In this document: in pieces, positions 1 to 64,000 of the stretch
How positions within the stretch are numbered: position 1 is the stretch's first letter
Layout of the letters: each line of letters opens with the position of its first letter
NCBI RefSeq assembly: GCF_000190435.1
Contig: NC_015152.1
Coordinates: forward strand, 254,458-318,457
Source: Sphaerochaeta globosa str. Buddy
GTDB taxonomy: Bacteria; Spirochaetota; Spirochaetia; Sphaerochaetales; Sphaerochaetaceae
Direction of reading: 5' to 3'
Length of the DNA stretch: 64,000 nt
Notes under the pieces: generated by a model
What the model was told of the DNA's origin: nothing
Databases searched by the model: none
The model's input: only the letters and a program-made list of their open reading frames with translations
Made by a program: the position numbers and the translations under genes

Positions 1-666
1 GGCTCCTATGCCGTGCTCAAGAGCGCAAAGGAGCACCGGGTGGAGAAGGTGGTGGTCATCTCCACCGACAAGGCGGTGAACCCGACCAACGTGATGGGCG
101 CCACCAAGCGCGTGGTCGAGCTCATGGCTGGCATGCTCAATTCATCGGAGACGGAAATGGTGTGCGTGCGCTTCGGCAACGTGCTGGGAAGCCGTGGGAG
201 CATGCTGCCCCTGTTCATGGAACAGATAAAGGCGGGCGTGCCGATCACCGTCACCCACAAGGACATCATCCGCTACTTCATGGCAATACCCGAGGCCGTG
301 GGCCTTGTGTTCAAGGCGGCTTCGATGGCCAAGGGCGGGGAAGTCATGGTGCTGGACATGGGCCAGCCGGTGAGGATCTACGACTTTGCCGAGAAGCTGG
401 TCAAGTACTACGGCGACGGCCGCAGCCAGGTGATCGTCACGGGCCTCAGACCCGGAGAGAAGCTGTATGAGGAGCTGTTGGCCAACAAGGATACGACCAT
501 AGCCACCGAGGACAAGCTGGTCTTCAAGGCTCAGGTGAGCAACCATGAGCTGTCCGAGCTCACCTTCCTCAACCACTATCTGACAACCTTCCAGAATGGA
601 AACCCTGATGAGATGCTGGCGATGCTGCATCAGTTGGTACCGGAGTTCAATAACCCGAAGATGTAG
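1..666 (+). CDS. CapD/WbpM-type nucleotide-sugar 4,6-dehydratase, 3' part only
   Basis: The frame is already open at base 1, so only the C-terminal ~221 residues are present. The visible part carries the short-chain dehydrogenase features STDKAVNP, then GATKR (the expected YxxxK tyrosine position is replaced, as in WbpM/CapD enzymes), RFGNVLGSRGS and the late motif GLRPGEKLYEEL, which together are diagnostic of the polysaccharide biosynthesis CapD family. Family members convert UDP-GlcNAc to a 4-keto-6-deoxy sugar for surface glycans, usually as a membrane-anchored protein whose transmembrane N-terminus would lie upstream of the window. It converges on the next gene. Product family is sure; exact substrate is not. 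Confidence 0.9.
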   Translation, partial: GSYAVLKSAKEHRVEKVVVISTDKAVNPTNVMGATKRVVELMAGMLNSSETEMVCVRFGNVLGSRGSMLPLFMEQIKAGVPITVTHKDIIRYFMAIPEAVGLVFKAASMAKGGEVMVLDMGQPVRIYDFAEKLVKYYGDGRSQVIVTGLRPGEKLYEELLANKDTTIATEDKLVFKAQVSNHELSELTFLNHYLTTFQNGNPDEMLAMLHQLVPEFNNPKM

Positions 667-722
667 GGTACGAGTACCAGCTGAGGCGATAAAGTGAACA
701 TGGAAAAATCCAATGAGGATGT

Positions 723-1253
723 CTATCTAGGGATACTCGTTAATAGATCAAGTAAGGAGTATTCTCCATTGGGCACGTTTGATATTCTACGGTATTCGAT
801 TATTGAATGAACTAGTATAACCATATCATGAAAATAGCTCTGAACGAAGTCTGTAGATTTTACATTTCGGAAGTGTAAATCCTCTTTGCAAAAAATACTC
901 GGCTTTTTCCTGGACTTCTTAAAGTCTTTATACATATTTTCATTGAAGATGACCAGCATCTCCACCTCTGGAGCTGTAATGATGTTAATGACATCAACCT
1001 TGTGCTCATATGCTCTACTGAGTTTGAATCGCTCTTTTCTTGAATCCAGTATTCGCAGGACTGTTATCTTTTCAGAAAATCCCTTTCTTAAATAACGCTG
1101 TTCGAAAGACTTAGCGTCTCTGCAACGGATTATCTTTTCCTCAAGTAATTGGCTACGACTAAAGATTAACTTCTCAGCATCCAGTAGTTTTTCAATGATG
1201 ACTTGTTCAGCTGACCCTTCGCAAATACAGGCGATATATTTTGATAGTTCCAT
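723..1253 (-). CDS. Small partner protein of the adjacent AAA ATPase
   Basis: No family could be named with certainty. The protein begins MELSKYIACICEGSAEQ, which resembles the first acidic motif (EG..E) of TOPRIM-like or RloB-like nucleases, and contains a later ILRILDSRKERF stretch that could hold a second acidic residue. I prefer the ATG at 1253, which lies 2 nt beyond the ATPase stop codon, over an in-frame upstream start at 1289 that would overlap the ATPase gene. The tight spacing says the two are translated together. An ATPase plus small nuclease-like partner is the architecture of AbiL-, PARIS- and OLD-type anti-phage modules; here that is inference from arrangement. Confidence 0.6.
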   Translation of the reverse strand: MELSKYIACICEGSAEQVIIEKLLDAEKLIFSRSQLLEEKIIRCRDAKSFEQRYLRKGFSEKITVLRILDSRKERFKLSRAYEHKVDVINIITAPEVEMLVIFNENMYKDFKKSRKKPSIFCKEDLHFRNVKSTDFVQSYFHDMVILVHSIIEYRRISNVPNGEYSLLDLLTSIPR

Positions 1254-1255
1254 CC

Positions 1256-2407
1256 CTACATCTCGGTACTGGTTTTTAGCAGTATACATCTCAATTGCTT
1301 ATAGGATTCATACAATGGAACGGTTCCCTCCAGGAACCCACTCTGGTATGCATCACTCTTCTTGATATCATTGCGTTTGAGAATCTTTGAAAGATTTTCA
1401 ACAGTAATACCTGATTTGTTCCTTACGATATAAATATTGTCATTTGCATTGAATTCATCCAACAACTCAGCGTAGTGTGTGGAGAATACCAGTACTGCTC
1501 CCTTTGGATTGATCTGTTGGTCCATGTAGAAACGAATCAACGTTGATACAATCTCTTTGTTGAAATGGTTCTCCATCTCATCAATAAGTACATAGCCTCC
1601 AGTTCTGAAGGATTTTAAAGCCTGCATGAAGGTGTTAATACCTTTGATGGTCCCTGATGAGAGGTATCGGTTGAGTTCAGATGGCTGGTTTAGAAGGATT
1701 TCTTCTTTTCCCTTGAACTTCAGATGGATAGACGATTCCTTCTGCTGGCCATCTCTGGACAAGTATTCGATGCTGGGATCGAAGAAGGCAATCAGAGCCG
1801 GTGGGATATCAGAACTCAACCCAAGCAGATTACTGTTTGTATAGCGCAGCATATCAATTACAACCATTTTCTCTGCCAATTGTTTGTTGACGGCTACCAT
1901 AATGCTTACATCGTCAAGAAGAAACTTTTCCTGAGTATCCCGGACTAATTCAGGATAACCAGCAGAGAAATCGAACAATGCTTTCTTCGCCTTGATGCTG
2001 GCCGCAGGCTTTCGGCACAGCGTTTCTTCAACAATACTCAACCGACCTTCCTTTTTCCTTATGACCGTATGAAGCTTATAGACAGCATCCGTAGGAGCGT
2101 GGAAATACATGGTGAACATCACACGGTTGCAATCAGAAAGACCATCGAAGATTTCCAGGCAATCAATAGAGTTGATAGGTTCATTATTCAACAAGCGTAA
2201 GGCAAACATCAGTACTTTCAAGAGCGTGGTTTTCCCTGAGGCATTAATACCAATAATTGACAGTACAGTATTCTGATAGTAGGTTGAGAAGAGATTGTAC
2301 AGTGATTCTTTTGCATCAGAAGAGACTCGTTGGAGTGCAAGGAAATCAAACTCCAAATCCGAAGAAAATAAAGGTAACCCAGAAGCAACAACCTTCAGTA
2401 CTTTCAT
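1256..2407 (-). CDS. AAA (AAA_15/21-type) ATPase, putative defence module
   Basis: The protein has an N-terminal Walker A (GINASGKTT, about residue 50), a long middle region, and a C-terminal Walker B (GGYVLIDEMENHFNKE) followed by a switch-like STHYAELL, the standard order of SMC/ABC-like ATPases of the OLD/RecF type. The chosen ATG at 2407 has GGAG eight bases upstream; the frame is open a further 24 codons without a better site. It is the first gene of a two-gene unit with the small protein at 723-1253. Such ATPases sense or regulate a toxic effector in phage-defence pairs, but no specific known system is recognised here. Confidence 0.8.
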   Translation of the reverse strand: MKVLKVVASGLPLFSSDLEFDFLALQRVSSDAKESLYNLFSTYYQNTVLSIIGINASGKTTLLKVLMFALRLLNNEPINSIDCLEIFDGLSDCNRVMFTMYFHAPTDAVYKLHTVIRKKEGRLSIVEETLCRKPAASIKAKKALFDFSAGYPELVRDTQEKFLLDDVSIMVAVNKQLAEKMVVIDMLRYTNSNLLGLSSDIPPALIAFFDPSIEYLSRDGQQKESSIHLKFKGKEEILLNQPSELNRYLSSGTIKGINTFMQALKSFRTGGYVLIDEMENHFNKEIVSTLIRFYMDQQINPKGAVLVFSTHYAELLDEFNANDNIYIVRNKSGITVENLSKILKRNDIKKSDAYQSGFLEGTVPLYESYKQLRCILLKTSTEM

Positions 2408-2656
2408 AAGCCACTCCATATAAAACCAAACTATATGGTTATATACTTCGATTATTACATGAAAATCACAGTATGGCAATATTATAAACGTGAAATCTGT
2501 TTTTAATATTTGAAGTCTTCTTTGCTGGATTTCTTGAGAATAGCAATTCTCTCTGTATTGAGACCATAAAGGAGTAGCTGGTCTACTCCATGCATGAGAG
2601 TAGTTATAGCCTGATTGTCGTTGTGATGTGGAATATCATCGGCAGGCTCTCTCCTT

Positions 2657-3271
2657 CTAATAGCGTTCCATCAGAAAATCACAGCGATCACCGCCCTTGC
2701 CCAATGTCTGTGTTCGGGTAAACCGTATCCCTGACACATTGCCGTACACATAGTCATCGTTCTCGCAGAATAGAGGGGTCAGCTCCGGACAACCCAATTC
2801 CAAGCAATACTTGCAATAGGGGCACTTCAGGATATCCATCCGGGCACTATGCTTTTCTGTTAGATAGAATTTCTGCTGGAAACCGGAAGCCTGACCAAAA
2901 AATTTCTTGCATAGGATGGGAAAAAAACCAATAAAAAGGCGGCTTGAGCCCGGTAAACGCATAAGCTTTGCCAAAGTCTTGGCTGCCCTCAGGCCCCCTG
3001 TCTTCATCCCGGCCTGCATGATGGGCATTGCATCCAGGGGATGTTCTTTCATCAGCGTTGTATACAGGGCCACACCGATAAAGATATTCTTTTCGGTGTG
3101 AAACCTCACCTTCTTCGGGTCGCCTTTATAGGTTTCACGAAGCTTTTCATACAGCATAGCTGCCTGATCCCAAAGACCTGACGAAGAAGCTTCCCCGTAA
3201 CGGGAAACCATCTCCTGTCGAACCCATTTGAAAAGAGGACTAGCTGACAGTACCTTCAAACCTGGTTGCAT
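2657..3271 (-). CDS. L-2-amino-thiazoline-4-carboxylic acid hydrolase-like protein
   Basis: The C-terminal half has the cysteine-rich core ILKCPYCKYCLELGCPEL and ends with GKGGDRCDFLMERY; the terminal GGD-CDF signature is characteristic of the ATC-hydrolase family (PF14196). The family name comes from a Pseudomonas enzyme that opens L-ATC toward L-cysteine; most bacterial members have no tested activity. ATG at 3271 is preferred because GGAG stands 7 nt upstream; a TTG at 3289 is in frame. It follows the hexosaminidase gene by about 50 nt on the same strand and may be the last gene of that operon, though a metabolic link is not obvious. Confidence 0.72.
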   Translation of the reverse strand: MQPGLKVLSASPLFKWVRQEMVSRYGEASSSGLWDQAAMLYEKLRETYKGDPKKVRFHTEKNIFIGVALYTTLMKEHPLDAMPIMQAGMKTGGLRAAKTLAKLMRLPGSSRLFIGFFPILCKKFFGQASGFQQKFYLTEKHSARMDILKCPYCKYCLELGCPELTPLFCENDDYVYGNVSGIRFTRTQTLGKGGDRCDFLMERY

Positions 3272-3323
3272 CAGTACGCTCCAAAGCAAACACTATCATG
3301 AAAACAACAGGAAATGAACACTC

Positions 3324-4805
3324 TTAGGAGAGAGCAATACCAGCTTTCTTGCTGTTTCGCTTCACTCTTCGCCTACGCTTGTACCGTTGGAGTACAGAGA
3401 TGATGAAGCAACTGTTCCACTGCTTTCTGGGTGTGATATGTGTCTCAGGCGGGAGAAATTGCTCACCATACCGGCCAAATATATCCACAAACCGACGATA
3501 GTCATGCTGGCCTTGGTGTGTCCAAAAGGACTCGGCACCTGCAATCAGGCGTGGGAACAGATGCAAGTCCCTCTCTGCTCGAGTACAGATGTACTCGGTC
3601 CACAGCATGAGCTCTGCACCGAACAGATTTGCATCCTTTTCAGTTTGCAATTGCTTGCCATAGCGATAGACCACCTGTAGGGGAAGCAATGTATGGTCCA
3701 TATCCAGATACGTATGGAAATAGTCACTCATAATCGCAGGGTGCTCTGATAAGGAGGCATCCAGCAGCGGGTTCCACACCTGCGTGATGATATTCTTGTT
3801 ATAATCTTGGTCCAGGTAATCGTTGTAGAGGATTACCTGTTTTCCCAGGCTTGCCGCATGCATAGTCATTTCGTTGCAAAACCATCGCAGCAAGGCTTTC
3901 TCATCGGATAAGAGCAGTGCTTTTTTTCTCTTCTGGCAGTCAGGGCAGGCGACCCAACGGTCCAGGGGAATCTCATCGCCCCCCAAATGGATGTAGGGGG
4001 CAGGGAAGAGGGAGGCTATCTCAGTAATGACAGTTTTCACGAAAGCAAGGGCTTCGTCCTTTCCCACACACAGAATGTCTGGGAAAATGCCTTCTCCCTT
4101 GGGAACGGTGAACGGTCCTCCCGTGCAGCTGAGCTTGGGATAGGCAGCAAGAGCGGCGGTGAAGTGTCCGGGCATGTCGATCTCGGGGACGACCATAATC
4201 TGCCTGTCTTGTGCATACGCTACCAGGTCTCTGATCTCTTGCTTTGAATACCTGCCCGATTCCTCTTCTCCTAGGTTAGGAAAGCAATCCAGTGCGATTC
4301 TCCACCCTTGGTCATCGCTGACATGCAGGTGCAGTACATTTATTTTACAGGAAGCGAGGATGTCGATGATCCTCCGAATCTCCTCAACCGGACAGAAGGA
4401 CCTGGCTACATCCAGCATGAAAGCGCGCCAATGCAGGGCGGGAGCATCCTGGATACGGCAACAGGGAATGGCGTGGGGATAGGCAAGAAAGAGCTGACGC
4501 AGTGTCTGCACTGCGTAGAATATCCCTTTCAAATCCTGCGCTTCAATCCTGCATCCGCAAGGTTGCAGTTCCAAGCGATATGCTTCTTCATCTTTCAGGT
4601 CTATTGCCTTTGCAATGGTCAGGTTGGGTGACCGCTCACCCTTTTCTGCCTCAACACCAAGGTACTCCTTGACGTAGTGCAGTACGTGCTCGGTGTCAAA
4701 CACAGGGTCAAGCGCTACAACCAAGGACGAGGGGTGCATGTATGTACCATTGAGCATTGCTATGGCACCTGAAGGATAGGGAATGAGAGGGAGCTTTTCT
4801 GTCAT
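3324..4805 (-). CDS. Beta-N-acetylhexosaminidase, glycoside hydrolase family 20
   Basis: A 493-residue GH20 enzyme: an N-terminal alpha/beta GH20b domain (about 1-120) is followed by the TIM barrel that starts at HWRAFMLDVARSFCP. The catalytic Asp-Glu pair is visible in IHLGGDEIP, the motif that promotes substrate-assisted hydrolysis through the N-acetyl group. HVSDDQGWRI is another family hallmark. No signal peptide is seen, so it probably acts in the cytoplasm on imported chito-oligosaccharides or other GlcNAc/GalNAc glycosides. It is cotranscribed with the upstream permease genes (10-nt gap), which supports intracellular cleavage after uptake. Confidence 0.93.
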   Translation of the reverse strand: MTEKLPLIPYPSGAIAMLNGTYMHPSSLVVALDPVFDTEHVLHYVKEYLGVEAEKGERSPNLTIAKAIDLKDEEAYRLELQPCGCRIEAQDLKGIFYAVQTLRQLFLAYPHAIPCCRIQDAPALHWRAFMLDVARSFCPVEEIRRIIDILASCKINVLHLHVSDDQGWRIALDCFPNLGEEESGRYSKQEIRDLVAYAQDRQIMVVPEIDMPGHFTAALAAYPKLSCTGGPFTVPKGEGIFPDILCVGKDEALAFVKTVITEIASLFPAPYIHLGGDEIPLDRWVACPDCQKRKKALLLSDEKALLRWFCNEMTMHAASLGKQVILYNDYLDQDYNKNIITQVWNPLLDASLSEHPAIMSDYFHTYLDMDHTLLPLQVVYRYGKQLQTEKDANLFGAELMLWTEYICTRAERDLHLFPRLIAGAESFWTHQGQHDYRRFVDIFGRYGEQFLPPETHITPRKQWNSCFIISVLQRYKRRRRVKRNSKKAGIALS

Positions 4806-4815
4806 ATGAATGGTG

Positions 4816-5646
4816 TTATTCCTTTAATGCCCCGGCTGCAAAGCCTTGGGCAATTTTGTCTTTGAAAATCAGATAGAAGACGATCATCGGCACCGTGCCG
4901 ATAACCAATGCAGCAAACTGCAGGCCGTAATCACGGGACATTCCGCCGGCAAAGCTGTTGATCCCGACCGGCAGTGATCGTACGGTAAGGTCGCTGGTCA
5001 ACGTCAGGACCAGAATGAATTCATTCCAGTTCCCCAAGAAGGTATAGATGAACATGGTGGAGATAATGGGGGTGGCAACTGGAATGATTATGTTCATGAA
5101 TACCTGAAAGAACGTGGCCCCATCGATGATGGCCGACTCCTGCATGGCATCGGGAATCCCTTTGATATACGTGGTAGCAAGAAATACCTGAAACGGGAGG
5201 CCGAAGGCAATATAGGGCAGAATTACTCCCAACCGGGTATTAGAAAGGCCCAGCCTTGTCTCCATGATGAACAAGGGAACAATTACCGAGTGTACGGTAA
5301 TGAGCAGTCCCAACGTATAGAGCAGGGAGACGAAGCGGCTGCTTTTGTAATGGAACTTGGAGAGGGCATAGCCGCTGCTCATGGCAAAGAACACGGTAAA
5401 GAACGTGGCAACCAGGGAGTAGATGGTACTGTTGACGAAGTAAATGCCCAAATGCCCCTGTGTCCAGGCAAGGATGAAATTCTGTACATACCACGTAAGA
5501 GGCGGGGAAAGCGGATGGCGTACGATCAGGGCATGCGGCTTGAAGGCACTGAGAATCATCCATGCCAAGGGGATGATCGTAAGCAAGGTGAAGGTAATCA
5601 TCAGTACATAGGAGAGGATTTTTCCCAAGGTAATGGTTTTTTTCAT
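4816..5646 (-). CDS. Carbohydrate ABC transporter permease, MalG-type
   Basis: 276 residues with about six hydrophobic segments and the permease EAA loop (MQESAIIDGATFFQVFMNIIIPVATP, between roughly residues 180 and 210), the site that docks on the ATPase. The N-terminus ITLGKILSYVLMITFTLLTIIPLAWMILSAFK is typical of the second permease (MalG/CUT1) of sugar importers. It lies 9 nt after the MalF-type partner. No ATP-binding subunit gene is in the operon, so a shared MsmK/UgpC-like ATPase elsewhere in the genome is presumed. Confidence 0.93.
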   Translation of the reverse strand: MKKTITLGKILSYVLMITFTLLTIIPLAWMILSAFKPHALIVRHPLSPPLTWYVQNFILAWTQGHLGIYFVNSTIYSLVATFFTVFFAMSSGYALSKFHYKSSRFVSLLYTLGLLITVHSVIVPLFIMETRLGLSNTRLGVILPYIAFGLPFQVFLATTYIKGIPDAMQESAIIDGATFFQVFMNIIIPVATPIISTMFIYTFLGNWNEFILVLTLTSDLTVRSLPVGINSFAGGMSRDYGLQFAALVIGTVPMIVFYLIFKDKIAQGFAAGALKE

Positions 5647-5655
5647 TGCTTCTCC

Positions 5656-6543
5656 CTACTCGAACCGACGTTCAAATTTCCTGCTGATGTATTGCAGGAT
5701 AAGAATCAAACCAACTGCCAACAGGACAATAATCATCGAGGCGGCACTGCCGAAGCCGTATTTGTAATACTTGAAGGTGTTGATATACATGTAGATGGCG
5801 ATCACTTCGGTGAAATGCGCGGGCCCGCCACCGGTCATGGAATAAATGAGGTCGAAAGCCTTCAGGCTTCCCGAGATGGCAAAGATGGCAGTGGTAGCGA
5901 TGGTGCCCACCATGCTGGGAAGAATGATTCTTCTGAGCATCTGCGATTCGCTTGCCCCATCGATTTGTGCCGCTTCCAGGAGGGAAGGTGTCATTTTCTG
6001 CAGGTTTGCATAGAAAATAATCATATACGTTCCGGTATGCATCCAAAGCAGGACAAAGAGTATGGGGTAAATAGCCATTTGCTGGTTTTCGAATATCCGC
6101 ATGACATACTGGCTTTCGCCCGTCAATTTTCTGATTATGGCTACCACCATTCCCGATGCTGAAAATATCTGATTCCACAAGAGGGCAACCACAACCGGGG
6201 AGATGGTAATGGGTAAGAAAATCATGGTCTGGTAGAACTTGCCGTTACGGACCATGTTCCGGTGTAAGAGGAATGCCAAGAGAAAGCCCAAGGGGATCTG
6301 GCCGAACACCGAGACGGCTACGATCAAAAGGTTGTTTCTCAGGGAGTGACGAAAGACTTCGTCGCCGATGATCTTCGCATAGTTATCCAACCCGATAAAC
6401 GCAGGCTTTCCATACCCTCCGAAGGAGGTGAAGCTCAACGAGAAGCTGTAGGCCACCGGAAAAATGATGATTGCGGCGAACAGAAGCAGACCCGGGGCCA
6501 GCAGGATATAGTAACTCATCCGTTTTTGTTGTGAGAAAGTCAT
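5656..6543 (-). CDS. Carbohydrate ABC transporter permease, MalF-type
   Basis: 295 residues, multiple membrane segments, and the EAA loop LLEAAQIDGASESQMLRRIILPSM near residue 200. The start MTFSQQKRMSYYILLAPGLLLFAAIIIFP is the usual opening of CUT1 MalF-type permeases. It forms the membrane channel with the product of the next gene and receives substrate from the binding protein encoded upstream. A stable hairpin (6565-6596) separates it from the binding-protein gene. Confidence 0.93.
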   Translation of the reverse strand: MTFSQQKRMSYYILLAPGLLLFAAIIIFPVAYSFSLSFTSFGGYGKPAFIGLDNYAKIIGDEVFRHSLRNNLLIVAVSVFGQIPLGFLLAFLLHRNMVRNGKFYQTMIFLPITISPVVVALLWNQIFSASGMVVAIIRKLTGESQYVMRIFENQQMAIYPILFVLLWMHTGTYMIIFYANLQKMTPSLLEAAQIDGASESQMLRRIILPSMVGTIATTAIFAISGSLKAFDLIYSMTGGGPAHFTEVIAIYMYINTFKYYKYGFGSAASMIIVLLAVGLILILQYISRKFERRFE

Positions 6544-6564
6544 GACGCTCCTCGTGTTCCAAGG

Positions 6565-6596
6565 AAGGCTCTATCCCCGATTGGGGAAAGAGCCTT
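6565..6596 (-). promoter_or_regulatory. Intercistronic stem-loop between binding-protein and permease genes
   Basis: Arms AAGGCTCT (6565-6572) and AGAGCCTT (6589-6596) pair perfectly, and an inner TCCCC/GGGGA pair closes a 4-nt loop. No T-run follows on the minus strand, so it is less a terminator than a processing or attenuation hairpin that would leave the binding-protein message more abundant than the permease message. The second transporter operon in this window has one in the same place. Confidence 0.65.
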
Positions 6597-6607
6597 GCAC
6601 TAGATTT

Positions 6608-7912
6608 CTACCGACCGATGGCTGTGACCATGGCTTCGAGTTCCTGGGCGACCTGCTTGGGCGTCTTGGTACCAAACATCATGTTCTGAAGGTTGATATT
6701 GAACGTTCCAATGGGTTCTGCAGCAAGCACGGAATCCATGACATAGCCCATGGGGACCTTGCCTGCATAGGCTACCAGCTTCTGGATCATGGGATCAGCA
6801 TCCTTGGGCTCGTCAAGCTTGTAGGCGGGCAATCTGCCGAATCTCTGCCTGATCGCTGAGCCTTCAGGACCGGAGTAGAACCATATCCACTTCCATGCCG
6901 CTTCCGACTCTGCCTTGTTGAGCTTTGCGTTCATGCCGAAGCCCTGGCCTGCAGTCGCCGAAGTGGAAAGGCTTTGGCCTTTCTGGTTGGGGACGTCGGG
7001 GAATGACTCAAGACTCATGTATGCCTTCTGCTCGACAGTGAGTTCTCCGATCATGTTGTTCACCGTCCAACCGCCGTCGATGAAGTACACAGCCTTTTCC
7101 TGGACAAAGTCATCCAATCCTTGGCCGTAGGCCAGTTGGTTTGTTCCCGGTGAGAGCATTTCCTTGTCGGTGAGCTCTTTGATAATTTCCATGGCATACA
7201 CAAATTCGGGGTCGTCAAAGCGAGCCTGACCGGCAATAGCTTTGTCGAACCATTCCAAGCCGCAGGTTCTCTCAACCAGCATACCTGCTACGCAGGACTG
7301 CATGGGCCAAGCATCCTTATTGGCGATGGAAATGGGAATAAGACCTGCTGCCCTGATTTTGGGTCCCTGTGCCAACAGCTCTTCATAGGTCTTGGGAAGG
7401 GTGAGACCCAGTTCCTTCAACAGGCGGTTGTTGGTAAACATGATCGAGGTAATGCTGATGTCCTCGGGCAGTTCCCAGATCTCTCCGTTCTTGCCTTGGC
7501 CTTGCATTGCCATATCAGCAAACTCGTCCTCGTGTCCTGCAAGGTAGGGGCGCAAGTCCTGTACCAAGCCTGCATTCGTAACCTGGCTTGTTCTCTCGCC
7601 GGGGTACAGCAGTACGACATCGGGCAATTGGCCGCTCATCGCCATGGTTTGCAGCTTGTCATGGAACGCTTCGCCATAGCCATACTCAAAGGTGAGCTTG
7701 ATATTCGGATTGGCCTTTTCAAACACATCCACCAGATACTGGAAATTGGGAGCGGTGGTTTTATCCGTCTGATCGAGGAAATGATATACAGACAAGGTGG
7801 TGACACCATCCCCTGCATCCTTTGCTTGTTCTTTGGTCCCAGCTGCAAACAGCATGAGTGGAACCAAGAACAATGCGATGAAAACCATGCTGAGCAATCG
7901 TTTCATGTTCAT
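6608..7912 (-). CDS. Sugar ABC transporter substrate-binding protein (family 1)
   Basis: The precursor starts MNMKRLLSMVFIALFLVPLMLFAAGTKEQ, a clear export signal with an AxA-like cleavage region and no lipobox cysteine. The ATG at 7912 is chosen because AGGAGG is 6 nt upstream; an in-frame frame extension to 7954 has no such site. The mature part shows the type-1 extracellular binding fold (TTLSVYHFLDQT, DVVLLYPGERT, and a late SLSTSATAGQGFGMNAK segment). It probably captures GlcNAc-containing oligosaccharides, inferred from the downstream GH20 enzyme. First gene after the ROK regulator. Confidence 0.92.
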   Translation of the reverse strand: MNMKRLLSMVFIALFLVPLMLFAAGTKEQAKDAGDGVTTLSVYHFLDQTDKTTAPNFQYLVDVFEKANPNIKLTFEYGYGEAFHDKLQTMAMSGQLPDVVLLYPGERTSQVTNAGLVQDLRPYLAGHEDEFADMAMQGQGKNGEIWELPEDISITSIMFTNNRLLKELGLTLPKTYEELLAQGPKIRAAGLIPISIANKDAWPMQSCVAGMLVERTCGLEWFDKAIAGQARFDDPEFVYAMEIIKELTDKEMLSPGTNQLAYGQGLDDFVQEKAVYFIDGGWTVNNMIGELTVEQKAYMSLESFPDVPNQKGQSLSTSATAGQGFGMNAKLNKAESEAAWKWIWFYSGPEGSAIRQRFGRLPAYKLDEPKDADPMIQKLVAYAGKVPMGYVMDSVLAAEPIGTFNINLQNMMFGTKTPKQVAQELEAMVTAIGR

Positions 7913-7958
7913 AGTAATCCTCCTAATATCGTATCCTTCACAGGAAGGAATCATCGAC

Positions 7959-9125
7959 TTACGCTAACAGATGGAATAGGGGAAGCACTTTCTGTGTTGC
8001 ATAGTCCGAAAGTGGTTCCAGGTTCATCAACACTTTGTCCAGTACCAGAGCCGCTGCTCCGAAGGAGACGGCTTGGTAGCCCAGGGACGAGAACTGTATC
8101 TGCGTTCCCCCGTCACTGTGGTCCAGCGAGTTTGCCCGAAGGGCATAGCGCAGCATATCGGGCATGCTGGTTTCGATGGCCTCTACATTGCCTCCGATAA
8201 AGACATGCGCGATATCCAGCGTGTTGATCAGAAATGCCAGGTTCTCACACAATTCACCCAGGTATGCCTGTAGCGCTTCCTTGTTCTCGGTAACTGAGAT
8301 AGTTCTGTCCACCACCACTTGCTCTGAGGAGTTGAGGTCGCGGTTGAGTACGCTCTTGAACTCTCCTGCCCGGTTGTTGCTGCCCCGATAGATTTTCCCG
8401 TCGAAGCCGAAACCAAGGCCCACCGTCGGCCTTGCAAGGCCGGTGTGTACGTCGTAGGCTTTCCAGAACTCGATGAGGACGAACAGGAAGTTGCGAAGTT
8501 TCCGCTTTCGTTGGAATATGACTTCCCCCCATGCTCCACAGTTGGCATCGTTTTCCAAGAAAACGGGGAAGGGGAAGGCCGAGGCAACTTCACCATAGAA
8601 GTCAAAGGGCTTGTTGAAGTCCAGCGATACGGAGCGGATAATTACTTGCCGCTGGGCATCTACTATGCCTGAGAAGCCTATTCCGACTCCCAACAAGTGA
8701 CGTCCATCGTGATTCAGCCGCTGGGTGATACTCTCTATGAACGACAATAGCTCAGCCTTGAAGGTTTTGGCTGTGAAGCCTTTGGGCTGTGTCTCTGAGA
8801 ACAGTACGTTGCCTTCCAAGTCGATGGAGAGGGCGGTATAGGAGTCCGACCGGATCTCAATGCCGATAACATGGAAGTACTCCTTGTTCAGCGTAATGCC
8901 GATAGCCCTTCTTCCGCCTTTCGGACCGGGATCTATGGTTTCATTCTCCCTGACAATCCCGCGCTGCATGAGGTCGACAACAATGTTGGAGACTGAAGAG
9001 CGGTTGAGCCCCAAACGAGAAGCAAGCTCGGCCCTGCTGAGTTCATCCTCTATCCACAGGCGATGAATGATGCGGGAGGAATTTATGAGTCTGGTTCTGT
9101 GAGGACTGTCCATGGACAACTCCAA
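7959..9125 (-). CDS. ROK-family transcriptional regulator (NagC/XylR-like)
   Basis: An N-terminal winged helix (SRAELASRLGLNRSSVSNIVVDLMQRG, about residues 28-55) precedes a ROK sugar-kinase-like domain with GVGIGFSGIVD and LENDANCGAWGE. The regulator-type ROK proteins bind a sugar ligand but do not phosphorylate it. The gene is the first of the GlcNAc-oligosaccharide operon, so it likely represses that operon and itself. The zinc-binding cysteine cluster common in NagC and ROK kinases is not evident. ATG at 9125 or the internal ATG at 9113 are both possible. Confidence 0.9.
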   Translation of the reverse strand: MELSMDSPHRTRLINSSRIIHRLWIEDELSRAELASRLGLNRSSVSNIVVDLMQRGIVRENETIDPGPKGGRRAIGITLNKEYFHVIGIEIRSDSYTALSIDLEGNVLFSETQPKGFTAKTFKAELLSFIESITQRLNHDGRHLLGVGIGFSGIVDAQRQVIIRSVSLDFNKPFDFYGEVASAFPFPVFLENDANCGAWGEVIFQRKRKLRNFLFVLIEFWKAYDVHTGLARPTVGLGFGFDGKIYRGSNNRAGEFKSVLNRDLNSSEQVVVDRTISVTENKEALQAYLGELCENLAFLINTLDIAHVFIGGNVEAIETSMPDMLRYALRANSLDHSDGGTQIQFSSLGYQAVSFGAAALVLDKVLMNLEPLSDYATQKVLPLFHLLA

Positions 9126-9161
9126 TACGTAGTTTGTTTGTTTTTGTACTAACCTAAACTC

Positions 9162-9189
9162 AGTATAGAAGCATGAAAACGTAAGTCAA
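9162..9189 (-). promoter_or_regulatory. Promoter of the ROK-transporter operon
   Basis: On the minus strand TTGACT (9184-9189) and TATACT (9162-9167) are 16 nt apart, a good sigma-70 type promoter. Just downstream, between -10 and the start codon, lies an AT-rich tract with repeated TTTG/CAAA words (about 9130-9155) that is a plausible ROK operator. Confidence 0.65.
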
Positions 9190-9364
9190 GAAGAATAACA
9201 TGTATAAATAATATAAGGATTTAAAGATAACTTGGACTAACACAAAGTGAAATGAAAGTGAAAAATGAGATATTGCGAGGGCCAAATACCTACGGGAGTA
9301 GGAGCAGCGAGCTGGACGTAAGAAGGGTGGTAAGTGTTGAAGGCCAGCGATATGATGGGTTGCT

Positions 9365-9540
9365 ATGGATGAGAGTAATTTTGAATTATTACTGGAGAGT
9401 GTAAAGAAGCTGGTGCAATTCTGCGTAAGGAGAAAAAGCCTGCGAGGGTATTTGCTGTTGATCTATCTGATTCAAAGGATTCGCTCATGATTGGGAAAAC
9501 CTGTAATGATCAGCAACTTTTCAGGGCAGTTACTACTGAG
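9365..9540 (+). pseudogene. Decayed HTH antitoxin (NadS/HigA-like) fragment with frameshift
   Basis: Translation from ATG 9365 gives MDESNFELLLESVK and, after a one-base shift near 9413, EAGAILRKEKKPARVFAVD. Joined, these match the N-terminal signature of the NadS/HigA-like antitoxin family (ELLESV.EAG.ILR.E..PSRVF), whose HTH domain would follow. The frame then runs into unrelated sequence and stops about 9540. A run of A at the shift point is one base short. The rest of the 9126-9509 gap holds the ROK promoter and nothing else recognisable. Family call is from recall of the motif, so moderate confidence. Confidence 0.5.
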
Positions 9541-10229
9541 TGATGAAGAGTTTTCCGGAAAGCTGTAAAGCTTGAACACTGCTCAGAGATAGAGAGAGGA
9601 CTGATACTTCCCTCATCTATCAACTGTACCAGGTATTCTCGCGATGGATGGTCTCCGATCAACAGTTCCAATTGCTTTTTGACATCAAATGAACTTGCTC
9701 TGTTTCCAGTTCTTGTTTCATACGTTTCAGATGGATTATCGTGGTCTTTGTGTGCTTGAAGCAACCATGCTTCAGACTTTGGTCGAGGTACCATGGGTAC
9801 CCCAAAGTGAAATTCTTCCAGTAAAAAACCATTTTCAATAGAATCCCATTTATCTTGCCATTCATCCTTTGATCTGGAACCATCACCATCACGAAATAGG
9901 ACGGCAATATAGGGACATCCTTCTTCTTGCATTTTTTGTTTTGCATAGCTGCCAAGTACTTGTGCGTTTGCTCTGAAAAAGCCTCTGCTCTTTCCGAATT
10001 TTTTGCCAGAGAGTTTGGTTACTCTGGGCTTCTTACGTTGTAACAGTTCCTGTTCACTGCAAAACTCAAGGATATCCTCATGTTCCCCTTCAGTTTCACG
10101 AGGAGAATAGCCAAGAATTGGAGTAACAAGGATGTCAATAAAGCATGCCATAGGACCATGCAGAAATGTGTTATCTTGTGCTCTCGTTCCAATATCAGTG
10201 GGACCTTCGCCTGAAAGGAGGAATTTCAT
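9510..10229 (-). CDS. TOPRIM/DUF4276-like putative nuclease, partner of ATPase
   Basis: The protein opens MKFLLSGEGPTDIG, an acidic GEGxTD motif typical of TOPRIM-like DUF4276/RloB proteins. A later AVLFRDGDGSRS supplies a DxD-like second motif and MVPRPKSEAWLL a conserved third block. These are the metal-binding features expected of a nuclease. Its start overlaps the stop of the upstream ATPase by 4 nt (10226-10229), indicating translational coupling. ATPase plus TOPRIM pairs act as split OLD-type anti-phage systems; assignment to that role is inference. Confidence 0.72.
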   Translation of the reverse strand: MKFLLSGEGPTDIGTRAQDNTFLHGPMACFIDILVTPILGYSPRETEGEHEDILEFCSEQELLQRKKPRVTKLSGKKFGKSRGFFRANAQVLGSYAKQKMQEEGCPYIAVLFRDGDGSRSKDEWQDKWDSIENGFLLEEFHFGVPMVPRPKSEAWLLQAHKDHDNPSETYETRTGNRASSFDVKKQLELLIGDHPSREYLVQLIDEGSISPLSISEQCSSFTAFRKTLHHSVVTALKSC

Positions 10230-11392
10230 GTGAATTCATACTCCAGATCTGATGACACCTCTTGCATGGTGGTATCGACGAATACTTCTCCCGGTCCTAG
10301 GAGCCTGAGTTTTTCTCGGGTTCGATTACTTTGGAAATAACGACCGCAGCGGGTATAGCCGGCTGCATTGCGATAGACAAGGAAAACACCATTTTGGGCG
10401 ACTTGATCTTCCAGATAATTAAGAACCATTGGGCTATGCGTAGTGACAATTACCTGTTTCTTGCTATTGACTAAATAATCCATCAAGCGTTCAACCAATT
10501 CAGGGTTGATTCCATTTTCTATTTCGTCCAGCAAGAGGCATGTGTGGTTGGTTTGCATCTGTGAGATGATGGTTAAGATTCTTAACATGCCATCATTGAG
10601 ATGCGTTGTTTCAGTCTCTAGTCGGTTTTTACTGCCGTTCTCAAATGATTCACTTACAGTGATGGTCTTCCAGCCTGCTCTGAGTGAGGATGAGAGTATG
10701 GAAGTTACTTGTGGGTAGAACGCTTGCAACTGTGTAAGAATTGTTCGCTTGTTCTCAGTTGAGAGCCCATGGAAGAATGCAGTGAGCTTTTCCCCTCCGA
10801 TTCCCACATCATCAGCTGCTCTACTACGAGTTTTAATCAATTGAGGATTTAAGAGTTCCAGAGATTTCATTCCTTGTGAAAAACTAAAAATGGCGCCAAT
10901 GGCGGGAGCCTTCTGTACATCAAATTTATACACACTGAGAATTGACCCTTGGTAGAGTAAGTCTTTTACTGGAATAGCAGATGATTCTCCAGCAATGAAT
11001 ATGTTCAATTTACCGTCCTGCACCGAAAAAATGGTTTTATCGTCTTCTGTTACTTTTTCCTGGGTGCATCGGATGGCTTGCTTGTTGTACGTACCGCTCC
11101 AAACTACTGATTTGCCTTGGTACAATAAAGAGATACTGAATGTGATGGTAGTTTTTTTTGTAAATTTACTTGTAAGTTCTTCGTGTTTCCAACCACGTTT
11201 ATCAAGCCAGGAATCAATACGACCTTGGGGGAGTTGAGCAAGAAAGTCGAAAGCCTGCAGGATTGTGGATTTACCGCTGCCATTCAAGCCGACAAGGCAT
11301 GAGAAGGCTGGAATATCTTGGATATCCTTTTTAGGAGGAAATGAGAAATCTATAAGAGACTTGAAATTATCAAGATACAATCTCGTGAGCAT
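10226..11392 (-). CDS. AAA ATPase (OLD/RecF-like), second putative defence module
   Basis: MLTRLYLDNFKSLIDFSF is the classic N-terminus of AAA_21/OLD-like ATPases. Walker A is GLNGSGKST (about residue 36); the signature-like LNDGMLRIL is followed by Walker B CLLLDEIENGINPE and VIVTTHSPMVLNYL. All catalytic motifs are intact. It overlaps the TOPRIM-like gene and forms a two-gene unit next to the higBA locus, a setting common for defence islands. It is not closely similar in sequence to the ATPase at 1256-2407, so the two modules are separate acquisitions. Confidence 0.85.
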   Translation of the reverse strand: MLTRLYLDNFKSLIDFSFPPKKDIQDIPAFSCLVGLNGSGKSTILQAFDFLAQLPQGRIDSWLDKRGWKHEELTSKFTKKTTITFSISLLYQGKSVVWSGTYNKQAIRCTQEKVTEDDKTIFSVQDGKLNIFIAGESSAIPVKDLLYQGSILSVYKFDVQKAPAIGAIFSFSQGMKSLELLNPQLIKTRSRAADDVGIGGEKLTAFFHGLSTENKRTILTQLQAFYPQVTSILSSSLRAGWKTITVSESFENGSKNRLETETTHLNDGMLRILTIISQMQTNHTCLLLDEIENGINPELVERLMDYLVNSKKQVIVTTHSPMVLNYLEDQVAQNGVFLVYRNAAGYTRCGRYFQSNRTREKLRLLGPGEVFVDTTMQEVSSDLEYEFT

Positions 11393-11515
11393 GCGGTAAC
11401 CTCCATATGCAAAAGTATAACAGAAAGAGGAAAGGATGGGAACGAAATAGTGGTTAACTTACAAGCAGAGGATTTTTGTACAGACTTGTTAAAACAAATG
11501 TTCATCAGAAAGGAA

Positions 11516-11719
11516 CTAGCAGTTTTCTCCATAATTTCCGTCAAATCGGCTCTTCAACCCATTTACATGAGAAAAAGGAAGTAAAGCATCGTGCTGTAGT
11601 CTAGCTACAACCAAACCTGGATGAATTGCGATTGTCTTTGCAAATTCAACTACGGATGAAGTAGTGAAAACCTCCTGTTTGATAAATTCAGAGTAGGCTG
11701 ATTCATTAATAAAAAATGT
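11516..11719 (-). pseudogene. 3' fragment of the split HigA/ImmA-IrrE antitoxin gene
   Basis: Reading the minus strand from the target duplication gives TFFINESAYSEFIKQE, then FAKTIAIHPGLVVARLQHDA and a stop at 11516-11518. This is the C-terminal end of the ImmA/IrrE-type domain (the IHPG-VV-RLQHD motif is typical). Removing the IS element and one copy of the 8-bp duplication joins it in frame to the 12916-13808 segment and restores a 362-residue protein. No start codon of its own is expected to be used. Confidence 0.88.
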
Positions 11720-12923
11720 AAACCCTCTTTTGCACAGTGTTGGTAAACTGTTAGCAAAATATTGAAATTAGTGGTAAGGTAATAAGGCATTGAGAGGGCG
11801 ATGGAGCAGAAGATGTGGTAGTCCCTGCCCATTGTTCTCCCAATGCTTAGGACTACCACAATGCCCAAGCATATCACTTCATCCAGGAAGGAGACACCCT
11901 GGACCGGCAAGGACGATGCGACCCCGTTGCAATCATTCATTGATGCAATCAATCTGTCCAACTACAAGAAGAAGCATCCCTCAATTTCGGACACCGAAGA
12001 AAGTGAGCTTCTCAACTCCTATGCACCCCAGGAGTGCCGGTATTGCCAGAGCCTCAAGATCCAGAAATACGGATTCACGAGCAACCATGTCAGACGTTAC
12101 CGGTGTTCGGATTGCGAAAGGACTTTCACGGTCACAACGGGCACCATATTCGACAACCACAAGATACCCATAAGCGAATGGGTGGATTATCTGCTCGGCT
12201 TGTTCAGGATGCAGAGCTTCAACTCAGTATCGAAATCAAACAGAAACAGCGACACAACAACGAATTACTGGACATCCAAACTCTGCCTTACACTCAGGGG
12301 ATACCAAGATACTATTGTTCTCAGGGGAAAAGCTTACATCGATGAGACCTTCTACAAGCTGAGGAAAGAAGATATCCAGATGAAGGAGGATGGGCTGCAG
12401 TATCGTGGTCTATCACGAAACCAGATCTGCATGGGGATAGGATGCGATCTCTCCGGCCATGTTTTCTGTACCATCGAGGGGAACGGAAAGACATCCTCCA
12501 AGAAAACGTTGGAGGCATTCCTTCATCATATCGAGCCAGGGACAACCCTTGTCCATGATAGAGAGAAAAGCCATGACAGTCTGGTGAAAGACCTGCACTT
12601 GGTGAGTGAAGCTCATAGCTCGAAGTCGCTCAAAGGCTTGCCTGACAAGGAAAATCCAATGAACGAAATCAACCAGCGCTGTCGACAGCTCAAGCAGTTC
12701 CTGAACTCGCATTCCGGTTTTGACAGAGCCAATCTCTCTGATTACTTGAACCTCTTTTGCTTTTTATTGTCAATCCTCCCAACGACCCGTACAAAAAGAT
12801 TGAAACTCTACTCAACAGGGTTTTCGAAAACCCTATTTCGCTCAGTTACAGAGAGAAATACTCAAACTAACGCTCTATTTGCAGTTGGCGACCAACACTG
12901 TGCAAAAGAGGGTTTAAAAATGT
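11712..12923 (+). repeat. 8-bp target-site duplication flanking the IS1595-type element
   Basis: AAAAATGT occurs at 11712-11719 and again at 12916-12923, directly outside the two inverted repeats. Eight base pairs is the duplication size known for IS1595-family insertions. Confidence 0.93.
11720..12915 (+). mobile_element. IS1595-family insertion sequence, 1196 bp, complete
   Basis: Perfect 24-bp terminal inverted repeats lie at 11720-11743 and 12892-12915 (outer end AAACCCTCTTTTGCACAG). One transposase gene fills the element. It sits inside the antitoxin gene of a higBA locus. Perfect ends, perfect duplication and an intact transposase indicate a recent and probably still mobile insertion. 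Confidence 0.93.
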
Positions 12924-12940
12924 TTGGGCAAAGTGATTAG
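11861..12940 (+). CDS. IS1595-family transposase (ISXO2-like)
   Basis: An N-terminal zinc ribbon is visible as CRYCQSLKIQKYGF and YRCSDCERTFTV (about residues 60-85), followed by the ISXO2-like DDE domain with YIDETFYK and LVHDREKSH as the first two acidic blocks. ATG 11861 has AGGA nine bases upstream; ATG 11843 is also in frame. An oddity: the reading frame passes through the right inverted repeat (ends 12915) and stops only at 12938-12940 in host DNA, so the last eight residues depend on the insertion site. Confidence 0.88.
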   Translation: MPKHITSSRKETPWTGKDDATPLQSFIDAINLSNYKKKHPSISDTEESELLNSYAPQECRYCQSLKIQKYGFTSNHVRRYRCSDCERTFTVTTGTIFDNHKIPISEWVDYLLGLFRMQSFNSVSKSNRNSDTTTNYWTSKLCLTLRGYQDTIVLRGKAYIDETFYKLRKEDIQMKEDGLQYRGLSRNQICMGIGCDLSGHVFCTIEGNGKTSSKKTLEAFLHHIEPGTTLVHDREKSHDSLVKDLHLVSEAHSSKSLKGLPDKENPMNEINQRCRQLKQFLNSHSGFDRANLSDYLNLFCFLLSILPTTRTKRLKLYSTGFSKTLFRSVTERNTQTNALFAVGDQHCAKEGLKMFGQSD

Positions 12941-13808
12941 CTGCCTGTTCCTTCTCATCTTGAATTCCATTTTCGATATCGAGAGTGATTATTGGTTCTT
13001 TTTTGGAATAGTGTAGGACAAGATGGCCGATTTCATGCATGAGAGCAAACCATGCATGATCATGTGTCTTGAACCGTAAGCTCAAATAGATGGCGGGATG
13101 TTTCTTGTAGGTGGATAGTGCCCCTCTGATTTTTGCTTGGGAAATGGGCTCATGTATTACCAGATAAATTCCTGCTTGGTTCAACAGCTCCCGTGCCTCA
13201 GTGAGGGATGCTGGAGCATCACTAGTATTGGCAATTACTTTTAATTTCGGTAACAGAGTTTTCAGGAGAACTTCGTTATACTGATTCTCAAGATGCTCAT
13301 TCTGTACCTCTACCTCTTCACGACAAAGATTCAGCCAAATTGCAATAGCTTCGAGAGTGCCCCCATCTTGCATACACGAGACACCCATCGTTGCATAGAC
13401 CCTCTCAAACTGAGAGAAATCGCTGATCTGAAGTAAGGATAGCATTTGATCAGCTTGCTTTTGGAGACTCCATCCAAAATCTTTGAAGACTTCATTGAAT
13501 TTGAATCTCTTGGCAATGAGCTGTAATTCTTTTGAATCTGCTGAATATGCGGGGCTTTGTTCCCTAGCTACCGCCTCTCGGTATTTTGTTTCATAATTCA
13601 ACCAGTACGAAGCAGGGACTCCGGTCAAAACCTTTTCTAATTTCAAGGCTGTTTCTTCGGTCAGTCTACTTGTCCCGTTGAGTACATGTGACAAGTGTTT
13701 TTCACTAATTCCCGTTCTTTGTGACAACTCCTTCTGAGTGATTTCATAGGAGTCTAGATATTCTTTAATTACTTTTCCTGTTGGAGTGCTCGCTAGAACT
13801 TTGCTCAT
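12916..13808 (-). pseudogene. higA: 5' part of HigA-type antitoxin with ImmA/IrrE domain, split by IS
   Basis: The N-terminal XRE helix-turn-helix (ITQKELSQRTGISEKHLSHVLNGTSRL, about residues 24-50) is intact, followed by the ImmA/IrrE peptidase-like domain with its HEIGHLVLHY zinc motif. After residue 297 the IS1595-type element interrupts the gene; the open frame continues a further 16 codons into the IS and stops at 12867. The truncated product would keep the DNA-binding domain and HExxH motif but lose about 65 C-terminal residues, which are found at 11516-11719. It follows higB, the usual toxin-first order. Confidence 0.88.
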
Positions 13809-13847
13809 GTACTACCCCCCATTTCTCTTCATGGATATCTGAACCGT

Positions 13848-14162
13848 TTAGTGATAATCACAAATTTGTAAAATCTTGATTTTTGTGATGGATGAGAGAT
13901 CATGTTCAGACCATGTGCCATACGGCTCAAAGATAATTCGATAATTCTTGGAGACATCAACGCTCCAATAGTTTGCCATGTTTCCTGATAGCTTATGACG
14001 TCTTGGAGGAGGTGTCATAGGTATTTCTTCAAGTGAGTTTGCTGCTTCAAATTCCGCCAACCTATTACCTATCGAATCTGCAATATTTCCATGCTTGGAT
14101 TTGCGCAACCGTTCATTGGTTAAGACCAACTCATCTTTTCTGGAAGCAAAATAGACATCCAA
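13848..14162 (-). CDS. higB: HigB-type toxin (RelE/ParE superfamily)
   Basis: About 104 residues ending SSITKIKILQICDYH, the characteristic HigB C-terminus, with KLSGNMANYWSVDVSKNYRIIFE as the RelE-fold core. Members cleave mRNA in the ribosome. I place the start at the TTG at 14162: an AGGAGG lies 6 nt upstream and the resulting N-terminus MDVYF matches the family. The upstream ATG at 14177 would coincide with the predicted transcription start and has no ribosome site. The toxin gene is intact while its antitoxin gene is broken, so the cell either tolerates a weak toxin or the truncated antitoxin still works. Confidence 0.85.
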   Translation of the reverse strand: MDVYFASRKDELVLTNERLRKSKHGNIADSIGNRLAEFEAANSLEEIPMTPPPRRHKLSGNMANYWSVDVSKNYRIIFEPYGTWSEHDLSSITKIKILQICDYH

Positions 14163-14183
14163 AGATTGCCTCCTCATAGAAGG

Positions 14184-14212
14184 AGTATAATAAAATTAAC
14201 CTTATAGGTCAA
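14184..14212 (-). promoter_or_regulatory. higBA promoter
   Basis: On the minus strand TTGACC (14207-14212) and TATACT (14184-14189) are separated by exactly 17 nt. The expected transcription start falls about 14177, which supports the downstream TTG as the higB start codon. Confidence 0.75.
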
Positions 14213-14379
14213 TCTTCTTATTTTGCTAGTATCCGTGATAGTGAGAATCTCATTGCAATTTTACCAATTTGAGGGACTAAGTAATTCCTTCCACATTGCT
14301 TTTTGGGACGTTTTATAGGGTAATAACTATAAAAAACTCAGGAAAAATCCCCAGTTTATACGGCTATACCCCAATAAAG

Positions 14380-15291
14380 TCACAGGCTTGTTCTTGAGAA
14401 GTTTGTTCTAGCCAGCAGGCAAGCACCTGCTAATGCAGTCCCTCGAGCTGTAATAATCTGCAGCTGTGGAAGAGCTTCTCTCAATGCTTGCATAAACAGC
14501 GGTCGCACCAGCGGATCTTTCTCCAGCACTCCCCCAGCCAGCACAAGCTCCTTGGCTGTAATGGCAGGATTCTGTACCGACACCACCAAGGCAACCAGTT
14601 CTTTGGCTGCACACTGAAGAATATCGGTTGCCAAAGGATCGCCTTCCTTGGCAAACACCGTCACCAAGGGGGCAAGCTTGGCAATATCGGCCTTGGAGGC
14701 CTCTCGGTGTACATAGGCAATGAGGTCCTCTGCCTTGGAGAGGGAGCAACCTTCCACCAGGGAACCTAGCATATTGGTGTTCAAGTCTCTGTGTTCCAAA
14801 GACCGCAGTGAACGAATAAGAGCCTGGTGGGCTATCCAATAGGCAGAGCCTTCATCGCCAAGCAGGTAGCCGAATCCGCCTGCACGCAAAAGAGTGCCAT
14901 CAGAGCTTCTGCTCAGGGCAAGGCTTCCTGTCCCGCTTATCAGCGCATAGCCTTCCAACCCAGCCAAGCCTCCCACCAACAAAATCTCTCCGTCGCTGCA
15001 GAGGTACACGGGTACCCCAGGCAGTAAAACAGCAAGCATTTCCCTGAAAAGAGCCTTCTCCCGCTCTCTTCCCAGCCCTGCAGAGCCGATACATCCACCT
15101 GCAAAGGGGAAGTAAGCCTCTACCTGTGAGAACAACGCTTTCAGATTCTGCGCTACCTGCTCAGGCTTACCCGTATAGAGATTGGTGGCTCCACCATACA
15201 CCTCCACCACCACATGCCCTACAGAGTCACAGACAGCCAGACGGCTCTGGGTCCCACCCCCGTCAAGGCCGAAGAAGTAGGGGCTGCTCAC
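14380..15291 (-). CDS. N-acetylhexosamine (GlcNAc/MurNAc-type) kinase, BadF/BadG family
   Basis: 303 residues starting MSSPYFFGLDGGGTQSR, the phosphate-1 loop (DGGGT) of the ASKHA kinase fold, with SGTGSLALSRSSDG as the second phosphate loop and GGFGYLLGDEGSAYWIA as the N-acetylglucosamine kinase motif. Such kinases phosphorylate GlcNAc or MurNAc, as in the clostridial MurK. Its start overlaps the murQ stop by 4 nt, so the pair would turn imported amino sugar into MurNAc-6-P and then GlcNAc-6-P. Last gene of the operon. Confidence 0.88.
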   Translation of the reverse strand: MSSPYFFGLDGGGTQSRLAVCDSVGHVVVEVYGGATNLYTGKPEQVAQNLKALFSQVEAYFPFAGGCIGSAGLGREREKALFREMLAVLLPGVPVYLCSDGEILLVGGLAGLEGYALISGTGSLALSRSSDGTLLRAGGFGYLLGDEGSAYWIAHQALIRSLRSLEHRDLNTNMLGSLVEGCSLSKAEDLIAYVHREASKADIAKLAPLVTVFAKEGDPLATDILQCAAKELVALVVSVQNPAITAKELVLAGGVLEKDPLVRPLFMQALREALPQLQIITARGTALAGACLLARTNFSRTSL

Positions 15292-16196
15292 ACGCTCACC
15301 CCTTTCTTATCGAGAGCGCGGTTAATGCTCCCATCACTCTCATCCAGAAGCCGTCTGGCCTCAAGGGCATCCACCTTGAGCATGTGCATCAGCGATGCTA
15401 CGCGGATGTTGCCCTTACTGTGTTTATACAGGTCCTCTGCCTCGACTCGGGAGCACCCGGTAACCTCAATAATGAGGCGCTTGGCGCGGTCCACCAGCTT
15501 CGCATTCAGCGGAAGCAAATCCACCATCAGATTGTTATACACCTTGCCGATGCGGATCATGCTGGCGGTGGTAATCATATTCAACACCAGCTTCTGAGCG
15601 GTACCTGACTTCATGCGTGTCGAGCCGGTAATAATCTCGGCCCCCACCGCCACATAGATTTTATGGTCGGCATGGTCGAATACCGCTGAGTGTTCATTGC
15701 AGCTTATCGCTCCCACCTTGGCCCCAATGCTCTGTGCCCACGCCATGGCCCCGATCACATAGGGTGCCTGGCCGGAAGCTGTAATGCCCACCAGCACATC
15801 GTCCTTGGTGAAGGAACGGCCCTGAAGCTCCAGTACTCCCGCCGTAGCATTATCCTCTGCCGACTCTATCGCATTGGTAAGGGCAGGCAAGCCCCCTGCG
15901 ATAATGCCCTGCACCATCGTAGGCGGAACGCCGAATGTGGGAGGGCACTCAGAGGCATCGAGCACGCCAAGCCTTCCTGAAGTCCCTGCTCCAATATAAA
16001 AGAGCCTGCCGCCTTTCTTGAAGGAGAGCACCACATCGTCAACGAGACTGGCAATGACCGAAATACAATCACCCACCGCAAGGGGGACCTTGCGGTCCTC
16101 CTCGTTGATGATGGAAAGAATCTCGAGGGTGGACTTGGTATCGATACGGTAGGAAGCCGGGTTTCGTTGCTCGGTGGTAGGCAGTGATGATTGCAA
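15288..16196 (-). CDS. murQ: N-acetylmuramic acid 6-phosphate etherase
   Basis: 302 residues, one SIS domain with YIGAGTSGRLGVLDASECPPTFG and the family signature ITGSTRMKSGTAQKLVLNMI. MurQ removes the lactyl ether from MurNAc-6-phosphate to yield GlcNAc-6-phosphate and D-lactate in cell-wall recycling. The gene lies 11 nt after the second permease gene and is coupled to the kinase gene that follows. Length and motifs match the family throughout. Confidence 0.96.
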   Translation of the reverse strand: MQSSLPTTEQRNPASYRIDTKSTLEILSIINEEDRKVPLAVGDCISVIASLVDDVVLSFKKGGRLFYIGAGTSGRLGVLDASECPPTFGVPPTMVQGIIAGGLPALTNAIESAEDNATAGVLELQGRSFTKDDVLVGITASGQAPYVIGAMAWAQSIGAKVGAISCNEHSAVFDHADHKIYVAVGAEIITGSTRMKSGTAQKLVLNMITTASMIRIGKVYNNLMVDLLPLNAKLVDRAKRLIIEVTGCSRVEAEDLYKHSKGNIRVASLMHMLKVDALEARRLLDESDGSINRALDKKGVSV

Positions 16197-16207
16197 GGTT
16201 GTATCTC

Positions 16208-17062
16208 CTATTTGACCGCACCTGCGGTCATTCCCTTGATGAAATACTTGGACATGAAAAGGTACAGCACCAACATAGGCAGTATGGCAATGGAAAGGCC
16301 GGTGAACAACAGGCTCCAGTTGGTACTATGCTGGCCGAAGAACGTTGACAGTCCCACCGGGAGTGTCTTCACCTTATCCGACTGCAAAAAGACCAAGGGG
16401 AAGAAGAAGTCGTTCCAAATAGGAACGGCGTTGTAGATGGTAACCAGGGCGACAGCCGGGGCGACCATCGGCATGACCACCAGCCTATAGATGGCAAAGT
16501 CGTGGCAGCCGTCGATTTTGGCTGCATACTCCAACTCCAGGGGAATACCCTTCATGAACCCAGCCAGAATGAACACCGTGGAGGGCAGGGCCATCGCAAG
16601 GAAAATGAGTATGACCGACAGCGGGTTGTTGATAAGCCCCAAAGTCTTAATAAGCAGGAACAGCGGAATAATTGCTGCCTTCAGTGGCAGCATGATACCG
16701 CTGAGAAACAGCATATACACGACCGTATTCAGCTTATACGTATACCTGCTGATACCATAGGAAGCCATGGAACCGAACAGCAACACCAAGCCCATGGAAA
16801 TGGTGGTAACCAACAAGCTGTTGGTGAAGTAGCGGTTAAAGCCCTTGTCGATCCACACCGTCTTATAGGTAGCGAAGGAAAAAGCCTTGGGAAGTGAGAA
16901 CGGGGTGGTAAGGATGGCCCGGTTGGTCTTAAACGAAGAGAGCACCATGTTCAGCAGGGGATAGAGAATGAGAATGACATAGAGTGACATGCCTGCAAGA
17001 CAGACTGTGATGAACAATCTCTTTCCCAGCGAGGAGCCTTTGTAGCGCAGGTCGGTGATCAT
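16208..17062 (-). CDS. Carbohydrate ABC transporter permease, MalG-type
   Basis: 284 residues with six membrane segments and the EAA loop LEYAAKIDGCHDFAIYRLVVMPMVAP at about residues 185-210. It overlaps the MalF-type gene by 4 nt (17059-17062). With the binding protein at 18228-19502 it should import an amino sugar, probably MurNAc, its peptides or a disaccharide, given the following murQ and kinase genes. No ATPase gene is present in the operon. Confidence 0.92.
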   Translation of the reverse strand: MITDLRYKGSSLGKRLFITVCLAGMSLYVILILYPLLNMVLSSFKTNRAILTTPFSLPKAFSFATYKTVWIDKGFNRYFTNSLLVTTISMGLVLLFGSMASYGISRYTYKLNTVVYMLFLSGIMLPLKAAIIPLFLLIKTLGLINNPLSVILIFLAMALPSTVFILAGFMKGIPLELEYAAKIDGCHDFAIYRLVVMPMVAPAVALVTIYNAVPIWNDFFFPLVFLQSDKVKTLPVGLSTFFGQHSTNWSLLFTGLSIAILPMLVLYLFMSKYFIKGMTAGAVK

Positions 17063-17973
17063 AACTGCACCTCCCGTTTTCTGGTAACAAAAATGGAGAG
17101 CAGTGAAGTAAAGAACGTCAGCACATAAATGACCAAACCGATGGCCGACCCGATCCCGATCTCCGGGCTGCCTGCATCTATCGAACCGAAGGCGGTTCGA
17201 TAGAACAGGGTGCCGATGGTATCGGTAGCGTAGTTGGGAGCGCCATCGAGGCCGGTCATAGTATAAATTTGCTCAAATACATTGAGGCTTCCAATAATGG
17301 TAAGCACTGTGATAATGGTGATGGAAGGAATGATGAGGGGGAAGATAATCTTCCAGAAGAGCTTCCATTCGCCAACACCCTCCAGATACGCTGCCTCCAG
17401 GCACTCGCCGGGGACGTTGTCGATGGCAGCGAGGAACACCAAGGAAGGAAAGCCAACCCACCTCCAGATGTTCACCAGAATAATGGTAGGCGTTGCCAAA
17501 TGCTCAAGGCCAAGCCATGGCCTTTGCAGAACAGCAAGGCCGACCAGCTTGAGAAAGTTGTTCACCAAGCCTGTAGGCTTGAGGTACATACCCCACAGAA
17601 AGCCAACAGCAACAATGGAGAACAACACAGGTATGAAGAAGACTCGTTTGAAGAACTGTGCAAACGGAACATTTCTGCTTAACAGGTATCCAATGAGGAG
17701 TCCGAGGGAATTCTGAATTAAGGTAGTAGAGAGAAACCAGACAAGGTTGTTTTTCAGCGCGTTGAAGAAACGCTCCTGATAGGGAAACGTAGTAAGAAGC
17801 CTACGAAAGTTCTCAAGGCCGACAAAATCCATTCTGATCAGCTGTTTCCAGGAGAACAGGCTGTTGTACAGGGACATGAACAGCGGAAGGAGTATGAAGA
17901 GCCCCACCACCAGAAGGCCCGGGGTGATGAAGAAAGTAATCCAAAGGAGTTTGTTTGTTTGTATTCGTCTCAT
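17059..17973 (-). CDS. Carbohydrate ABC transporter permease, MalF-type
   Basis: The frame is open from 18096, but the ATG at 17973 is favoured: AGGAG is 6 nt upstream and the protein then starts MRRIQTNKLLWITFFITPGLLV, a normal permease N-terminus. The EAA loop is CLEAAYLEGVGEWKLFWKII. The upstream extension MLGKTTKLHGRECTEV is basic, non-hydrophobic and has no site. About 305 residues. Partner of the MalG-type permease. Confidence 0.92.
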   Translation of the reverse strand: MRRIQTNKLLWITFFITPGLLVVGLFILLPLFMSLYNSLFSWKQLIRMDFVGLENFRRLLTTFPYQERFFNALKNNLVWFLSTTLIQNSLGLLIGYLLSRNVPFAQFFKRVFFIPVLFSIVAVGFLWGMYLKPTGLVNNFLKLVGLAVLQRPWLGLEHLATPTIILVNIWRWVGFPSLVFLAAIDNVPGECLEAAYLEGVGEWKLFWKIIFPLIIPSITIITVLTIIGSLNVFEQIYTMTGLDGAPNYATDTIGTLFYRTAFGSIDAGSPEIGIGSAIGLVIYVLTFFTSLLSIFVTRKREVQL

Positions 17974-18188
17974 TCGTTCTCCTGGCTTTGCGCTCAGTGT
18001 TCTGTAGCGGCGTTGTCGGTTCATCCGATAGAACTTTTCGCCGTGCAATACTTCGGTACATTCTCTTCCATGCAACTTGGTTGTTTTTCCAAGCATTACC
18101 TACGTGCTACACGGCGAGTAGGTGGAAAACGTTCAGCGGCTTGGCTGCAACAGCATAACCGCTGAAGAGTATTCTCTTTTGTACACCT

Positions 18189-18220
18189 CACCCTGCAGAG
18201 GTGACTCCCTCTGCAGGGTG
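18189..18220 (-). promoter_or_regulatory. Intercistronic stem-loop after binding-protein gene
   Basis: A perfect 13-bp stem, CACCCTGCAGAGG (18189-18201) with its complement at 18208-18220, closes a 6-nt loop 8 nt beyond the binding-protein stop codon. No T-run follows on the minus strand. It is best read as an mRNA-stabilising or attenuating hairpin that sets binding protein above permease. Confidence 0.75.
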
Positions 18221-18227
18221 AAATATG

Positions 18228-19502
18228 TTACTTCTGGAACGGCTTGTAATAGGAGGCGATACCGTCCTGTACTTGCTTCGCGGCCTGAGCGGGAGTGAGC
18301 GTACCAGCCATTACACCCTGGGCAGCTGCCTGCCAGAGGGAGGAGCCGGTGGGCTGCTGATAACGGAAGCCTACGAGGAACAAATACGGGGTGGCATTCT
18401 TCTGCAACTCAAGAACACGGGCGATGAAGGGGTCGCTGGTGGCGTCTACGCCGGGAACCGAGGTGACCATCTTCAAGTCGGTGACCATGGCCTTGCCGAA
18501 TTCCTTGGATGAGAGGAACTTCAGGAACTTGACTGCTGCGTCCTTGTTCTTGGACTTGGCATTCATGGCAAAGTTCATGTCTGCATACACCGATACATAC
18601 GCAGGATCGGTTGCTTTCGGGCCGGGAACTGCGAAAATGTCGAAGTTCAGTTCAGGATTCTGTGTTTTGAAGTAAGCAGCTTCGTAGGAGCCTGCGATCA
18701 AATGCGGGGAGAGCTCGTTGAAGAAGTTCGAGCGCATATCCTCGTAGCTGATACCCATATACATGTCGGGCATGTACTTGGTAAGGCTCTTCATCTGCTC
18801 AACCATGGCGATGAAAGCCGGGTCCTGGAAGTTCTTCTTGCCGGCGACTACGTCGTTGAAGAACGCGGTTCCGCCGTACAAACTCGGTCCCATACCACCA
18901 ACCATGGTCTCGAGGCACCAGCCGTCCTTGGCACCGTTGCCTAAGGGAATGTAGCCGGCTTTCTTGGCTGCTTCGAAGTTGGCGATCAGTTCAGCCCAAG
19001 TTTTGGGAATGGAAAGACCCATTTCCTTGTACATGTCCTTGTTGTAGTACATGAACACGGTCTGACTTACTGCAGGACTACCATACACCTTGCCGTCGGT
19101 GGGGCTTGTGGCTCCCAGAACGGCGGTGGCTGAGTAGTTCTTCAGTTCGGGCATCCAAGCTTCAAGGGGTTCGAGGAAGCCTGAGTCGGCAAAGGTGGCA
19201 AGCCCACCGTAGGCACGGCCCTGGAATACATCGGGTCCGGCACCACCGGAAAGGGAAGCAGAGAGAATGGTGTTGTACTCGGTGTTCTTGTGTGCAGTCT
19301 GTACGACCTTGATCGTGGGATTGGCTGCTTCAAACAGAGCGATCTGCTTGGCGTAGAAGTCTACGTCCTCAGGTCTCCAGGTCCAGAACTCCAATACAGT
19401 CTGAGGAGCCTGGGCTTCTGCTTGTTCCTGTACGCCTGCACCAAAGAGCAAGCTTGCGGTCACGAGGACCAGCAGGAAGCTGATGAGTGTGTGTTTTTTC
19501 AT
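18228..19502 (-). CDS. Sugar ABC transporter substrate-binding protein (family 1)
   Basis: 424 residues with an export signal (MKKHTLISFLLVLVTASL then LFGAGVQEQA), again without a lipobox cysteine. The mature region has the type-1 solute-binding fold (GGAGPDVFQGRAYGG, VYADMNFAMNAKSKN). GGAGATG lies a few bases before the ATG. It leads the MurNAc-type operon: binding protein, two permeases, murQ, kinase. Ligand is inferred from these neighbours. Confidence 0.92.
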   Translation of the reverse strand: MKKHTLISFLLVLVTASLLFGAGVQEQAEAQAPQTVLEFWTWRPEDVDFYAKQIALFEAANPTIKVVQTAHKNTEYNTILSASLSGGAGPDVFQGRAYGGLATFADSGFLEPLEAWMPELKNYSATAVLGATSPTDGKVYGSPAVSQTVFMYYNKDMYKEMGLSIPKTWAELIANFEAAKKAGYIPLGNGAKDGWCLETMVGGMGPSLYGGTAFFNDVVAGKKNFQDPAFIAMVEQMKSLTKYMPDMYMGISYEDMRSNFFNELSPHLIAGSYEAAYFKTQNPELNFDIFAVPGPKATDPAYVSVYADMNFAMNAKSKNKDAAVKFLKFLSSKEFGKAMVTDLKMVTSVPGVDATSDPFIARVLELQKNATPYLFLVGFRYQQPTGSSLWQAAAQGVMAGTLTPAQAAKQVQDGIASYYKPFQK

Positions 19503-19540
19503 GTAACATCTCCTTTTGTGTGATGATTTACCATAAGCAA

Positions 19541-19569
19541 ATTGTCACCCTGCAAAGAAGGGTTGTCAA
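19541..19569 (-). promoter_or_regulatory. Promoter of the binding protein-murQ operon
   Basis: TTGACA (19564-19569, minus strand) and GACAAT (19541-19546) are 17 nt apart. The region between this promoter and the divergent RpiR gene (about 19580-19640) is very AT-rich and holds several TTTCA/TGAAA words, a likely operator for that regulator. Confidence 0.6.
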
Positions 19570-19659
19570 GGAAAATCAAAAATGATTTCCAGTAAACAAA
19601 TTTCAATTCTAAAAAATTATTTCATTTGTTACTGAAGTGAAACGTGGTATGCTATCTCT

Positions 19660-20514
19660 ATGAGTGGATGTCTGTATGTAATCAAGCAATTTCTTCCCAA
19701 CTTGGCTCCCAGTGAACGCAAGGTTGCCGACTTCCTGTTGGCAAACCCGACACAGTCGGTCTCCATGGGTGTACAGGACGTGGCCAAGGCCACCGGTTCC
19801 AGTGCAGCGGCCTGCATCCGGTTTGCAAGCCGCCTCGGCTTTGCCGGCTATACGGAACTTCGCATGGCCTTGGCCAAGGAAGTGTTCTCCTCCGAGCGTG
19901 TCGCTGAAGAGCAAAAGGTCAGGGAAGTGACCGAGCGCACCAGTGCAGGGGAGCTTGTCCACTTGGTCGTAGGCAGTACCTGTGAAAGTCTGAGGGGAAT
20001 AGAGAGTGTAATCGATCCCAAGGCAGTGGAAGAATCGGTGGAGGCAATCCTGCATGCTTCGCACTTGCTGATCAGCGGCATTGGAGCAAGTGGTGTTGTT
20101 GCCATAGACCTGCAGCAAAAACTTGCACGCTTGGGGCTGAAAGCAGTCTTTACTGCCGACAGCGACATGCAGATAGTGGAAGCCTGTGCCCTGCACAAGC
20201 AGGACGTGCTCATTGCCATCTCCTATTCAGGGGAAACCAACAGTGTGCTGAAAGTAGCAAGGGAAGCAAAGAAGAACGAGAGTACCGTTATTGCTATTAC
20301 CCGCATCGGAGGCAACTCGCTCTCCAAGCTTGCCGATATTACCCTCAATGTTGTGAACAGCGAGTCGCTGTTCCGAGAGGGGGCAACCCTCTCCCGGTTT
20401 GGACAGCTACTCGTAGTCGACTTCATTTACACCATGATCCTAGCCCGTTGCCAGAAGCAGATACAGCCGTTACTCAAGCGAAGCTGGGAAGCTGTTGCAC
20501 ATGTATCGGGGTGA
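19660..20514 (+). CDS. RpiR/MurR-family transcriptional regulator
   Basis: 284 residues. The N-terminal RpiR helix-turn-helix is LAPSERKVADFLLANP to GVQDVAKATGSSAAACIRFASRLGFAGYTELR (about 10-70); a C-terminal SIS domain holds ISGIGASGVVA, ISYSGETNSVL and AITRIGGNSLSKLAD. SIS-domain regulators sense phosphosugars; MurR senses MurNAc-6-P. Divergence from an operon with murQ supports that role here. There is no ribosome site before the ATG, and a weak -10 (TATGCT at 19649) ends 5 nt before it, so a leaderless message is possible. Confidence 0.9.
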   Translation: MSGCLYVIKQFLPNLAPSERKVADFLLANPTQSVSMGVQDVAKATGSSAAACIRFASRLGFAGYTELRMALAKEVFSSERVAEEQKVREVTERTSAGELVHLVVGSTCESLRGIESVIDPKAVEESVEAILHASHLLISGIGASGVVAIDLQQKLARLGLKAVFTADSDMQIVEACALHKQDVLIAISYSGETNSVLKVAREAKKNESTVIAITRIGGNSLSKLADITLNVVNSESLFREGATLSRFGQLLVVDFIYTMILARCQKQIQPLLKRSWEAVAHVSG

Positions 20515-20545
20515 GGAGTCAACTGACAAAGGCTTGGGTATAGGG

Positions 20546-21178
20546 CTATATACCTGTATGCTTCTCCTGCTTGATTTGCATGAACAGTTTTTGCATCCAT
20601 TCTGGAGCTAGATTCCTATCGGCTTTGTATTCATGCTCAGGTATTCCATCGAAGATTTTGTTTATCTTAGCCATACGGTCGGCTGCTAGATTGGCTTCAC
20701 CAATTTCTTTCAAACTCGCAACCAGCAATTGCATGCTCTTGCTCGTAAAGGCAAGGTTCTTTGCCGTTGTTCTCTTGAAAATTATTGTTCGGCCGTCCTT
20801 AAGTACAAGCTTTCTTGGGGACCCATCAGTAAGAAATACAGCGACTGTTGGAACCTGGGTAGACAATCCTAACTTGTAGAGAGCGTATGATCCTGACAGA
20901 GCCAATCTCGATTTTTCCTGCTGTGCTACTGCTTGAGCGATTTCTTCAATGGATGGCGTCACACTCTTTCCCAGTACTCGTGAATACCTTGGGTGCAGAT
21001 ATATTCCAGGGCCGAGTCTTTCAATGAGTCCTTCAGCAATGAGCCGTGATAACACCACTCTGAGAACGGCTCTATTCTCATAGGAAAAAGCGTCAGAGAA
21101 AAATATGGTGCCCTCTTTCATGGTTTGTATCTGTTTCCATATTTGCTCTGTTTGAGAGAACTCATTAGTTTGTTTCAT
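20546..21178 (-). CDS. AbiEi-like/DUF6088 antitoxin-type protein, orphan
   Basis: 210 residues with an N-terminal winged-helix region (RAVLRVVLSRLIAEGLIERLGPGIYLHP) and the DUF6088/AbiEi core (ALSGSYALYKLGLSTQVPTVAVFLTDG, then RKLVLKDGRTIIFKRT). AbiEi proteins repress and neutralise a type IV system whose toxin, AbiEii, is a nucleotidyltransferase normally encoded immediately downstream. Here only 31 nt separate its stop from the convergent regulator gene, so no toxin gene is present. It may be a remnant or may act alone. Confidence 0.78.
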   Translation of the reverse strand: MKQTNEFSQTEQIWKQIQTMKEGTIFFSDAFSYENRAVLRVVLSRLIAEGLIERLGPGIYLHPRYSRVLGKSVTPSIEEIAQAVAQQEKSRLALSGSYALYKLGLSTQVPTVAVFLTDGSPRKLVLKDGRTIIFKRTTAKNLAFTSKSMQLLVASLKEIGEANLAADRMAKINKIFDGIPEHEYKADRNLAPEWMQKLFMQIKQEKHTGI

Positions 21179-21625
21179 ATGTTACGATTTTATCATAAAA
21201 ACGTAACAAGTCAATACAATACCTTATTACCCTGCATTGAAATATATTGCATCATGTTTTTGTTTTCACTGAAAGTTCCTTAGTATTTTATAGTGTAATA
21301 ATCTGGCTTTGATACTATGAGCTTACAACACACTCCTTCATGGTTCCATTCCCCAAATGGGGGAGAACAACTGGTTGAACTACTTGACCAGATTGCTTCC
21401 CAAGCCACCTATAACAAGGATTTTTTCGGCGCTGAGATTGGAAAAGAAGCATGGTAGAAAGCGAGTTCCTGAACTAGCCCCTCTGTATTGAATTCACACA
21501 GAAGAAAGGTCGCTTTATTAGCAGATACGTCTTGTATGCGAAATGCCTATTTCTTATAAAACCCAACTCCTTGGTAGCCCTTCTTTGCTTCTTTGGGTTA
21601 GTATACAAATCACCTGGAGGAACCT
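21179..21625. other. Mostly empty intergenic stretch
   Basis: The only open frame of note is 46 codons at 21317-21457 (+), starting MSLQHTPSWFHSPNGGEQ. It has no ribosome-binding site and no recognised relatives, and could be the start of a lost gene. An AT-rich zone at 21179-21300 is the likely promoter area of the AbiEi-like gene. Nothing else is recognisable. Confidence 0.4.
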
Positions 21626-22366
21626 ATGGCAGCAAACAATGTCCTGGTAGTCAGCGCCCACGCAGCAGACTACTGTACCCGAAGCGGGGGAACCATACTC
21701 AACTTAGTGCAACAAGGCTTTAGCGTACATGTCCTGGCCCTTACCTGCGGAGTTCGGGGTGAGTCGGGCGGATATTGGAAGGATAATCCCCAGGGGACCT
21801 ATGAAGCATGCTCGGACCTGAGAAAGAGGGAGTCGGCAGAAGCAGCAAAGGCCTTGGGAGCTACCATCGAGTTTCTTGACTGGGACGACTATCCCTTGGT
21901 AATCGATGCTGATCGTACCCGGTATTTGATCAAGCGGGTGCTTCAGATCAGGCCCGAGATTATTCTCACCCATTGGACTGTCGACCCCACCAATCCCGAC
22001 CATGCCAATACAGGCAATGCTGTAGTAATGGCCTGCAACAGCGCCTCCCAATTGGGAGCATTACCTGGTACTGTAGCCCACTACTACCCGAACATCTATT
22101 TCTTTGAACCAACGGTTCCCATGAGTGAGTTCAATAAGTTCGACCCCGACTTCTATGTAGACATCACAGCCAACCAGCAGAAGAAAATGGAGGCTATAGC
22201 AAAGTTCGGCTGCCAGCCACAGCTCGGAGACTTCTATGTGCACTTTGCCAAGCATCGTGCCTTCCAGGCACGCATCTGGACAAAGCTGAACATAGAATAC
22301 GCAGAAGGCTTCAAGCGCTTTGTACCCTATGTGGGAAAGAGCCTGCCGATCAGCCAGAGGGGCTGA
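21626..22366 (+). CDS. PIG-L family deacetylase (LmbE-like)
   Basis: 246 residues with the N-terminal VLVVSAHAADYCTRSGGTI, where the usual AHPDD metal motif reads AHAAD, followed by LTCGVRGESGGYW and the HWTVDPTNPDH segment that supplies the last metal ligands. Family members remove N-acetyl groups from GlcNAc-containing lipids, conjugates or mycothiol precursors. The departure at the first motif (HPDD to HAAD) is seen in a subgroup and may change metal binding. A GGAGG stands a few bases before the ATG. Monocistronic by appearance. Confidence 0.86.
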   Translation: MAANNVLVVSAHAADYCTRSGGTILNLVQQGFSVHVLALTCGVRGESGGYWKDNPQGTYEACSDLRKRESAEAAKALGATIEFLDWDDYPLVIDADRTRYLIKRVLQIRPEIILTHWTVDPTNPDHANTGNAVVMACNSASQLGALPGTVAHYYPNIYFFEPTVPMSEFNKFDPDFYVDITANQQKKMEAIAKFGCQPQLGDFYVHFAKHRAFQARIWTKLNIEYAEGFKRFVPYVGKSLPISQRG

Positions 22367-22426
22367 TACGCATCCGATTCTGATTAACCAAAAAGCCAAA
22401 TACCTGGTTTAGTGTCTCTATGCCTA

Positions 22427-22453
22427 AGCATTCTCTCCCTGGGAGAGAGTGCT
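22427..22453 (+). other. Stem-loop downstream of the deacetylase gene
   Basis: AGCATTCTCTCCC (22427-22439) pairs with GGGAGAGAGTGCT (22441-22453) with one G-T pair. A T-run is lacking, so it is only a weak terminator candidate. The rest of 22367-22812 is AT-rich, holds the promoter at 22697-22725, and shows no gene. Confidence 0.5.
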
Positions 22454-22696
22454 ATAAAGGCCTGGGAAAGAAAGTCTCAGATACATGCTAAACATATGAC
22501 ATATACTATAGTTATACAGATTATTTTGAGTGTATATATGTACAAAAGAGTGAAGGATATCCATAACAATTTCCAAGAAACACATTCACATGTCATATGT
22601 TATTCAGCAATACACCCCTAAAAATTGATTGAATTGAAATACTTTGATAATTTCTAGAATATTTTGACCTCTATACAAAGAGATAAAATGTTAGGA

Positions 22697-22725
22697 TTGA
22701 CATAAGACTTGAGTATGATTACATT
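22697..22725 (+). promoter_or_regulatory. Promoter of the secreted-protein gene
   Basis: TTGACA (22697-22702) and TACATT (22720-22725) are 17 nt apart, followed by an ~80-nt leader before the start codon. Confidence 0.7.
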
Positions 22726-22812
22726 TCTGATAACAAAACAATTCAATACAGCCTGAGGGTGTCTCAAACATCATCCATTGCATGCTGGGGCAGCCCAATA
22801 CGAAGGAGAAAG

Positions 22813-23352
22813 ATGATGAAGAAGATTCTATTGGTGTTGGTTGTGTGTATCGGCCTATGTACTCCTGTTTTTGCAGCCAGCCCCGAACCAGCTAGCTTTG
22901 ATGTGAGTACTGTGGTGCAGGGAATCAATAGAATGAAAATTACCACAACCCAATTTTCTGGGAATCCTGAACAATTTGAGAGTGCTGAAACGTATACCGG
23001 ACCTCTCCAGGTCACAAGCGCTGGGAATCAGGACTTCAGTGCCTACCTAACAATTCTCTCAAACAATCGCAAAGGGTATTCTGTCTCCATGAGTGCCACA
23101 GCCATGGCTAGCGCCGTAACCGGACAAGCCACCGCCTACATAGACTACATCGTAACGATAAACGGACAGTCGATAACCACTGATGGAGCTACCAGCCTCA
23201 CCCCTGTCGATGTTATTACCGTACCAAGCATGGCCGGGCTGGGAAGCCAATCAGACAAACTATCCATTAACGTGGACCAGGCGAAATTCGACGCAGCCGT
23301 GGAAGGAACCTATACCGGTACCGTCACCTTCGTGTACACCGCCAATAGTTAA
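22813..23352 (+). CDS. Small secreted beta-rich protein of unknown function
   Basis: The ATG pair at 22813/22816 follows AAGGAGAAAG; the protein then starts MMKKILLVLVVCIGLCTPVFAASPEP, a clean signal peptide with cleavage after FAA. The mature ~155 residues are rich in Thr, Ser, Val and Ala, with alternating hydrophobic stretches (QDFSAYLTILSNNRKGYSVSMSATA) and the ending GTYTGTVTFVYTANS. That ending is the terminal strand pattern of fimbrial or WxL/CS1-like immunoglobulin folds. It stands alone, with its own promoter, next to the glycan locus. No firm family can be named. Confidence 0.75.
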   Translation: MMKKILLVLVVCIGLCTPVFAASPEPASFDVSTVVQGINRMKITTTQFSGNPEQFESAETYTGPLQVTSAGNQDFSAYLTILSNNRKGYSVSMSATAMASAVTGQATAYIDYIVTINGQSITTDGATSLTPVDVITVPSMAGLGSQSDKLSINVDQAKFDAAVEGTYTGTVTFVYTANS

Positions 23353-23781
23353 TTTGTCTCAGAAAGGCATTAGCATGCTCCTTGTCTTATCGCTTGGCTT
23401 TCAATGCAGCCAAACCTGATCGGGCATCGGAAGGAACGGTGAATATGTACCTACCTACACCGACGTATCCGAATGAGGGACGGCTTACCAAGACTCATAC
23501 ACTGCAGTCGTAGGTATTGCACGAAAAGCTATGACATAGTGACTATGTAATAGTTTCTGATTGAAAAGAAATGTATTGTATTTCCAAGAATAAAAATGCA
23601 ATTCTGGGCTGGTATGTTACCGCTGAAACGGCAATTACCATGCAGATGAAAACAGGAAAAGAAGTCTCTGTATGAAAAAATAGCGCTTCTTCACTGAGGA
23701 GCCTTTCCTTTTCATCGAGTAATACTACTTTGTATTTCTTTGCTCATAGGCAAGCTACATAGCCTAAAATTACTACACTTT

Positions 23782-23810
23782 TTGCATAGTTGTAATGAAA
23801 ATCGTATATT
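23782..23810 (+). promoter_or_regulatory. Likely promoter of the surface polysaccharide cluster
   Basis: TTGCAT (23782-23787) and TATATT (23805-23810) are exactly 17 nt apart, upstream of the winged-helix regulator gene and the collinear glycan genes. Confidence 0.6.
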
Positions 23811-24103
23811 TTCAGTTGAAGCAATTACAAAGCAATGCTACTATGGCACTCAACACCGGGGTTGGTTACCCATTCTTCTGTCATAGGCGTAACTTTTACC
23901 TTGGTTGCAGGTTTTCTTCAGTGAGATACAGCAGAGCGTTTTATGCTGTACTTGCAGGAAGAATATATACCGTGTTTGTTTCGGCAGCCGGTGTATAGTG
24001 GAAGGGTTCCTCTTTACTGCATCCCTTTGGGGCCTGTAGTGGCGAAGCTTTGTCTGCTATTCCTGCGAAGAAACTCACATAAGAAATTAATCAAGAAATC
24101 TGT

Positions 24104-24134
24104 CCTAGTTCGAAAAAGAAGACTTCGAACTAGG
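24104..24134 (+). promoter_or_regulatory. 11-bp perfect inverted repeat upstream of the cluster regulator
   Basis: CCTAGTTCGAA (24104-24114) and TTCGAACTAGG (24124-24134) are perfect complements around a 9-nt loop, 53 nt before the regulator start. No T-run follows. It could be an operator for the winged-helix protein or a leader-RNA hairpin. Confidence 0.7.
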
Positions 24135-24187
24135 GAGATTCATAGATACTGTTCAATTTATGAACATTGTATACATTCTATAGCATT

Positions 24188-24742
24188 ATGTTACCTGAAT
24201 ATACAACCAAGGAATTTTCTATTCTCTCCTACATCGATCAGAACTCAGACGCGACGCAACGCGAACTGTCTGAACATGTCGGTGTGTCCTTGGGAACCAT
24301 CAACATTGTCCTAAAGAAGCTGATTAAGAAAGGCCTGGTTAAGATTGAGAAGCTCCAACCCAACTCCATCCGATACTTCCTCACTCCCAGTGGCATAGCC
24401 AACAAGCTGGAGAGGACGTATGGGTATATAGTGAGGACGTATAGGGAGCTGTTGCAGTATCAACAACAGATAGCAACAGCAGTGAACTCCATACATAGGG
24501 CCAATCCTGGAAAGAAGGTTTGCTTCTATGGTCCGAATGATGAAATCTTTCAAATAATTACTACTGTGCTAGCTGTAGGCGAATTGCCTGCAGAGGTGTA
24601 CACAGAGCACTCAATAATCTTGTTTACTAAATTGTTCTCACCTGCTGATGTCGTTCTTCTTGTATGGAATACGGAGGATGAAACCGCGCTCAAGGAGCGT
24701 GGATTCATATGCGAGAACCTTCTCTCTGTTTTGCATGTCTAG
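24188..24742 (+). CDS. Winged-helix (MarR-like) regulator of the glycan cluster
   Basis: The N-terminal domain (YTTKEFSILSYIDQNSDATQ, then RELSEHVGVSLGTINIVLKKLIKKGLVKIEK, residues 5-55) is a clear winged helix; the C-terminal ~110 residues (KKVCFYGPNDEIFQIITTVL) resemble a small alpha/beta domain. Such proteins commonly head EPS/O-antigen clusters of spirochaetes and Bacteroidota. ATG 24188 gives MLPEYTTKEF; an earlier in-frame ATG at 24167 is less likely. All following glycan genes are on the same strand, so it probably controls them. Confidence 0.82.
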   Translation: MLPEYTTKEFSILSYIDQNSDATQRELSEHVGVSLGTINIVLKKLIKKGLVKIEKLQPNSIRYFLTPSGIANKLERTYGYIVRTYRELLQYQQQIATAVNSIHRANPGKKVCFYGPNDEIFQIITTVLAVGELPAEVYTEHSIILFTKLFSPADVVLLVWNTEDETALKERGFICENLLSVLHV

Positions 24743-24756
24743 TAAGGAATATATAC

Positions 24757-25413
24757 ATGGAATTACATAAGCCCATTCCTTTTTCTCCTCCTGATATTAC
24801 CCAAGAAGAGATTGATGAAGTTGTTGATGCCTTGAGGTCAGGTTGGATTACCACAGGACCTAAGACAAAGCTCTTTGAGAAGCATCTTGCAGAATTCTGC
24901 AATACGAGTACTGTGTGTTGCTTAAACTCAGCAACTGCAGCCCTTGAATTGGCTTTGATTCTCATGGGTATAGGCCCAGGTGATGAGGTCATCACCAGCG
25001 CCTACACCTATACCGCCTCATGCAGTCCAATTGTTCATGTGGGAGCTACTCCCGTACTAGTTGATGTTGCCCCTGATTCTTTCCTTTTGGATTATGAAGC
25101 GGTAAGCAGAGCAATAACCAAGAAGACTAAGGCCGTTATCCCAGTAGATCTCGGTGGAGTCATGTGTGACTATGACCGGCTCTACCAAGTGCTGGAAGAG
25201 AAGAAGGCTTTGTATACCCCGAATTCACCGGTACAGGCTACATTTGACAGAGTCATGGTTCTTGCTGATAGTGCTCATGCTATTGGTGCTACCTATAAGG
25301 GAAAGAAGGCTGGGGAAGTCGCTGACTTCACAGCCTTTTCTTTAGTCGTTTTGAAGAATAGGACGAGTGATAGATATACGGGAATATGGGAAAAGGGCGC
25401 GAAAGCTGCATAA
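24757..25413 (+). pseudogene. DegT/DnrJ/EryC1 sugar aminotransferase, truncated
   Basis: MELHKPIPFSPPDITQEEID to about residue 200 match the PLP-dependent sugar aminotransferase family (SGWITTGPKTKLFEKHL, GDEVITSAYTYTAS, DSAHAIGA). The frame breaks near the PLP lysine motif (FSLVVLKNRTSDR where FS-HAVKNLTT-EGG is expected) and stops at 25411. Only ~218 of the usual 370-400 residues remain, and the C-terminal half is not found downstream. AAGGA precedes the ATG. It is most likely an inactive relic. Confidence 0.82.
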
Positions 25414-25540
25414 ATATGCAGGAATCGAGGGGTTTTGGTATATGAACCGAAAAGATCACATTCGGATTACAGTCTACGGTAACCACAGAAGAATTTGGCC
25501 TCAGGACTGAGGTAAGTGGTGGGGTTCTTATTGGCGTAGA

Positions 25541-25738
25541 GTGGGATTGATGTGTGTAAGGCCGGATGCTGTGATATCTTGCTCAAGGGGATATCTTCCT
25601 GAGGGAGTAAGTTTTTATAAATCCTTGAAGCGCGTACGGTTTGAATTCAACTTTAAAAGCTTTGCACTGAGAGAAGTTGAGCTTGAAGATGTGAGAGCGA
25701 AGCTATTGGATATGAAAGAGTATGCTTTTGGAAAGTAG
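25541..25738 (+). pseudogene. Short 3' gene remnant, family unknown
   Basis: A 65-codon frame from a GTG without ribosome site: CSRGYLPEGVSFYKSL to LEDVRAKLLDMKEYAFGK. It looks like a natural protein C-terminus (helical, charged) but I do not recognise the family and it does not continue the upstream aminotransferase. With the truncated neighbour it suggests a deletion that fused two unrelated gene ends across 25380-25540. Confidence 0.4.
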
Positions 25739-25742
25739 TAAA

Positions 25743-26339
25743 ATGATCTATTTAAGAATTAAAAGATTTTTTGATTTCCTACTAGCGCTTTTTGCCTTGA
25801 TAGTGTTGTCTCCGTTGTTTCTCGTAATAATCATCTTAATAAAGCTTGATTCTAAAGGTCCGGTTTTATTCAAGCAAAAGAGAGTCGGGATACATAAGAC
25901 CCATTTTTATATCCTCAAGCTTAGGACGATGAGCATAGATACTCCAAACGATGTTCCTACCCATCAGCTCAAGAATCCTCAGCAGTATATAACCAGGGTT
26001 GGCAAAGTCCTCAGAAAGACCAGTCTGGATGAGTTGCCACAGATCTTCAATATTCTTGCCGGACAGATGTCGATAATCGGGCCACGGCCTGCGCTTTGGA
26101 ATCAGTATGATCTCATAGCAGAACGGGACAAATATGGAGCAAATGATGTGCGACCAGGATTGTCTGGTTGGGCACAAATCAACGGTAGAGATGCGCTAGA
26201 AATTGTTGATAAGGCTTGGTTCGATGGTGAGTATGTTCAGAAGGTTGGATTTAGGATGGATGTAAAGTGCTTCTTTAAAACCATATTCAATGTACTGAAC
26301 CATGATGGAGTTGTTGAGGGTGGGACAGGTTGTGATTGA
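25743..26339 (+). CDS. Initiating sugar-1-phosphate transferase (PglC/WcaJ-type)
   Basis: 198 residues beginning MIYLRIKRFFDFLLALFALIVL, one membrane-embedded helix followed by the bacterial sugar transferase domain: GPVLFKQKRVG, FYILKLRTM, LRKTSLDELPQIFNILAGQMSIIGPRP and RPGLSGWAQINGRD. These move a sugar phosphate from a UDP-sugar onto undecaprenyl phosphate and start repeat-unit assembly. It is the small, single-domain form. The neighbouring reductase and FucNAc genes suggest an N-acetylated 6-deoxyhexosamine or HexNAc as first sugar. Confidence 0.92.
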   Translation: MIYLRIKRFFDFLLALFALIVLSPLFLVIIILIKLDSKGPVLFKQKRVGIHKTHFYILKLRTMSIDTPNDVPTHQLKNPQQYITRVGKVLRKTSLDELPQIFNILAGQMSIIGPRPALWNQYDLIAERDKYGANDVRPGLSGWAQINGRDALEIVDKAWFDGEYVQKVGFRMDVKCFFKTIFNVLNHDGVVEGGTGCD

Positions 26340-26375
26340 TCCAGCCATAAAGAAACATGCCAATCGGAGCAACCT

Positions 26376-27254
26376 TTGAAGAGAATACTTATCACCGGAT
26401 TGAATAGCTATATTGGTACCAATGTAGAACGTTGGCTCATGCGGGAACCAGATAAATATCACGTTGATACTATTGATATGATTGATGGCTCTTGGAGAGA
26501 AAAGGATTTCTCTGGGTATGACGTGGTGTTTCATGTGGCTGGGATTGCGCATGTGAATGCCGAGAAAAACATGGAAGCACTGTATTATAAAGTAAATACA
26601 GACTTAACAATTGAAACAGCAGCAAAGGCGAAGGCTTCTGGTGTTAAGCAATTCATTTTCATGAGCAGTATCATAGTATATGGAGAGAGTAAGTCACTCA
26701 AACCCGTGATCATTACCAGAGAGACAGAACCCAGACCTAATGGGTTCTATGGAAACAGTAAACTCCAGGCTGAAATCGGAATTAGAAAACTTGAAGATGA
26801 ACATTTTAAAATTGCTATACTGCGACCTCCAATGATATATGGACCTGGGTCTAAGGGAAATTTTCCCAAATTAGTTGCCCTTGCAAAGAATACACCGATA
26901 TTCCCTGAGTTTCATAATCAGAGAAGTATGCTCTATATTGATAATCTGTGTGAGTTTGTTAGGTTGATTATCGAGAATAAGGAACAAGGGGTCTTTTTTC
27001 CGCAGAATGAAGAGTATGTGGATACTTGTGAGGTGGTGAGGCAAGTAGCTAAAGAGACCGACCATAGAATATGGATTACTCGGCTATTGAATCCGTTTGT
27101 ATCGTTAGGTGCGTTGTTCATTCCTGCGTTTAGTAAGGTGTGGGGGACGTTGAAGTATTCACAAGAATTATCAGTAACAGCATTCAGTAATAAACAATCA
27201 ATATGCTTATCTACCTCAATCCACAAGACCCATGAAGCTCTTCCATCGAGGTAG
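26376..27254 (+). CDS. NAD-dependent epimerase/dehydratase (4-keto-hexosamine reductase-like)
   Basis: 292 residues. ILITGLNSYIGTNVERWL is the Rossmann nucleotide loop, VFHVAGIAHV follows, the catalytic serine is in FMSSIIVYGE and YGNSKLQAE is the YxxxK motif. The family includes WbpV/WbiG-type reductases that make UDP-QuiNAc-like sugars from UDP-4-keto-6-deoxy-GlcNAc; together with the preceding sugar transferase this is a common module. The immediate substrate would come from a dehydratase such as the CapD homologue at 1-666. Confidence 0.82.
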   Translation: MKRILITGLNSYIGTNVERWLMREPDKYHVDTIDMIDGSWREKDFSGYDVVFHVAGIAHVNAEKNMEALYYKVNTDLTIETAAKAKASGVKQFIFMSSIIVYGESKSLKPVIITRETEPRPNGFYGNSKLQAEIGIRKLEDEHFKIAILRPPMIYGPGSKGNFPKLVALAKNTPIFPEFHNQRSMLYIDNLCEFVRLIIENKEQGVFFPQNEEYVDTCEVVRQVAKETDHRIWITRLLNPFVSLGALFIPAFSKVWGTLKYSQELSVTAFSNKQSICLSTSIHKTHEALPSR

Positions 27255-27256
27255 AT

Positions 27257-28471
27257 GTGAACATACTCGTTGTTTCACAGTACTACTATCCTGAATCAGT
27301 AAGGATAACTGACCTTTGTGAATCTTTGGTAGAACGGGGTCATACTGTTAGCGTTGTGACTGGCATCCCTAATTACCCAGAAGGACGATTCTTCCTAGGT
27401 TACTCTTGGTCAAAAAAAAGAAATGAACAAATAAAAGGAGTAATCGTACACAGACTTACTATACTCCCAAGAGGCAAGAACTTTTTATGCCTGAGCATGA
27501 ATTACATTTCATTCGTGATTTCAGGATGGTTCTATTCTCTAAAAGCTCATAACCGACCTGACGTTGTATTTAATTATGAGATTTCTCCAATTACACAATG
27601 TCTAGTTGGAATCTGGTTTGGCAAGAAACATAAGATTCCAGTGATTTCCTACATTCTCGACTTATGGCCTGAGAGTTTCCAAGAAGTAACAGGCAATACC
27701 TCAAAAATAATTGAAAGAATGTTGGGGCGTCTCGTTAACTCAATCTACACACAGTCGGATGTCGTTCTTACATCTTCCCAAAGTTTCATTCAATCCATTG
27801 CGGCAAGAGGGATACAGTCAGAAAAGATTACATTTTGGCCTCAATATGCTGAGGATTTCTATTTTTCGAATGATTCTGTTGAATCTAATGTTTTAGTAAG
27901 AGATGGAAGAGTCTTAATCACCTTTGCCGGAAATATCGGGGTTGCTCAGGGCCTAGACATCCTAATTCCTGTTGCTCGTAAATTAAAAGGACAGAATCAA
28001 TCCGTTTGTTTTGTCCTCATTGGAGATGGTAGGGACAAGAATCGCTTGGAGTCTTTAGTTGAGTCTGAAGGACTCCAAGATTATTTTATGTTTATTACTA
28101 AACAACCCCCTCAAATGATTCCTTCATACTTGGCAAGTTCAGATGCAGGACTCTTGATTCTCAAGAAAAGTGATATTTTCTCCATGACCATCCCTGCAAA
28201 GTTGCAGACCTATTTGGCCTGTGGTATACCGATCATTGGTTCTGTAGATGGAGAAGCACAACGAATTATCAAGCAAGCTAACGCAGGTTTGGTAGCTGAT
28301 GCGGAAAATATTGATCAATTGGTAGCTGCGATTTCAACTTTCTATGCACTCTCTCCCAATGCAAGACAGACTATGGGAGAATCTGCAAGGAAGTATGCAA
28401 TGGAACATTACAACAAGAAAGTTCTTCTTGATAATTTCGATACACTTTTACAATCATTGGCTAAGGATTGA
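27257..28471 (+). CDS. wbuB: Glycosyltransferase, WbuB-like (L-FucNAc transferase type)
   Basis: 404 residues of the GT4 fold. MNILVVSQYYYPESVRITDLCESL and VVTGIPNYPEGRFFLGYSW are typical of WbuB proteins; the donor-site region is SSDAGLLILKKSDIFSMTIPAKLQTYLACGIP. WbuB accompanies the FnlA-B-C genes in O-antigen clusters and is thought to transfer L-FucNAc. The same three genes follow directly here, which supports the assignment. Confidence 0.85.
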   Translation: MNILVVSQYYYPESVRITDLCESLVERGHTVSVVTGIPNYPEGRFFLGYSWSKKRNEQIKGVIVHRLTILPRGKNFLCLSMNYISFVISGWFYSLKAHNRPDVVFNYEISPITQCLVGIWFGKKHKIPVISYILDLWPESFQEVTGNTSKIIERMLGRLVNSIYTQSDVVLTSSQSFIQSIAARGIQSEKITFWPQYAEDFYFSNDSVESNVLVRDGRVLITFAGNIGVAQGLDILIPVARKLKGQNQSVCFVLIGDGRDKNRLESLVESEGLQDYFMFITKQPPQMIPSYLASSDAGLLILKKSDIFSMTIPAKLQTYLACGIPIIGSVDGEAQRIIKQANAGLVADAENIDQLVAAISTFYALSPNARQTMGESARKYAMEHYNKKVLLDNFDTLLQSLAKD

Positions 28472-28476
28472 GATAT

Positions 28477-29499
28477 ATGTTCACTAATAAAACCATCCTG
28501 ATCACAGGCGGCACTGGCTCCTTCGGAAATGCTGTACTTGAGCGATTTCTTGATACCGATATAGCAGAGATTCGCATTTTCAGTCGCGATGAGAAGAAGC
28601 AAGACGATATGCGCCACTTCTATAAAAACGACAAGATTAAATACTACATCGGTGATGTACGCGACTATCGCAGCATCCGCGATGCGCTCAACGGTGTGGA
28701 TTTCGTCTTCAGTGCGGCAGCACTGAAGCAGGTTCCCTCCTGCGAGTTCTTCCCAATGGAGGCGGTGAAGACCAACGTTATTGGCACCGACAACCTACTA
28801 ACGGCCTGTATCAATGCAGGGGTGAGGAAGGTCATCTGCCTTTCCACTGACAAGGCTGCTTATCCCATCAACGCCATGGGAACCAGCAAGGCTATGATGG
28901 AGAAGGTGTTTGTTGCTAAGTCGAGGACCGTGGCTGAGGACAAGACGCTCATCTGCGGGACGCGGTACGGTAACGTACTCTGCTCACGTGGTTCTGTGGT
29001 CCCTCTGTTTGTTGAACAGATCAAGGCGGGCAAACCCCTTACAGTGACCGATCTCTCTATGACTCGCTTCATCATGACGCTGGAAGAAGCGGTAGACCTA
29101 GTTCTCTACGCTTACGAGCATGCACACACCGGGGACATCTTGGTTCAGAAGGCACCGGCGAGCACCATCGGAGATCTTGCCCAGGCGGTTAAGGAACTAT
29201 TTAATCCCGACAACGAGATAATGACTATCGGCATCAGGCACGGGGAGAAGATGTATGAGACATTGCTCACCAACGAAGAATGCGCCCATGCCATAGATCT
29301 CGGCAACTTCTACCGAGTTCCTGCTGACAACCGCGATCTGAACTATGACAAGTACTTTACTGACGGCAATGGCAAACGTACTACGATCACCGAGTTCAAC
29401 TCCAGCAACACCGAGTTGCTCACCGTCGCTCAGATTAAGGAGAAGCTACTTACCCTGAAGTACATCCAGGATGAGTTGAAGGCATGGGGGAGCCGCTAG
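28477..29499 (+). CDS. fnlA: UDP-GlcNAc 4,6-dehydratase/5-epimerase of UDP-FucNAc pathway
   Basis: 340 residues. MFTNKTILITGGTGSFGNAVLERF is the N-terminus expected for FnlA/CapE; STDKAAYPINAMGTSKAMMEK replaces YxxxK by MxxxK as in this family, and RYGNVLCSRGSVVPLF follows. It makes the keto-deoxy intermediates for UDP-N-acetyl-L-fucosamine. ATG 28477 has AAGGA 9 nt upstream; an in-frame TTG at 28468 overlaps the preceding stop. First of three contiguous pathway genes. Confidence 0.92.
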   Translation: MFTNKTILITGGTGSFGNAVLERFLDTDIAEIRIFSRDEKKQDDMRHFYKNDKIKYYIGDVRDYRSIRDALNGVDFVFSAAALKQVPSCEFFPMEAVKTNVIGTDNLLTACINAGVRKVICLSTDKAAYPINAMGTSKAMMEKVFVAKSRTVAEDKTLICGTRYGNVLCSRGSVVPLFVEQIKAGKPLTVTDLSMTRFIMTLEEAVDLVLYAYEHAHTGDILVQKAPASTIGDLAQAVKELFNPDNEIMTIGIRHGEKMYETLLTNEECAHAIDLGNFYRVPADNRDLNYDKYFTDGNGKRTTITEFNSSNTELLTVAQIKEKLLTLKYIQDELKAWGSR

Positions 29500-29500
29500 C

Positions 29501-30610
29501 ATGAGGATACTAGTAACTGGCTCGGGCGGTTTCGTGGGGAAGAACCTTATTGCAGAATTGCGAAGCAAGGGATACGAGGATTTGTACCTCTACGACCTCG
29601 ATACTGACCCGAAGCTATTGGACGAGTTTACCAAGGATTGTGAATTCGTCTTCCACCTTGCCGGGGTGAACCGACCCAAGGACCAAGAGGAATTCATGCA
29701 GGGCAACTTCGGCTTCACCGATACGTTGCTTGCTTCCCTGAAGCGGAACAAGAATACCTGCCCCAATCTCATCACCTCCTCCATCCAAGCAGAGCTCGAC
29801 AACCCCTACGGCAGGAGCAAGAAGGCGGGTGAGGACCTGCTTTTCAGTTATGCTAAAGAATCAGGTGCTGAAGTATATGTCTTTCGCCTACCTAACGTTT
29901 TCGGCAAGTGGTGCAGACCAAACTATAATAGTGCTGTAGCCACGTTCTGCTATAGTATTGCACGGGACCTTCCTATCACGGTTAATGATCCGGAAGTTGT
30001 GCTAAAGCTGGTCTACATTGATGATGTGCTAGTTGCTTTTCTCTCGGCACTCAAGGGCGAGGTTATCAAAGAAGACGGTTTCTGCAAGGTGTCCAAGGTC
30101 CATACGGTCAAGCTCGGCCGGATTGTCCAGCTTTTAAAGGGATTCAGGGATAGTCGAACGAATCTTTCGGTACCAAACATGAGTGATGGCTTCGAGAATG
30201 TGCTTTATAGCACGTACTTAAGCTATTTGCCGGAGGATCAGTTTTGCTACCCGCTTAAGATGAATACCGACAACCGTGGTTCTTTCACCGAGATCATCCG
30301 GACTGAAGAACGAGGCCAGTTCTCGGTAAATATCTCAAAACCTGGTATCACCAAGGGCAACCACTGGCATCATACGAAAAACGAGAAGTTTTTGGTGGTT
30401 AGCGGTAGGGCTTTGATTCGGTTCCGGAAGATTGGAACCACTGAGGTGATTGATTACCATGTGTCAGGTGAGAAGTTGGAGGTTGTGGATATACCTCCAG
30501 GGTACACTCATAATATTATCAATGAGGGAGACATGGACTTGGTGACTTTTATGTGGGCGAGCGAGCCCTTCCATCCTGATAAACCTGATACAGTATTTGA
30601 GAAGGTATGA
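29501..30610 (+). CDS. fnlB: NAD-dependent reductase with C-terminal cupin, FnlB/CapF
   Basis: 369 residues: an N-terminal Rossmann reductase (RILVTGSGGFVGKNLIAELR, NPYGRSKKAGEDL) to about residue 245, then a cupin domain with the metal-binding GNHWHHTKNEKFLVVSGRA and VDIPPGYTHNI. This two-domain layout is specific to CapF/FnlB, which epimerises at C3 and reduces at C4 in UDP-L-FucNAc synthesis. It lies one base after fnlA and overlaps fnlC by 4 nt. Confidence 0.93.
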   Translation: MRILVTGSGGFVGKNLIAELRSKGYEDLYLYDLDTDPKLLDEFTKDCEFVFHLAGVNRPKDQEEFMQGNFGFTDTLLASLKRNKNTCPNLITSSIQAELDNPYGRSKKAGEDLLFSYAKESGAEVYVFRLPNVFGKWCRPNYNSAVATFCYSIARDLPITVNDPEVVLKLVYIDDVLVAFLSALKGEVIKEDGFCKVSKVHTVKLGRIVQLLKGFRDSRTNLSVPNMSDGFENVLYSTYLSYLPEDQFCYPLKMNTDNRGSFTEIIRTEERGQFSVNISKPGITKGNHWHHTKNEKFLVVSGRALIRFRKIGTTEVIDYHVSGEKLEVVDIPPGYTHNIINEGDMDLVTFMWASEPFHPDKPDTVFEKV

Positions 30611-31740
30611 AAAGTACTATGGAAAAGATGAAAGTAATGACCATTCTCGGTACACGGCCCGAGATTATCCGGCTGAGTGCAGTGATACAAAAGTGTGACC
30701 AGTACTTCAACCACATATTAGTGCATACGGGTCAGAACTGGGACTATACGCTCAACCAGGTGTTTTTCGAGGACCTTGGACTGAGGGCTCCTGACTACTA
30801 TCTTGACAGTGTGGGAAAGAACCTTGGAGAGACGATGGGGAATATCATCGCCAAGAGTTACGAGGTGATCCAGAAGGAGAAGCCCGATGCTTTGCTGGTG
30901 CTGGGCGATACCAACAGTGCTTTGTCGACCATAAGCTCAAAGCGCCTGAAGGTACCCATCTTCCACATGGAGGCTGGTAACCGCTGCTGGGACTGGAATG
31001 TGAGTGAGATGATCAACCGCAAGATTGTGGACCACATCAGCGACATCAACCTTCCCTACACCGAGCACTCCAGAAGGTACCTGCTCTCCGAGGGCTTGGA
31101 CGGCAAGACAATCTTCGTCACCGGCTCACCCATGCGCGAGGTGCTGGACAGCCACATGGAGGGAATCCAGAAAAGCGATGTGCTTGATAGGCTGAACCTC
31201 GAGAAGAACAAGTACATTTTGGTCTCCGCCCACCGAGAGGAGAACATAGACAATGAGGAGCACTTCATGTCGCTGATGACAGCCATCAACGACATGGCCG
31301 AGTTCTATCAGATGCCAGTCATCTACAGCACTCATCCAAGGAGCAAGAAGTTTATCGAGCAGAGAAGCTTTCAGTTTCATCCTCTGGTACAGAGCCTGAA
31401 ACCCTTCGGCTTCCTGGACTACAACAAGCTGCAGATGAACGCCTACTGCGTACTATCAGATAGCGGGACACTCAGCGAGGAGTCTGCGATGCTCAACTTT
31501 GCAGGAGTGCTAATCAGGACGAGCACCGAGAGACCTGAGGTATTGGACAAGGGAACTGTGGTCATCGGGGGTATCACGACCAAGGACATCTCCCAGGCAT
31601 TAGAGATGGCGGTCTCGATGAGGGACAACCAGGAAAAGACCGAGATGCCCGACGACTACCATGACACCAATGTATCGGTGAAAGTGGTGAAGATGATCCA
31701 AAGTTATGCGAAGATTGTGAATGAGACAGTGTGGGGATGA
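30607..31740 (+). CDS. fnlC: Non-hydrolysing UDP-HexNAc 2-epimerase, FnlC/CapG
   Basis: 377 residues of the WecB fold: MTILGTRPEIIRLSAVI, HTGQNWDYTLNQVFFEDL, GDTNSALS, HMEAGNRCWDWNVSEMINR and HREENID. It performs the last C2 epimerisation to UDP-L-FucNAc. ATGA overlap with fnlB indicates coupling. The region after its stop switches abruptly to a much more AT-rich composition. Confidence 0.93.
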   Translation: MKSTMEKMKVMTILGTRPEIIRLSAVIQKCDQYFNHILVHTGQNWDYTLNQVFFEDLGLRAPDYYLDSVGKNLGETMGNIIAKSYEVIQKEKPDALLVLGDTNSALSTISSKRLKVPIFHMEAGNRCWDWNVSEMINRKIVDHISDINLPYTEHSRRYLLSEGLDGKTIFVTGSPMREVLDSHMEGIQKSDVLDRLNLEKNKYILVSAHREENIDNEEHFMSLMTAINDMAEFYQMPVIYSTHPRSKKFIEQRSFQFHPLVQSLKPFGFLDYNKLQMNAYCVLSDSGTLSEESAMLNFAGVLIRTSTERPEVLDKGTVVIGGITTKDISQALEMAVSMRDNQEKTEMPDDYHDTNVSVKVVKMIQSYAKIVNETVWG

Positions 31741-31768
31741 AAAATATTTTTTTTATAGGGTTTTTTTC

Positions 31769-32854
31769 ATGAAGATATTATTAATTTCTCCTTTGCCGAA
31801 GGATAATCAGAATGTAGCTGGTGGTATCGCTGGTTGGACTAATAGATTCGTGAATAGTGATTTAGTTAGAATGAATAATTCGATAAATATAGTTGACACA
31901 AGTTTGATTGGGAGCCGAGCTAAAGGAGAGACAAAATATAACTATTACTCTGAGAGTGTTAGAACACTAAAAATACTTTTTAAAACAATTATATTAATTT
32001 TATTTAATAAACCGGATATTGTTCACTTAAATAGTAACTGTTCAATGCTAGGATTGGTTAGAGATAATGCAATTTCTTTTATAGTCAGTATTGCCAGAAT
32101 TCCAGTTGTCGTCCACATGAGATGTGATGTCGCCTTTTATTCTTATACTAGATATGCTTATTTTTCACTCAAGAAGATGATTGGAAGGGCTTCAATGGTT
32201 TTTAGTCTAAATAATTCTAGTTCAATGTTTATACAAGAAAAGTTTGGTAAAGCATCTATTTATATCCCTCTATTTATATCAGATGATTTTTTTTTGAATA
32301 CTAAGACTAGAAATATTTCGGAAAAGGTAAGAAGAATATGTTTTGTTGGTCATATTTCAGAGAACAAGGGATGTAATATCATTACTAATATTGCAAAAAT
32401 TTTATGTGATATTGATTTTTTCTTAGTTGGTCAGAAATTTGATTCTTTCAATGACAAAGAATTATCAAATAACATTTACCTACTTGGTAATGTAACAGCA
32501 GATGAGGTTAATAGAATCTTATCCGAAGCTGATTTATTTCTTTTCCCCTCGAAAACTGAGGGGTTCCCAAATGCTGTGCTTGAGGCAATGGCATCTGGTT
32601 TGCCAATTGTTGCTTCAGCTGTTGGGGCAATTCCTGATATGATTGGTACTAGTCAAGAAGGTGGTATTTTAATAAACAGCTTTATTCCAGAAGATTATAT
32701 AGATGCAATAATTACCCTCATAAATGATAGAAATAGACGTAAGGAAATGTCGAAATGGAATATCCAAACGGTATTAGATAAGTATACAGAGAGTAAAATT
32801 ATAACTATGATGTTGGAAAAATATTCTGAATGTATTGAGAGAAGTTATAGATGA
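31769..32854 (+). CDS. Glycosyltransferase, GT4 type
   Basis: MKILLISPLPKDNQNVAGGIAGWTNRF opens the N-terminal domain; the C-terminal donor domain holds ICFVGHISENKGCNII, SEADLFLFPSKTEGFPNAVLEAMASGLPIV and GAIPDMI, the E-x7-E region of GT4 enzymes. 361 residues. It is the first gene of the AT-rich segment and overlaps the interrupted acyltransferase by 4 nt. Sugar and linkage cannot be told. Confidence 0.88.
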   Translation: MKILLISPLPKDNQNVAGGIAGWTNRFVNSDLVRMNNSINIVDTSLIGSRAKGETKYNYYSESVRTLKILFKTIILILFNKPDIVHLNSNCSMLGLVRDNAISFIVSIARIPVVVHMRCDVAFYSYTRYAYFSLKKMIGRASMVFSLNNSSSMFIQEKFGKASIYIPLFISDDFFLNTKTRNISEKVRRICFVGHISENKGCNIITNIAKILCDIDFFLVGQKFDSFNDKELSNNIYLLGNVTADEVNRILSEADLFLFPSKTEGFPNAVLEAMASGLPIVASAVGAIPDMIGTSQEGGILINSFIPEDYIDAIITLINDRNRRKEMSKWNIQTVLDKYTESKIITMMLEKYSECIERSYR

Positions 32855-33018
32855 AAACAATTTTTTATTTTTATCAATTAGCAAATCTTGCGAATCGAAT
32901 AATTTATAGAGTCCTTCTAATGCCATTAAAATTACATCTACTCGCTAAAAGAGGAACAAAGTGTCAAATAGGTATAGGAACAAAATTATATTATGAAAAT
33001 ACATATTTAGGTAATTAT
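32851..33018 (+). pseudogene. 5' part of a hexapeptide-repeat acyltransferase, split by ISL3 element
   Basis: MKTIFYFYQLANLANRIIYR to YENTYLGNY is the start of a LbH-fold acyltransferase. The ISL3 element follows the 8-bp duplication GTAATTAT (33011-33018). Excising 33019-34448 rejoins the codons exactly to VSIGASNRFINSRAKI at 34449 onward and yields a 187-residue protein with no stop. Confidence 0.9.
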
Positions 33019-34440
33019 GGCCTTTCGCTGTTTATAGTGGGTAGCTCTACATGATTGGCTGCAGGGGAAGGGACAATTCTCCACAGACGAAGTAGATCAT
33101 ATTCATGAAGTTCCTCATGTTCCTGAAGCCTCTCGCACGGCTCTTGATGATGCTTATCTTCGAGTTGAACCCCTCCAGGATTGCATTGGTCCTCAGGGTC
33201 TGGAAGTAGTTGAGAATCTCCACCGCATTCCTGGTCAGGCACTGTGCAAACTTGCGGATTTCCATGACCGCCGAGTTGGCGAATCTGATGGCCAGCCGCT
33301 CAAAGTCAGACACCATGTCCTCGTCATAGGCCTTGTGGGTCTCATAGAAATCCTGCAGCTCAAGACGGCAGCTGTAGGCCTGGACCGTATCCAGATATTC
33401 GACCTGGAGCAGTTGGCCGAGCCGCTCCCGCTGCCTGTCGGTGAGGTTGTCGGGGTTCTTCAGCCAGATGTACCGCGTCTCTTTCAGGTCCTTTGTCTTT
33501 GCGGCGTTCTTGCTGCGCATTTCCCGTTTCCTGGTATTGTCCACCGCATCCGAACAATTCTTGACCACATGGAACTTGTCCACGGTGACGACGGCCTCGG
33601 GAAAGCTCTCCCCCAGGACGCTGCGGTAGCCGTGGATCATGTCGCTGGTGGCAACCTTCACCTGCCCGGGTTTTCCGTCCTTCTCCTTGAAACGCTCAAG
33701 AAAACGTTTCACGGCATCCTTGTCTTTTCCTTCCGTCACAAAGAGTACCCTCGCTTTCCCCGCCTGCCTGCGCCTTCCAGCCTCATCGGTGACGACATCG
33801 GGATGGGAGAGGAATACCGTGATGTAGTTGTGACCCTTGTGGCTGTACTCGTCCACCCCTATCGCACTGACATCCGAGAAGTCCTGGTCCTTGAGGGCCT
33901 CCCCCACATGGTAATCGATCAGGCGCCACAGCTTGGTGTCGTGCTCCCCGATCTCACGGGCAACCGTCCTGACCGGCATATGCTTCACCAGGGTGAGTAT
34001 CACCCCCTCCATCATCAAGGTGAAGCCGCTGCCGCTTCTTGCCCAGGGCACCGGGACGGTCCTCACCTTGCCGTCGGGCGTGATGATCCTGGGAACCCTC
34101 GCCGTGATGTAGCAGCGATACTGGAAGAAATTGAGATGCCTCCAGGTTCTCTCCCGTGTGTCGTGGACCTTGCAGCCCTGGTCGAAGCCTGGACACGGGA
34201 AACTCGACCCTTCCTCAAAATCGATCCGTATGTGGAGTTCCAACAGCGTTGGCTGCTTCTCGGACGGAACCATCTCCAGTGAAGTGATGCGCCAAGGTTC
34301 CTCAAGGCCCAATCCGAGGCTGAAAAGTTTCTGAATATGCGGATCGATCATCTGCTTTGCTCCTTGCTCTAAACATAGCAAATTACCCTCTATTCATGAA
34401 TACCCAATTGAGTCTTACCCACCAGAAACAGCGAATAACC
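33019..34440 (-). mobile_element. ISL3-family insertion sequence, 1422 bp, complete
   Basis: Imperfect terminal repeats: left end GGCCTTTCGCTGTTTATAG (33019 onward) against the complement of the right end, GGTTATTCGCTGTTTCTGG (34440 inward). Both share TTCGCTGTTT and TGGGTA. One transposase gene occupies the element on the minus strand. Its GC content is clearly higher than that of the surrounding AT-rich DNA, so it arrived from a different background. Confidence 0.92.
33047..34351 (-). CDS. ISL3-family transposase
   Basis: 434 residues. The ATG at 34351 has AAGGAG eight bases upstream. An N-terminal zinc-finger region (FPCPGFDQGCKVHDTRERTW) and HTH precede the DDE_Tnp_ISL3 domain: AIGVDEYSHKGHNYITV (first Asp), VTVDKFHVVKNCSDAVD (second) and AILEGFNSKISIIKSRARGF (Glu). 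No frameshift or stop, so the element should be active. Confidence 0.94.
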   Translation of the reverse strand: MIDPHIQKLFSLGLGLEEPWRITSLEMVPSEKQPTLLELHIRIDFEEGSSFPCPGFDQGCKVHDTRERTWRHLNFFQYRCYITARVPRIITPDGKVRTVPVPWARSGSGFTLMMEGVILTLVKHMPVRTVAREIGEHDTKLWRLIDYHVGEALKDQDFSDVSAIGVDEYSHKGHNYITVFLSHPDVVTDEAGRRRQAGKARVLFVTEGKDKDAVKRFLERFKEKDGKPGQVKVATSDMIHGYRSVLGESFPEAVVTVDKFHVVKNCSDAVDNTRKREMRSKNAAKTKDLKETRYIWLKNPDNLTDRQRERLGQLLQVEYLDTVQAYSCRLELQDFYETHKAYDEDMVSDFERLAIRFANSAVMEIRKFAQCLTRNAVEILNYFQTLRTNAILEGFNSKISIIKSRARGFRNMRNFMNMIYFVCGELSLPLQPIM

Positions 34441-34448
34441 GTAATTAT

Positions 34449-34844
34449 GTCAGTATCGGGGCAAGTAATCGATTTATAAATTCTAGAGCAAAGATTATAA
34501 TTGGCGACTATGTAATGTTTGGTCCAAATGTTACTGTTATAACTGGAGGTCATAGGACAGATATTTTAGGAAGGAAAATGTCAACAATCACCAACAATGA
34601 AAAGTTACCAACCGATGATCAAGATATTGTTTTTGAAGGAGATAATTGGATTGGAGCCAATTCAACTATTCTTCGTGGAACTAGAATTGGGGTGGGATCG
34701 ATAATTGCTGCAGGTGCAGTAGTTACAAAAAATGTTGAACCCTATGCAGTTTATGGTGGAGTACCTGCAAAACGAATAAAATATCGATTTTCCGAAGACA
34801 AACTGAGAGAGCATATTGCTATGATTAATAGGAATTATATATGA
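34449..34844 (+). pseudogene. 3' part of the interrupted acyltransferase
   Basis: The frame VSIGASNRFINSRAKIIIGDYV, then FGPNVTVITGGH, WIGANSTILRGTRIGVGSI and YAVYGGVPAKRIKY is the left-handed beta-helix of CatB/WbbJ-type O-acetyltransferases with its C-terminal GG-PAK-I-Y ending. Codons from ATG 34515 could still be translated into a 109-residue fragment but would lack the N-terminal helix. Its TGA overlaps the ATG of the dehydrogenase gene. Confidence 0.9.
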
Positions 34845-36136
34845 TTGTCAGAGATTTGGTTATTTCTATAATTGGATTGGGCTATGTAGGTATGCCTATC
34901 GCTGTTGCTTTTGCAAAAAAGGTGAAAGTAATTGGCTTTGACATAAACATAGCAAAGGTTGAACTCTATAAAGCTGGCATCGATCCTACGAGAGAAGTTG
35001 GTAATGAAATTATCAAAAATACCTCAGTGGAGTTTACAAGTGACGAAACCAAGCTGAGGGAAGCAAGATTTCACATAGTAGCTGTGCCAACTCCAGTTTA
35101 TGACGATCATACTCCTGACCTCAGCCCAGTAGAAGGTGCAAGCAGGGTATTGGGAAAGAACCTTGAGAAAGGATCAATTGTTGTTTTCGAATCTACCGTG
35201 TACCCAGGTGTAACTGAGGATATTTGCGTACCAATACTAGAAAAAGAATCTGGGCTTAAGTGCGGTGTTGATTTTTTTGTTGGTTATTCTCCAGAACGAA
35301 TCAATCCTGGTGATAAAGTTCATCGTTTGGAAACAATAATAAAAATAGTATCTGGTATGGATGCCCAGACATTGGATACTGTTGCCATGGTGTATGAACT
35401 GGTAGTTGAGGCAGGTGTTTATAGAGCACCATCAATTAAGGTAGCTGAAGCTGCTAAGGTAATTGAGAATAGCCAGCGGGATATCAATATTGCCTTCATG
35501 AATGAGTTGTCAATAATTTTTAATAAGTTAGGAATTAGCACAAAAGAAGTGTTGGATGCTGCTTCAACGAAGTGGAATTTTCTTAAGTTCTCGCCTGGCT
35601 TAGTTGGCGGTCATTGCATTGGAGTAGACCCATATTATCTTACCTATAAGGCTGAACAGCTTGGATACCATTCGCAAATCATCCTATCGGGAAGGCGAAT
35701 TAACGACGATATGGGAAGATATGTTGCTGAGAACGTGGTAAAGAAGTTAATCTCTGTAGGTTCCCCGGTAAAAGGAGCCAAAGTTCTTGTTCTTGGATTT
35801 ACATTCAAAGAGAATTGCCCTGATACGCGAAACACCAAGGTAATAGATATCATTAATGAGCTTAGAGAGTATGGCATAGAACCTATGGTATGTGATCCTG
35901 TTGCTGACTCTCAAGAAGCGGAATATTTGTACGGAATCTCTTTTGTTTCTAGACAAAGTATAAAGAAAGTTAATGCTGTGATTGTTGCTGTTGCTCATAA
36001 TGAATTTTTAACATATGGGATACGAGAGCTTGATAGTTTTTTTGCATGTGACACTGAGAAGGTTGTGATCGATGTGAAATCGATTCTCAACCGTAATGAG
36101 TTTGAACAGGCTGGTTACTGTTATTGGAGTTTATAA
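34841..36136 (+). CDS. Nucleotide-sugar 6-dehydrogenase (TviB/WbpA-like)
   Basis: 431 residues with three domains of the UDP-glucose/GDP-mannose dehydrogenase family: SIIGLGYVGMPIAVAFAKK (NAD), VFESTVYPGVTED and GYSPERINPGDKVH in the centre, and GGHCIGVDPYYLTYKAE with the catalytic cysteine. Sequence style (ERINPGDK, IVSG) is that of TviB-type enzymes acting on UDP-GlcNAc. With the epimerase that follows, UDP-GalNAcA is the likely product. Confidence 0.9.
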   Translation: MIVRDLVISIIGLGYVGMPIAVAFAKKVKVIGFDINIAKVELYKAGIDPTREVGNEIIKNTSVEFTSDETKLREARFHIVAVPTPVYDDHTPDLSPVEGASRVLGKNLEKGSIVVFESTVYPGVTEDICVPILEKESGLKCGVDFFVGYSPERINPGDKVHRLETIIKIVSGMDAQTLDTVAMVYELVVEAGVYRAPSIKVAEAAKVIENSQRDINIAFMNELSIIFNKLGISTKEVLDAASTKWNFLKFSPGLVGGHCIGVDPYYLTYKAEQLGYHSQIILSGRRINDDMGRYVAENVVKKLISVGSPVKGAKVLVLGFTFKENCPDTRNTKVIDIINELREYGIEPMVCDPVADSQEAEYLYGISFVSRQSIKKVNAVIVAVAHNEFLTYGIRELDSFFACDTEKVVIDVKSILNRNEFEQAGYCYWSL

Positions 36137-36138
36137 GT

Positions 36139-37119
36139 ATGGGGTATGAGCATCTGGTATTTCCAAAAGATTCAGTATTCTTGGTAACTGGAGGGGCTGG
36201 ATTCATAGGGTCCAATCTCTGTGAAGCTATTCTTCGAATGGGGTATATCGTTCGTTGTTTGGATGACCTCTCCACTGGTTTTCTGAAGAATATTGAAGAT
36301 TTCAAGGATAACCCAAAATTTACATTCATTAAAAACGATATAAAGGACTTTGACAATTGCTTGAATGCTACGAAAGATGTCAATTATGTTCTGCACCAAG
36401 CAGCATGGGGAAGTGTCCCAAGGAGCATTGAAATGCCTCTTTTTTACGAGCAGAACAATGTAATGGGCACTCTTAATATGATGGAGGCAGCAAGGCAAAA
36501 TAAGGTAAAGAAGTTTATTTATGCTTCATCAAGTTCTGTGTATGGTGATGAACCGAATCTTCCAAAGAAGGAAGGCAGCGAAGGGAATCTGCTTTCGCCC
36601 TATGCGCTTACAAAAAGAACCAATGAAGAGTATGGCAAGCTTTATCATAAGCTCTATGGACTAGATACCTATGGACTCCGTTACTTTAATGTTTTTGGGA
36701 AACGCCAAAACCCTGATGGAGATTATGCTGCAGTAATACCCAAATGGATTAAGCAACTCATGAATAATGAGGCTCCGGTTATTCATGGCGATGGTAAGCA
36801 GAGTAGGGATTTTACGTATATAGAGAATGTTATTGAAGCAAACCTTAAGACGTGTATGGGAAGTTATGATGCAGCTGGTGAAGCCTATAATATTGCTTTT
36901 GGTGGTCGTGAATATCTTATTGATATCTTCAACGAACTTACAGGTGCTTTGGGTATAAAAACAGAGCCAAAATATGGCCCTGATCGTGCCGGTGATATAA
37001 AACATAGTAACGCTGATATTAGTAAAGCAAAAACACTTCTTGGTTATGATCCTGACTGGAGTTTCGAACGTGGAATAAAGGCAGTTATAGAATGGTATAA
37101 GGTAACTCTAATTCCGTGA
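36139..37119 (+). CDS. UDP-GlcNAc(A) C4-epimerase, TviC/WbpP-like
   Basis: 326 residues of extended SDR fold: VFLVTGGAGFIGSNLCEAIL, HQAAWGSVPRSIEMP, FIYASSSSVYGDE with catalytic serine, and SPYALTKRTNEEY (YxxxK). The AxGSVPRS segment is characteristic of WbpP/TviC. The ATG at 36139 has GGAG upstream and begins two bases after the preceding stop. It should interconvert gluco- and galacto-configured UDP-HexNAc or its acid. Confidence 0.9.
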   Translation: MGYEHLVFPKDSVFLVTGGAGFIGSNLCEAILRMGYIVRCLDDLSTGFLKNIEDFKDNPKFTFIKNDIKDFDNCLNATKDVNYVLHQAAWGSVPRSIEMPLFYEQNNVMGTLNMMEAARQNKVKKFIYASSSSVYGDEPNLPKKEGSEGNLLSPYALTKRTNEEYGKLYHKLYGLDTYGLRYFNVFGKRQNPDGDYAAVIPKWIKQLMNNEAPVIHGDGKQSRDFTYIENVIEANLKTCMGSYDAAGEAYNIAFGGREYLIDIFNELTGALGIKTEPKYGPDRAGDIKHSNADISKAKTLLGYDPDWSFERGIKAVIEWYKVTLIP

Positions 37120-37138
37120 GTCGATAGGATAATCAATG

Positions 37139-38212
37139 ATGCAAAACAAAGTATATGTCACGGTTGTTGTGCCTGTGTACAACTCTGCAAAATTCATTGG
37201 AGCATGTATAGAATCGCTTCGAAATCAGACTCTGAAGGAAGTCGAATTTCTTATTATCAATGATGGATCTTCTGATAACTCATTAGATATTATTCTATCT
37301 GAAACTAAAGGGGATGAGCGATTTATTATTTTTAATCAGGTGAACAGTGGGGTTAGTGCGGCAAGAAATAAGGGGATTAGAGAATCAAAAGGACAATTTC
37401 TTATGTTCGTTGACTCGGATGATTCCTTGATTGGTGAAAACTGTATTAGATATTTATATGAAAAGATAATTTCCACTGATGCTGATGTAATAGCATTTGG
37501 AAGTAAACATGTATTGAGTAATGGAGCCTCGTTTATTCACAATGTGTCAAAACATAATGAAATTATTGCTTTATCTTCTAATCGGGTTGCTGCCTCAAGA
37601 AAAACAATTAATAATCCCAATTACAGATATTCTGTATGGAATAAAATATACAAATCTTCTGTTATTATAAAAAACAATATTTTTTTCGAGAGCTATTCCG
37701 ATGTTATTAGTGAAGACAAAGTGTTTAATCAACATTTCTTTATATTTGCGACTAAGGCTGTTTTAGTTAGTGATACATTATATAAGTATTCTGTCGTTGA
37801 AAACTCACTGTCTCACTCAAAGAATTATGAAAATGTTATATATAGAGTAAACAATACTATTGAGAGGGGATCAAAATTCTATTTTATCCTTAGTCCCAAT
37901 GAAAAGTCTGGCCTTTTTTGGCCATTGTATTTAGATTGTTTATCAATATGTGCTGAATTGCTTTATTCCTTTAATAAACTACCATATGAAGAAGTACAAA
38001 TAAGGATTGTAGATTTATTACAAGCTACGCAAGCTTTAAGGATACAAAATGATGCTCTCGATTCCCCCATATGGAAAATGACCAGTGATAAAAAGAAGAA
38101 TGTATTTTTCATGTTGTTATGTTCTCTTATCAGAAGGAGTGCATACAAACAAGCGGCAGTTGTGTTGTTATCAAAATCTAGAATTCGTATGGTGTGGAAA
38201 AAAAGAAGATGA
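37139..38212 (+). CDS. Glycosyltransferase family 2
   Basis: VYVTVVVPVYNSAKFIGACIESL, LIINDGSSDNSL and FVDSDDSL are the GT-A motifs (the last carries the DxD metal site). About 357 residues, with a C-terminal region (WKKRR end) that may contact membrane. ATGA overlap with the following polymerase-like gene. AT-rich composition as in its neighbours. Confidence 0.88.
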   Translation: MQNKVYVTVVVPVYNSAKFIGACIESLRNQTLKEVEFLIINDGSSDNSLDIILSETKGDERFIIFNQVNSGVSAARNKGIRESKGQFLMFVDSDDSLIGENCIRYLYEKIISTDADVIAFGSKHVLSNGASFIHNVSKHNEIIALSSNRVAASRKTINNPNYRYSVWNKIYKSSVIIKNNIFFESYSDVISEDKVFNQHFFIFATKAVLVSDTLYKYSVVENSLSHSKNYENVIYRVNNTIERGSKFYFILSPNEKSGLFWPLYLDCLSICAELLYSFNKLPYEEVQIRIVDLLQATQALRIQNDALDSPIWKMTSDKKKNVFFMLLCSLIRRSAYKQAAVVLLSKSRIRMVWKKRR

Positions 38213-39459
38213 AGCTGGTTTTTAAAAACAATCAAATCATTCTTAAAATATTAACACTTTTTTTTACTGTCTTTAGCATTCGCCTAAAAGTAATACCTGT
38301 TACTCCTAGAATAATTGTATTGGTAAGTGTCCTTTTATATGTTTTTTTTATGAGGGGATTTCACTATACAAAGGATGATATAAAGTGGTTAATAAAATGC
38401 TTTTTCGTTTTCTTATTTACGTTATTCTCAGTGTTCTTAAATAGTGCTAATCAAACAGATTCTGAACTGCCACTTTATAGTGCTTTCAATTTTTTAATTT
38501 TTGTTGGCTTATTCCCATTCCTTCTAATTGATGTATTTGATGATGAGTTGCAATTCTGTCGAGCTTTAGGAATTGCAGGTACGATTCAAAGTATTATTGT
38601 TATAATGTCTGCATTAATACCGTTGATTAGAACCCTACTTCAAGAAATTCAGAATATCGATTTTTCAAGATACAATTATAGAATTTTTGGATTGGGTATA
38701 GCAGGATCGGGAGGTAGTATATATCTATTTTGTGGACTATTTGCAATTGCATATTGGATTATTTGCACTAAGAAGATATCGATTTGGCTAACACTGATTT
38801 ATATAATTAACTTTTTTGCAATTACTTTAGTTGGTAGAACCGGATTCTATGCAGCAATTATTGTTTCGTTATGTCTATTTATAATTGTCGGACGAAATGG
38901 AGTTTGGAAGCCATCAGCTCTATTTGGTTGGTCTTTTTTTATACTAATAGGCATGATTTTTCTTTATAATTATGTAACTAGTGTATTTGAATCAAATACT
39001 GAAGTATTGTTATATACTTTTCGACGACTTGGAGAAGGGTTTAATTATAGTGATTCTGAAACTATAGAAAAACTTAGTTTGTGGAATGATCGTATTATTC
39101 CATTATCCTTTCGTACTTTGTTTATTGGAACAGGAGTTACAAGAGGGTATTCATATGATGGATTACTTGTTAGTCACGATGGCGGTTATGCAAAAAGATA
39201 TATGTCTATTGGTTTGGTAATGGCATTATATTCGTATGTTATTTACTATAACTATCTGCGAAAAATGATTAAACGAATAACAGGTAAAAAGGGAATAATT
39301 GTTATTTGCTTGCTTATTATGTTAGTTATCGAATATAAAGAGCCGTTTATGTATCAATTGGCATTACCATTTACCGTTTTAATGATAGTAAAATTAAAAC
39401 TAAAAGCACAAGTGCAAAAGAAAGAAAAAAAATGGCAACATTATCTGAAAAAAAACTAA
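38209..39459 (+). CDS. Wzy-like O-antigen/capsule polymerase (integral membrane)
   Basis: 416 residues with 10-11 predicted membrane spans (for example IILKILTLFFTVFSIRLKVI and WLTLIYIINFFAITLVG) and a large extracytoplasmic loop near SNTEVLLYTFRRLGEGFNYS. Sequence is poorly conserved in Wzy proteins; the identification rests on topology, the loop, and position among glycosyltransferases, LicD and a flippase. The start ATG 38209 overlaps the preceding stop. Confidence 0.78.
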   Translation: MKLVFKNNQIILKILTLFFTVFSIRLKVIPVTPRIIVLVSVLLYVFFMRGFHYTKDDIKWLIKCFFVFLFTLFSVFLNSANQTDSELPLYSAFNFLIFVGLFPFLLIDVFDDELQFCRALGIAGTIQSIIVIMSALIPLIRTLLQEIQNIDFSRYNYRIFGLGIAGSGGSIYLFCGLFAIAYWIICTKKISIWLTLIYIINFFAITLVGRTGFYAAIIVSLCLFIIVGRNGVWKPSALFGWSFFILIGMIFLYNYVTSVFESNTEVLLYTFRRLGEGFNYSDSETIEKLSLWNDRIIPLSFRTLFIGTGVTRGYSYDGLLVSHDGGYAKRYMSIGLVMALYSYVIYYNYLRKMIKRITGKKGIIVICLLIMLVIEYKEPFMYQLALPFTVLMIVKLKLKAQVQKKEKKWQHYLKKN

Positions 39460-40271
39460 AAGTCACAGATTCCGAGCTTAAGACAATTGAGTTGCAGATT
39501 TTAGATTATTTTAAAGATGTATGCGTAAAAGAGAATATCCAGTTTTTTTTGACCTATGGTTCTTTACTTGGGGCTGCAAGACATTCAGGTTTTATTCCGT
39601 GGGATGACGATATTGATTTAATGGTAAGACGAGAAGACTTTCAGAAGCTGATATTTGCAATGAATAAGAATCCCAGTGATAGATTTAAGTTCATTTGTTT
39701 ATATACAAACAAAAGGTATTTATTCCCACTTGCAAAGGTATATGATACTCAAACTGAGTTAGTTGAGGAATATGGTTCAATTGCAGGAGAAACATTCGGA
39801 GTGAATATTGATGTGTTCATTTTAGATCATTTACCAGATGATCGATGCCTTGAACAGCGGTTTTTTTCCAGGGGAAATTTTCTACGTTATTATTACGGAT
39901 TGGCTTGCTGTAAATATAAAATAAGTAGGGCTAACTTATTAAAAGACCTTATGAGGAATATTATTATTACACCCTTTAAATTAATCGGTTACCGTTTTTT
40001 TGCAGAACGTTATGATAAGTTCTGTCAAAAATATAATAACAAGCAAACTGAATATGTTGGAATCATACAATTTGGGGAAGGAAGTGGCGATAAAGAACGC
40101 ATCCCTAACAGTTCATTATCAGGGATGACAACGTTACCTTTTGAGGGAAAAAAATACTCTGTTCCTGATAATTATAAGATCTATCTGACTCAGCTCTATG
40201 GTGATTTCATGGTTCCACCACCTGAGGAGAAAAGAATTACAAAGCATAGCTTTGTTGCGTATTGGCTATGA
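39432..40271 (+). CDS. LicD-family phosphotransferase
   Basis: 279 residues. The signature TYGSLLGAARHSGFIPWDDDIDLMV is the LicD nucleotidyltransferase-fold active site with the DDDID metal triad. LicD proteins transfer phosphocholine or another CMP-linked phosphoester head group to glycans. A CMP-2-aminoethylphosphonate pathway is encoded 5 kb downstream (45373-49641), making that compound the probable donor. It overlaps the Wzy-like gene by 28 nt. Confidence 0.9.
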   Translation: MATLSEKKLKVTDSELKTIELQILDYFKDVCVKENIQFFLTYGSLLGAARHSGFIPWDDDIDLMVRREDFQKLIFAMNKNPSDRFKFICLYTNKRYLFPLAKVYDTQTELVEEYGSIAGETFGVNIDVFILDHLPDDRCLEQRFFSRGNFLRYYYGLACCKYKISRANLLKDLMRNIIITPFKLIGYRFFAERYDKFCQKYNNKQTEYVGIIQFGEGSGDKERIPNSSLSGMTTLPFEGKKYSVPDNYKIYLTQLYGDFMVPPPEEKRITKHSFVAYWL

Positions 40272-40280
40272 GGTAGTTTG

Positions 40281-41267
40281 ATGAAAGACTTAATTTCAAT
40301 TATTGTCCCGATCTATAAAGTTGAAAAGTATTTAGAGAAGTGCATAAGTAGCATCCAGACTCAGTTATATTCAAATATTGAAATAATACTTGTCGATGAT
40401 GGATCTCCAGACCGTTGTGGTCAGATATGTGATGAATATGCAAAAAAAGATAAACGTATAATAGTAGTCCATCAAGTGAATGGAGGTCTGTCTAATGCTC
40501 GGAATTCAGGAATAAGAGTCGCAAAAGGAGTATTTTTAGTTTTTGTTGATAGTGATGATTGGATTGAGAATGATTATGTCTTGAAACTCTATTTTTCTGC
40601 AATTGAAACGAATGCAGATTTGACAATTTGTGGAATTAGATATGTTGATGAAGACGGTTTAACTCTGAAGACTGTACTCCCTGGGAAAGAAGGATCCTTT
40701 TCAAATAGTGATATAATAAGATCGATGTATGGACGGAACAGAACTCCGTATGTTACTGCATGGACGAAGCTGTATAAAAAAGATCTTTTTGATAAAGTTT
40801 TATTCCCTGATGGAAAAATTCATGAAGATGAATATACGTTTTATCAGTATATTTACTATAGCAAGGTAATTAGTATAGTAAATGAACCTTTGTATAATAC
40901 AACAGTCCGAGAAGGTAGTATTACAACAAGCAAATACTCAATAAGACGATTGGACTGTATTGAGGCTTTATTCTATCGGATTGAGTTCTACACCAGGATT
41001 TCAGATATTGAAGATCAAGTTCGTTTTATAATAAAAGAATTTTATGGCGCATATGCTTTTGGCTTATCGAGGATCAAACCGATTAACGAGAGTGAATGTA
41101 ATCGTGTGATTGAAGTTAAGAGCATGGCAAAGCAGATTCTACATTTGCATTCAAAGGAAATGGGAGTAAAAGGTAGAATTGCTGTTTTTTCACCAAAGTT
41201 GTACATGTTAATACTTAAATTAGGTAATATTCACCATAAATATACAATCTTGAGGATTACGACCTAA
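40281..41267 (+). CDS. Glycosyltransferase family 2
   Basis: 328 residues: ISIIVPIYKVEKYLEKCISSI, ILVDDGSPDRCGQICDEYA, GLSNARNSGI and FVDSDDWIEN are textbook GT2 motifs. GAGG stands 7 nt before the ATG at 40281. The 3' end overlaps the pyruvyl transferase start by one base. Specificity unknown. Confidence 0.92.
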   Translation: MKDLISIIVPIYKVEKYLEKCISSIQTQLYSNIEIILVDDGSPDRCGQICDEYAKKDKRIIVVHQVNGGLSNARNSGIRVAKGVFLVFVDSDDWIENDYVLKLYFSAIETNADLTICGIRYVDEDGLTLKTVLPGKEGSFSNSDIIRSMYGRNRTPYVTAWTKLYKKDLFDKVLFPDGKIHEDEYTFYQYIYYSKVISIVNEPLYNTTVREGSITTSKYSIRRLDCIEALFYRIEFYTRISDIEDQVRFIIKEFYGAYAFGLSRIKPINESECNRVIEVKSMAKQILHLHSKEMGVKGRIAVFSPKLYMLILKLGNIHHKYTILRITT

Positions 41268-42367
41268 TGAACATAAAAAGTATCATCAAGCGAAATAAAT
41301 ACCTATATAAAGTATCTATTTGGTTAGTATCGGTAATTAAAGATGCTAGGCTTAAAATATCTACAGATAGGGCAATTAAAAGCACTGTCAAAGGTAACAC
41401 CATATACTATATTGGGGTTCCAGTACATTCTAACCTAGGAGATCAGGCGCAATATGTGTGTATTATGAAGTGGTTAAAAAAGAACTACCCAACTAGAATG
41501 ATATTGAGGATTCAAAACAGATCGATTGCAGGTGGCTATTTTTCATCTTTAATGCCATTACAGAAAGCGTATAATCCCAATGATATAGTTATATTCCAAA
41601 GTGGATACACTACTACTGATAATAGTTTGGGGGATATTGTACATAAAAAAGTGATTAACGCATTGCCGGATTCAAGGATTCTGATGATGCCCCAAACGGT
41701 TTATTACAAAAATGAAAATAGAATGAATTCTGCAGCACAGTATTATGGGCGAGCAACGAATATGTTGTTTCTTTCTCGTGATAGGGTTTCATACAACCTT
41801 GCAAAAAAAATTTTTCAAAAAAATGATATTATGTTATTTCCTGATATTGTTACTACTTTGATTGGTAAATATACGTATGCCAACCCTAGGGAAGGGATTT
41901 TGCTATGTACCCGCAATGATGATGAGAGATATTACTCCCAAACAGATATCTCTCGTTTGTATGAGCTCCTAAATTCAAGATATAAAGTAAATTGTACCGA
42001 TACAACAAAACTAGAGGCGAAGAATGATATTATTAACAATCCTGAAAAATACATATTGGATGAAATTGAGAAGTATTCTTATTACAGGGCCATTATAACC
42101 GATCGATATCATGGTACTATTTTTTCTCTCATTGCAAACACACCTGTAATAATACTGAAAACCATGGATCATAAGGTCATAACCGGTGCTGAATGGTTTT
42201 CTGGAATATATGATGATTATGTCTTTGTTGCCGATAGTATTGAAAATGCGTATGATATTGCAAATAAAGTGGTGAATAAAAACTATGAATATGCTCTTAA
42301 TTCATATTTCAATGAATATTACTATGATAAACTGAAGGCTTTTTTTGAATCGCATGATAGGAGATAA
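41267..42367 (+). CDS. Polysaccharide pyruvyl transferase family protein
   Basis: 366 residues. NTIYYIGVPVHSNLGDQAQY, DIVIFQSGYTTTD and ITDRYHGTIFSLIANTPVII match the PS_pyruv_trans family, which adds a pyruvate ketal from PEP to a sugar. The DRYHG motif is the most diagnostic. PEP would be shared with the phosphonate pathway downstream. Part of the translationally coupled AT-rich gene run. Confidence 0.87.
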   Translation: MNIKSIIKRNKYLYKVSIWLVSVIKDARLKISTDRAIKSTVKGNTIYYIGVPVHSNLGDQAQYVCIMKWLKKNYPTRMILRIQNRSIAGGYFSSLMPLQKAYNPNDIVIFQSGYTTTDNSLGDIVHKKVINALPDSRILMMPQTVYYKNENRMNSAAQYYGRATNMLFLSRDRVSYNLAKKIFQKNDIMLFPDIVTTLIGKYTYANPREGILLCTRNDDERYYSQTDISRLYELLNSRYKVNCTDTTKLEAKNDIINNPEKYILDEIEKYSYYRAIITDRYHGTIFSLIANTPVIILKTMDHKVITGAEWFSGIYDDYVFVADSIENAYDIANKVVNKNYEYALNSYFNEYYYDKLKAFFESHDRR

Positions 42368-43538
42368 AGTATTGGAATTCTGTAATAATACTGAATCTTG
42401 TACTGGATGTGGTCTCTGTTTGGATATTTGTCCTTGTTATGCTATTTCCATGAAAGAGGATGAAAGAGGTTTCATCTATCCTTTTGTTGATGATTCAAAG
42501 TGTGTTAATTGTAAAAAATGTATACAGAATTGTCCTCAGAATCAGACTGAGGATAAAGGAATGGTTATTCATCGTACGTATGCAGCTTGGAATAAAAATA
42601 GAATTACCAGAAAAAAAGCTTCATCAGGAAGTGTTTTTTCTTTGTTAGCTGAAATGACGATTCGAAACGGTGGATATGTTGCAGGGGTACAATGGGATTT
42701 TGATATTTCACCAATTCACACGCTTACAAATAAGATTGACGATCTTTCTTTATATTCTGGTTCGAAGTATGTACAAAGCAATACTAATAGAGTTTACTCT
42801 AAGATACTTGATGTTTTGAAGTGTGGAAAATCGGTGCTGTTTTCTGGTACTCCTTGCCAAAATGATGCTCTTCGAGTTTTCCTAAAACATGATTATAGTA
42901 ATTTGTTACAGGTTGATTTAGTCTGTCATGGAGTGCCATCAAACAGTTCTTTTCATAGATATTTAAAAGAAGTCTCAAAAGAAAAAAGAATTGTGGGTGT
43001 AAAATTTAGAGAAAAAAAACCGTTCCAAGATTACTTTTACTTTACAATATCTTATTCAGATGGGACTGTTGATTATGAATATGCAGTTAATAATCCATTC
43101 TTTCAACTTTTTAATAAGGGTTTTACTCTTAGAGATAGTTGCCATAATTGTAAATATACAAAATTAAACCGACAAGCAGACATTGCACTCGCTGATTATT
43201 GGGGATATGTACCAAAAAGCCTAAAAATGTCAGACTTCAACAAAGGGGTTTCAATTGTTGCAATTAACTCAAAAAAGGGAGAAGAAGCATTCGAAGCAAT
43301 TAGGGGAAAATGTATTTACGAAGAGCAATCAACTGAAATTGCCACGGCTAGTAATAAGTGTTTTAGGGAATCATATTCGATTGAAGTAGATTTACAAACT
43401 CAGTTTTGGAATGAATACAATGCTGGAGTAACATATGAGGAGTTATTGACGAGGTTCTTTTCTAATCATTCTCGTGTACCGAAGAACCTTTTTTTATCCA
43501 GATTAAAAAGAAAATATAGATGGCTGATAAAACAATGA
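42354..43538 (+). CDS. F420H2 dehydrogenase beta-subunit-like ferredoxin protein of glycan clusters
   Basis: Two 4Fe-4S motifs open the protein (CTGCGLCLDICPCYAI and CVNCKKCIQNCPQN), followed by the FrhB N and C domains with FSGTPCQNDALR, DLVCHGVPSN and CHNCKYTKLNRQADI. These proteins recur in O-antigen and EPS clusters next to pyruvyl transferases and are presumed to be oxidoreductases; the reaction is unknown. Start choice: ATG 42354 overlaps the previous gene by 14 nt without a ribosome site, whereas a TTG at 42372 has AGGAG 8 nt upstream and is at least as likely. Confidence 0.87.
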   Translation: MIGDKVLEFCNNTESCTGCGLCLDICPCYAISMKEDERGFIYPFVDDSKCVNCKKCIQNCPQNQTEDKGMVIHRTYAAWNKNRITRKKASSGSVFSLLAEMTIRNGGYVAGVQWDFDISPIHTLTNKIDDLSLYSGSKYVQSNTNRVYSKILDVLKCGKSVLFSGTPCQNDALRVFLKHDYSNLLQVDLVCHGVPSNSSFHRYLKEVSKEKRIVGVKFREKKPFQDYFYFTISYSDGTVDYEYAVNNPFFQLFNKGFTLRDSCHNCKYTKLNRQADIALADYWGYVPKSLKMSDFNKGVSIVAINSKKGEEAFEAIRGKCIYEEQSTEIATASNKCFRESYSIEVDLQTQFWNEYNAGVTYEELLTRFFSNHSRVPKNLFLSRLKRKYRWLIKQ

Positions 43539-45037
43539 ATAATTCGCGAAAGAAAAACGCGATACTAAATATTCTAATTGGGTATATTGCACAGATAGGT
43601 CTGTTATTTTTGTCTTTAGTGGGACGAAAAATATTCCTTTCGTTTCTATCAATCGAGTACCTCGGAATTAATGGTCTATATAGTAATATACTTTCTGTTT
43701 TATCTTTGGCGGAGTTGGGTCTTGATAGTGCGGCCGTTTACTCATTATATGAGCCCGTTGCTTCTGGTAATACTGAACTGACATTTTCATTAATTAAGTA
43801 TTTCAAGAAAATATACTATTCTGTATCCGCAGGGATTTTTGTAATAGGTTTATTGTTGATACCTTTTCTTTCATATGTGATAAATACAGATCTTCCAAGT
43901 AACGATTTAATTCTGTATTATGTTTTATTTTTGAGTAATACTGTTGCTTCATATTTCGTGGCTCACAAGGTTGCACTTTTATCTGCAAGTCAAGAACAAC
44001 GGGTACAAAAAATATCTTCGCTTATTTCGTCCTTCTTATTGCAAATTTTACATATTATTGTTTTGTTGATTTGGAAAAACTATTACCTGTATATTATCGC
44101 CACAGTAATTAACACTTTTTTATACAACTTTATCTTAAGCAGACTCTGTGACAGAATTCATCCAGAGTTAAAAAAACATCAAACGGGAATTGATTTCGAG
44201 ACAAAACCAATTACTTCGAGAATTCGACATACTCTTATGTATAAATTGGGTGTTGTAGCAATTAATAATACAGACAACATTCTGATTTCTTCTCTTGTTT
44301 CAACTGCTGCAGTGGGTTTGTATTCCAACTACTATGTAGTAATATCTGCTGTACAAGGTTTTATTTCTGTTGTTACTACTTCTATGATAAGTGGCATTGG
44401 CAATTTGGCTGTTAGCGGAAATAGGCGAAGACAACTGGAAATATTTAATATGCTTTTAATGTTCTATCATTTTTTAGCAGCATTAGGGGGAATTGGGTTT
44501 GGGTTGTTGTTTAACAATCTAATTACATTATGGCTTGGAAATGAATATCTATTTAACTCTAATACAGTTTCAATTATCTCGTTTAATTTTTATATTAGTT
44601 GCATCGTTAATCCCGTTTGGATGTATCGAGAAGCAAACGGTTTGTTTAAGGATGTAAAGTACTTGATTATTGTCCGAGCGATGTTTAATATAACTTTTTC
44701 TGTTCTTTTGGGTTATAAGTTCGGAACATTTGGAATTCTGCTAGCAACCGCAGTAAGTTTATTAATTACTTCATTTTGGTTTGAGCCAAGAATATTGTTT
44801 AGAAAAGTCTTTAATTGTTCTGAAAAATACTTTTGGATTAAACAATTCAAGTATTCCATTCTCTCAGTAATAAGCTTAGTTGTATGCAATTACGTTGTAT
44901 ATATTATTAAGGATACAGCTTTGGGATTAATACTTAAGGCAATTGTTATTGTTATCGTAACATCTAGTATTTTTTCAGTTGGATTGTGTAAATCTTCTGA
45001 ATTCCGAGGAATACTAGAAATGATTAAAAAGAAGTAA
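43535..45037 (+). CDS. Wzx-like polysaccharide flippase
   Basis: 500 residues with 12 or so membrane spans (AILNILIGYIAQIGLLFLSL and many more) and the N-terminal motif RKIFLSFLSIEYLGINGLYSNILSVLSLAELGLDSA, typical of the MATE/Wzx oligosaccharide exporter superfamily in capsule clusters. It would flip the lipid-linked repeat unit. It overlaps the previous stop (ATGA) and is the last gene of the AT-rich segment. Confidence 0.87.
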   Translation: MNNSRKKNAILNILIGYIAQIGLLFLSLVGRKIFLSFLSIEYLGINGLYSNILSVLSLAELGLDSAAVYSLYEPVASGNTELTFSLIKYFKKIYYSVSAGIFVIGLLLIPFLSYVINTDLPSNDLILYYVLFLSNTVASYFVAHKVALLSASQEQRVQKISSLISSFLLQILHIIVLLIWKNYYLYIIATVINTFLYNFILSRLCDRIHPELKKHQTGIDFETKPITSRIRHTLMYKLGVVAINNTDNILISSLVSTAAVGLYSNYYVVISAVQGFISVVTTSMISGIGNLAVSGNRRRQLEIFNMLLMFYHFLAALGGIGFGLLFNNLITLWLGNEYLFNSNTVSIISFNFYISCIVNPVWMYREANGLFKDVKYLIIVRAMFNITFSVLLGYKFGTFGILLATAVSLLITSFWFEPRILFRKVFNCSEKYFWIKQFKYSILSVISLVVCNYVVYIIKDTALGLILKAIVIVIVTSSIFSVGLCKSSEFRGILEMIKKK

Positions 45038-45372
45038 CTACTCACGGGTCCTTGCCCAATCCTAAGCAGGATGGTTGCGAAAACAAGCAGGTTGATCTCA
45101 AACGGATTCACTCTCGTCATCCAGAGTGAACAGGATCCACATCAAACAAAGTATCCTGGTATTTTGTGAATGCTATTCGACTGGCGGGGAACCTTCCCCG
45201 CTGGCTCAGTTTGTTGCGTATTGACTGGCTCAATTTTTACGGAACGGTGGCTCAGCCATGCCGTAATCTCCAGGAATACACAAATTCCCGTTCGGATTAT
45301 GGTAAGGATTTGAATACTGTTTTGTTGTTGACAAGCTAATATTATTACATACTCAAAGGGGAATTAGAATAT
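45038..45372. mobile_element. Remnant end of an IS21-type element between flippase and phosphonate genes
   Basis: Three copies of TGGCTCA(G/A) stand at 45202, 45226 and 45248 with 22-24 nt spacing, two of them followed by TTT and an ACGGAA-like word; this multiple-repeat pattern is known from IS21 ends. A short inverted repeat GCGGGGAA/TTCCCCGC lies at 45184-45201. No transposase gene remains. The sequence between 45038 and 45180 shows nothing recognisable. Composition changes from AT-rich to normal across this stretch. Confidence 0.5.
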
Positions 45373-46671
45373 ATGGCTACAGTATACGTGGGAATCACCG
45401 GAGACATTATCCACCCGGGAATTATTAATATCATCACTGAGGGTGCAAAGTACGGGGATCTGATTGTAGGTCTGCTTACCGATTCAGCTATTGCCCCTTA
45501 CAAGCGTCTTCCTTACCTTTCCTACGAGCAACGGAAAGTTGTGGTAGAGAACATCAAGGGTGTAGCTAGAATCATCCCTCAGGAAGAATGGAGCTATGTG
45601 CCTAACCTGTTGAAGTACAAACCAGATTACATCATCCATGGGGATGATTGGGTTTCGGGTCCCTTGAGTAAGATTCGTGACGAGGTGTATGTGGTTATGG
45701 AGCAGATCGGGGGGCAGGTGATTGAGATTCCCTACACCAAGGGGATCAACTCCACAGGCCTTGCCGAGCAGTTGAAAGCTATTGGCACCACTCCAGAGGT
45801 GCGACTGAAGACTCTACGGCGGTTGATAGTCGCAAAACCTATCGTGAGGATTCTCGAGGTCCATGATGGGCTCTCCGGCCTGATTGCTGAGAGTGTGTCC
45901 GTGTGCAAGGAGGGGGAGTACCACTCCTATGACGGTATGTGGTCGTCAAGCCTGACCGACTCCACCTCCAAGGGAAAGCCTGACATCGAAGCGGTAGACC
46001 TTACCACCAGACTGCAGGGCATCACCGACATTTTGGAGTGCACCACCAAACCCATCATCTATGACGGGGACACCGGCGGCTTGACCGAGCACTTTGTTTA
46101 TACCGTTCGTACACTTGAACGCAACGGGATATCTGCAATCATCATCGAGGACAAGATTGGACTGAAGAAAAACTCCCTCTTCGGTACCGATGTGAAACAC
46201 CATCTTGCCCCCATCGAGGACTTCAGCATGAAGATCAGCATGGGAAAGCAGGCCCAGGTCACCAAGGATTTTATGATCATTGCACGCCTCGAATCCCTGA
46301 TTGCAGGGGGAACGGTTGATGAGGCACTTGAGCGTGCCCGCTCCTATGTCAAAGCCGGAGCTGATGGAATCATGATTCACAGCAAAGACAAGAGTGGAGA
46401 AGATGTAAGTGAGTTTTGTACTCGATTCCGAGACGATTACACTCATGTTCCCCTAGTACTGGTTCCCACGACCTACAACCAGTTCACCGAGCAAGAGTTC
46501 CAGGATTGGGGTGCCAACATCGTCATCTATGCCAACCATATGTTGCGTGCAGCCTACCCTGCGATGGTAAATGCTGCCAAGTCCATCCTCGAGAATGGCC
46601 GTTCGCTGGAAGCAGACTCATTGTGTATGCCGATCAAACAGATCCTGGAATTGATTCCGGGTACCAAGTAA
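45373..46671 (+). CDS. aepX: Phosphoenolpyruvate mutase with N-terminal nucleotidyltransferase-like domain
   Basis: 432 residues. The C-terminal domain has the PEP mutase active-site loop IIIEDKIGLKKNSLFG (EDK, about residue 258) and DGDTGG for magnesium, catalysing PEP to phosphonopyruvate. Residues 1-130 form a cytidylyltransferase-like domain (YVGITGDIIHPGIINII; LLTDSAIAPYKRLPYLSYEQR), but the HxGH motif reads HPGI, so activity of this half is doubtful. First gene of a three-gene C-P bond pathway. Confidence 0.94.
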   Translation: MATVYVGITGDIIHPGIINIITEGAKYGDLIVGLLTDSAIAPYKRLPYLSYEQRKVVVENIKGVARIIPQEEWSYVPNLLKYKPDYIIHGDDWVSGPLSKIRDEVYVVMEQIGGQVIEIPYTKGINSTGLAEQLKAIGTTPEVRLKTLRRLIVAKPIVRILEVHDGLSGLIAESVSVCKEGEYHSYDGMWSSSLTDSTSKGKPDIEAVDLTTRLQGITDILECTTKPIIYDGDTGGLTEHFVYTVRTLERNGISAIIIEDKIGLKKNSLFGTDVKHHLAPIEDFSMKISMGKQAQVTKDFMIIARLESLIAGGTVDEALERARSYVKAGADGIMIHSKDKSGEDVSEFCTRFRDDYTHVPLVLVPTTYNQFTEQEFQDWGANIVIYANHMLRAAYPAMVNAAKSILENGRSLEADSLCMPIKQILELIPGTK

Positions 46672-46684
46672 GAGAGTGCGAATC

Positions 46685-49641
<2,957 letters not shown>

Positions 49642-49775
49642 TACTGTGGCTGTAGACAGCATCGCAATTTTCGGCATTTCCAGCATTCCAATTTTCCGGA
49701 TTGGAAAAGACATAGTTTTCCCGCCTTTTAGAAAAAGGTACTTTCTAAACGTAATTGAATTTTCGGGGTTGGTGA

Positions 49776-50588
49776 TTACCGGGTAGTCTCGGAAGATGAG
49801 GAAGTGTTTTCTTCCTCCTCAATTCTGGGAGCCTTCTCGTCGATGGACAGCAGGGTCCCGCGACCGTAGAGGATGTTGATGATCTGCAGCACCTTGAAGT
49901 CATCGCCGATCAAATGGCGCGGCCAGTCTTCCAAATGATGATGAGTCGTGACAAAAGTGGCGCGGATCTTCTTTTTGGTCTTCGGACTGAGATGATCGTC
50001 GATCCTGGTCCTGAGCAACACATAGAGGCTGTCAAGCAGATCGGCATCGTGGATGTTCATGCAGGCGAAATCATCGATGATCAAACACTCCACCTTGGTG
50101 AGTATCCTGTACAGGGTGTTGCTGGAGGGAAGTCTCCCATGGGTCTGCAGCACCTCCATCAGATGATGAAAATCGATGAAGCGCGCCGATTTCCCCTCCC
50201 TGCACAATCGGTCGCCCAATCCGACGGCGACCTTCTCCTTACCACAATCGGGAGGACCGTAGAGAACAAGATTCGGTTTTCTGTTCCTGTCGATGAGACA
50301 ATCGAGCGTCATGAACGTATCATACACCTCCTTGTCCGTCTTTGACAGACAGGATGCATCAAAATCCGAGAGGGTGGGGTGATCGGGATACCCGGGAAGA
50401 AACGCCTCCTCCAGAAGCTTGTTTACGTTGTCATTTTCCTTGGCGGCAACCGCACCGATGATGGAATCGGCGATCTCTTCCTGCAGCTCAGGATGAGATT
50501 CAAAGAGGTTTGCAAGAATGCCTCCAAGATAGCGATTGTTGAAAGACGCGATATCCTGCAGTACCTGCTTGGTAAACGGGTCACGCAT
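49776..50588 (-). CDS. istB: IstB-like helper ATPase of IS21-family element
   Basis: 270 residues with Walker A NLVLYGPPDCGKEKVAVGLG, where the usual GKTHL reads GKEKV (position 5 Thr lost), and Walker B CLIIDDFACMNI. A DnaC-like AAA+ ATPase that delivers target DNA to the transposase. It overlaps istA by 8 nt. The altered Walker A might reduce ATP hydrolysis. Confidence 0.9.
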   Translation of the reverse strand: MRDPFTKQVLQDIASFNNRYLGGILANLFESHPELQEEIADSIIGAVAAKENDNVNKLLEEAFLPGYPDHPTLSDFDASCLSKTDKEVYDTFMTLDCLIDRNRKPNLVLYGPPDCGKEKVAVGLGDRLCREGKSARFIDFHHLMEVLQTHGRLPSSNTLYRILTKVECLIIDDFACMNIHDADLLDSLYVLLRTRIDDHLSPKTKKKIRATFVTTHHHLEDWPRHLIGDDFKVLQIINILYGRGTLLSIDEKAPRIEEEENTSSSSETTR

Positions 50589-51822
50589 AGATCAGCTTCC
50601 AGTCAACCGAGATCTTCTGCGGCAGGTTGCCACCAAGCCATCGGGAAATGTTGGTATGGATCCGCTTGGAGCGTTTTTGTTTGATCTTTCCTGAATGCCT
50701 GCTGTGGCAATACTGATGCCGGACATGAACGGGCAAATCGCGCTTACCCAGGATGACCAACTTGCCGTCGAAGTAACCGAAAATGGTGTCCTCGAGGTCG
50801 ATTATCTTACCCTCGATCCCGGCAAAGCGCATATCGACATTGAAGACCCTGCCACGGAAGGCAACGCATCCGTCCTTGGAGACCTTGGCTGTGGTATCCT
50901 CCAGATAGGGAATCCGGGGAAGTGGATTCAGGTTTTCTGAACCAAGACGATTGTACGGAATTTCCATGGTGGTCATGTGCTCCTGGTGGTTTACTTCATC
51001 ACACCACTGTATGGCCTGCTCATTCAGATCGATCAGCGAGTGTCCTGTCTTCTTGGGAAGCATGGGCATGAGGCCTTCTTTAAAATATTTCACGACTCGC
51101 TCGACTTTGCCTTTTTGTTGCGGTCTCCTTATCCTGCAAAGAGTTATGTCAAATCCGACATGGTCCGCGAAGGCTGTGAACTCGGGAATCAGCATCCGTT
51201 CCAGAGAGTTTCCACCCTTGGTGGTAAGACAGCGATTCACTATCTGGGGCATGTTGTCAAAGAGCACTTCCTTGGTGCTGCCGCCGTAATACGTGAAGGC
51301 GTTCTCGATGCACCTGATCAAGGTCATCGTGGTCATCTCGGTTACGAATTCGACATATCGCACCCGTGAATAGCCGAGGATCATGAAGAAAGCATAAATA
51401 GGGCGTTCAATACCATCGATGGTTGCAGAAAACCCTTTGAACGAAGCCCAGTCAGCCTGGGCTTGCTGGCCGGGGGATGTTTCATATCGGATGGCTGCCA
51501 TATCCAGATCGTATTTGATTTTCCTTACCGCCTTGGTGACCGTCGACAATGACAGACAGGCACCGAGTCTGATGAGAAGCTGGAATATGGATGTGGCCTG
51601 CATATCTCCGCGCTGGAGCTGTTCCTTGATGAAGGTCTGGTACGGGGTGATCAACAGATTTCCCGTAGTGGAAGTCCTGCGGTAGATATCCCGATCTTCG
51701 CACCTGCTGAGCACATTGGTAATCGTATCTGGGTGTACGTGGTATTTTTCGGCAAGTGCCTGTTTGGTGAACAGTCCGGTTTGATAGTCGCTACGGATGA
51801 GCGGTGCGTCTGATGTGATCAA
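50581..51822 (-). CDS. istA: IS21-family transposase IstA
   Basis: 413 residues. N-terminal HTH (LFTKQALAEKYHVHPDTITNVLSRC), then rve integrase core: AQADWASFKGF (first Asp), VLFDNMPQIV (second) and PQQKGKVERVVKYFKEG (Glu), followed by a Mu-transposase-like C-terminal beta domain (GCVAFRGRVFNVD). The start is a TTG with TAGGAG 6 nt upstream. Confidence 0.93.
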   Translation of the reverse strand: MITSDAPLIRSDYQTGLFTKQALAEKYHVHPDTITNVLSRCEDRDIYRRTSTTGNLLITPYQTFIKEQLQRGDMQATSIFQLLIRLGACLSLSTVTKAVRKIKYDLDMAAIRYETSPGQQAQADWASFKGFSATIDGIERPIYAFFMILGYSRVRYVEFVTEMTTMTLIRCIENAFTYYGGSTKEVLFDNMPQIVNRCLTTKGGNSLERMLIPEFTAFADHVGFDITLCRIRRPQQKGKVERVVKYFKEGLMPMLPKKTGHSLIDLNEQAIQWCDEVNHQEHMTTMEIPYNRLGSENLNPLPRIPYLEDTTAKVSKDGCVAFRGRVFNVDMRFAGIEGKIIDLEDTIFGYFDGKLVILGKRDLPVHVRHQYCHSRHSGKIKQKRSKRIHTNISRWLGGNLPQKISVDWKLIYA

Positions 51823-51837
51823 GGTTGGCTCCTATTC

Positions 51838-51866
51838 CAAATCACATTATTGAAAAATATGATTTG
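51838..51866 (+). promoter_or_regulatory. Operator-like palindrome before the tandem-HTH regulator
   Basis: CAAATCACATTATT (51838-51851) and AAAAATATGATTTG (51853-51866) match as inverted repeats at 12 of 14 positions around one central G. It lies between istA and the regulator start and is a good autoregulation site candidate. Confidence 0.6.
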
Positions 51867-51908
51867 TGTAACATGTCAAGATTATTATTCAGAAGGATTC
51901 TGCTGTCA

Positions 51909-52532
51909 ATGAATATCGACCCTGAAGCAAAAACAAGTGAAAAGAGCCATACGGATATTCTGGAAAAAGATGTCGGGAAGGCCATTAGAATATTGCGTAA
52001 AAGCTATCAACTTTCCATCTCAGCCTTCTCCATGAAAACAGGGTATTCCCGGGTCCATATCAGCGAGGTGGAATCAGGCAAGAGAAAAGCAACCGATGAA
52101 TTGGTTAGCATCATACGGAATGTTTTTCATCTTGATTCTAGTTGGCCTTTCTCTGAGGAACAGCCCGGTGACCCAGATGGTAACAAACTTCATCATGAGT
52201 TCAGTGAACAAGAAGAGCTGAGCAGCATCGAGGCCGTCGCAGAGAGGTTGATAGCCTTGAGAAAGGAGCTTCATATAAACCAGAAGGATTTCGCAAAGCT
52301 GACAGGAATTTCAGTGGCTATCATCGAGGATGTTGTGTATGGCCGTAGGAAGTTGACCTTGAGGAGGGCGCAGCGAATAGAGGACGCCTGCGGAATAGGT
52401 ACTGAATGGTTGTTGCATGGGGATGAGGACGCGAAGTATCATCCGTGTGGACAAAGAATGACCAGTTTCTTGAAAAAAAATCCCGAAGCCAGAAAGATCG
52501 TGTGGGAGATGATGGAGCGCGAAAACGATTGA
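51909..52532 (+). CDS. XRE-family regulator with two helix-turn-helix domains
   Basis: 207 residues from ATG 51909 (AAGGA upstream). First XRE domain: VGKAIRILRKSYQLSISAFSMKTGYSRVHISEVESGKRKA (about 20-65). Second: VAERLIALRKELHINQKDFAKLTGISVAIIEDVVYGRRKL (about 115-160), followed by a short acidic tail. Two HTH copies in one chain are unusual for phage repressors, which dimerise instead. It probably controls the phage-like region that begins here. Confidence 0.85.
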   Translation: MNIDPEAKTSEKSHTDILEKDVGKAIRILRKSYQLSISAFSMKTGYSRVHISEVESGKRKATDELVSIIRNVFHLDSSWPFSEEQPGDPDGNKLHHEFSEQEELSSIEAVAERLIALRKELHINQKDFAKLTGISVAIIEDVVYGRRKLTLRRAQRIEDACGIGTEWLLHGDEDAKYHPCGQRMTSFLKKNPEARKIVWEMMEREND

Positions 52533-52557
52533 CGCGCCTTATTTTTTGGCTTATAAT
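52529..52557 (+). promoter_or_regulatory. Promoter before the DUF1413-like gene
   Basis: TTGACG (52529-52534, overlapping the regulator stop codon) and TATAAT (52552-52557) are 17 nt apart. Two CAATATT words (52560-52566 and 52584-52590) follow and could be repressor contacts. Confidence 0.75.
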
Positions 52558-52629
52558 ATCAATATTCTGAACAATAAAAATAACAATATTAATAATAAGA
52601 ACAAAAATAGAAGTGGAGGAAATTTGCTT

Positions 52630-52863
52630 ATGGACGACTTGAATTCCTTGTTGAAAACCGCAATCGATGAGACTTCGCATGTGCGGGAAGGGGAGACCTT
52701 CCTGGTAAAGGATCTGTTCAAGGGATATGAGTGGAACCGTATCCCAAAGGGGGATCGACTCATGCTGGGCTCCATGTTCCTCAGCTATATCGGCACACAT
52801 GACTGCAAGGTTACCGTTGCCGACAAAGGAGCCTCGGGCCAGCAGCGGTATCAGAAGCATTGA
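52630..52863 (+). CDS. Small DUF1413-like protein
   Basis: 77 residues, MDDLNSLLKTAIDETSHVRE, then GETFLVKDLFKGYEWNRIPKG and RLMLGSMFLSYI. The (F-x-(V/L)-K-D-L-F ... W-(N/D)-x-(I/L)) core is that of DUF1413 proteins, small mobile-element proteins of unknown role. GGAGG lies about 13 nt before the ATG. The gene has its own strong promoter. Confidence 0.65.
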   Translation: MDDLNSLLKTAIDETSHVREGETFLVKDLFKGYEWNRIPKGDRLMLGSMFLSYIGTHDCKVTVADKGASGQQRYQKH

Positions 52864-53052
52864 GATCAGAGCTATAGGGTGGTTTGCCAATTCGGGTATA
52901 CAGGAAGCGATGTGATACCAGTAGAGCATATACAGATTTTAACGAAAGGGTTGCAGAATCCATCAATTTGGTATAGGAACTATCTCTGAGCGTGCAATGG
53001 AAGTTTAACCCACATGCTTTACTACAACCAGATAAAGGGGAGTGTAAGACTC

Positions 53053-53415
53053 ATGGTAACACCTACACCCAAGAAACGCAAAACCACAGCAATCATCGAC
53101 GAATCCCGCATGGATCAGATCAAGGCTTTCGTGCAAGGTGCTGTCTATTGCTATTGCAATGTCGCCGACCAGGGATCGAAGTTTTCGGCGCGAGACCTGT
53201 TCGGTGCATATGACAGCCTATGGAGCGCCACTCCATTGAAGGCATTGCATCAATGGCATACGGATAACGATGCTGACGACCCGGCAGGGATGGCGGGAAA
53301 GGACCTTGGATGGATCCTGCTCGATGTACTCGATAGTGATGTCCGCCAGTTCCGTAAGAGCAAGGAAGTCGTCAATGTCTATGAATGGCTGCCCTCCGAG
53401 GGAGTGGGAGTCTGA
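53053..53415 (+). CDS. Small hypothetical protein sharing a DLF motif with its neighbour
   Basis: 120 residues from ATG 53053; an upstream in-frame start at 53014 has no better site. The segment SKFSARDLFGAYDSLWSATPLKALHQW parallels the DLF-x2-Y-W region of the protein at 52630-52863, suggesting a divergent relative with a longer N-terminus (a helix rich in Lys and Arg) and C-terminus (GKDLGWILLDVLDSDVRQF). Function unknown. Confidence 0.55.
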   Translation: MVTPTPKKRKTTAIIDESRMDQIKAFVQGAVYCYCNVADQGSKFSARDLFGAYDSLWSATPLKALHQWHTDNDADDPAGMAGKDLGWILLDVLDSDVRQFRKSKEVVNVYEWLPSEGVGV

Positions 53416-53476
53416 TCAGATCAGGATGGAAGCCCCCCAGGTTGAGGCCAATTTTCTTGCCAAGACCATCATAGGG

Positions 53477-53504
53477 GACTTTTACTTGAAATTGAGTAAA
53501 AGTC
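53477..53504 (+). repeat. Module A, part 1: 10-bp stem hairpin
   Basis: GACTTTTACT (53477-53486) and AGTAAAAGTC (53495-53504) are perfect complements around TGAAATTG. The same AGTAAAAGT word recurs in the early phage promoter region at 57713-57740. Confidence 0.8.
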
Positions 53505-53542
53505 TATACACGCTTCAGATCGCGCTTCTCATCATATCAAGC

Positions 53543-53755
53543 GGGACACCCCTGCCTACGGGACAGCCGATGTTAGCGGGTGTCCCCATACTGTCCCAAG
53601 ACGCAACTCATGTCACACAATATATAAGCGAGGCTTTGGGGCAGTGGGACAAGAACTCATATAACAAGAGTTTTATTGATGGAAGAGGAGTGGATGCAAC
53701 GCGAGCACCCGTATACATTTATAGGGCGTAGTGTCCAGTCTGTCCAGCTGTCCCA
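53543..53755 (+). repeat. Module A, part 2: interleaved GGGACA/TGTCCC words
   Basis: Order on the plus strand: GGGACACCC (53543-53551), GGGACAG (53560-53566), GGGTGTCCC (53578-53586), CTGTCCC (53591-53597), TGGGACA (53645-53651), TGTCC (53732), TGTCC (53741) and TGTCCCA (53749-53755). The first four form an a-b-a'-b' arrangement, i.e. a pseudoknot-compatible or alternative-hairpin pattern. ATAT-AAG and TATA-GGG stretches lie between them. No gene is seen in 53416-53760. Confidence 0.75.
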
Positions 53756-53762
53756 GCAGCGG

Positions 53763-53909
53763 GTGAACACAACTGGCGTTCACAACACAACTTTTTTCCT
53801 TATATTCAAAATCGATTTCCCTTATAGGGAAGAACCGGCCTGCAGGCGCATACCCGCGTTAGCATATATAAGGGAAAAGTTGTTCAGTTGTGTCACTTGT
53901 GATCACAAG
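53763..53909 (+). repeat. Module B: nested CACAAC/GTTGTG words and a 14-bp palindrome
   Basis: ACACAACTG (53767-53775) pairs with CAGTTGTGT (53885-53893), and ACAACTTTT (53787-53795) pairs with AAAAGTTGT (53875-53883) inside it; GTGAAC/GTTCAC (53763, 53778) overlap the first arm. TTCCCT-TAT-AGGGAA (53817-53831) and the perfect palindrome CTTGTGATCACAAG (53896-53909) complete the module. No gene is seen. Confidence 0.75.
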
Positions 53910-54057
53910 GGGATGATGTCGTATCCGTCGATTGGACTGGGAGAGACACTTTAGCGCAAAATTGAGCCTAAGTATCGCCCTCATGGGTTTCTCATCGGGA
54001 AGAACATTGAAGAGCTGTACGGACCCGGTTCTTATCCACTTTGCCGGTGGCCGAAGA

Positions 54058-54133
54058 GGTTCTTGGGAACCAGCGACTCTCTGGGGAACAGCACGTCGAT
54101 TGTACCCGTGTTCTTGCCATGGCAATGGGTACA
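54058..54133 (+). repeat. Cluster of palindromes between modules B and C
   Basis: GGTTC-TTGG-GAACC (54058-54071), TGTACCC/GGGTACA (54101-54107 and 54127-54133) and, within the latter, the perfect 12-bp palindrome TTGCCATGGCAA (54114-54125). No convincing gene overlaps. Confidence 0.6.
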
Positions 54134-54272
54134 TGCGCGGTAACACGCCATGTGTCGTTGCCGAATCTACAATTACGGAGGATTTGTTCTTATGTTCCTG
54201 AAATATCATTTGTCATCATTATCAATATTATATGGGGAGAAGACCAGCGCGGCATGCCCGTATGCACATATT

Positions 54273-54628
54273 CACGCGTATAGGGGTTTTTCGGCTTTTG
54301 GGTACGGCGTTCGGAACAACCGCATGGCATGAACTTTCGACCAAATTTGAGCGAAAGTACCAAACCGACACGTGTGATGGTGAAGGGGATGATTCAACAG
54401 CGAAGGAACAAGAATCAGCTCGTTCCAAGCTTTTCCTAGAACTCGTTCTACAAGAAATCGACGAAATTCCACCCGAGGATGCAGGTTTTAAAGGATTTGG
54501 AACGAAGGAACAAGAATATACTAAAAAGACTTTTATGAGGAGAACAGAGGGAAGAGGAAGCACGGATACGCTTATACGCACGCGTATAATATATAGGGAT
54601 TCCTTGTTCTGCTTGTTCCTTCGTTCCA
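54273..54628 (+). repeat. Module C: GGAAC words with 17-bp inverted arms
   Basis: The arm at 54498-54514 (TGGAACGAAGGAACAAG) is the exact complement of 54612-54628. A 15-nt part, CGAAGGAACAAGAAT, is also directly repeated at 54401-54415 and 54503-54517. ACTTTCG/CGAAAGT (54333-54339, 54352-54358), CACGCGTATAGGG (54273-54285) and the palindrome TATACGC-AC-GCGTATA (54573-54588) followed by ATATAGGG also belong here. A 139-codon open frame spans this region but has no ribosome site and its sequence is dictated by the repeats. Confidence 0.75.
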
Positions 54629-54692
54629 TGATGGGATGGGTTGTTTCTTGATTTTTGGAAACTTCTCAAAATCGACTTGCATCCGCATGGCA

Positions 54693-54998
54693 GGTGACGG
54701 TCGTGACAGTCTTATCCAAGACTTCGTATTAAGGGGTTTTTTAGGGAAAAAAGAGCCTATAGGGGGTTTTAGGAATAGAGTTTCACGACCGTCACCCGAT
54801 GAAGGATATCTGCTTAAAATCAAGGTGCCTTTTCATGAAGCAACTGCCGCAGTGATATTTCTGGAATCGACCTGCTCTGACCTTGCACATTGCCAAAGTC
54901 TGCAGGTCGAGAAGGTCATAGAGAGAACTTCGCTTTAAGGGGGATTTTTGGAAAAAATAACCTATAGGGGGTTTTAGGAATAGAGTTTCACGACCTGC
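54693..54998 (+). repeat. Module D: two copies with a 70-nt shared scaffold and changed words
   Basis: Copy D1: GGTGACGGTCGTG (54693-54705) is the perfect complement of 54784-54796. Copy D2: CGACCTGC (54868), TGACCTT (54878), GCAGGTCG (54902), AAGGTCA (54912) and CGACCTGC again (54991-54998), an x-y-x'-y'-x order. 54721-54790 and 54927-54995 are near-identical, including 35 identical bases (54756-54790 and 54961-54995) that carry CCTATAGGGGGTTTTAGG. The words at the ends differ while the scaffold is kept. Confidence 0.85.
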
Positions 54999-55209
54999 AC
55001 CGCCATGATACAGCCAAAAATCTGAAGGATCAGCCCATCTTTGGAAAGTACCCTACTGAACTGTAGCGCATTATGACCACCAAGCCTATGGAAACGGAAA
55101 AAGCATAAGTAAGAGGCAACAAGGGGACAATCTATCCCCCTGTTGTTATTCAAAAGCCTTACTTTCCATTTCACGATGTCAAAAATAATGGTAAAATAAG
55201 TAGAAGGCG

Positions 55210-56073
55210 GTGATAAAATTGGCAACACTAATTGCAGCAGAATACAAACAATTTGAAGATATAAAGCACACTACTGAAAACGGCATAGAGTTTTGGTATG
55301 CCCGTGAACTTGCTAGTGTCCTTGATTATACCCAATGGCGTAATTTCACAAAGGTAATTGATAAGGCGATGTTGTCCTGTCAGAACAGCGGTTTTGAATG
55401 TGCAGACCATTTTCTTGAGGCCAGAAAAATCGTGGAGGCAGGTGCAACCTCTAAGCCGATAAATGATTTTGAGCTTTCACGCTATGCCTGCTATCTCATC
55501 GTGCAAAACGGGGATCCACGCAAAGATCCTATTGCTCTCGGTCAAACCTATTTTGCTATACAAACCCGCAGACAGGAAATAGCTGATCGGTTTAATGAGC
55601 TTGACGAGGATAATAAACGCCTTGTTATCCGTGGCGAGGTCACAAGTTGGAACACTATGCTTGTGGAAGCAGCACATAAAGCGGGCATCACCGACCAGTT
55701 GGAATATGCTCAGTTTCAAAATGCAGGCTACATGGGATTGTATGGCGGCTTGACCGCCGCAGATATTCACAGACGGAAAAAACTCAAAACAAGTGAGAAA
55801 ATTCTCGACCATATGGGCAGTGAAGAACTCGGTGCAAACCTGTTCCGCATTACCCAGACCGAGGCAAAACTCCGACGTGAACAGCCGCAAGGACTGGAAA
55901 CGGCAAGTGGCATGCATTACCAAGTCGGACAGACTGTTCGTGAAGCTATCGCAAAAAACGAGGGTACAATGCCGGAGAATTTACCCACTCCTGAAAAGAG
56001 CATTTCCGAAATTGGCAAGGAACAGCTTAAAAAGCTGAAAGAGAAAAAAGAGCCACCTATGCTTGATGAATAG
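55210..56073 (+). CDS. dinD: DNA damage-inducible protein D homologue
   Basis: 287 residues. The N-terminal BRO-N-like domain (NGIEFWYARELASVLDYTQWRNFTKVIDKA) and the middle RYACYLIVQNGDPRK and IQTRRQEIAD are diagnostic of DinD, an SOS protein that in E. coli inhibits RecA filaments. The GTG at 55210 gives 287 residues; a TTG at 55219 gives the common start (M)ATLIAAEY. Upstream 55000-55209 contains no recognisable gene or LexA box. DinD is often carried by mobile elements. Confidence 0.93.
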   Translation: MIKLATLIAAEYKQFEDIKHTTENGIEFWYARELASVLDYTQWRNFTKVIDKAMLSCQNSGFECADHFLEARKIVEAGATSKPINDFELSRYACYLIVQNGDPRKDPIALGQTYFAIQTRRQEIADRFNELDEDNKRLVIRGEVTSWNTMLVEAAHKAGITDQLEYAQFQNAGYMGLYGGLTAADIHRRKKLKTSEKILDHMGSEELGANLFRITQTEAKLRREQPQGLETASGMHYQVGQTVREAIAKNEGTMPENLPTPEKSISEIGKEQLKKLKEKKEPPMLDE

Positions 56074-56311
56074 CACATCCTTACGATTTTGCTGACCTCA
56101 GCAAAATCGCAATACTGAAAGAAAGCAATTGCGTTTAAGCCGCTTGTAGAAACGAGCCTATGTCCAGTCATTGGCAGATACAAATGAATACACAAACACC
56201 AAGGGGGAATCTGGCAACAGGTGTGAATGTCAAGGAGTTTTTTCCTTCCGGTAAAAACATCTTACCGCTCACAAAAGCCTCCCTGAGAGGCAACATCTCA
56301 GGTGTGCAGTA

Positions 56312-57607
56312 TCAGTTGGCCGTCCACTTGCGCACATCCTGCTTGAGCCACGTGGTGTACTCTTCAAGTGCGATCTTGCCTTCACGCACATCCTGCAGAC
56401 GCCTTTTTGCCTCGTCGCGCCAGGATGAGAACTCGGCCTCGCTCATCGTACCCCGTCTCTGGCGGGCATAGAAGGTCTTGTAGGCGGCGTTGTAGGCCTT
56501 CAGGGCTCCATCCTCCTCCAAAAGCCGTGAAAAGGATTGCCTGGGGCCTATGACATCACAGGGGGCGCTCTCGCCCGGCGCGATGCGGTTGCAGTACTCG
56601 ATGGTGGACTTCTCTGCAATGAAATAACGGCTGCAGTGACGGCAGCTCTTGACCGAGGTGCTCTCGGCTGCCATCAGGCGCACCTCAAGGGCCAGCAGGT
56701 GAGCGAAGTCATTGACTTCATATTCGTTGAACAACGCGACCTCATCACTTTCTTTGGCTTTGTCTATGGCACCCTTCAGGTATCGATCCAGCTCCCCATC
56801 CAACACGACGACATCCCCGTCCAGTTCCCTGAAGGTCTGGGCATGTTCCTTTTTCTCTTTGGTTTCTTGTTGCCATTCGAGGATGTCCTCGGGGCGCTGG
56901 ACGTAGGACTCGATTGAGAGTATCTCGCGCCGGGGTCTGCTCCACGTGAAGCGTTCGGTGAAGATGAGGTCACTTGAGATGCCGCTTGTGTTGAAGACCT
57001 GGCGGTACAGGCGGCAGCGCTCGTCGATGGTCAGCTTGGAGAAACGAGCGGCTGAGGCGTCCAGGATCCAGTACAGCCAGAGCCTGAGCTGCTTCTGCAG
57101 CCGCACCAGGTGCACATGGCCTCCGATCAGGGCTTTCATATCCCGCTTCTCATAGATGCGGTACTGTGCCTCAAGCAGCTCCTGTCGCGGCTTGATGCGC
57201 CCGCGGGCAATACCACAGTGGAAGATGGGATCACACAGGTGTATGGCTGTTTGGAAGTACTGCTCCTTGGTCAGCTCGATACCGCGGTGGATCAGCAATG
57301 CGTTCAGGTAGTCGATGAGCATCGTGGACAGGCTGTCCAGGTACGAGTCGTTTCCCAACAGGGGATGTACCTCGCTCGCCCGATCACACAGCTCTCTTGC
57401 GAGCACCGATTGGATTCCATCTCCGATGCACGCGGCACTTGCCTTGTCGATGCGGCTTTCGAAGAAGGAGGTGAAGGCCTGTTGGAACGGAGCGAGATCG
57501 GCCTCGACAAAATCGAAGAGCTCCTGGTGGTCGCCGCTTTGAAGCACCACATCCCCGTAGGGCGTACAAGCAGAGTATCCCGTCTCTCGCGGCCTGATCA
57601 GCAGCAT
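56312..57607 (-). CDS. DUF6076-type protein with zinc-finger motif
   Basis: 431 residues from ATG 57607 (GGAG 7 nt upstream). Long helical N-terminus; a C-terminal SCRHCSRYFIAEKSTIEYCNR with CxxC...C pattern, followed by PCDVIGPR, resembles the treble-clef-like end of DUF6076 proteins, which are common in phage and ICE regions and uncharacterised. It is the only minus-strand gene in the phage-like region and shares a divergent control region with the early operon, so it may act as a regulator. Confidence 0.65.
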   Translation of the reverse strand: MLLIRPRETGYSACTPYGDVVLQSGDHQELFDFVEADLAPFQQAFTSFFESRIDKASAACIGDGIQSVLARELCDRASEVHPLLGNDSYLDSLSTMLIDYLNALLIHRGIELTKEQYFQTAIHLCDPIFHCGIARGRIKPRQELLEAQYRIYEKRDMKALIGGHVHLVRLQKQLRLWLYWILDASAARFSKLTIDERCRLYRQVFNTSGISSDLIFTERFTWSRPRREILSIESYVQRPEDILEWQQETKEKKEHAQTFRELDGDVVVLDGELDRYLKGAIDKAKESDEVALFNEYEVNDFAHLLALEVRLMAAESTSVKSCRHCSRYFIAEKSTIEYCNRIAPGESAPCDVIGPRQSFSRLLEEDGALKAYNAAYKTFYARQRRGTMSEAEFSSWRDEAKRRLQDVREGKIALEEYTTWLKQDVRKWTAN

Positions 57608-57712
57608 GCACTTCTCCCCCAATCCATAGTATTAACTGGAGGAATGCTCCTCCCTGTCCCGAATGTAGCGTGAGGTGGGGGAGCCTGTCAAGAAAAATCG
57701 AATGTAGAGAGA

Positions 57713-57740
57713 AGTAAAAGTAAAAATGGTACTTTTGACT
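57713..57740 (+). promoter_or_regulatory. Operator-like inverted word in early control region
   Basis: AGTAAAAGT (57713-57721) and ACTTTTGACT (57731-57740) form an imperfect inverted repeat two bases upstream of the -35 box. The same word makes the hairpin at 53477-53504. Confidence 0.5.
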
Positions 57741-57741
57741 A

Positions 57742-57770
57742 TTGACCCGCTATTCCGGTCCTGCTATAGT
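57742..57770 (+). promoter_or_regulatory. Early promoter of the phage replication operon
   Basis: TTGACC (57742-57747) and TATAGT (57765-57770) are exactly 17 nt apart, 60 nt before the first gene of the operon. Confidence 0.8.
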
Positions 57771-57829
57771 AAAGTCGTAAGCTAGAAAATCTATACACAA
57801 CTCACGACATTAACAAGGAGGACCCGTAC

Positions 57830-58291
57830 ATGAACCTACAGTATTGCCCGTCGGTTTGGACGGCCAAGATGGAACTCAGGTCCCTGCAGGATGAGCTCGA
57901 GGGGTGCGTGGGACGCAGGTCCCCCAATCCCATGGGCATGCGCATGGGAGGAGGAACCCACGGAGATCCGACCGGAAGCGCCGCGATCAGGCGCGAGGCA
58001 TTGAGACGGCGGATCGATGGAATGATCGAGCGCTGCGAGACGATCATCGACAGGGCAGAGGATGAGCTTCAGTTGATAGCGGATGCGGAGTTCCGCGCCC
58101 TGCTCAGATGGCGCCATTTCTTTCACCGCTCGTGGCGTGAGATCGCCAGCGAGTATCCCAACCGCCCCTCGGCCGATGCGATCAAGAAACGCTACCAGCG
58201 CTTTTGCACCGAGTATGGCATCGAGGTCAACGATGAGGAGGTCCGCTTGGGAACCTTCGTGAAGGAGGCATATGCCTATGGAGCCTCGTGA
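57830..58291 (+). CDS. Phage sigma-70 region 4-like (ArpU-type) regulator
   Basis: 153 residues, strong AAGGAGG site. N-terminal glycine-rich linker (PMGMRMGGGTHGDPTGSAA), a coiled region (RRRIDGMIERCETIIDRAEDELQLI) and a C-terminal HTH: LLRWRHFFHRSWREIASEYPNRPSADAIKKRYQRF. The WREIA...RY pattern is that of sigma region 4 or ArpU-like late-gene activators in phages of Firmicutes type. It overlaps the primase-helicase gene by 14 nt and probably regulates phage genes. Confidence 0.7.
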   Translation: MNLQYCPSVWTAKMELRSLQDELEGCVGRRSPNPMGMRMGGGTHGDPTGSAAIRREALRRRIDGMIERCETIIDRAEDELQLIADAEFRALLRWRHFFHRSWREIASEYPNRPSADAIKKRYQRFCTEYGIEVNDEEVRLGTFVKEAYAYGAS

Positions 58292-61271
58292 GTATTGCGA
58301 GCTGTTCTTCGGTCCGCTGTCGCCCGATGACAACATCACCCTTTCCTGGCTCGTCGGCAAGCGTTGCCGCAGCAAACGATTCAAACGGAAGGATCTGGAT
58401 GCGTTCGTCGAAAAGGCTCTGAAGCTGGGAGAGCAGCATAACACCTTCTACAGCTGCGCTCCGACGAATCTGCCATTGGAGAGCACCGCCAGGGGATCGA
58501 ACGAGCAGGTGACGGCCATGTTGGCCTTCCATTTCGACATCGACCTGCTCAGCCTGGCCGCCCACGTCAAGCGCGAGCTGCCTGAGAGTGAGGAGGAGAT
58601 CAAGGCCTTCGTAAACGAGGAGCTGCCTAAGCCGACGGCGATCATCTTCAGTGGCCACGGGGTGCACCTTATCTACATCCTCGCCGTACCGATATGCATC
58701 ACCGACGAGGTATCGCGTAGGCGTGCGATCGAGTTGCAGCAGGCGTTCTTCCGCTATGTGAGTGCCAAGGCATCAGAGCGTGGCTGGAAGATCGACAATT
58801 GCAGCGACCTTGCCAGGATGCTGCGCTTTCCCGGTACGATGAACCTCAAGGACAGTGAGCACCCGGTGCGCTGTGAGATAAGGGAGATGGACGGGCATCT
58901 GTATACTTTGGAAGAGCTGAAGCCCTACCTGGTGTTCGCTGATGCCAAAGAAGCCCCTCTGGCCTCGCCAGTGCCCCAGAAGGGTGAAAAGGCGTATCCT
59001 GATGCTCTCGAGGCTTCTCGCATCTATGAAGGGTGTGCTGTCATCAGGGATCTGATGGAGCACCCCGAGAAACAGACCGAGCCGCTATGGAAAGCATCAC
59101 TGGACAACCTTTGCCTGGCATCGGATGGAGTACAGGCGTGCCACGAGTTCAGCCAGGGCTATGGAGGCTATTCGTTCGAGGAGACCGAGCGCAAGATCGC
59201 CCATGCCCTAAAGAGCCGCAAGCCGTGCACGTGTGAGCATTTTCGCACACTCGGTGCCGACTGCCCCGAAGGCGGTTGTGGCGTCAAGGCTCCCATCGTA
59301 TTCGCCCTTCCCACCGCTTGGGATCGGATCCAGAGCCTGCTTGGCCATGAGAAGCTGGATCCGGCGATGTTTCTGGATGAGGGCAATAGGGAGCTGCTGG
59401 CAATTGCGATGGACCGGTATCCCACCGAGTACGCCTATCTGAAGATGAAGCTGAAGAAAGCCGGATTTGGCCTGCGCGATATCGAGCGGGCGGTCAAGCA
59501 GACCAGGGCGCTCCTATACCAAGCGAACGCCGAGGAAGATTTCACCGTTGAATCGTGCGAGATCGAAATTGAGGGCTTGGACCTTGGTGGGATGATGGAT
59601 CCTCCGGGTTACCGTGTGGATATGGAGGAGGGCGTGCGGTCATTCCACGAATTCAAGGGAGAGATGCAGTGCACCGAGTTGTGCAGCCGACCGGTCGTGA
59701 TCACGCGCATCATGGAGAATGTCGACACCGGCTGCGAGCGCATGGAGCTCGCATTCTGGCGTAGTGGCCGCATCAAGCACCTGATCGCACAGCGCTCTGA
59801 GCTGCTGAACAAGAACTCGCTGGTAAAGTATGCGGATACCGGCCTTCCGGTAACCTCGAGCAACAGCGAGGGGATGGTGATGTACTTCAATTCCTTCGAG
59901 GTTGCCAACCAGGAGCTGATCCCGCTCTCGCGCAGCCTGGGTCGCATCGGGTGGCTCTCCGGCTTCAAGGAATTCTATCCCTGTCATTATCAGGGACAGA
60001 TCGTCTTCGAGGATGCCGATCAGGACCTGGTCAAGGCGATCGGTGAGCAAGGCGACTACGAGCTATGGAAACAGACCGCGATGAAACTGAGGGAGAATCC
60101 CATCGCCCGGGCGATGCTGAATGCTGCGGCGGCCTCGGTGCTGCTTGAGCCCTTGAAGCTGAGGATCTTCATCCTGCACAGCTGGTTCTCATCGCGTAGC
60201 GGCAAGACGGCCGCCTTGAAGTTCGCACTCTCCTTCTGGGGGGATCCGATGAAGATGATCGGCAACTTCAACAGTACTGCTGTCGGCTTGGAACGTCGTG
60301 CTGGCATGCTCAAGCACCTGCCGCTGGGAATCGATGAGCTGCAGCAGATGGCACGAAATCTCACCCCGGCGATGGCGGTCTACCAGTTGGGAAACGGTCA
60401 GGGCAAGACCCGGGGCATGAAGAACGGAGGATTGCAGGAGACATTAACCTGGCGAAACAGCATCATGACCACCGGAGAAGAGCCGCTGAGCAGCGAGAAT
60501 TCCATGGACGGGGTGATCAGCCGTGCGATCGAGCTCTACGGGGCCCCGATCGACGACCCCGAGTTCGGCCGCATGGTGCACCAAGTGAGTGAAGCCAATT
60601 ATGGATTCGCCGGAAAGATCTACATCAGGCATCTGATCGACCACGTGATCTCCGAGAAGGGAAAACTGGAATCCGACTACCATGATTTGCGAGCCCGGCT
60701 CAAGGAGGCTTTCGATGCCAAGGATCTGGGCGAAGCAGGGGTGCACCTGGACAGTGTCGCTGTCATGTGTCTTGCCGATCTGTATGGTGCACAGTGCCTC
60801 TATGGCGAAGCAACATTCCCGATTGAGACGATCATCAAGGATGTGATCGATATGGGAGTGGCGGTGCTGGTGAATGTGAAGGAGCAGGAAAAGGAAGACA
60901 GTATCGAACGGGCATGGAGCTTCGTACAGGGGTGGGTGGCCTCCAACCGCAACTGCTTCAAGCCCCATGCCACCCCACGGTATGGAAAACTGGAGAGGGA
61001 TGGGGTGTACATCACCATCAACATCCTCAGGGAGGCTATGGAAAGGGCCGGGTATTCGTATGCCAAATGCGTCAGGGGCTTTGTGGATCGGGATCACCTG
61101 AAACTCTTCCAGGACGGATCGAAAAAGGGCACGCACCAGTGTCAGAAAAAGATCAACGGCGTGAACAACCGAGTGGTGTGTGCCAACATCGAGGTGGGTG
61201 ATGTCGAGGATGATTGCTCGGAATTTCTCGAGGCGGGTGAGAGCTTTTTCACCCGCAAACGGATGGGGTAA
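58278..61271 (+). CDS. Phage primase-polymerase / DUF927-type helicase
   Basis: 997 residues. N-terminal AEP (prim-pol) domain: AFHFDIDLL (DxD, about residue 87), AIIFSGHGVHLIYIL (second motif) and DNCSDLARMLRFPGTMNLKD (third). A PriCT-like linker (ASRIYEGCAVIRDLMEHPEK; CTCEHFRTLGADCPEGGC, possible zinc site) leads to a DUF927 helicase with GRIGWLSGF, Walker A WFSSRSGKTAALKFA (about residue 640) and LPLGIDELQQMA as Walker B. It should start and unwind replication of the element. ATG 58278 is favoured over 58272 (9 versus 3 nt from AGGAGG). Its stop codon lies inside the first word of module E. Confidence 0.88.
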   Translation: MEPREYCELFFGPLSPDDNITLSWLVGKRCRSKRFKRKDLDAFVEKALKLGEQHNTFYSCAPTNLPLESTARGSNEQVTAMLAFHFDIDLLSLAAHVKRELPESEEEIKAFVNEELPKPTAIIFSGHGVHLIYILAVPICITDEVSRRRAIELQQAFFRYVSAKASERGWKIDNCSDLARMLRFPGTMNLKDSEHPVRCEIREMDGHLYTLEELKPYLVFADAKEAPLASPVPQKGEKAYPDALEASRIYEGCAVIRDLMEHPEKQTEPLWKASLDNLCLASDGVQACHEFSQGYGGYSFEETERKIAHALKSRKPCTCEHFRTLGADCPEGGCGVKAPIVFALPTAWDRIQSLLGHEKLDPAMFLDEGNRELLAIAMDRYPTEYAYLKMKLKKAGFGLRDIERAVKQTRALLYQANAEEDFTVESCEIEIEGLDLGGMMDPPGYRVDMEEGVRSFHEFKGEMQCTELCSRPVVITRIMENVDTGCERMELAFWRSGRIKHLIAQRSELLNKNSLVKYADTGLPVTSSNSEGMVMYFNSFEVANQELIPLSRSLGRIGWLSGFKEFYPCHYQGQIVFEDADQDLVKAIGEQGDYELWKQTAMKLRENPIARAMLNAAAASVLLEPLKLRIFILHSWFSSRSGKTAALKFALSFWGDPMKMIGNFNSTAVGLERRAGMLKHLPLGIDELQQMARNLTPAMAVYQLGNGQGKTRGMKNGGLQETLTWRNSIMTTGEEPLSSENSMDGVISRAIELYGAPIDDPEFGRMVHQVSEANYGFAGKIYIRHLIDHVISEKGKLESDYHDLRARLKEAFDAKDLGEAGVHLDSVAVMCLADLYGAQCLYGEATFPIETIIKDVIDMGVAVLVNVKEQEKEDSIERAWSFVQGWVASNRNCFKPHATPRYGKLERDGVYITINILREAMERAGYSYAKCVRGFVDRDHLKLFQDGSKKGTHQCQKKINGVNNRVVCANIEVGDVEDDCSEFLEAGESFFTRKRMG

Positions 61272-61661
61272 CGAAGTAACACCGAATTTTCACATATACC
61301 CATGCTATAGGAGAAAAAAAAGATGAGGGGTGCCACACGCCACGCCACAGGTGGAAATTGGCGGGTGGGAGTATACTTCTTTATTTCCCTATACGAGCAT
61401 ATCGATTATACGTTACTTATGTTACCTATAGGATACCATCAGTATAATTGCTTTCAATAGAATTACATGGACAAGGTAACGTTGTGGTAGCATACCAGCC
61501 TTTCAGAGTTACCTTTTTGGGGATTTGGGCGGCCTGAGCCCCGGTGGCGGAACTCGTGTGGTTTCAGCCCGACTCGGCACGCCATCCGATCCGTCACACG
61601 ACAAAGGCCTTTCCCTGCGGGTAACACCCGATGGTACCGCTGGGGAGGCCTTTTACGTTAC
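61267..61661 (+). repeat. Module E: GGTAAC and GCCAC words after the primase-helicase gene
   Basis: GGTAAC words: GGTAAC (61267), GTAACACC (61276-61283), CGTTAC (61411), GTTACC (61421), GGTAACG (61475-61481), GTTACC (61508), GGGTAACACCC (61619-61629) and CGTTAC (61656-61661), alternating in orientation. A second word, GCCAC, occurs at 61332, 61339 and 61344 with the complement GGTGG directly after. CTATAGGA-type words occur at 61305 and 61427. The whole 61272-61715 gap has no gene. Confidence 0.75.
61603..61654 (+). terminator. Possible terminator of the replication operon
   Basis: AAAGGCC (61603-61609) pairs with GGCCTTT (61647-61653), with an inner CCC/GGG and a CGGG/CCCG sub-hairpin, ending in a TTTT run. 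It stands between the primase-helicase and the DUF7666-like genes and overlaps one GGTAAC word of module E. Confidence 0.5.
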
Positions 61662-61715
61662 GCCTCTGGGGGCACGGACTAATCAACACACACAACAACA
61701 GGAGACAGACACAGT

Positions 61716-62249
61716 ATGTTCATCAAGGCATTCAACAAGGATTTGAAAGGATATGGAGGGTTTCAGTTTGCGGTGGGGGAAACCTACACCACAGAACAGG
61801 AGCACCCCTGGGATTGGTTCCATTATGGGGATAAGGCGAGCACGACGCTTTGCTTTTATCACAAGCCGGACTCACGCTTCTGTGAGGTGCAGCCGCTGGG
61901 CAAGATCTACAAGATGCGCCAGCGCGATTGCATCCGCATCACCGCCCATAGCAGCAACTCACTGAAGATCGTCAGGGAGCTGAGCCGCGACGAGGTATAC
62001 GCCATGCTGCTACAGGAGAATTGCCCGTGGTGGCTCACCAACTGCCTGATGCCGCCGTTTGAGGTGATGGCACAGTACGGCAACCGCATACGCGGCAAGT
62101 GGGTGATCGGGGAGATCATCAAGGATCGTGACGATTTCACCCTCGAGCAGAAATATGCGCTGCTTCCCAAGAAATACCATGCCAAGGCCCGCTACCACGA
62201 CATGACGTTGTCCATTATCAAGCTGCACCAGCAGCGAGCCGGGGCGTGA
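61716..62249 (+). CDS. DUF7666-like phage protein, copy 1
   Basis: 177 residues. MFIKAFNKDLKGYGGFQFAVGETYTTEQ matches the DUF7666 opening (KxFDKDLxCRGxQFEVGKTY), with FCEVQPLG corresponding to the later conserved glutamate strand. A C-terminal helical part has CPWWLTNCLMPPFEVMAQYGN. The family is widespread in phages and of unknown function. GGAG is 11 nt before the ATG. It is paralogous to the next gene. Confidence 0.7.
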   Translation: MFIKAFNKDLKGYGGFQFAVGETYTTEQEHPWDWFHYGDKASTTLCFYHKPDSRFCEVQPLGKIYKMRQRDCIRITAHSSNSLKIVRELSRDEVYAMLLQENCPWWLTNCLMPPFEVMAQYGNRIRGKWVIGEIIKDRDDFTLEQKYALLPKKYHAKARYHDMTLSIIKLHQQRAGA

Positions 62250-62304
62250 TCGAGAAAGGTAGCAGGCTGTAGAACTCACAAATGACCAGGAGGTAAAAAA
62301 GGAT

Positions 62305-62880
62305 ATGTACATCAAGGCATTCGACAAGGATCTGAGGGGGAGCGAGAGCTTTCAGTTTGAGGTGGGCAAGACCTACACGACCAAGGCCGACAATCCGGTG
62401 GTGTGGTTCCATTATGGGGACAAGGCGACCACGGCATTATGCTTCTATCCCAAGGAAGACACACGATTTTGCATCGTCGAGCCGTTGGGGCGGACGCATA
62501 CGCGGTATCATCACCGATGTGTCACGGTGAAAAGCTTTGCCACCGATGCCATCAGGATCGTGAGGGAACTCTCCCATGACGAGGTGTGCCGCTTGCTTTT
62601 TGAGGAGCATTGCCCGTGGTGGCTTGCCAATTACCTGAAACCGCCATTCGAGGTGATGGCAAAGTACGGTAACAGTCTACGCGGAGAACTTGCAGTTAGC
62701 GAGATTCTCACTAAGCGCAGCGATCTTACGGTGGACCAGCATCTGGCCTTGCTTCCGAAGAAGCATCACCTGACTGTGTACAAATATCACTATAGGAAGA
62801 CAATAGCTATGCAAAAGCTGCAATGCGCAGCGGAACCGGCACAACCGACAGTAAACAGTATGGGGGTGGGGGCCCCCTAG
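62305..62880 (+). CDS. DUF7666-like phage protein, copy 2
   Basis: 191 residues, MYIKAFDKDLRGSESFQFEVGKTYTTKA, with RELSHDEVCRLLFEEHCPWWLANYLKPPFEVMAKYGN almost matching the neighbour. Roughly half the residues are shared, so the pair arose by tandem duplication. The upstream spacer CAGGAGGTAAAAAAGG ends in an alternative second site. The stop codon lies inside the GC-run palindrome of module F. Confidence 0.7.
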   Translation: MYIKAFDKDLRGSESFQFEVGKTYTTKADNPVVWFHYGDKATTALCFYPKEDTRFCIVEPLGRTHTRYHHRCVTVKSFATDAIRIVRELSHDEVCRLLFEEHCPWWLANYLKPPFEVMAKYGNSLRGELAVSEILTKRSDLTVDQHLALLPKKHHLTVYKYHYRKTIAMQKLQCAAEPAQPTVNSMGVGAP

Positions 62881-62970
62881 GGGGATCTTAATCTCTAGGG
62901 GGTATGCGCCTTACAACGGGCGGGTCCCCTCACGCGAAAAAACGGCGAATTCGAACGGGGGTATACCCCC
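62861..62970 (+). repeat. Module F: GGGGG/CCCCC palindromes before the terminase gene
   Basis: GGGGGCCCCC (62868-62877), CCCCCTAGGGGG (62873-62884), CTAGGGGGTAT (62895-62905) and the perfect palindrome GGGGGTATACCCCC (62957-62970) share one word, (TA)GGGGG, in both orientations. They span the end of the DUF7666 copy 2 gene and the 120-nt gap to the terminase gene. Confidence 0.7.
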
Positions 62971-63001
62971 CCACTACTATTACAAATGAAGGAGGCCCTG
63001 G

Positions 63002-63556
63002 ATGGCCAAGGACGGAACGAACCGCGGCGGTGCCCAGATCGGCGCCGGTCGCAAACCCAAGGCGCTCGCCGAGAAGATTGCTAACGGCAATCCCGGGGGC
63101 AGGAAATTGAAGATATTGGATCTGAGCAAGGATGCGACGGACCTGGAGGGCTCGGACATGCCTCCGGTGAGGGATTTCATGAAGGAAGCCCAGCGTAGTG
63201 GTCTGGATTTGTGTGCCGAGGAGGTATTCACCGAGACCTACCTGTGGCTGAAGAAACTCGGGTGCGAGGAGCTGATATCCCGCCGGATGCTCGAGGAGTA
63301 CTCCATGTCGGTGGCTCGGTGGATCCAGTGCGAGATGGCCATCAGCCAGTTCGGATTCCTGGCAAAGCACCCCACCACCGGCGCTGCGATTCCCAGCCCG
63401 TATGTCGCCATGTCCCATGCCTTCATGAAGCAGATCAACCAAAGCTGGTATCACATCTACCAGATCGTGAAGGAGAACTGCACCAGGACGATCCCGAGCA
63501 ACAATCCCCAGGACGACATCATGGAGCGTTTGCTCACTTATAATCCACGAAGGTGA
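63002..63556 (+). CDS. Phage terminase small subunit, P27 family
   Basis: 184 residues. The N-terminus GGAQIGAGRKPKALAEKIANGNPG is the P27-family signature, followed by LAKHPTTGAAIPSPYVAMSHAFMKQINQSWYHIYQIV. The protein recognises phage DNA at packaging start. AAGGAGG lies 6 nt before the ATG. The large subunit should follow beyond the window. Confidence 0.88.
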   Translation: MAKDGTNRGGAQIGAGRKPKALAEKIANGNPGGRKLKILDLSKDATDLEGSDMPPVRDFMKEAQRSGLDLCAEEVFTETYLWLKKLGCEELISRRMLEEYSMSVARWIQCEMAISQFGFLAKHPTTGAAIPSPYVAMSHAFMKQINQSWYHIYQIVKENCTRTIPSNNPQDDIMERLLTYNPRR

Positions 63557-63567
63557 TTATCATGCTG

Positions 63568-63633
63568 GTCCTCCCCCGATATTCTCCTGATGGACCAACG
63601 GTCTGTGGTATCGGGTGAAGCGGGGGAGGGGGA
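63568..63633 (+). repeat. Competing C-run/G-run pairings after the terminase gene
   Basis: CCTCCCCCG (63570-63578) pairs with CGGGGGAGG (63621-63629), while CCCGATA (63575-63581) pairs with TATCGGG (63609-63615). The two share bases 63575-63578, so the long pairings compete partly. GACC-AAC-GGTC (63593-63602) lies in the loop. Confidence 0.55.
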
Positions 63634-63686
63634 CTTGCAATTATAGCAAAGCTGAGCGATCAATGCACACTACACGGAGGATGCAT

Positions 63687-63926
63687 ATGGATGAGATGAA
63701 CCGTAAGAGAGTCGAGGTCCTCAGGAAGCAATACCCAAGCGGGTGTATAGTAGAGCTGGTGAGCCTAGACGATGAGCACGCACCTCCCAAGGGTACCAAG
63801 GGTAAAGTAATCCACGTGGATGACATCGGTACTATCCACATTACATGGGAAACCGGTTCGACATTGGGAGTGGTACCGGGGGTCGACATGGTGAAACGCC
63901 TGGACGAAGAAATACCTACGAAATAG
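63687..63926 (+). CDS. DUF4314 protein
   Basis: 79 residues: MDEMNRKRVEVLRKQYPSG, then CIVELVSLDDEHAPPKGTKGKVIHVDDIGTIHITW and STLGVVPGVDMVKRL, the DUF4314 beta-barrel pattern found in phages and conjugative elements. ATG 63687 is 6 nt after GGAGG; an ATG at 63681 is too near it. Function unknown. A short GTGTAT/ATACAC inverted repeat (63926, 63945) follows. Confidence 0.85.
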   Translation: MDEMNRKRVEVLRKQYPSGCIVELVSLDDEHAPPKGTKGKVIHVDDIGTIHITWETGSTLGVVPGVDMVKRLDEEIPTK

Positions 63927-64000
63927 TGTATCTTATTTGCATATATACACTTGCTATATATCCTTCTTTGAGTGATTACTACAGTACGAAGAAAAACACA

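Follow-up and report, generated by a model that had tools for sequence, protein, structure and literature searches.

The iterons of the phage P4 ori and crr regions are words that occur in both direct and inverted orientation. In PICIs, the origin directly adjoins the 3' end of the initiator gene, and its layout is invariably that of two sets of iterons flanking an AT-rich region (PMC6092414). A phage origin supplied in trans can block the phage, as shown by the phage-encoded resistance (PER) of Sfi21 (PMC6356513), and the Vibrio satellite PLE and its phage ICP1 are in conflict over origin and iteron specificity, with covariation of RepA and ori and with the nuclease Odn (PMC8263062). The locus described here, found in a 64,000-nucleotide stretch of the Sphaerochaeta globosa str. 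Buddy chromosome (NC_015152.1; hereafter, the window), shares traits with each of these systems. Similar to PICI and SaPI origins, its elements have short iterons in two sets, one on either side of an AT-rich stretch, their phage counterparts lie directly 3' of an initiator gene, and the C-terminal winged helix of the VapE-type initiators matches that of SaPI PriRep1 (7pds); unlike those origins, the putative origins in the window are orphans that form a row of at least six, with several types of words, on an island with another initiator. The likeness to the P4 alpha system lies in the two orientations of the words and in the D5-type partner primases, which match TIGR01613 (phage/plasmid primase, P4 family), but P4 has its own initiator, and words and scaffold appear to differ. 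As with PER in Streptococcus phage Sfi21 and in lactococcal phages, a host carries phage origins in trans; however, PER involves one origin of one phage, whereas the locus reported here is a putative array for several initiators. Finally, the fight between satellite and phage over origin and iteron specificity has its parallel in PLE and ICP1, although PLE keeps its own RepA and one type of origin, without an array of foreign origins. Among the open-access papers searched, none described an array of origins for several initiators.

The array spans 53478-55001 and comprises M1, M2, M2b, M3, E4, and E5 (Table 1). Every one of these modules, E4 and E5 included, contains more copies of its own word than Markov-shuffled sequences (p ≤ 0.005 for all).

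Table 1. Coordinates of the array elements and of relevant island features in the window
Feature	Coordinates	Strand	Description
R1 palindrome	53478..53503	.	left of M1; piece of the antirepressor gene found ahead of the primase gene in phages
M1	53535..53760	+	putative orphan VapE-type origin; TGTCC words, 8 copies
M2	53764..53912	+	putative orphan VapE-type origin; TTGTG words
R2 palindrome	53948..53973	.	between M2 and M2b; assigned by shape and position, without a direct blast match
M2b	54014..54330	+	putative orphan VapE-type origin; GTTCC words; carries the last ~20 codons of a primase gene
R3 palindrome	54333..54358	.	between M2b and M3
M3	54400..54632	+	putative orphan VapE-type origin; GTTCC words; starts inside a primase gene's 3' tail
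E4	54693..54796	+	putative orphan origin element, D5_N/P4-type primase family; model R1, 87.5 bits (E4 itself in the training set)
Extra inverted iteron set TCGACCTGCTCTGACCTT	54866..54884	-	upstream of E5; inverted repeats I7 and I8
E5	54899..55001	+	second putative orphan D5-type origin; model R1, 73.5 bits, E = 7.2e-17 (outside the training set)
Island initiator	58272..61271	+	DUF927 helicase/primase with Cch-type HTH_56 domain; sequence match to 8tch
Proposed own origin of the island	61268..61425	+	GTAAC iterons and, facing them, GTTAC iterons (spacing of 9 bp in both sets), right behind the 3' end of the DUF927 gene
Small terminase subunit, P27 type	63002..63556	+	no large subunit found among the open reading frames of the island

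Two of the elements, E4 and E5, had already been described in a first-pass annotation of this DNA as near-identical tandem copies sharing 35 bases, and alignment bears this out: identity is 84% in an ungapped alignment of 68 nt and 87% in one of 76 nt (E = 1.5e-19), and 54756-54790 is the same as 54961-54995. In E4, the left iterons GTGACGGTC (54694-54702) and GTGACAGTC (54703-54711) and the right iterons GAGTTTCAC (54778-54786) and GACCGTCAC (54787-54795) are located in inverted arms of 25 nt (54693-54717 and 54772-54796; 84% complementary), around a middle part that is 63% AT, versus 43% for the arms. In E5, the left iterons are found at approximately 54901-54921 and the right ones, GAGTTTCAC and GACCTGCAC, at 54983-54991 and 54992-55000, respectively, with inverted arms of 13 nt (54901-54913 and 54987-54999; 92% complementary). 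The words of D5 type in the array are GTGAC and GTGCAGGTC, with GTGACGGTC in E4 and GTGCAGGTC-like words in E5. The annotation had also noted that the inverted words differ between the two copies. The words of E4 and E5 do differ, but CGACCTGC and TGACCTT, which it had placed in the arms, sit upstream of the second copy, at 54867-54884, where they are inverted relative to 54902-54921 and form a third word set for E5. The idea that the two copies diverged in place after one duplication is not supported: E4 and E5 are two of at least six captured putative origins, and their nearest relatives are separate phage sites.

To place E4 and E5 in a family, a covariance model (model R1) was trained on 30 phage D5 elements plus E4, and 80 D5_N primase loci (PF08706) were fetched from IMG/VR. 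Model R1 located an element at the 3' end of the primase gene in 60 of 60 D5 loci, about half of which were absent from the training set; it did so once per locus, except for L024, where two elements were found. In this D5 phage, the tandem origins (5729-5832 and 5975-6079) follow the primase gene and have different words, resembling E4 and E5 in reversed order. Just 3' of the phage primase genes, the scaffold is shared while the words vary from phage to phage, and the AT content of the middle part exceeded that of the region in all 56 phage elements compared (56/56). Across approximately 138 Sphaerochaetaceae genomes, strong D5-type matches occurred only in islands such as the one studied here or at D5 primase ends. 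Searches for similar DNA in phage records returned nothing; in plasmid records, they returned one Peptoclostridium replicon, in which an E4-type element directly follows a gene annotated as "phage/plasmid primase, P4 family." The family has been seen in Sphaerochaetaceae, in this replicon, and in many IMG/VR phages.

On the basis of their location 3' of the primase gene and their two iteron sets with an AT-rich middle, both as in PICIs, we infer that the phage elements act as origins, and we consider it very probable that E4, E5, and their relatives are iteron-type origin elements of phage primases. Since E4 and E5 in the window, unlike the elements in all 60 phage loci, do not adjoin a D5_N primase gene, they are homologous, captured copies rather than resident origins. 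The elements could instead be operators, used for autoregulation of primase transcription or for control of later genes, as iterons can serve both purposes and the element does sit downstream of the primase gene and ahead of the gene that follows. Against this stand the two iteron sets flanking an AT-rich middle, the location 3' of the initiator gene as in PICI origins, and an initiator whose C-terminal domain resembles PriRep1, and we regard this explanation as very unlikely.

The first-pass annotation had read the self-complementary arms as a sign of compensating change, and hence of selection on either base pairing or paired protein sites. Among 31 aligned relatives, changes on both sides of the arms were seen in 17 of 20 pairs, with 90.7% of cells pairing, and the covariation score was 0.392, against 0.123 after shuffling and no more than 0.10 when the arms were slid. 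Compensating change, for which a covariation check had been proposed, is therefore real, but on the scale of the family. These numbers, together with the fold z score of E4 against dinucleotide shuffles (plus strand, element folded alone; -7.9, with -3.8 for E5), could be taken to mean that an RNA or single-stranded hairpin was selected, in which the complementarity of the arms is kept for the sake of base pairing. Several observations speak against this and favor the other half of the original claim, i.e., protein sites. First, words are repeated directly within an arm: same-strand neighboring iterons, 8 to 11 bp apart, shared their variable dinucleotide in 38 of 75 cases (12.6 expected; maximum of 24 in 10,000 shuffles), a pattern for which base pairing has no need. 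Second, the arms had about as many G-T mismatches (21) as A-C mismatches (20), whereas pairing in RNA would favor G-U. Additionally, further word sets lie outside the hairpin, and an Rfam scan of the window produced no family (tRNA and tmRNA genes were not found in the window either). The third argument, a link between the words of VapE-type elements and one residue of the initiator, is presented below. Taken together, the words look like protein-binding iterons of an origin rather than RNA structure, and we deem a selected hairpin extremely improbable.

For the VapE-type elements, 79 primase loci (PF05272) were fetched from IMG/VR. In the approximately 138 genomes, VapE-type matches were found in islands or at VapE primase loci, with one short match of 47 positions (G041:C39) as the exception. 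Among 37 nonredundant VapE primases, one C-terminal column separated the words, with a mutual information (MI) of 1.17 versus a maximum of 1.02 in 200 label shuffles; no other column exceeded that maximum, with the caveat that such shuffles leave sequence relatedness in. TGTCC words came with arginine in eight of nine cases and TTGTG words with isoleucine in 20 of 22, while GTTCC words were accompanied by other residues. The accuracy with which a neighbor's label predicted the word was about 0.55 at the N terminus and climbed to 0.78 towards the C-terminal end, compared with a baseline of 0.59. The column corresponds to the X of GWERTxxX near the C terminus (e.g., in L071) and falls on the first strand of the wing in a predicted winged helix (pLDDT of 84 to 94 in this part); the predicted domain matches SaPI PriRep1 bound to double-stranded DNA (7pds; Z = 13.0, 2.1 Å over 99 residues), a relationship also visible at the sequence level (E = 3e-14). 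One wing residue of VapE appears to set the iteron word, with isoleucine for TTGTG and arginine for TGTCC. Column 742 of the D5 primases showed a split between arginine and isoleucine similarly far from the C terminus, but this did not rise above the shuffled maximum.

A cross-scan with model R1 and a second model, R2, yielded one match of R2 on the D5 loci (L252) and none of R1 on the VapE loci, bearing in mind that R2 misses M2b-like regions such as that in L024. Foreign origins visible to these two models are therefore rare outside islands.

The four VapE-type modules of the array all have counterparts in phages. M1 is 67% identical over 232 nt to primase 3' ends in L064 and L223 (R2, 17.9 bits); M2, which belongs to the R2 training set, scored 76.9 bits (E = 4e-23) and had 57 phage matches; M2b is 84 to 88% identical to the primase 3' ends of L026, L028, and L033; and M3 is 87% identical to the primase-end loci of L029, L030, and L031 (R2, 37.6 bits). 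When 53400-55210 was used as a query, the matches split into modules, with 54405-54630, 54014-54327, and 54692-54797 each found at separate sites in other genomes; the phage counterparts of these modules are located where the primase gene ends, ahead of a VRR-NUC gene. A 26-bp palindrome is present at three module junctions, and two of the three copies match a stretch of the phage antirepressor gene upstream of the primase gene; it may have been the point at which modules were joined. Among the copies, the stem differs but the palindrome is mostly kept. We also considered a CRISPR- or integron-like array with the palindromes as repeats, which was rejected, since two of the three belong to that antirepressor stretch and are not dedicated repeats. 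With their primase tails and antirepressor fragments, the modules look like primase loci minus the primase.

The genome studied here (G000) was found to contain neither a D5_N nor a VapE primase gene, and matching phages are absent from it; the array therefore serves no resident initiator of those types. Instead, it is part of an island that extends from approximately 49.65 to 70.03 kb (window scale) on the 3.3-Mb chromosome. Array and island are common to three genera of Sphaerochaetaceae, at 92 to 96% identity (88% at the left end in one of them), and Sphaerochaeta sp. UBA6084 and other Spirochaetia are among the relatives in which the same island is present. The island encodes IstAB, a double helix-turn-helix regulator, a DUF1413 protein, and a 133-amino-acid protein, followed by the array; the latter protein (53014-53415) has no match in Pfam, PHROG, or NCBIfam, and diverged copies exist in G041:C50 and G056:C16. 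Next to the array lies a gene for a DinD-like protein (55210-56073; DNA damage-inducible protein D, NF008573; PDC-S13 in PADLOC), and then come a DUF6076 protein, the DUF927/HTH_56 helicase, two DUF7666 proteins, the P27 small terminase, an amidoligase, and three large serine recombinases. The gene order of the island's right half recurs in a viral contig. The DUF927 protein matches 8tch ("Pathogenicity island protein"; E = 3e-20) and has solved helicases of pathogenicity islands and of the Cch type among its relatives. A Cch-like helicase and three large serine recombinases are reminiscent of SCC elements that carry Cch and large serine recombinases, but the Cch model scored 41 bits against a cutoff of 700, and the island, unlike SCC, has a small terminase and IstAB. 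Among its open reading frames, neither structural genes nor a large terminase gene were found. Its content fits a PICI-like set of genes: recombinases (of the large serine type), an initiator with an adjacent putative origin, a small terminase, and no structural genes. A row of putative origins for several phage initiators, on a satellite-like island that has none of these initiators, suggests a genetic parasite with the means to exploit several phages or to jam them.

The exchange of putative origins also runs in the opposite direction. Seven VapE phages (L030, L031, L061 to L064, and L135) carry amino acids 950 to 999 of the DUF927 protein plus 400 bp of the GTAAC region (approximately 81% identical) in a slot that precedes their small terminase gene, while the remainder of the DUF927 gene was not found in the fetched stretches of these phages. 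In some phages, the same slot holds a GTTCC-type region instead. Origins with attached initiator tails thus appear to move both ways between phages and islands.

How could the island profit from origins without initiators? We propose that the array was assembled from origins of several phages, with loss of the primase genes. Upon infection by, or induction of, a phage with a matching initiator, the C-terminal winged helix of that initiator would recognize the words, and the AT-rich stretch in the island would be opened. Replication of the island would then occur at the expense of the phage (hitchhiking), and the phage's own origin would be deprived of initiator (interference, as in PER); with multiple types of words, a wider range of phages would be served. 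We give about even chances to this reading of the array as captured origins that are fired by incoming phage initiators or titrate them, hitchhiking being combined with interference; its premises are that initiators bind and fire the array copies and that island or host benefits. A broader version is conceivable but slightly more doubtful: Sphaerochaetaceae islands of this satellite-like kind would maintain a permanent stock of phage origins without initiator genes, such that any arriving phage replicates the island or loses initiator, while phages in turn keep the island's origin. This would be a multitarget origin array that evolved naturally. If the array works as proposed, satellites could do without a single dedicated helper, using or jamming several phages by means of cis-acting DNA and no protein. 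The pairing of one primase wing residue with the iteron word offers a recognition code that can be tested, and a two-way exchange of origins between phages and a satellite-like island bears on how conflicts between phages and satellites evolve. Even if the array were a mere scar, the "swapped words on one scaffold" would find their explanation in phage replication origins, which form a large family.

Such a scar would result if swaps of initiator plus origin between phages and islands left old, functionless origins beside new ones. The truncated primase tails and antirepressor fragments in the modules speak for this scenario, and the slots before the small terminase genes of phages likewise hold orphan pieces of origins. 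Four copies of the array are known (G000, G029, G168, and G041). In G029, E4 and E5 have collapsed into a single chimera, which also speaks for scars, and the exact copy number is therefore not essential. Among the islands, 15 of 253 word positions varied, compared to 107 of 955 in the rest of the modules (union test), i.e., variation in words is roughly half that of their flanks; the effect is modest (circular-shift p = 0.02), and a control with permuted words was not significant. (A one-way count, 6/452 versus 174/2270, is biased towards the window.) Against scars, every module contains the same functional part, the putative origin, from several types of initiators, rather than random phage DNA; high word counts persist in all modules; and the array has been retained in three genera. 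We therefore consider scars somewhat unlikely as the explanation for the array and continue to prefer captured origins that are fired or titrating.

A variant of the latter is pure decoy defense, a natural PER, in which the origins titrate phage initiators without ever being replicated. Besides the precedent of the Sfi21 origin, this is consistent with the presence of AbiEi/AbiEii genes inside the array of G168, inserted between M2b and M3 (L055, 8820-10250), and of an AbiEi-like gene after M2b, following the array, in G041 (L027). However, the AT-rich scaffold was kept along with the iterons, which goes beyond the needs of a decoy, and there are just one or two chromosomal copies per type of word, where a single chromosomal copy of an origin may titrate little unless it is fired. 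A pure decoy is, in our opinion, quite improbable, and replication of the island from its captured origins, combined with interference, remains our preferred reading.

Finally, an AbiEi-like gene is also found near array-like sequence in L034, which stems from another family (G075). Just to the right of the island in G000, beyond the window (72771-76289 on its scale), lies another stretch, containing a serine recombinase-like gene, which G029 shares at 92%.
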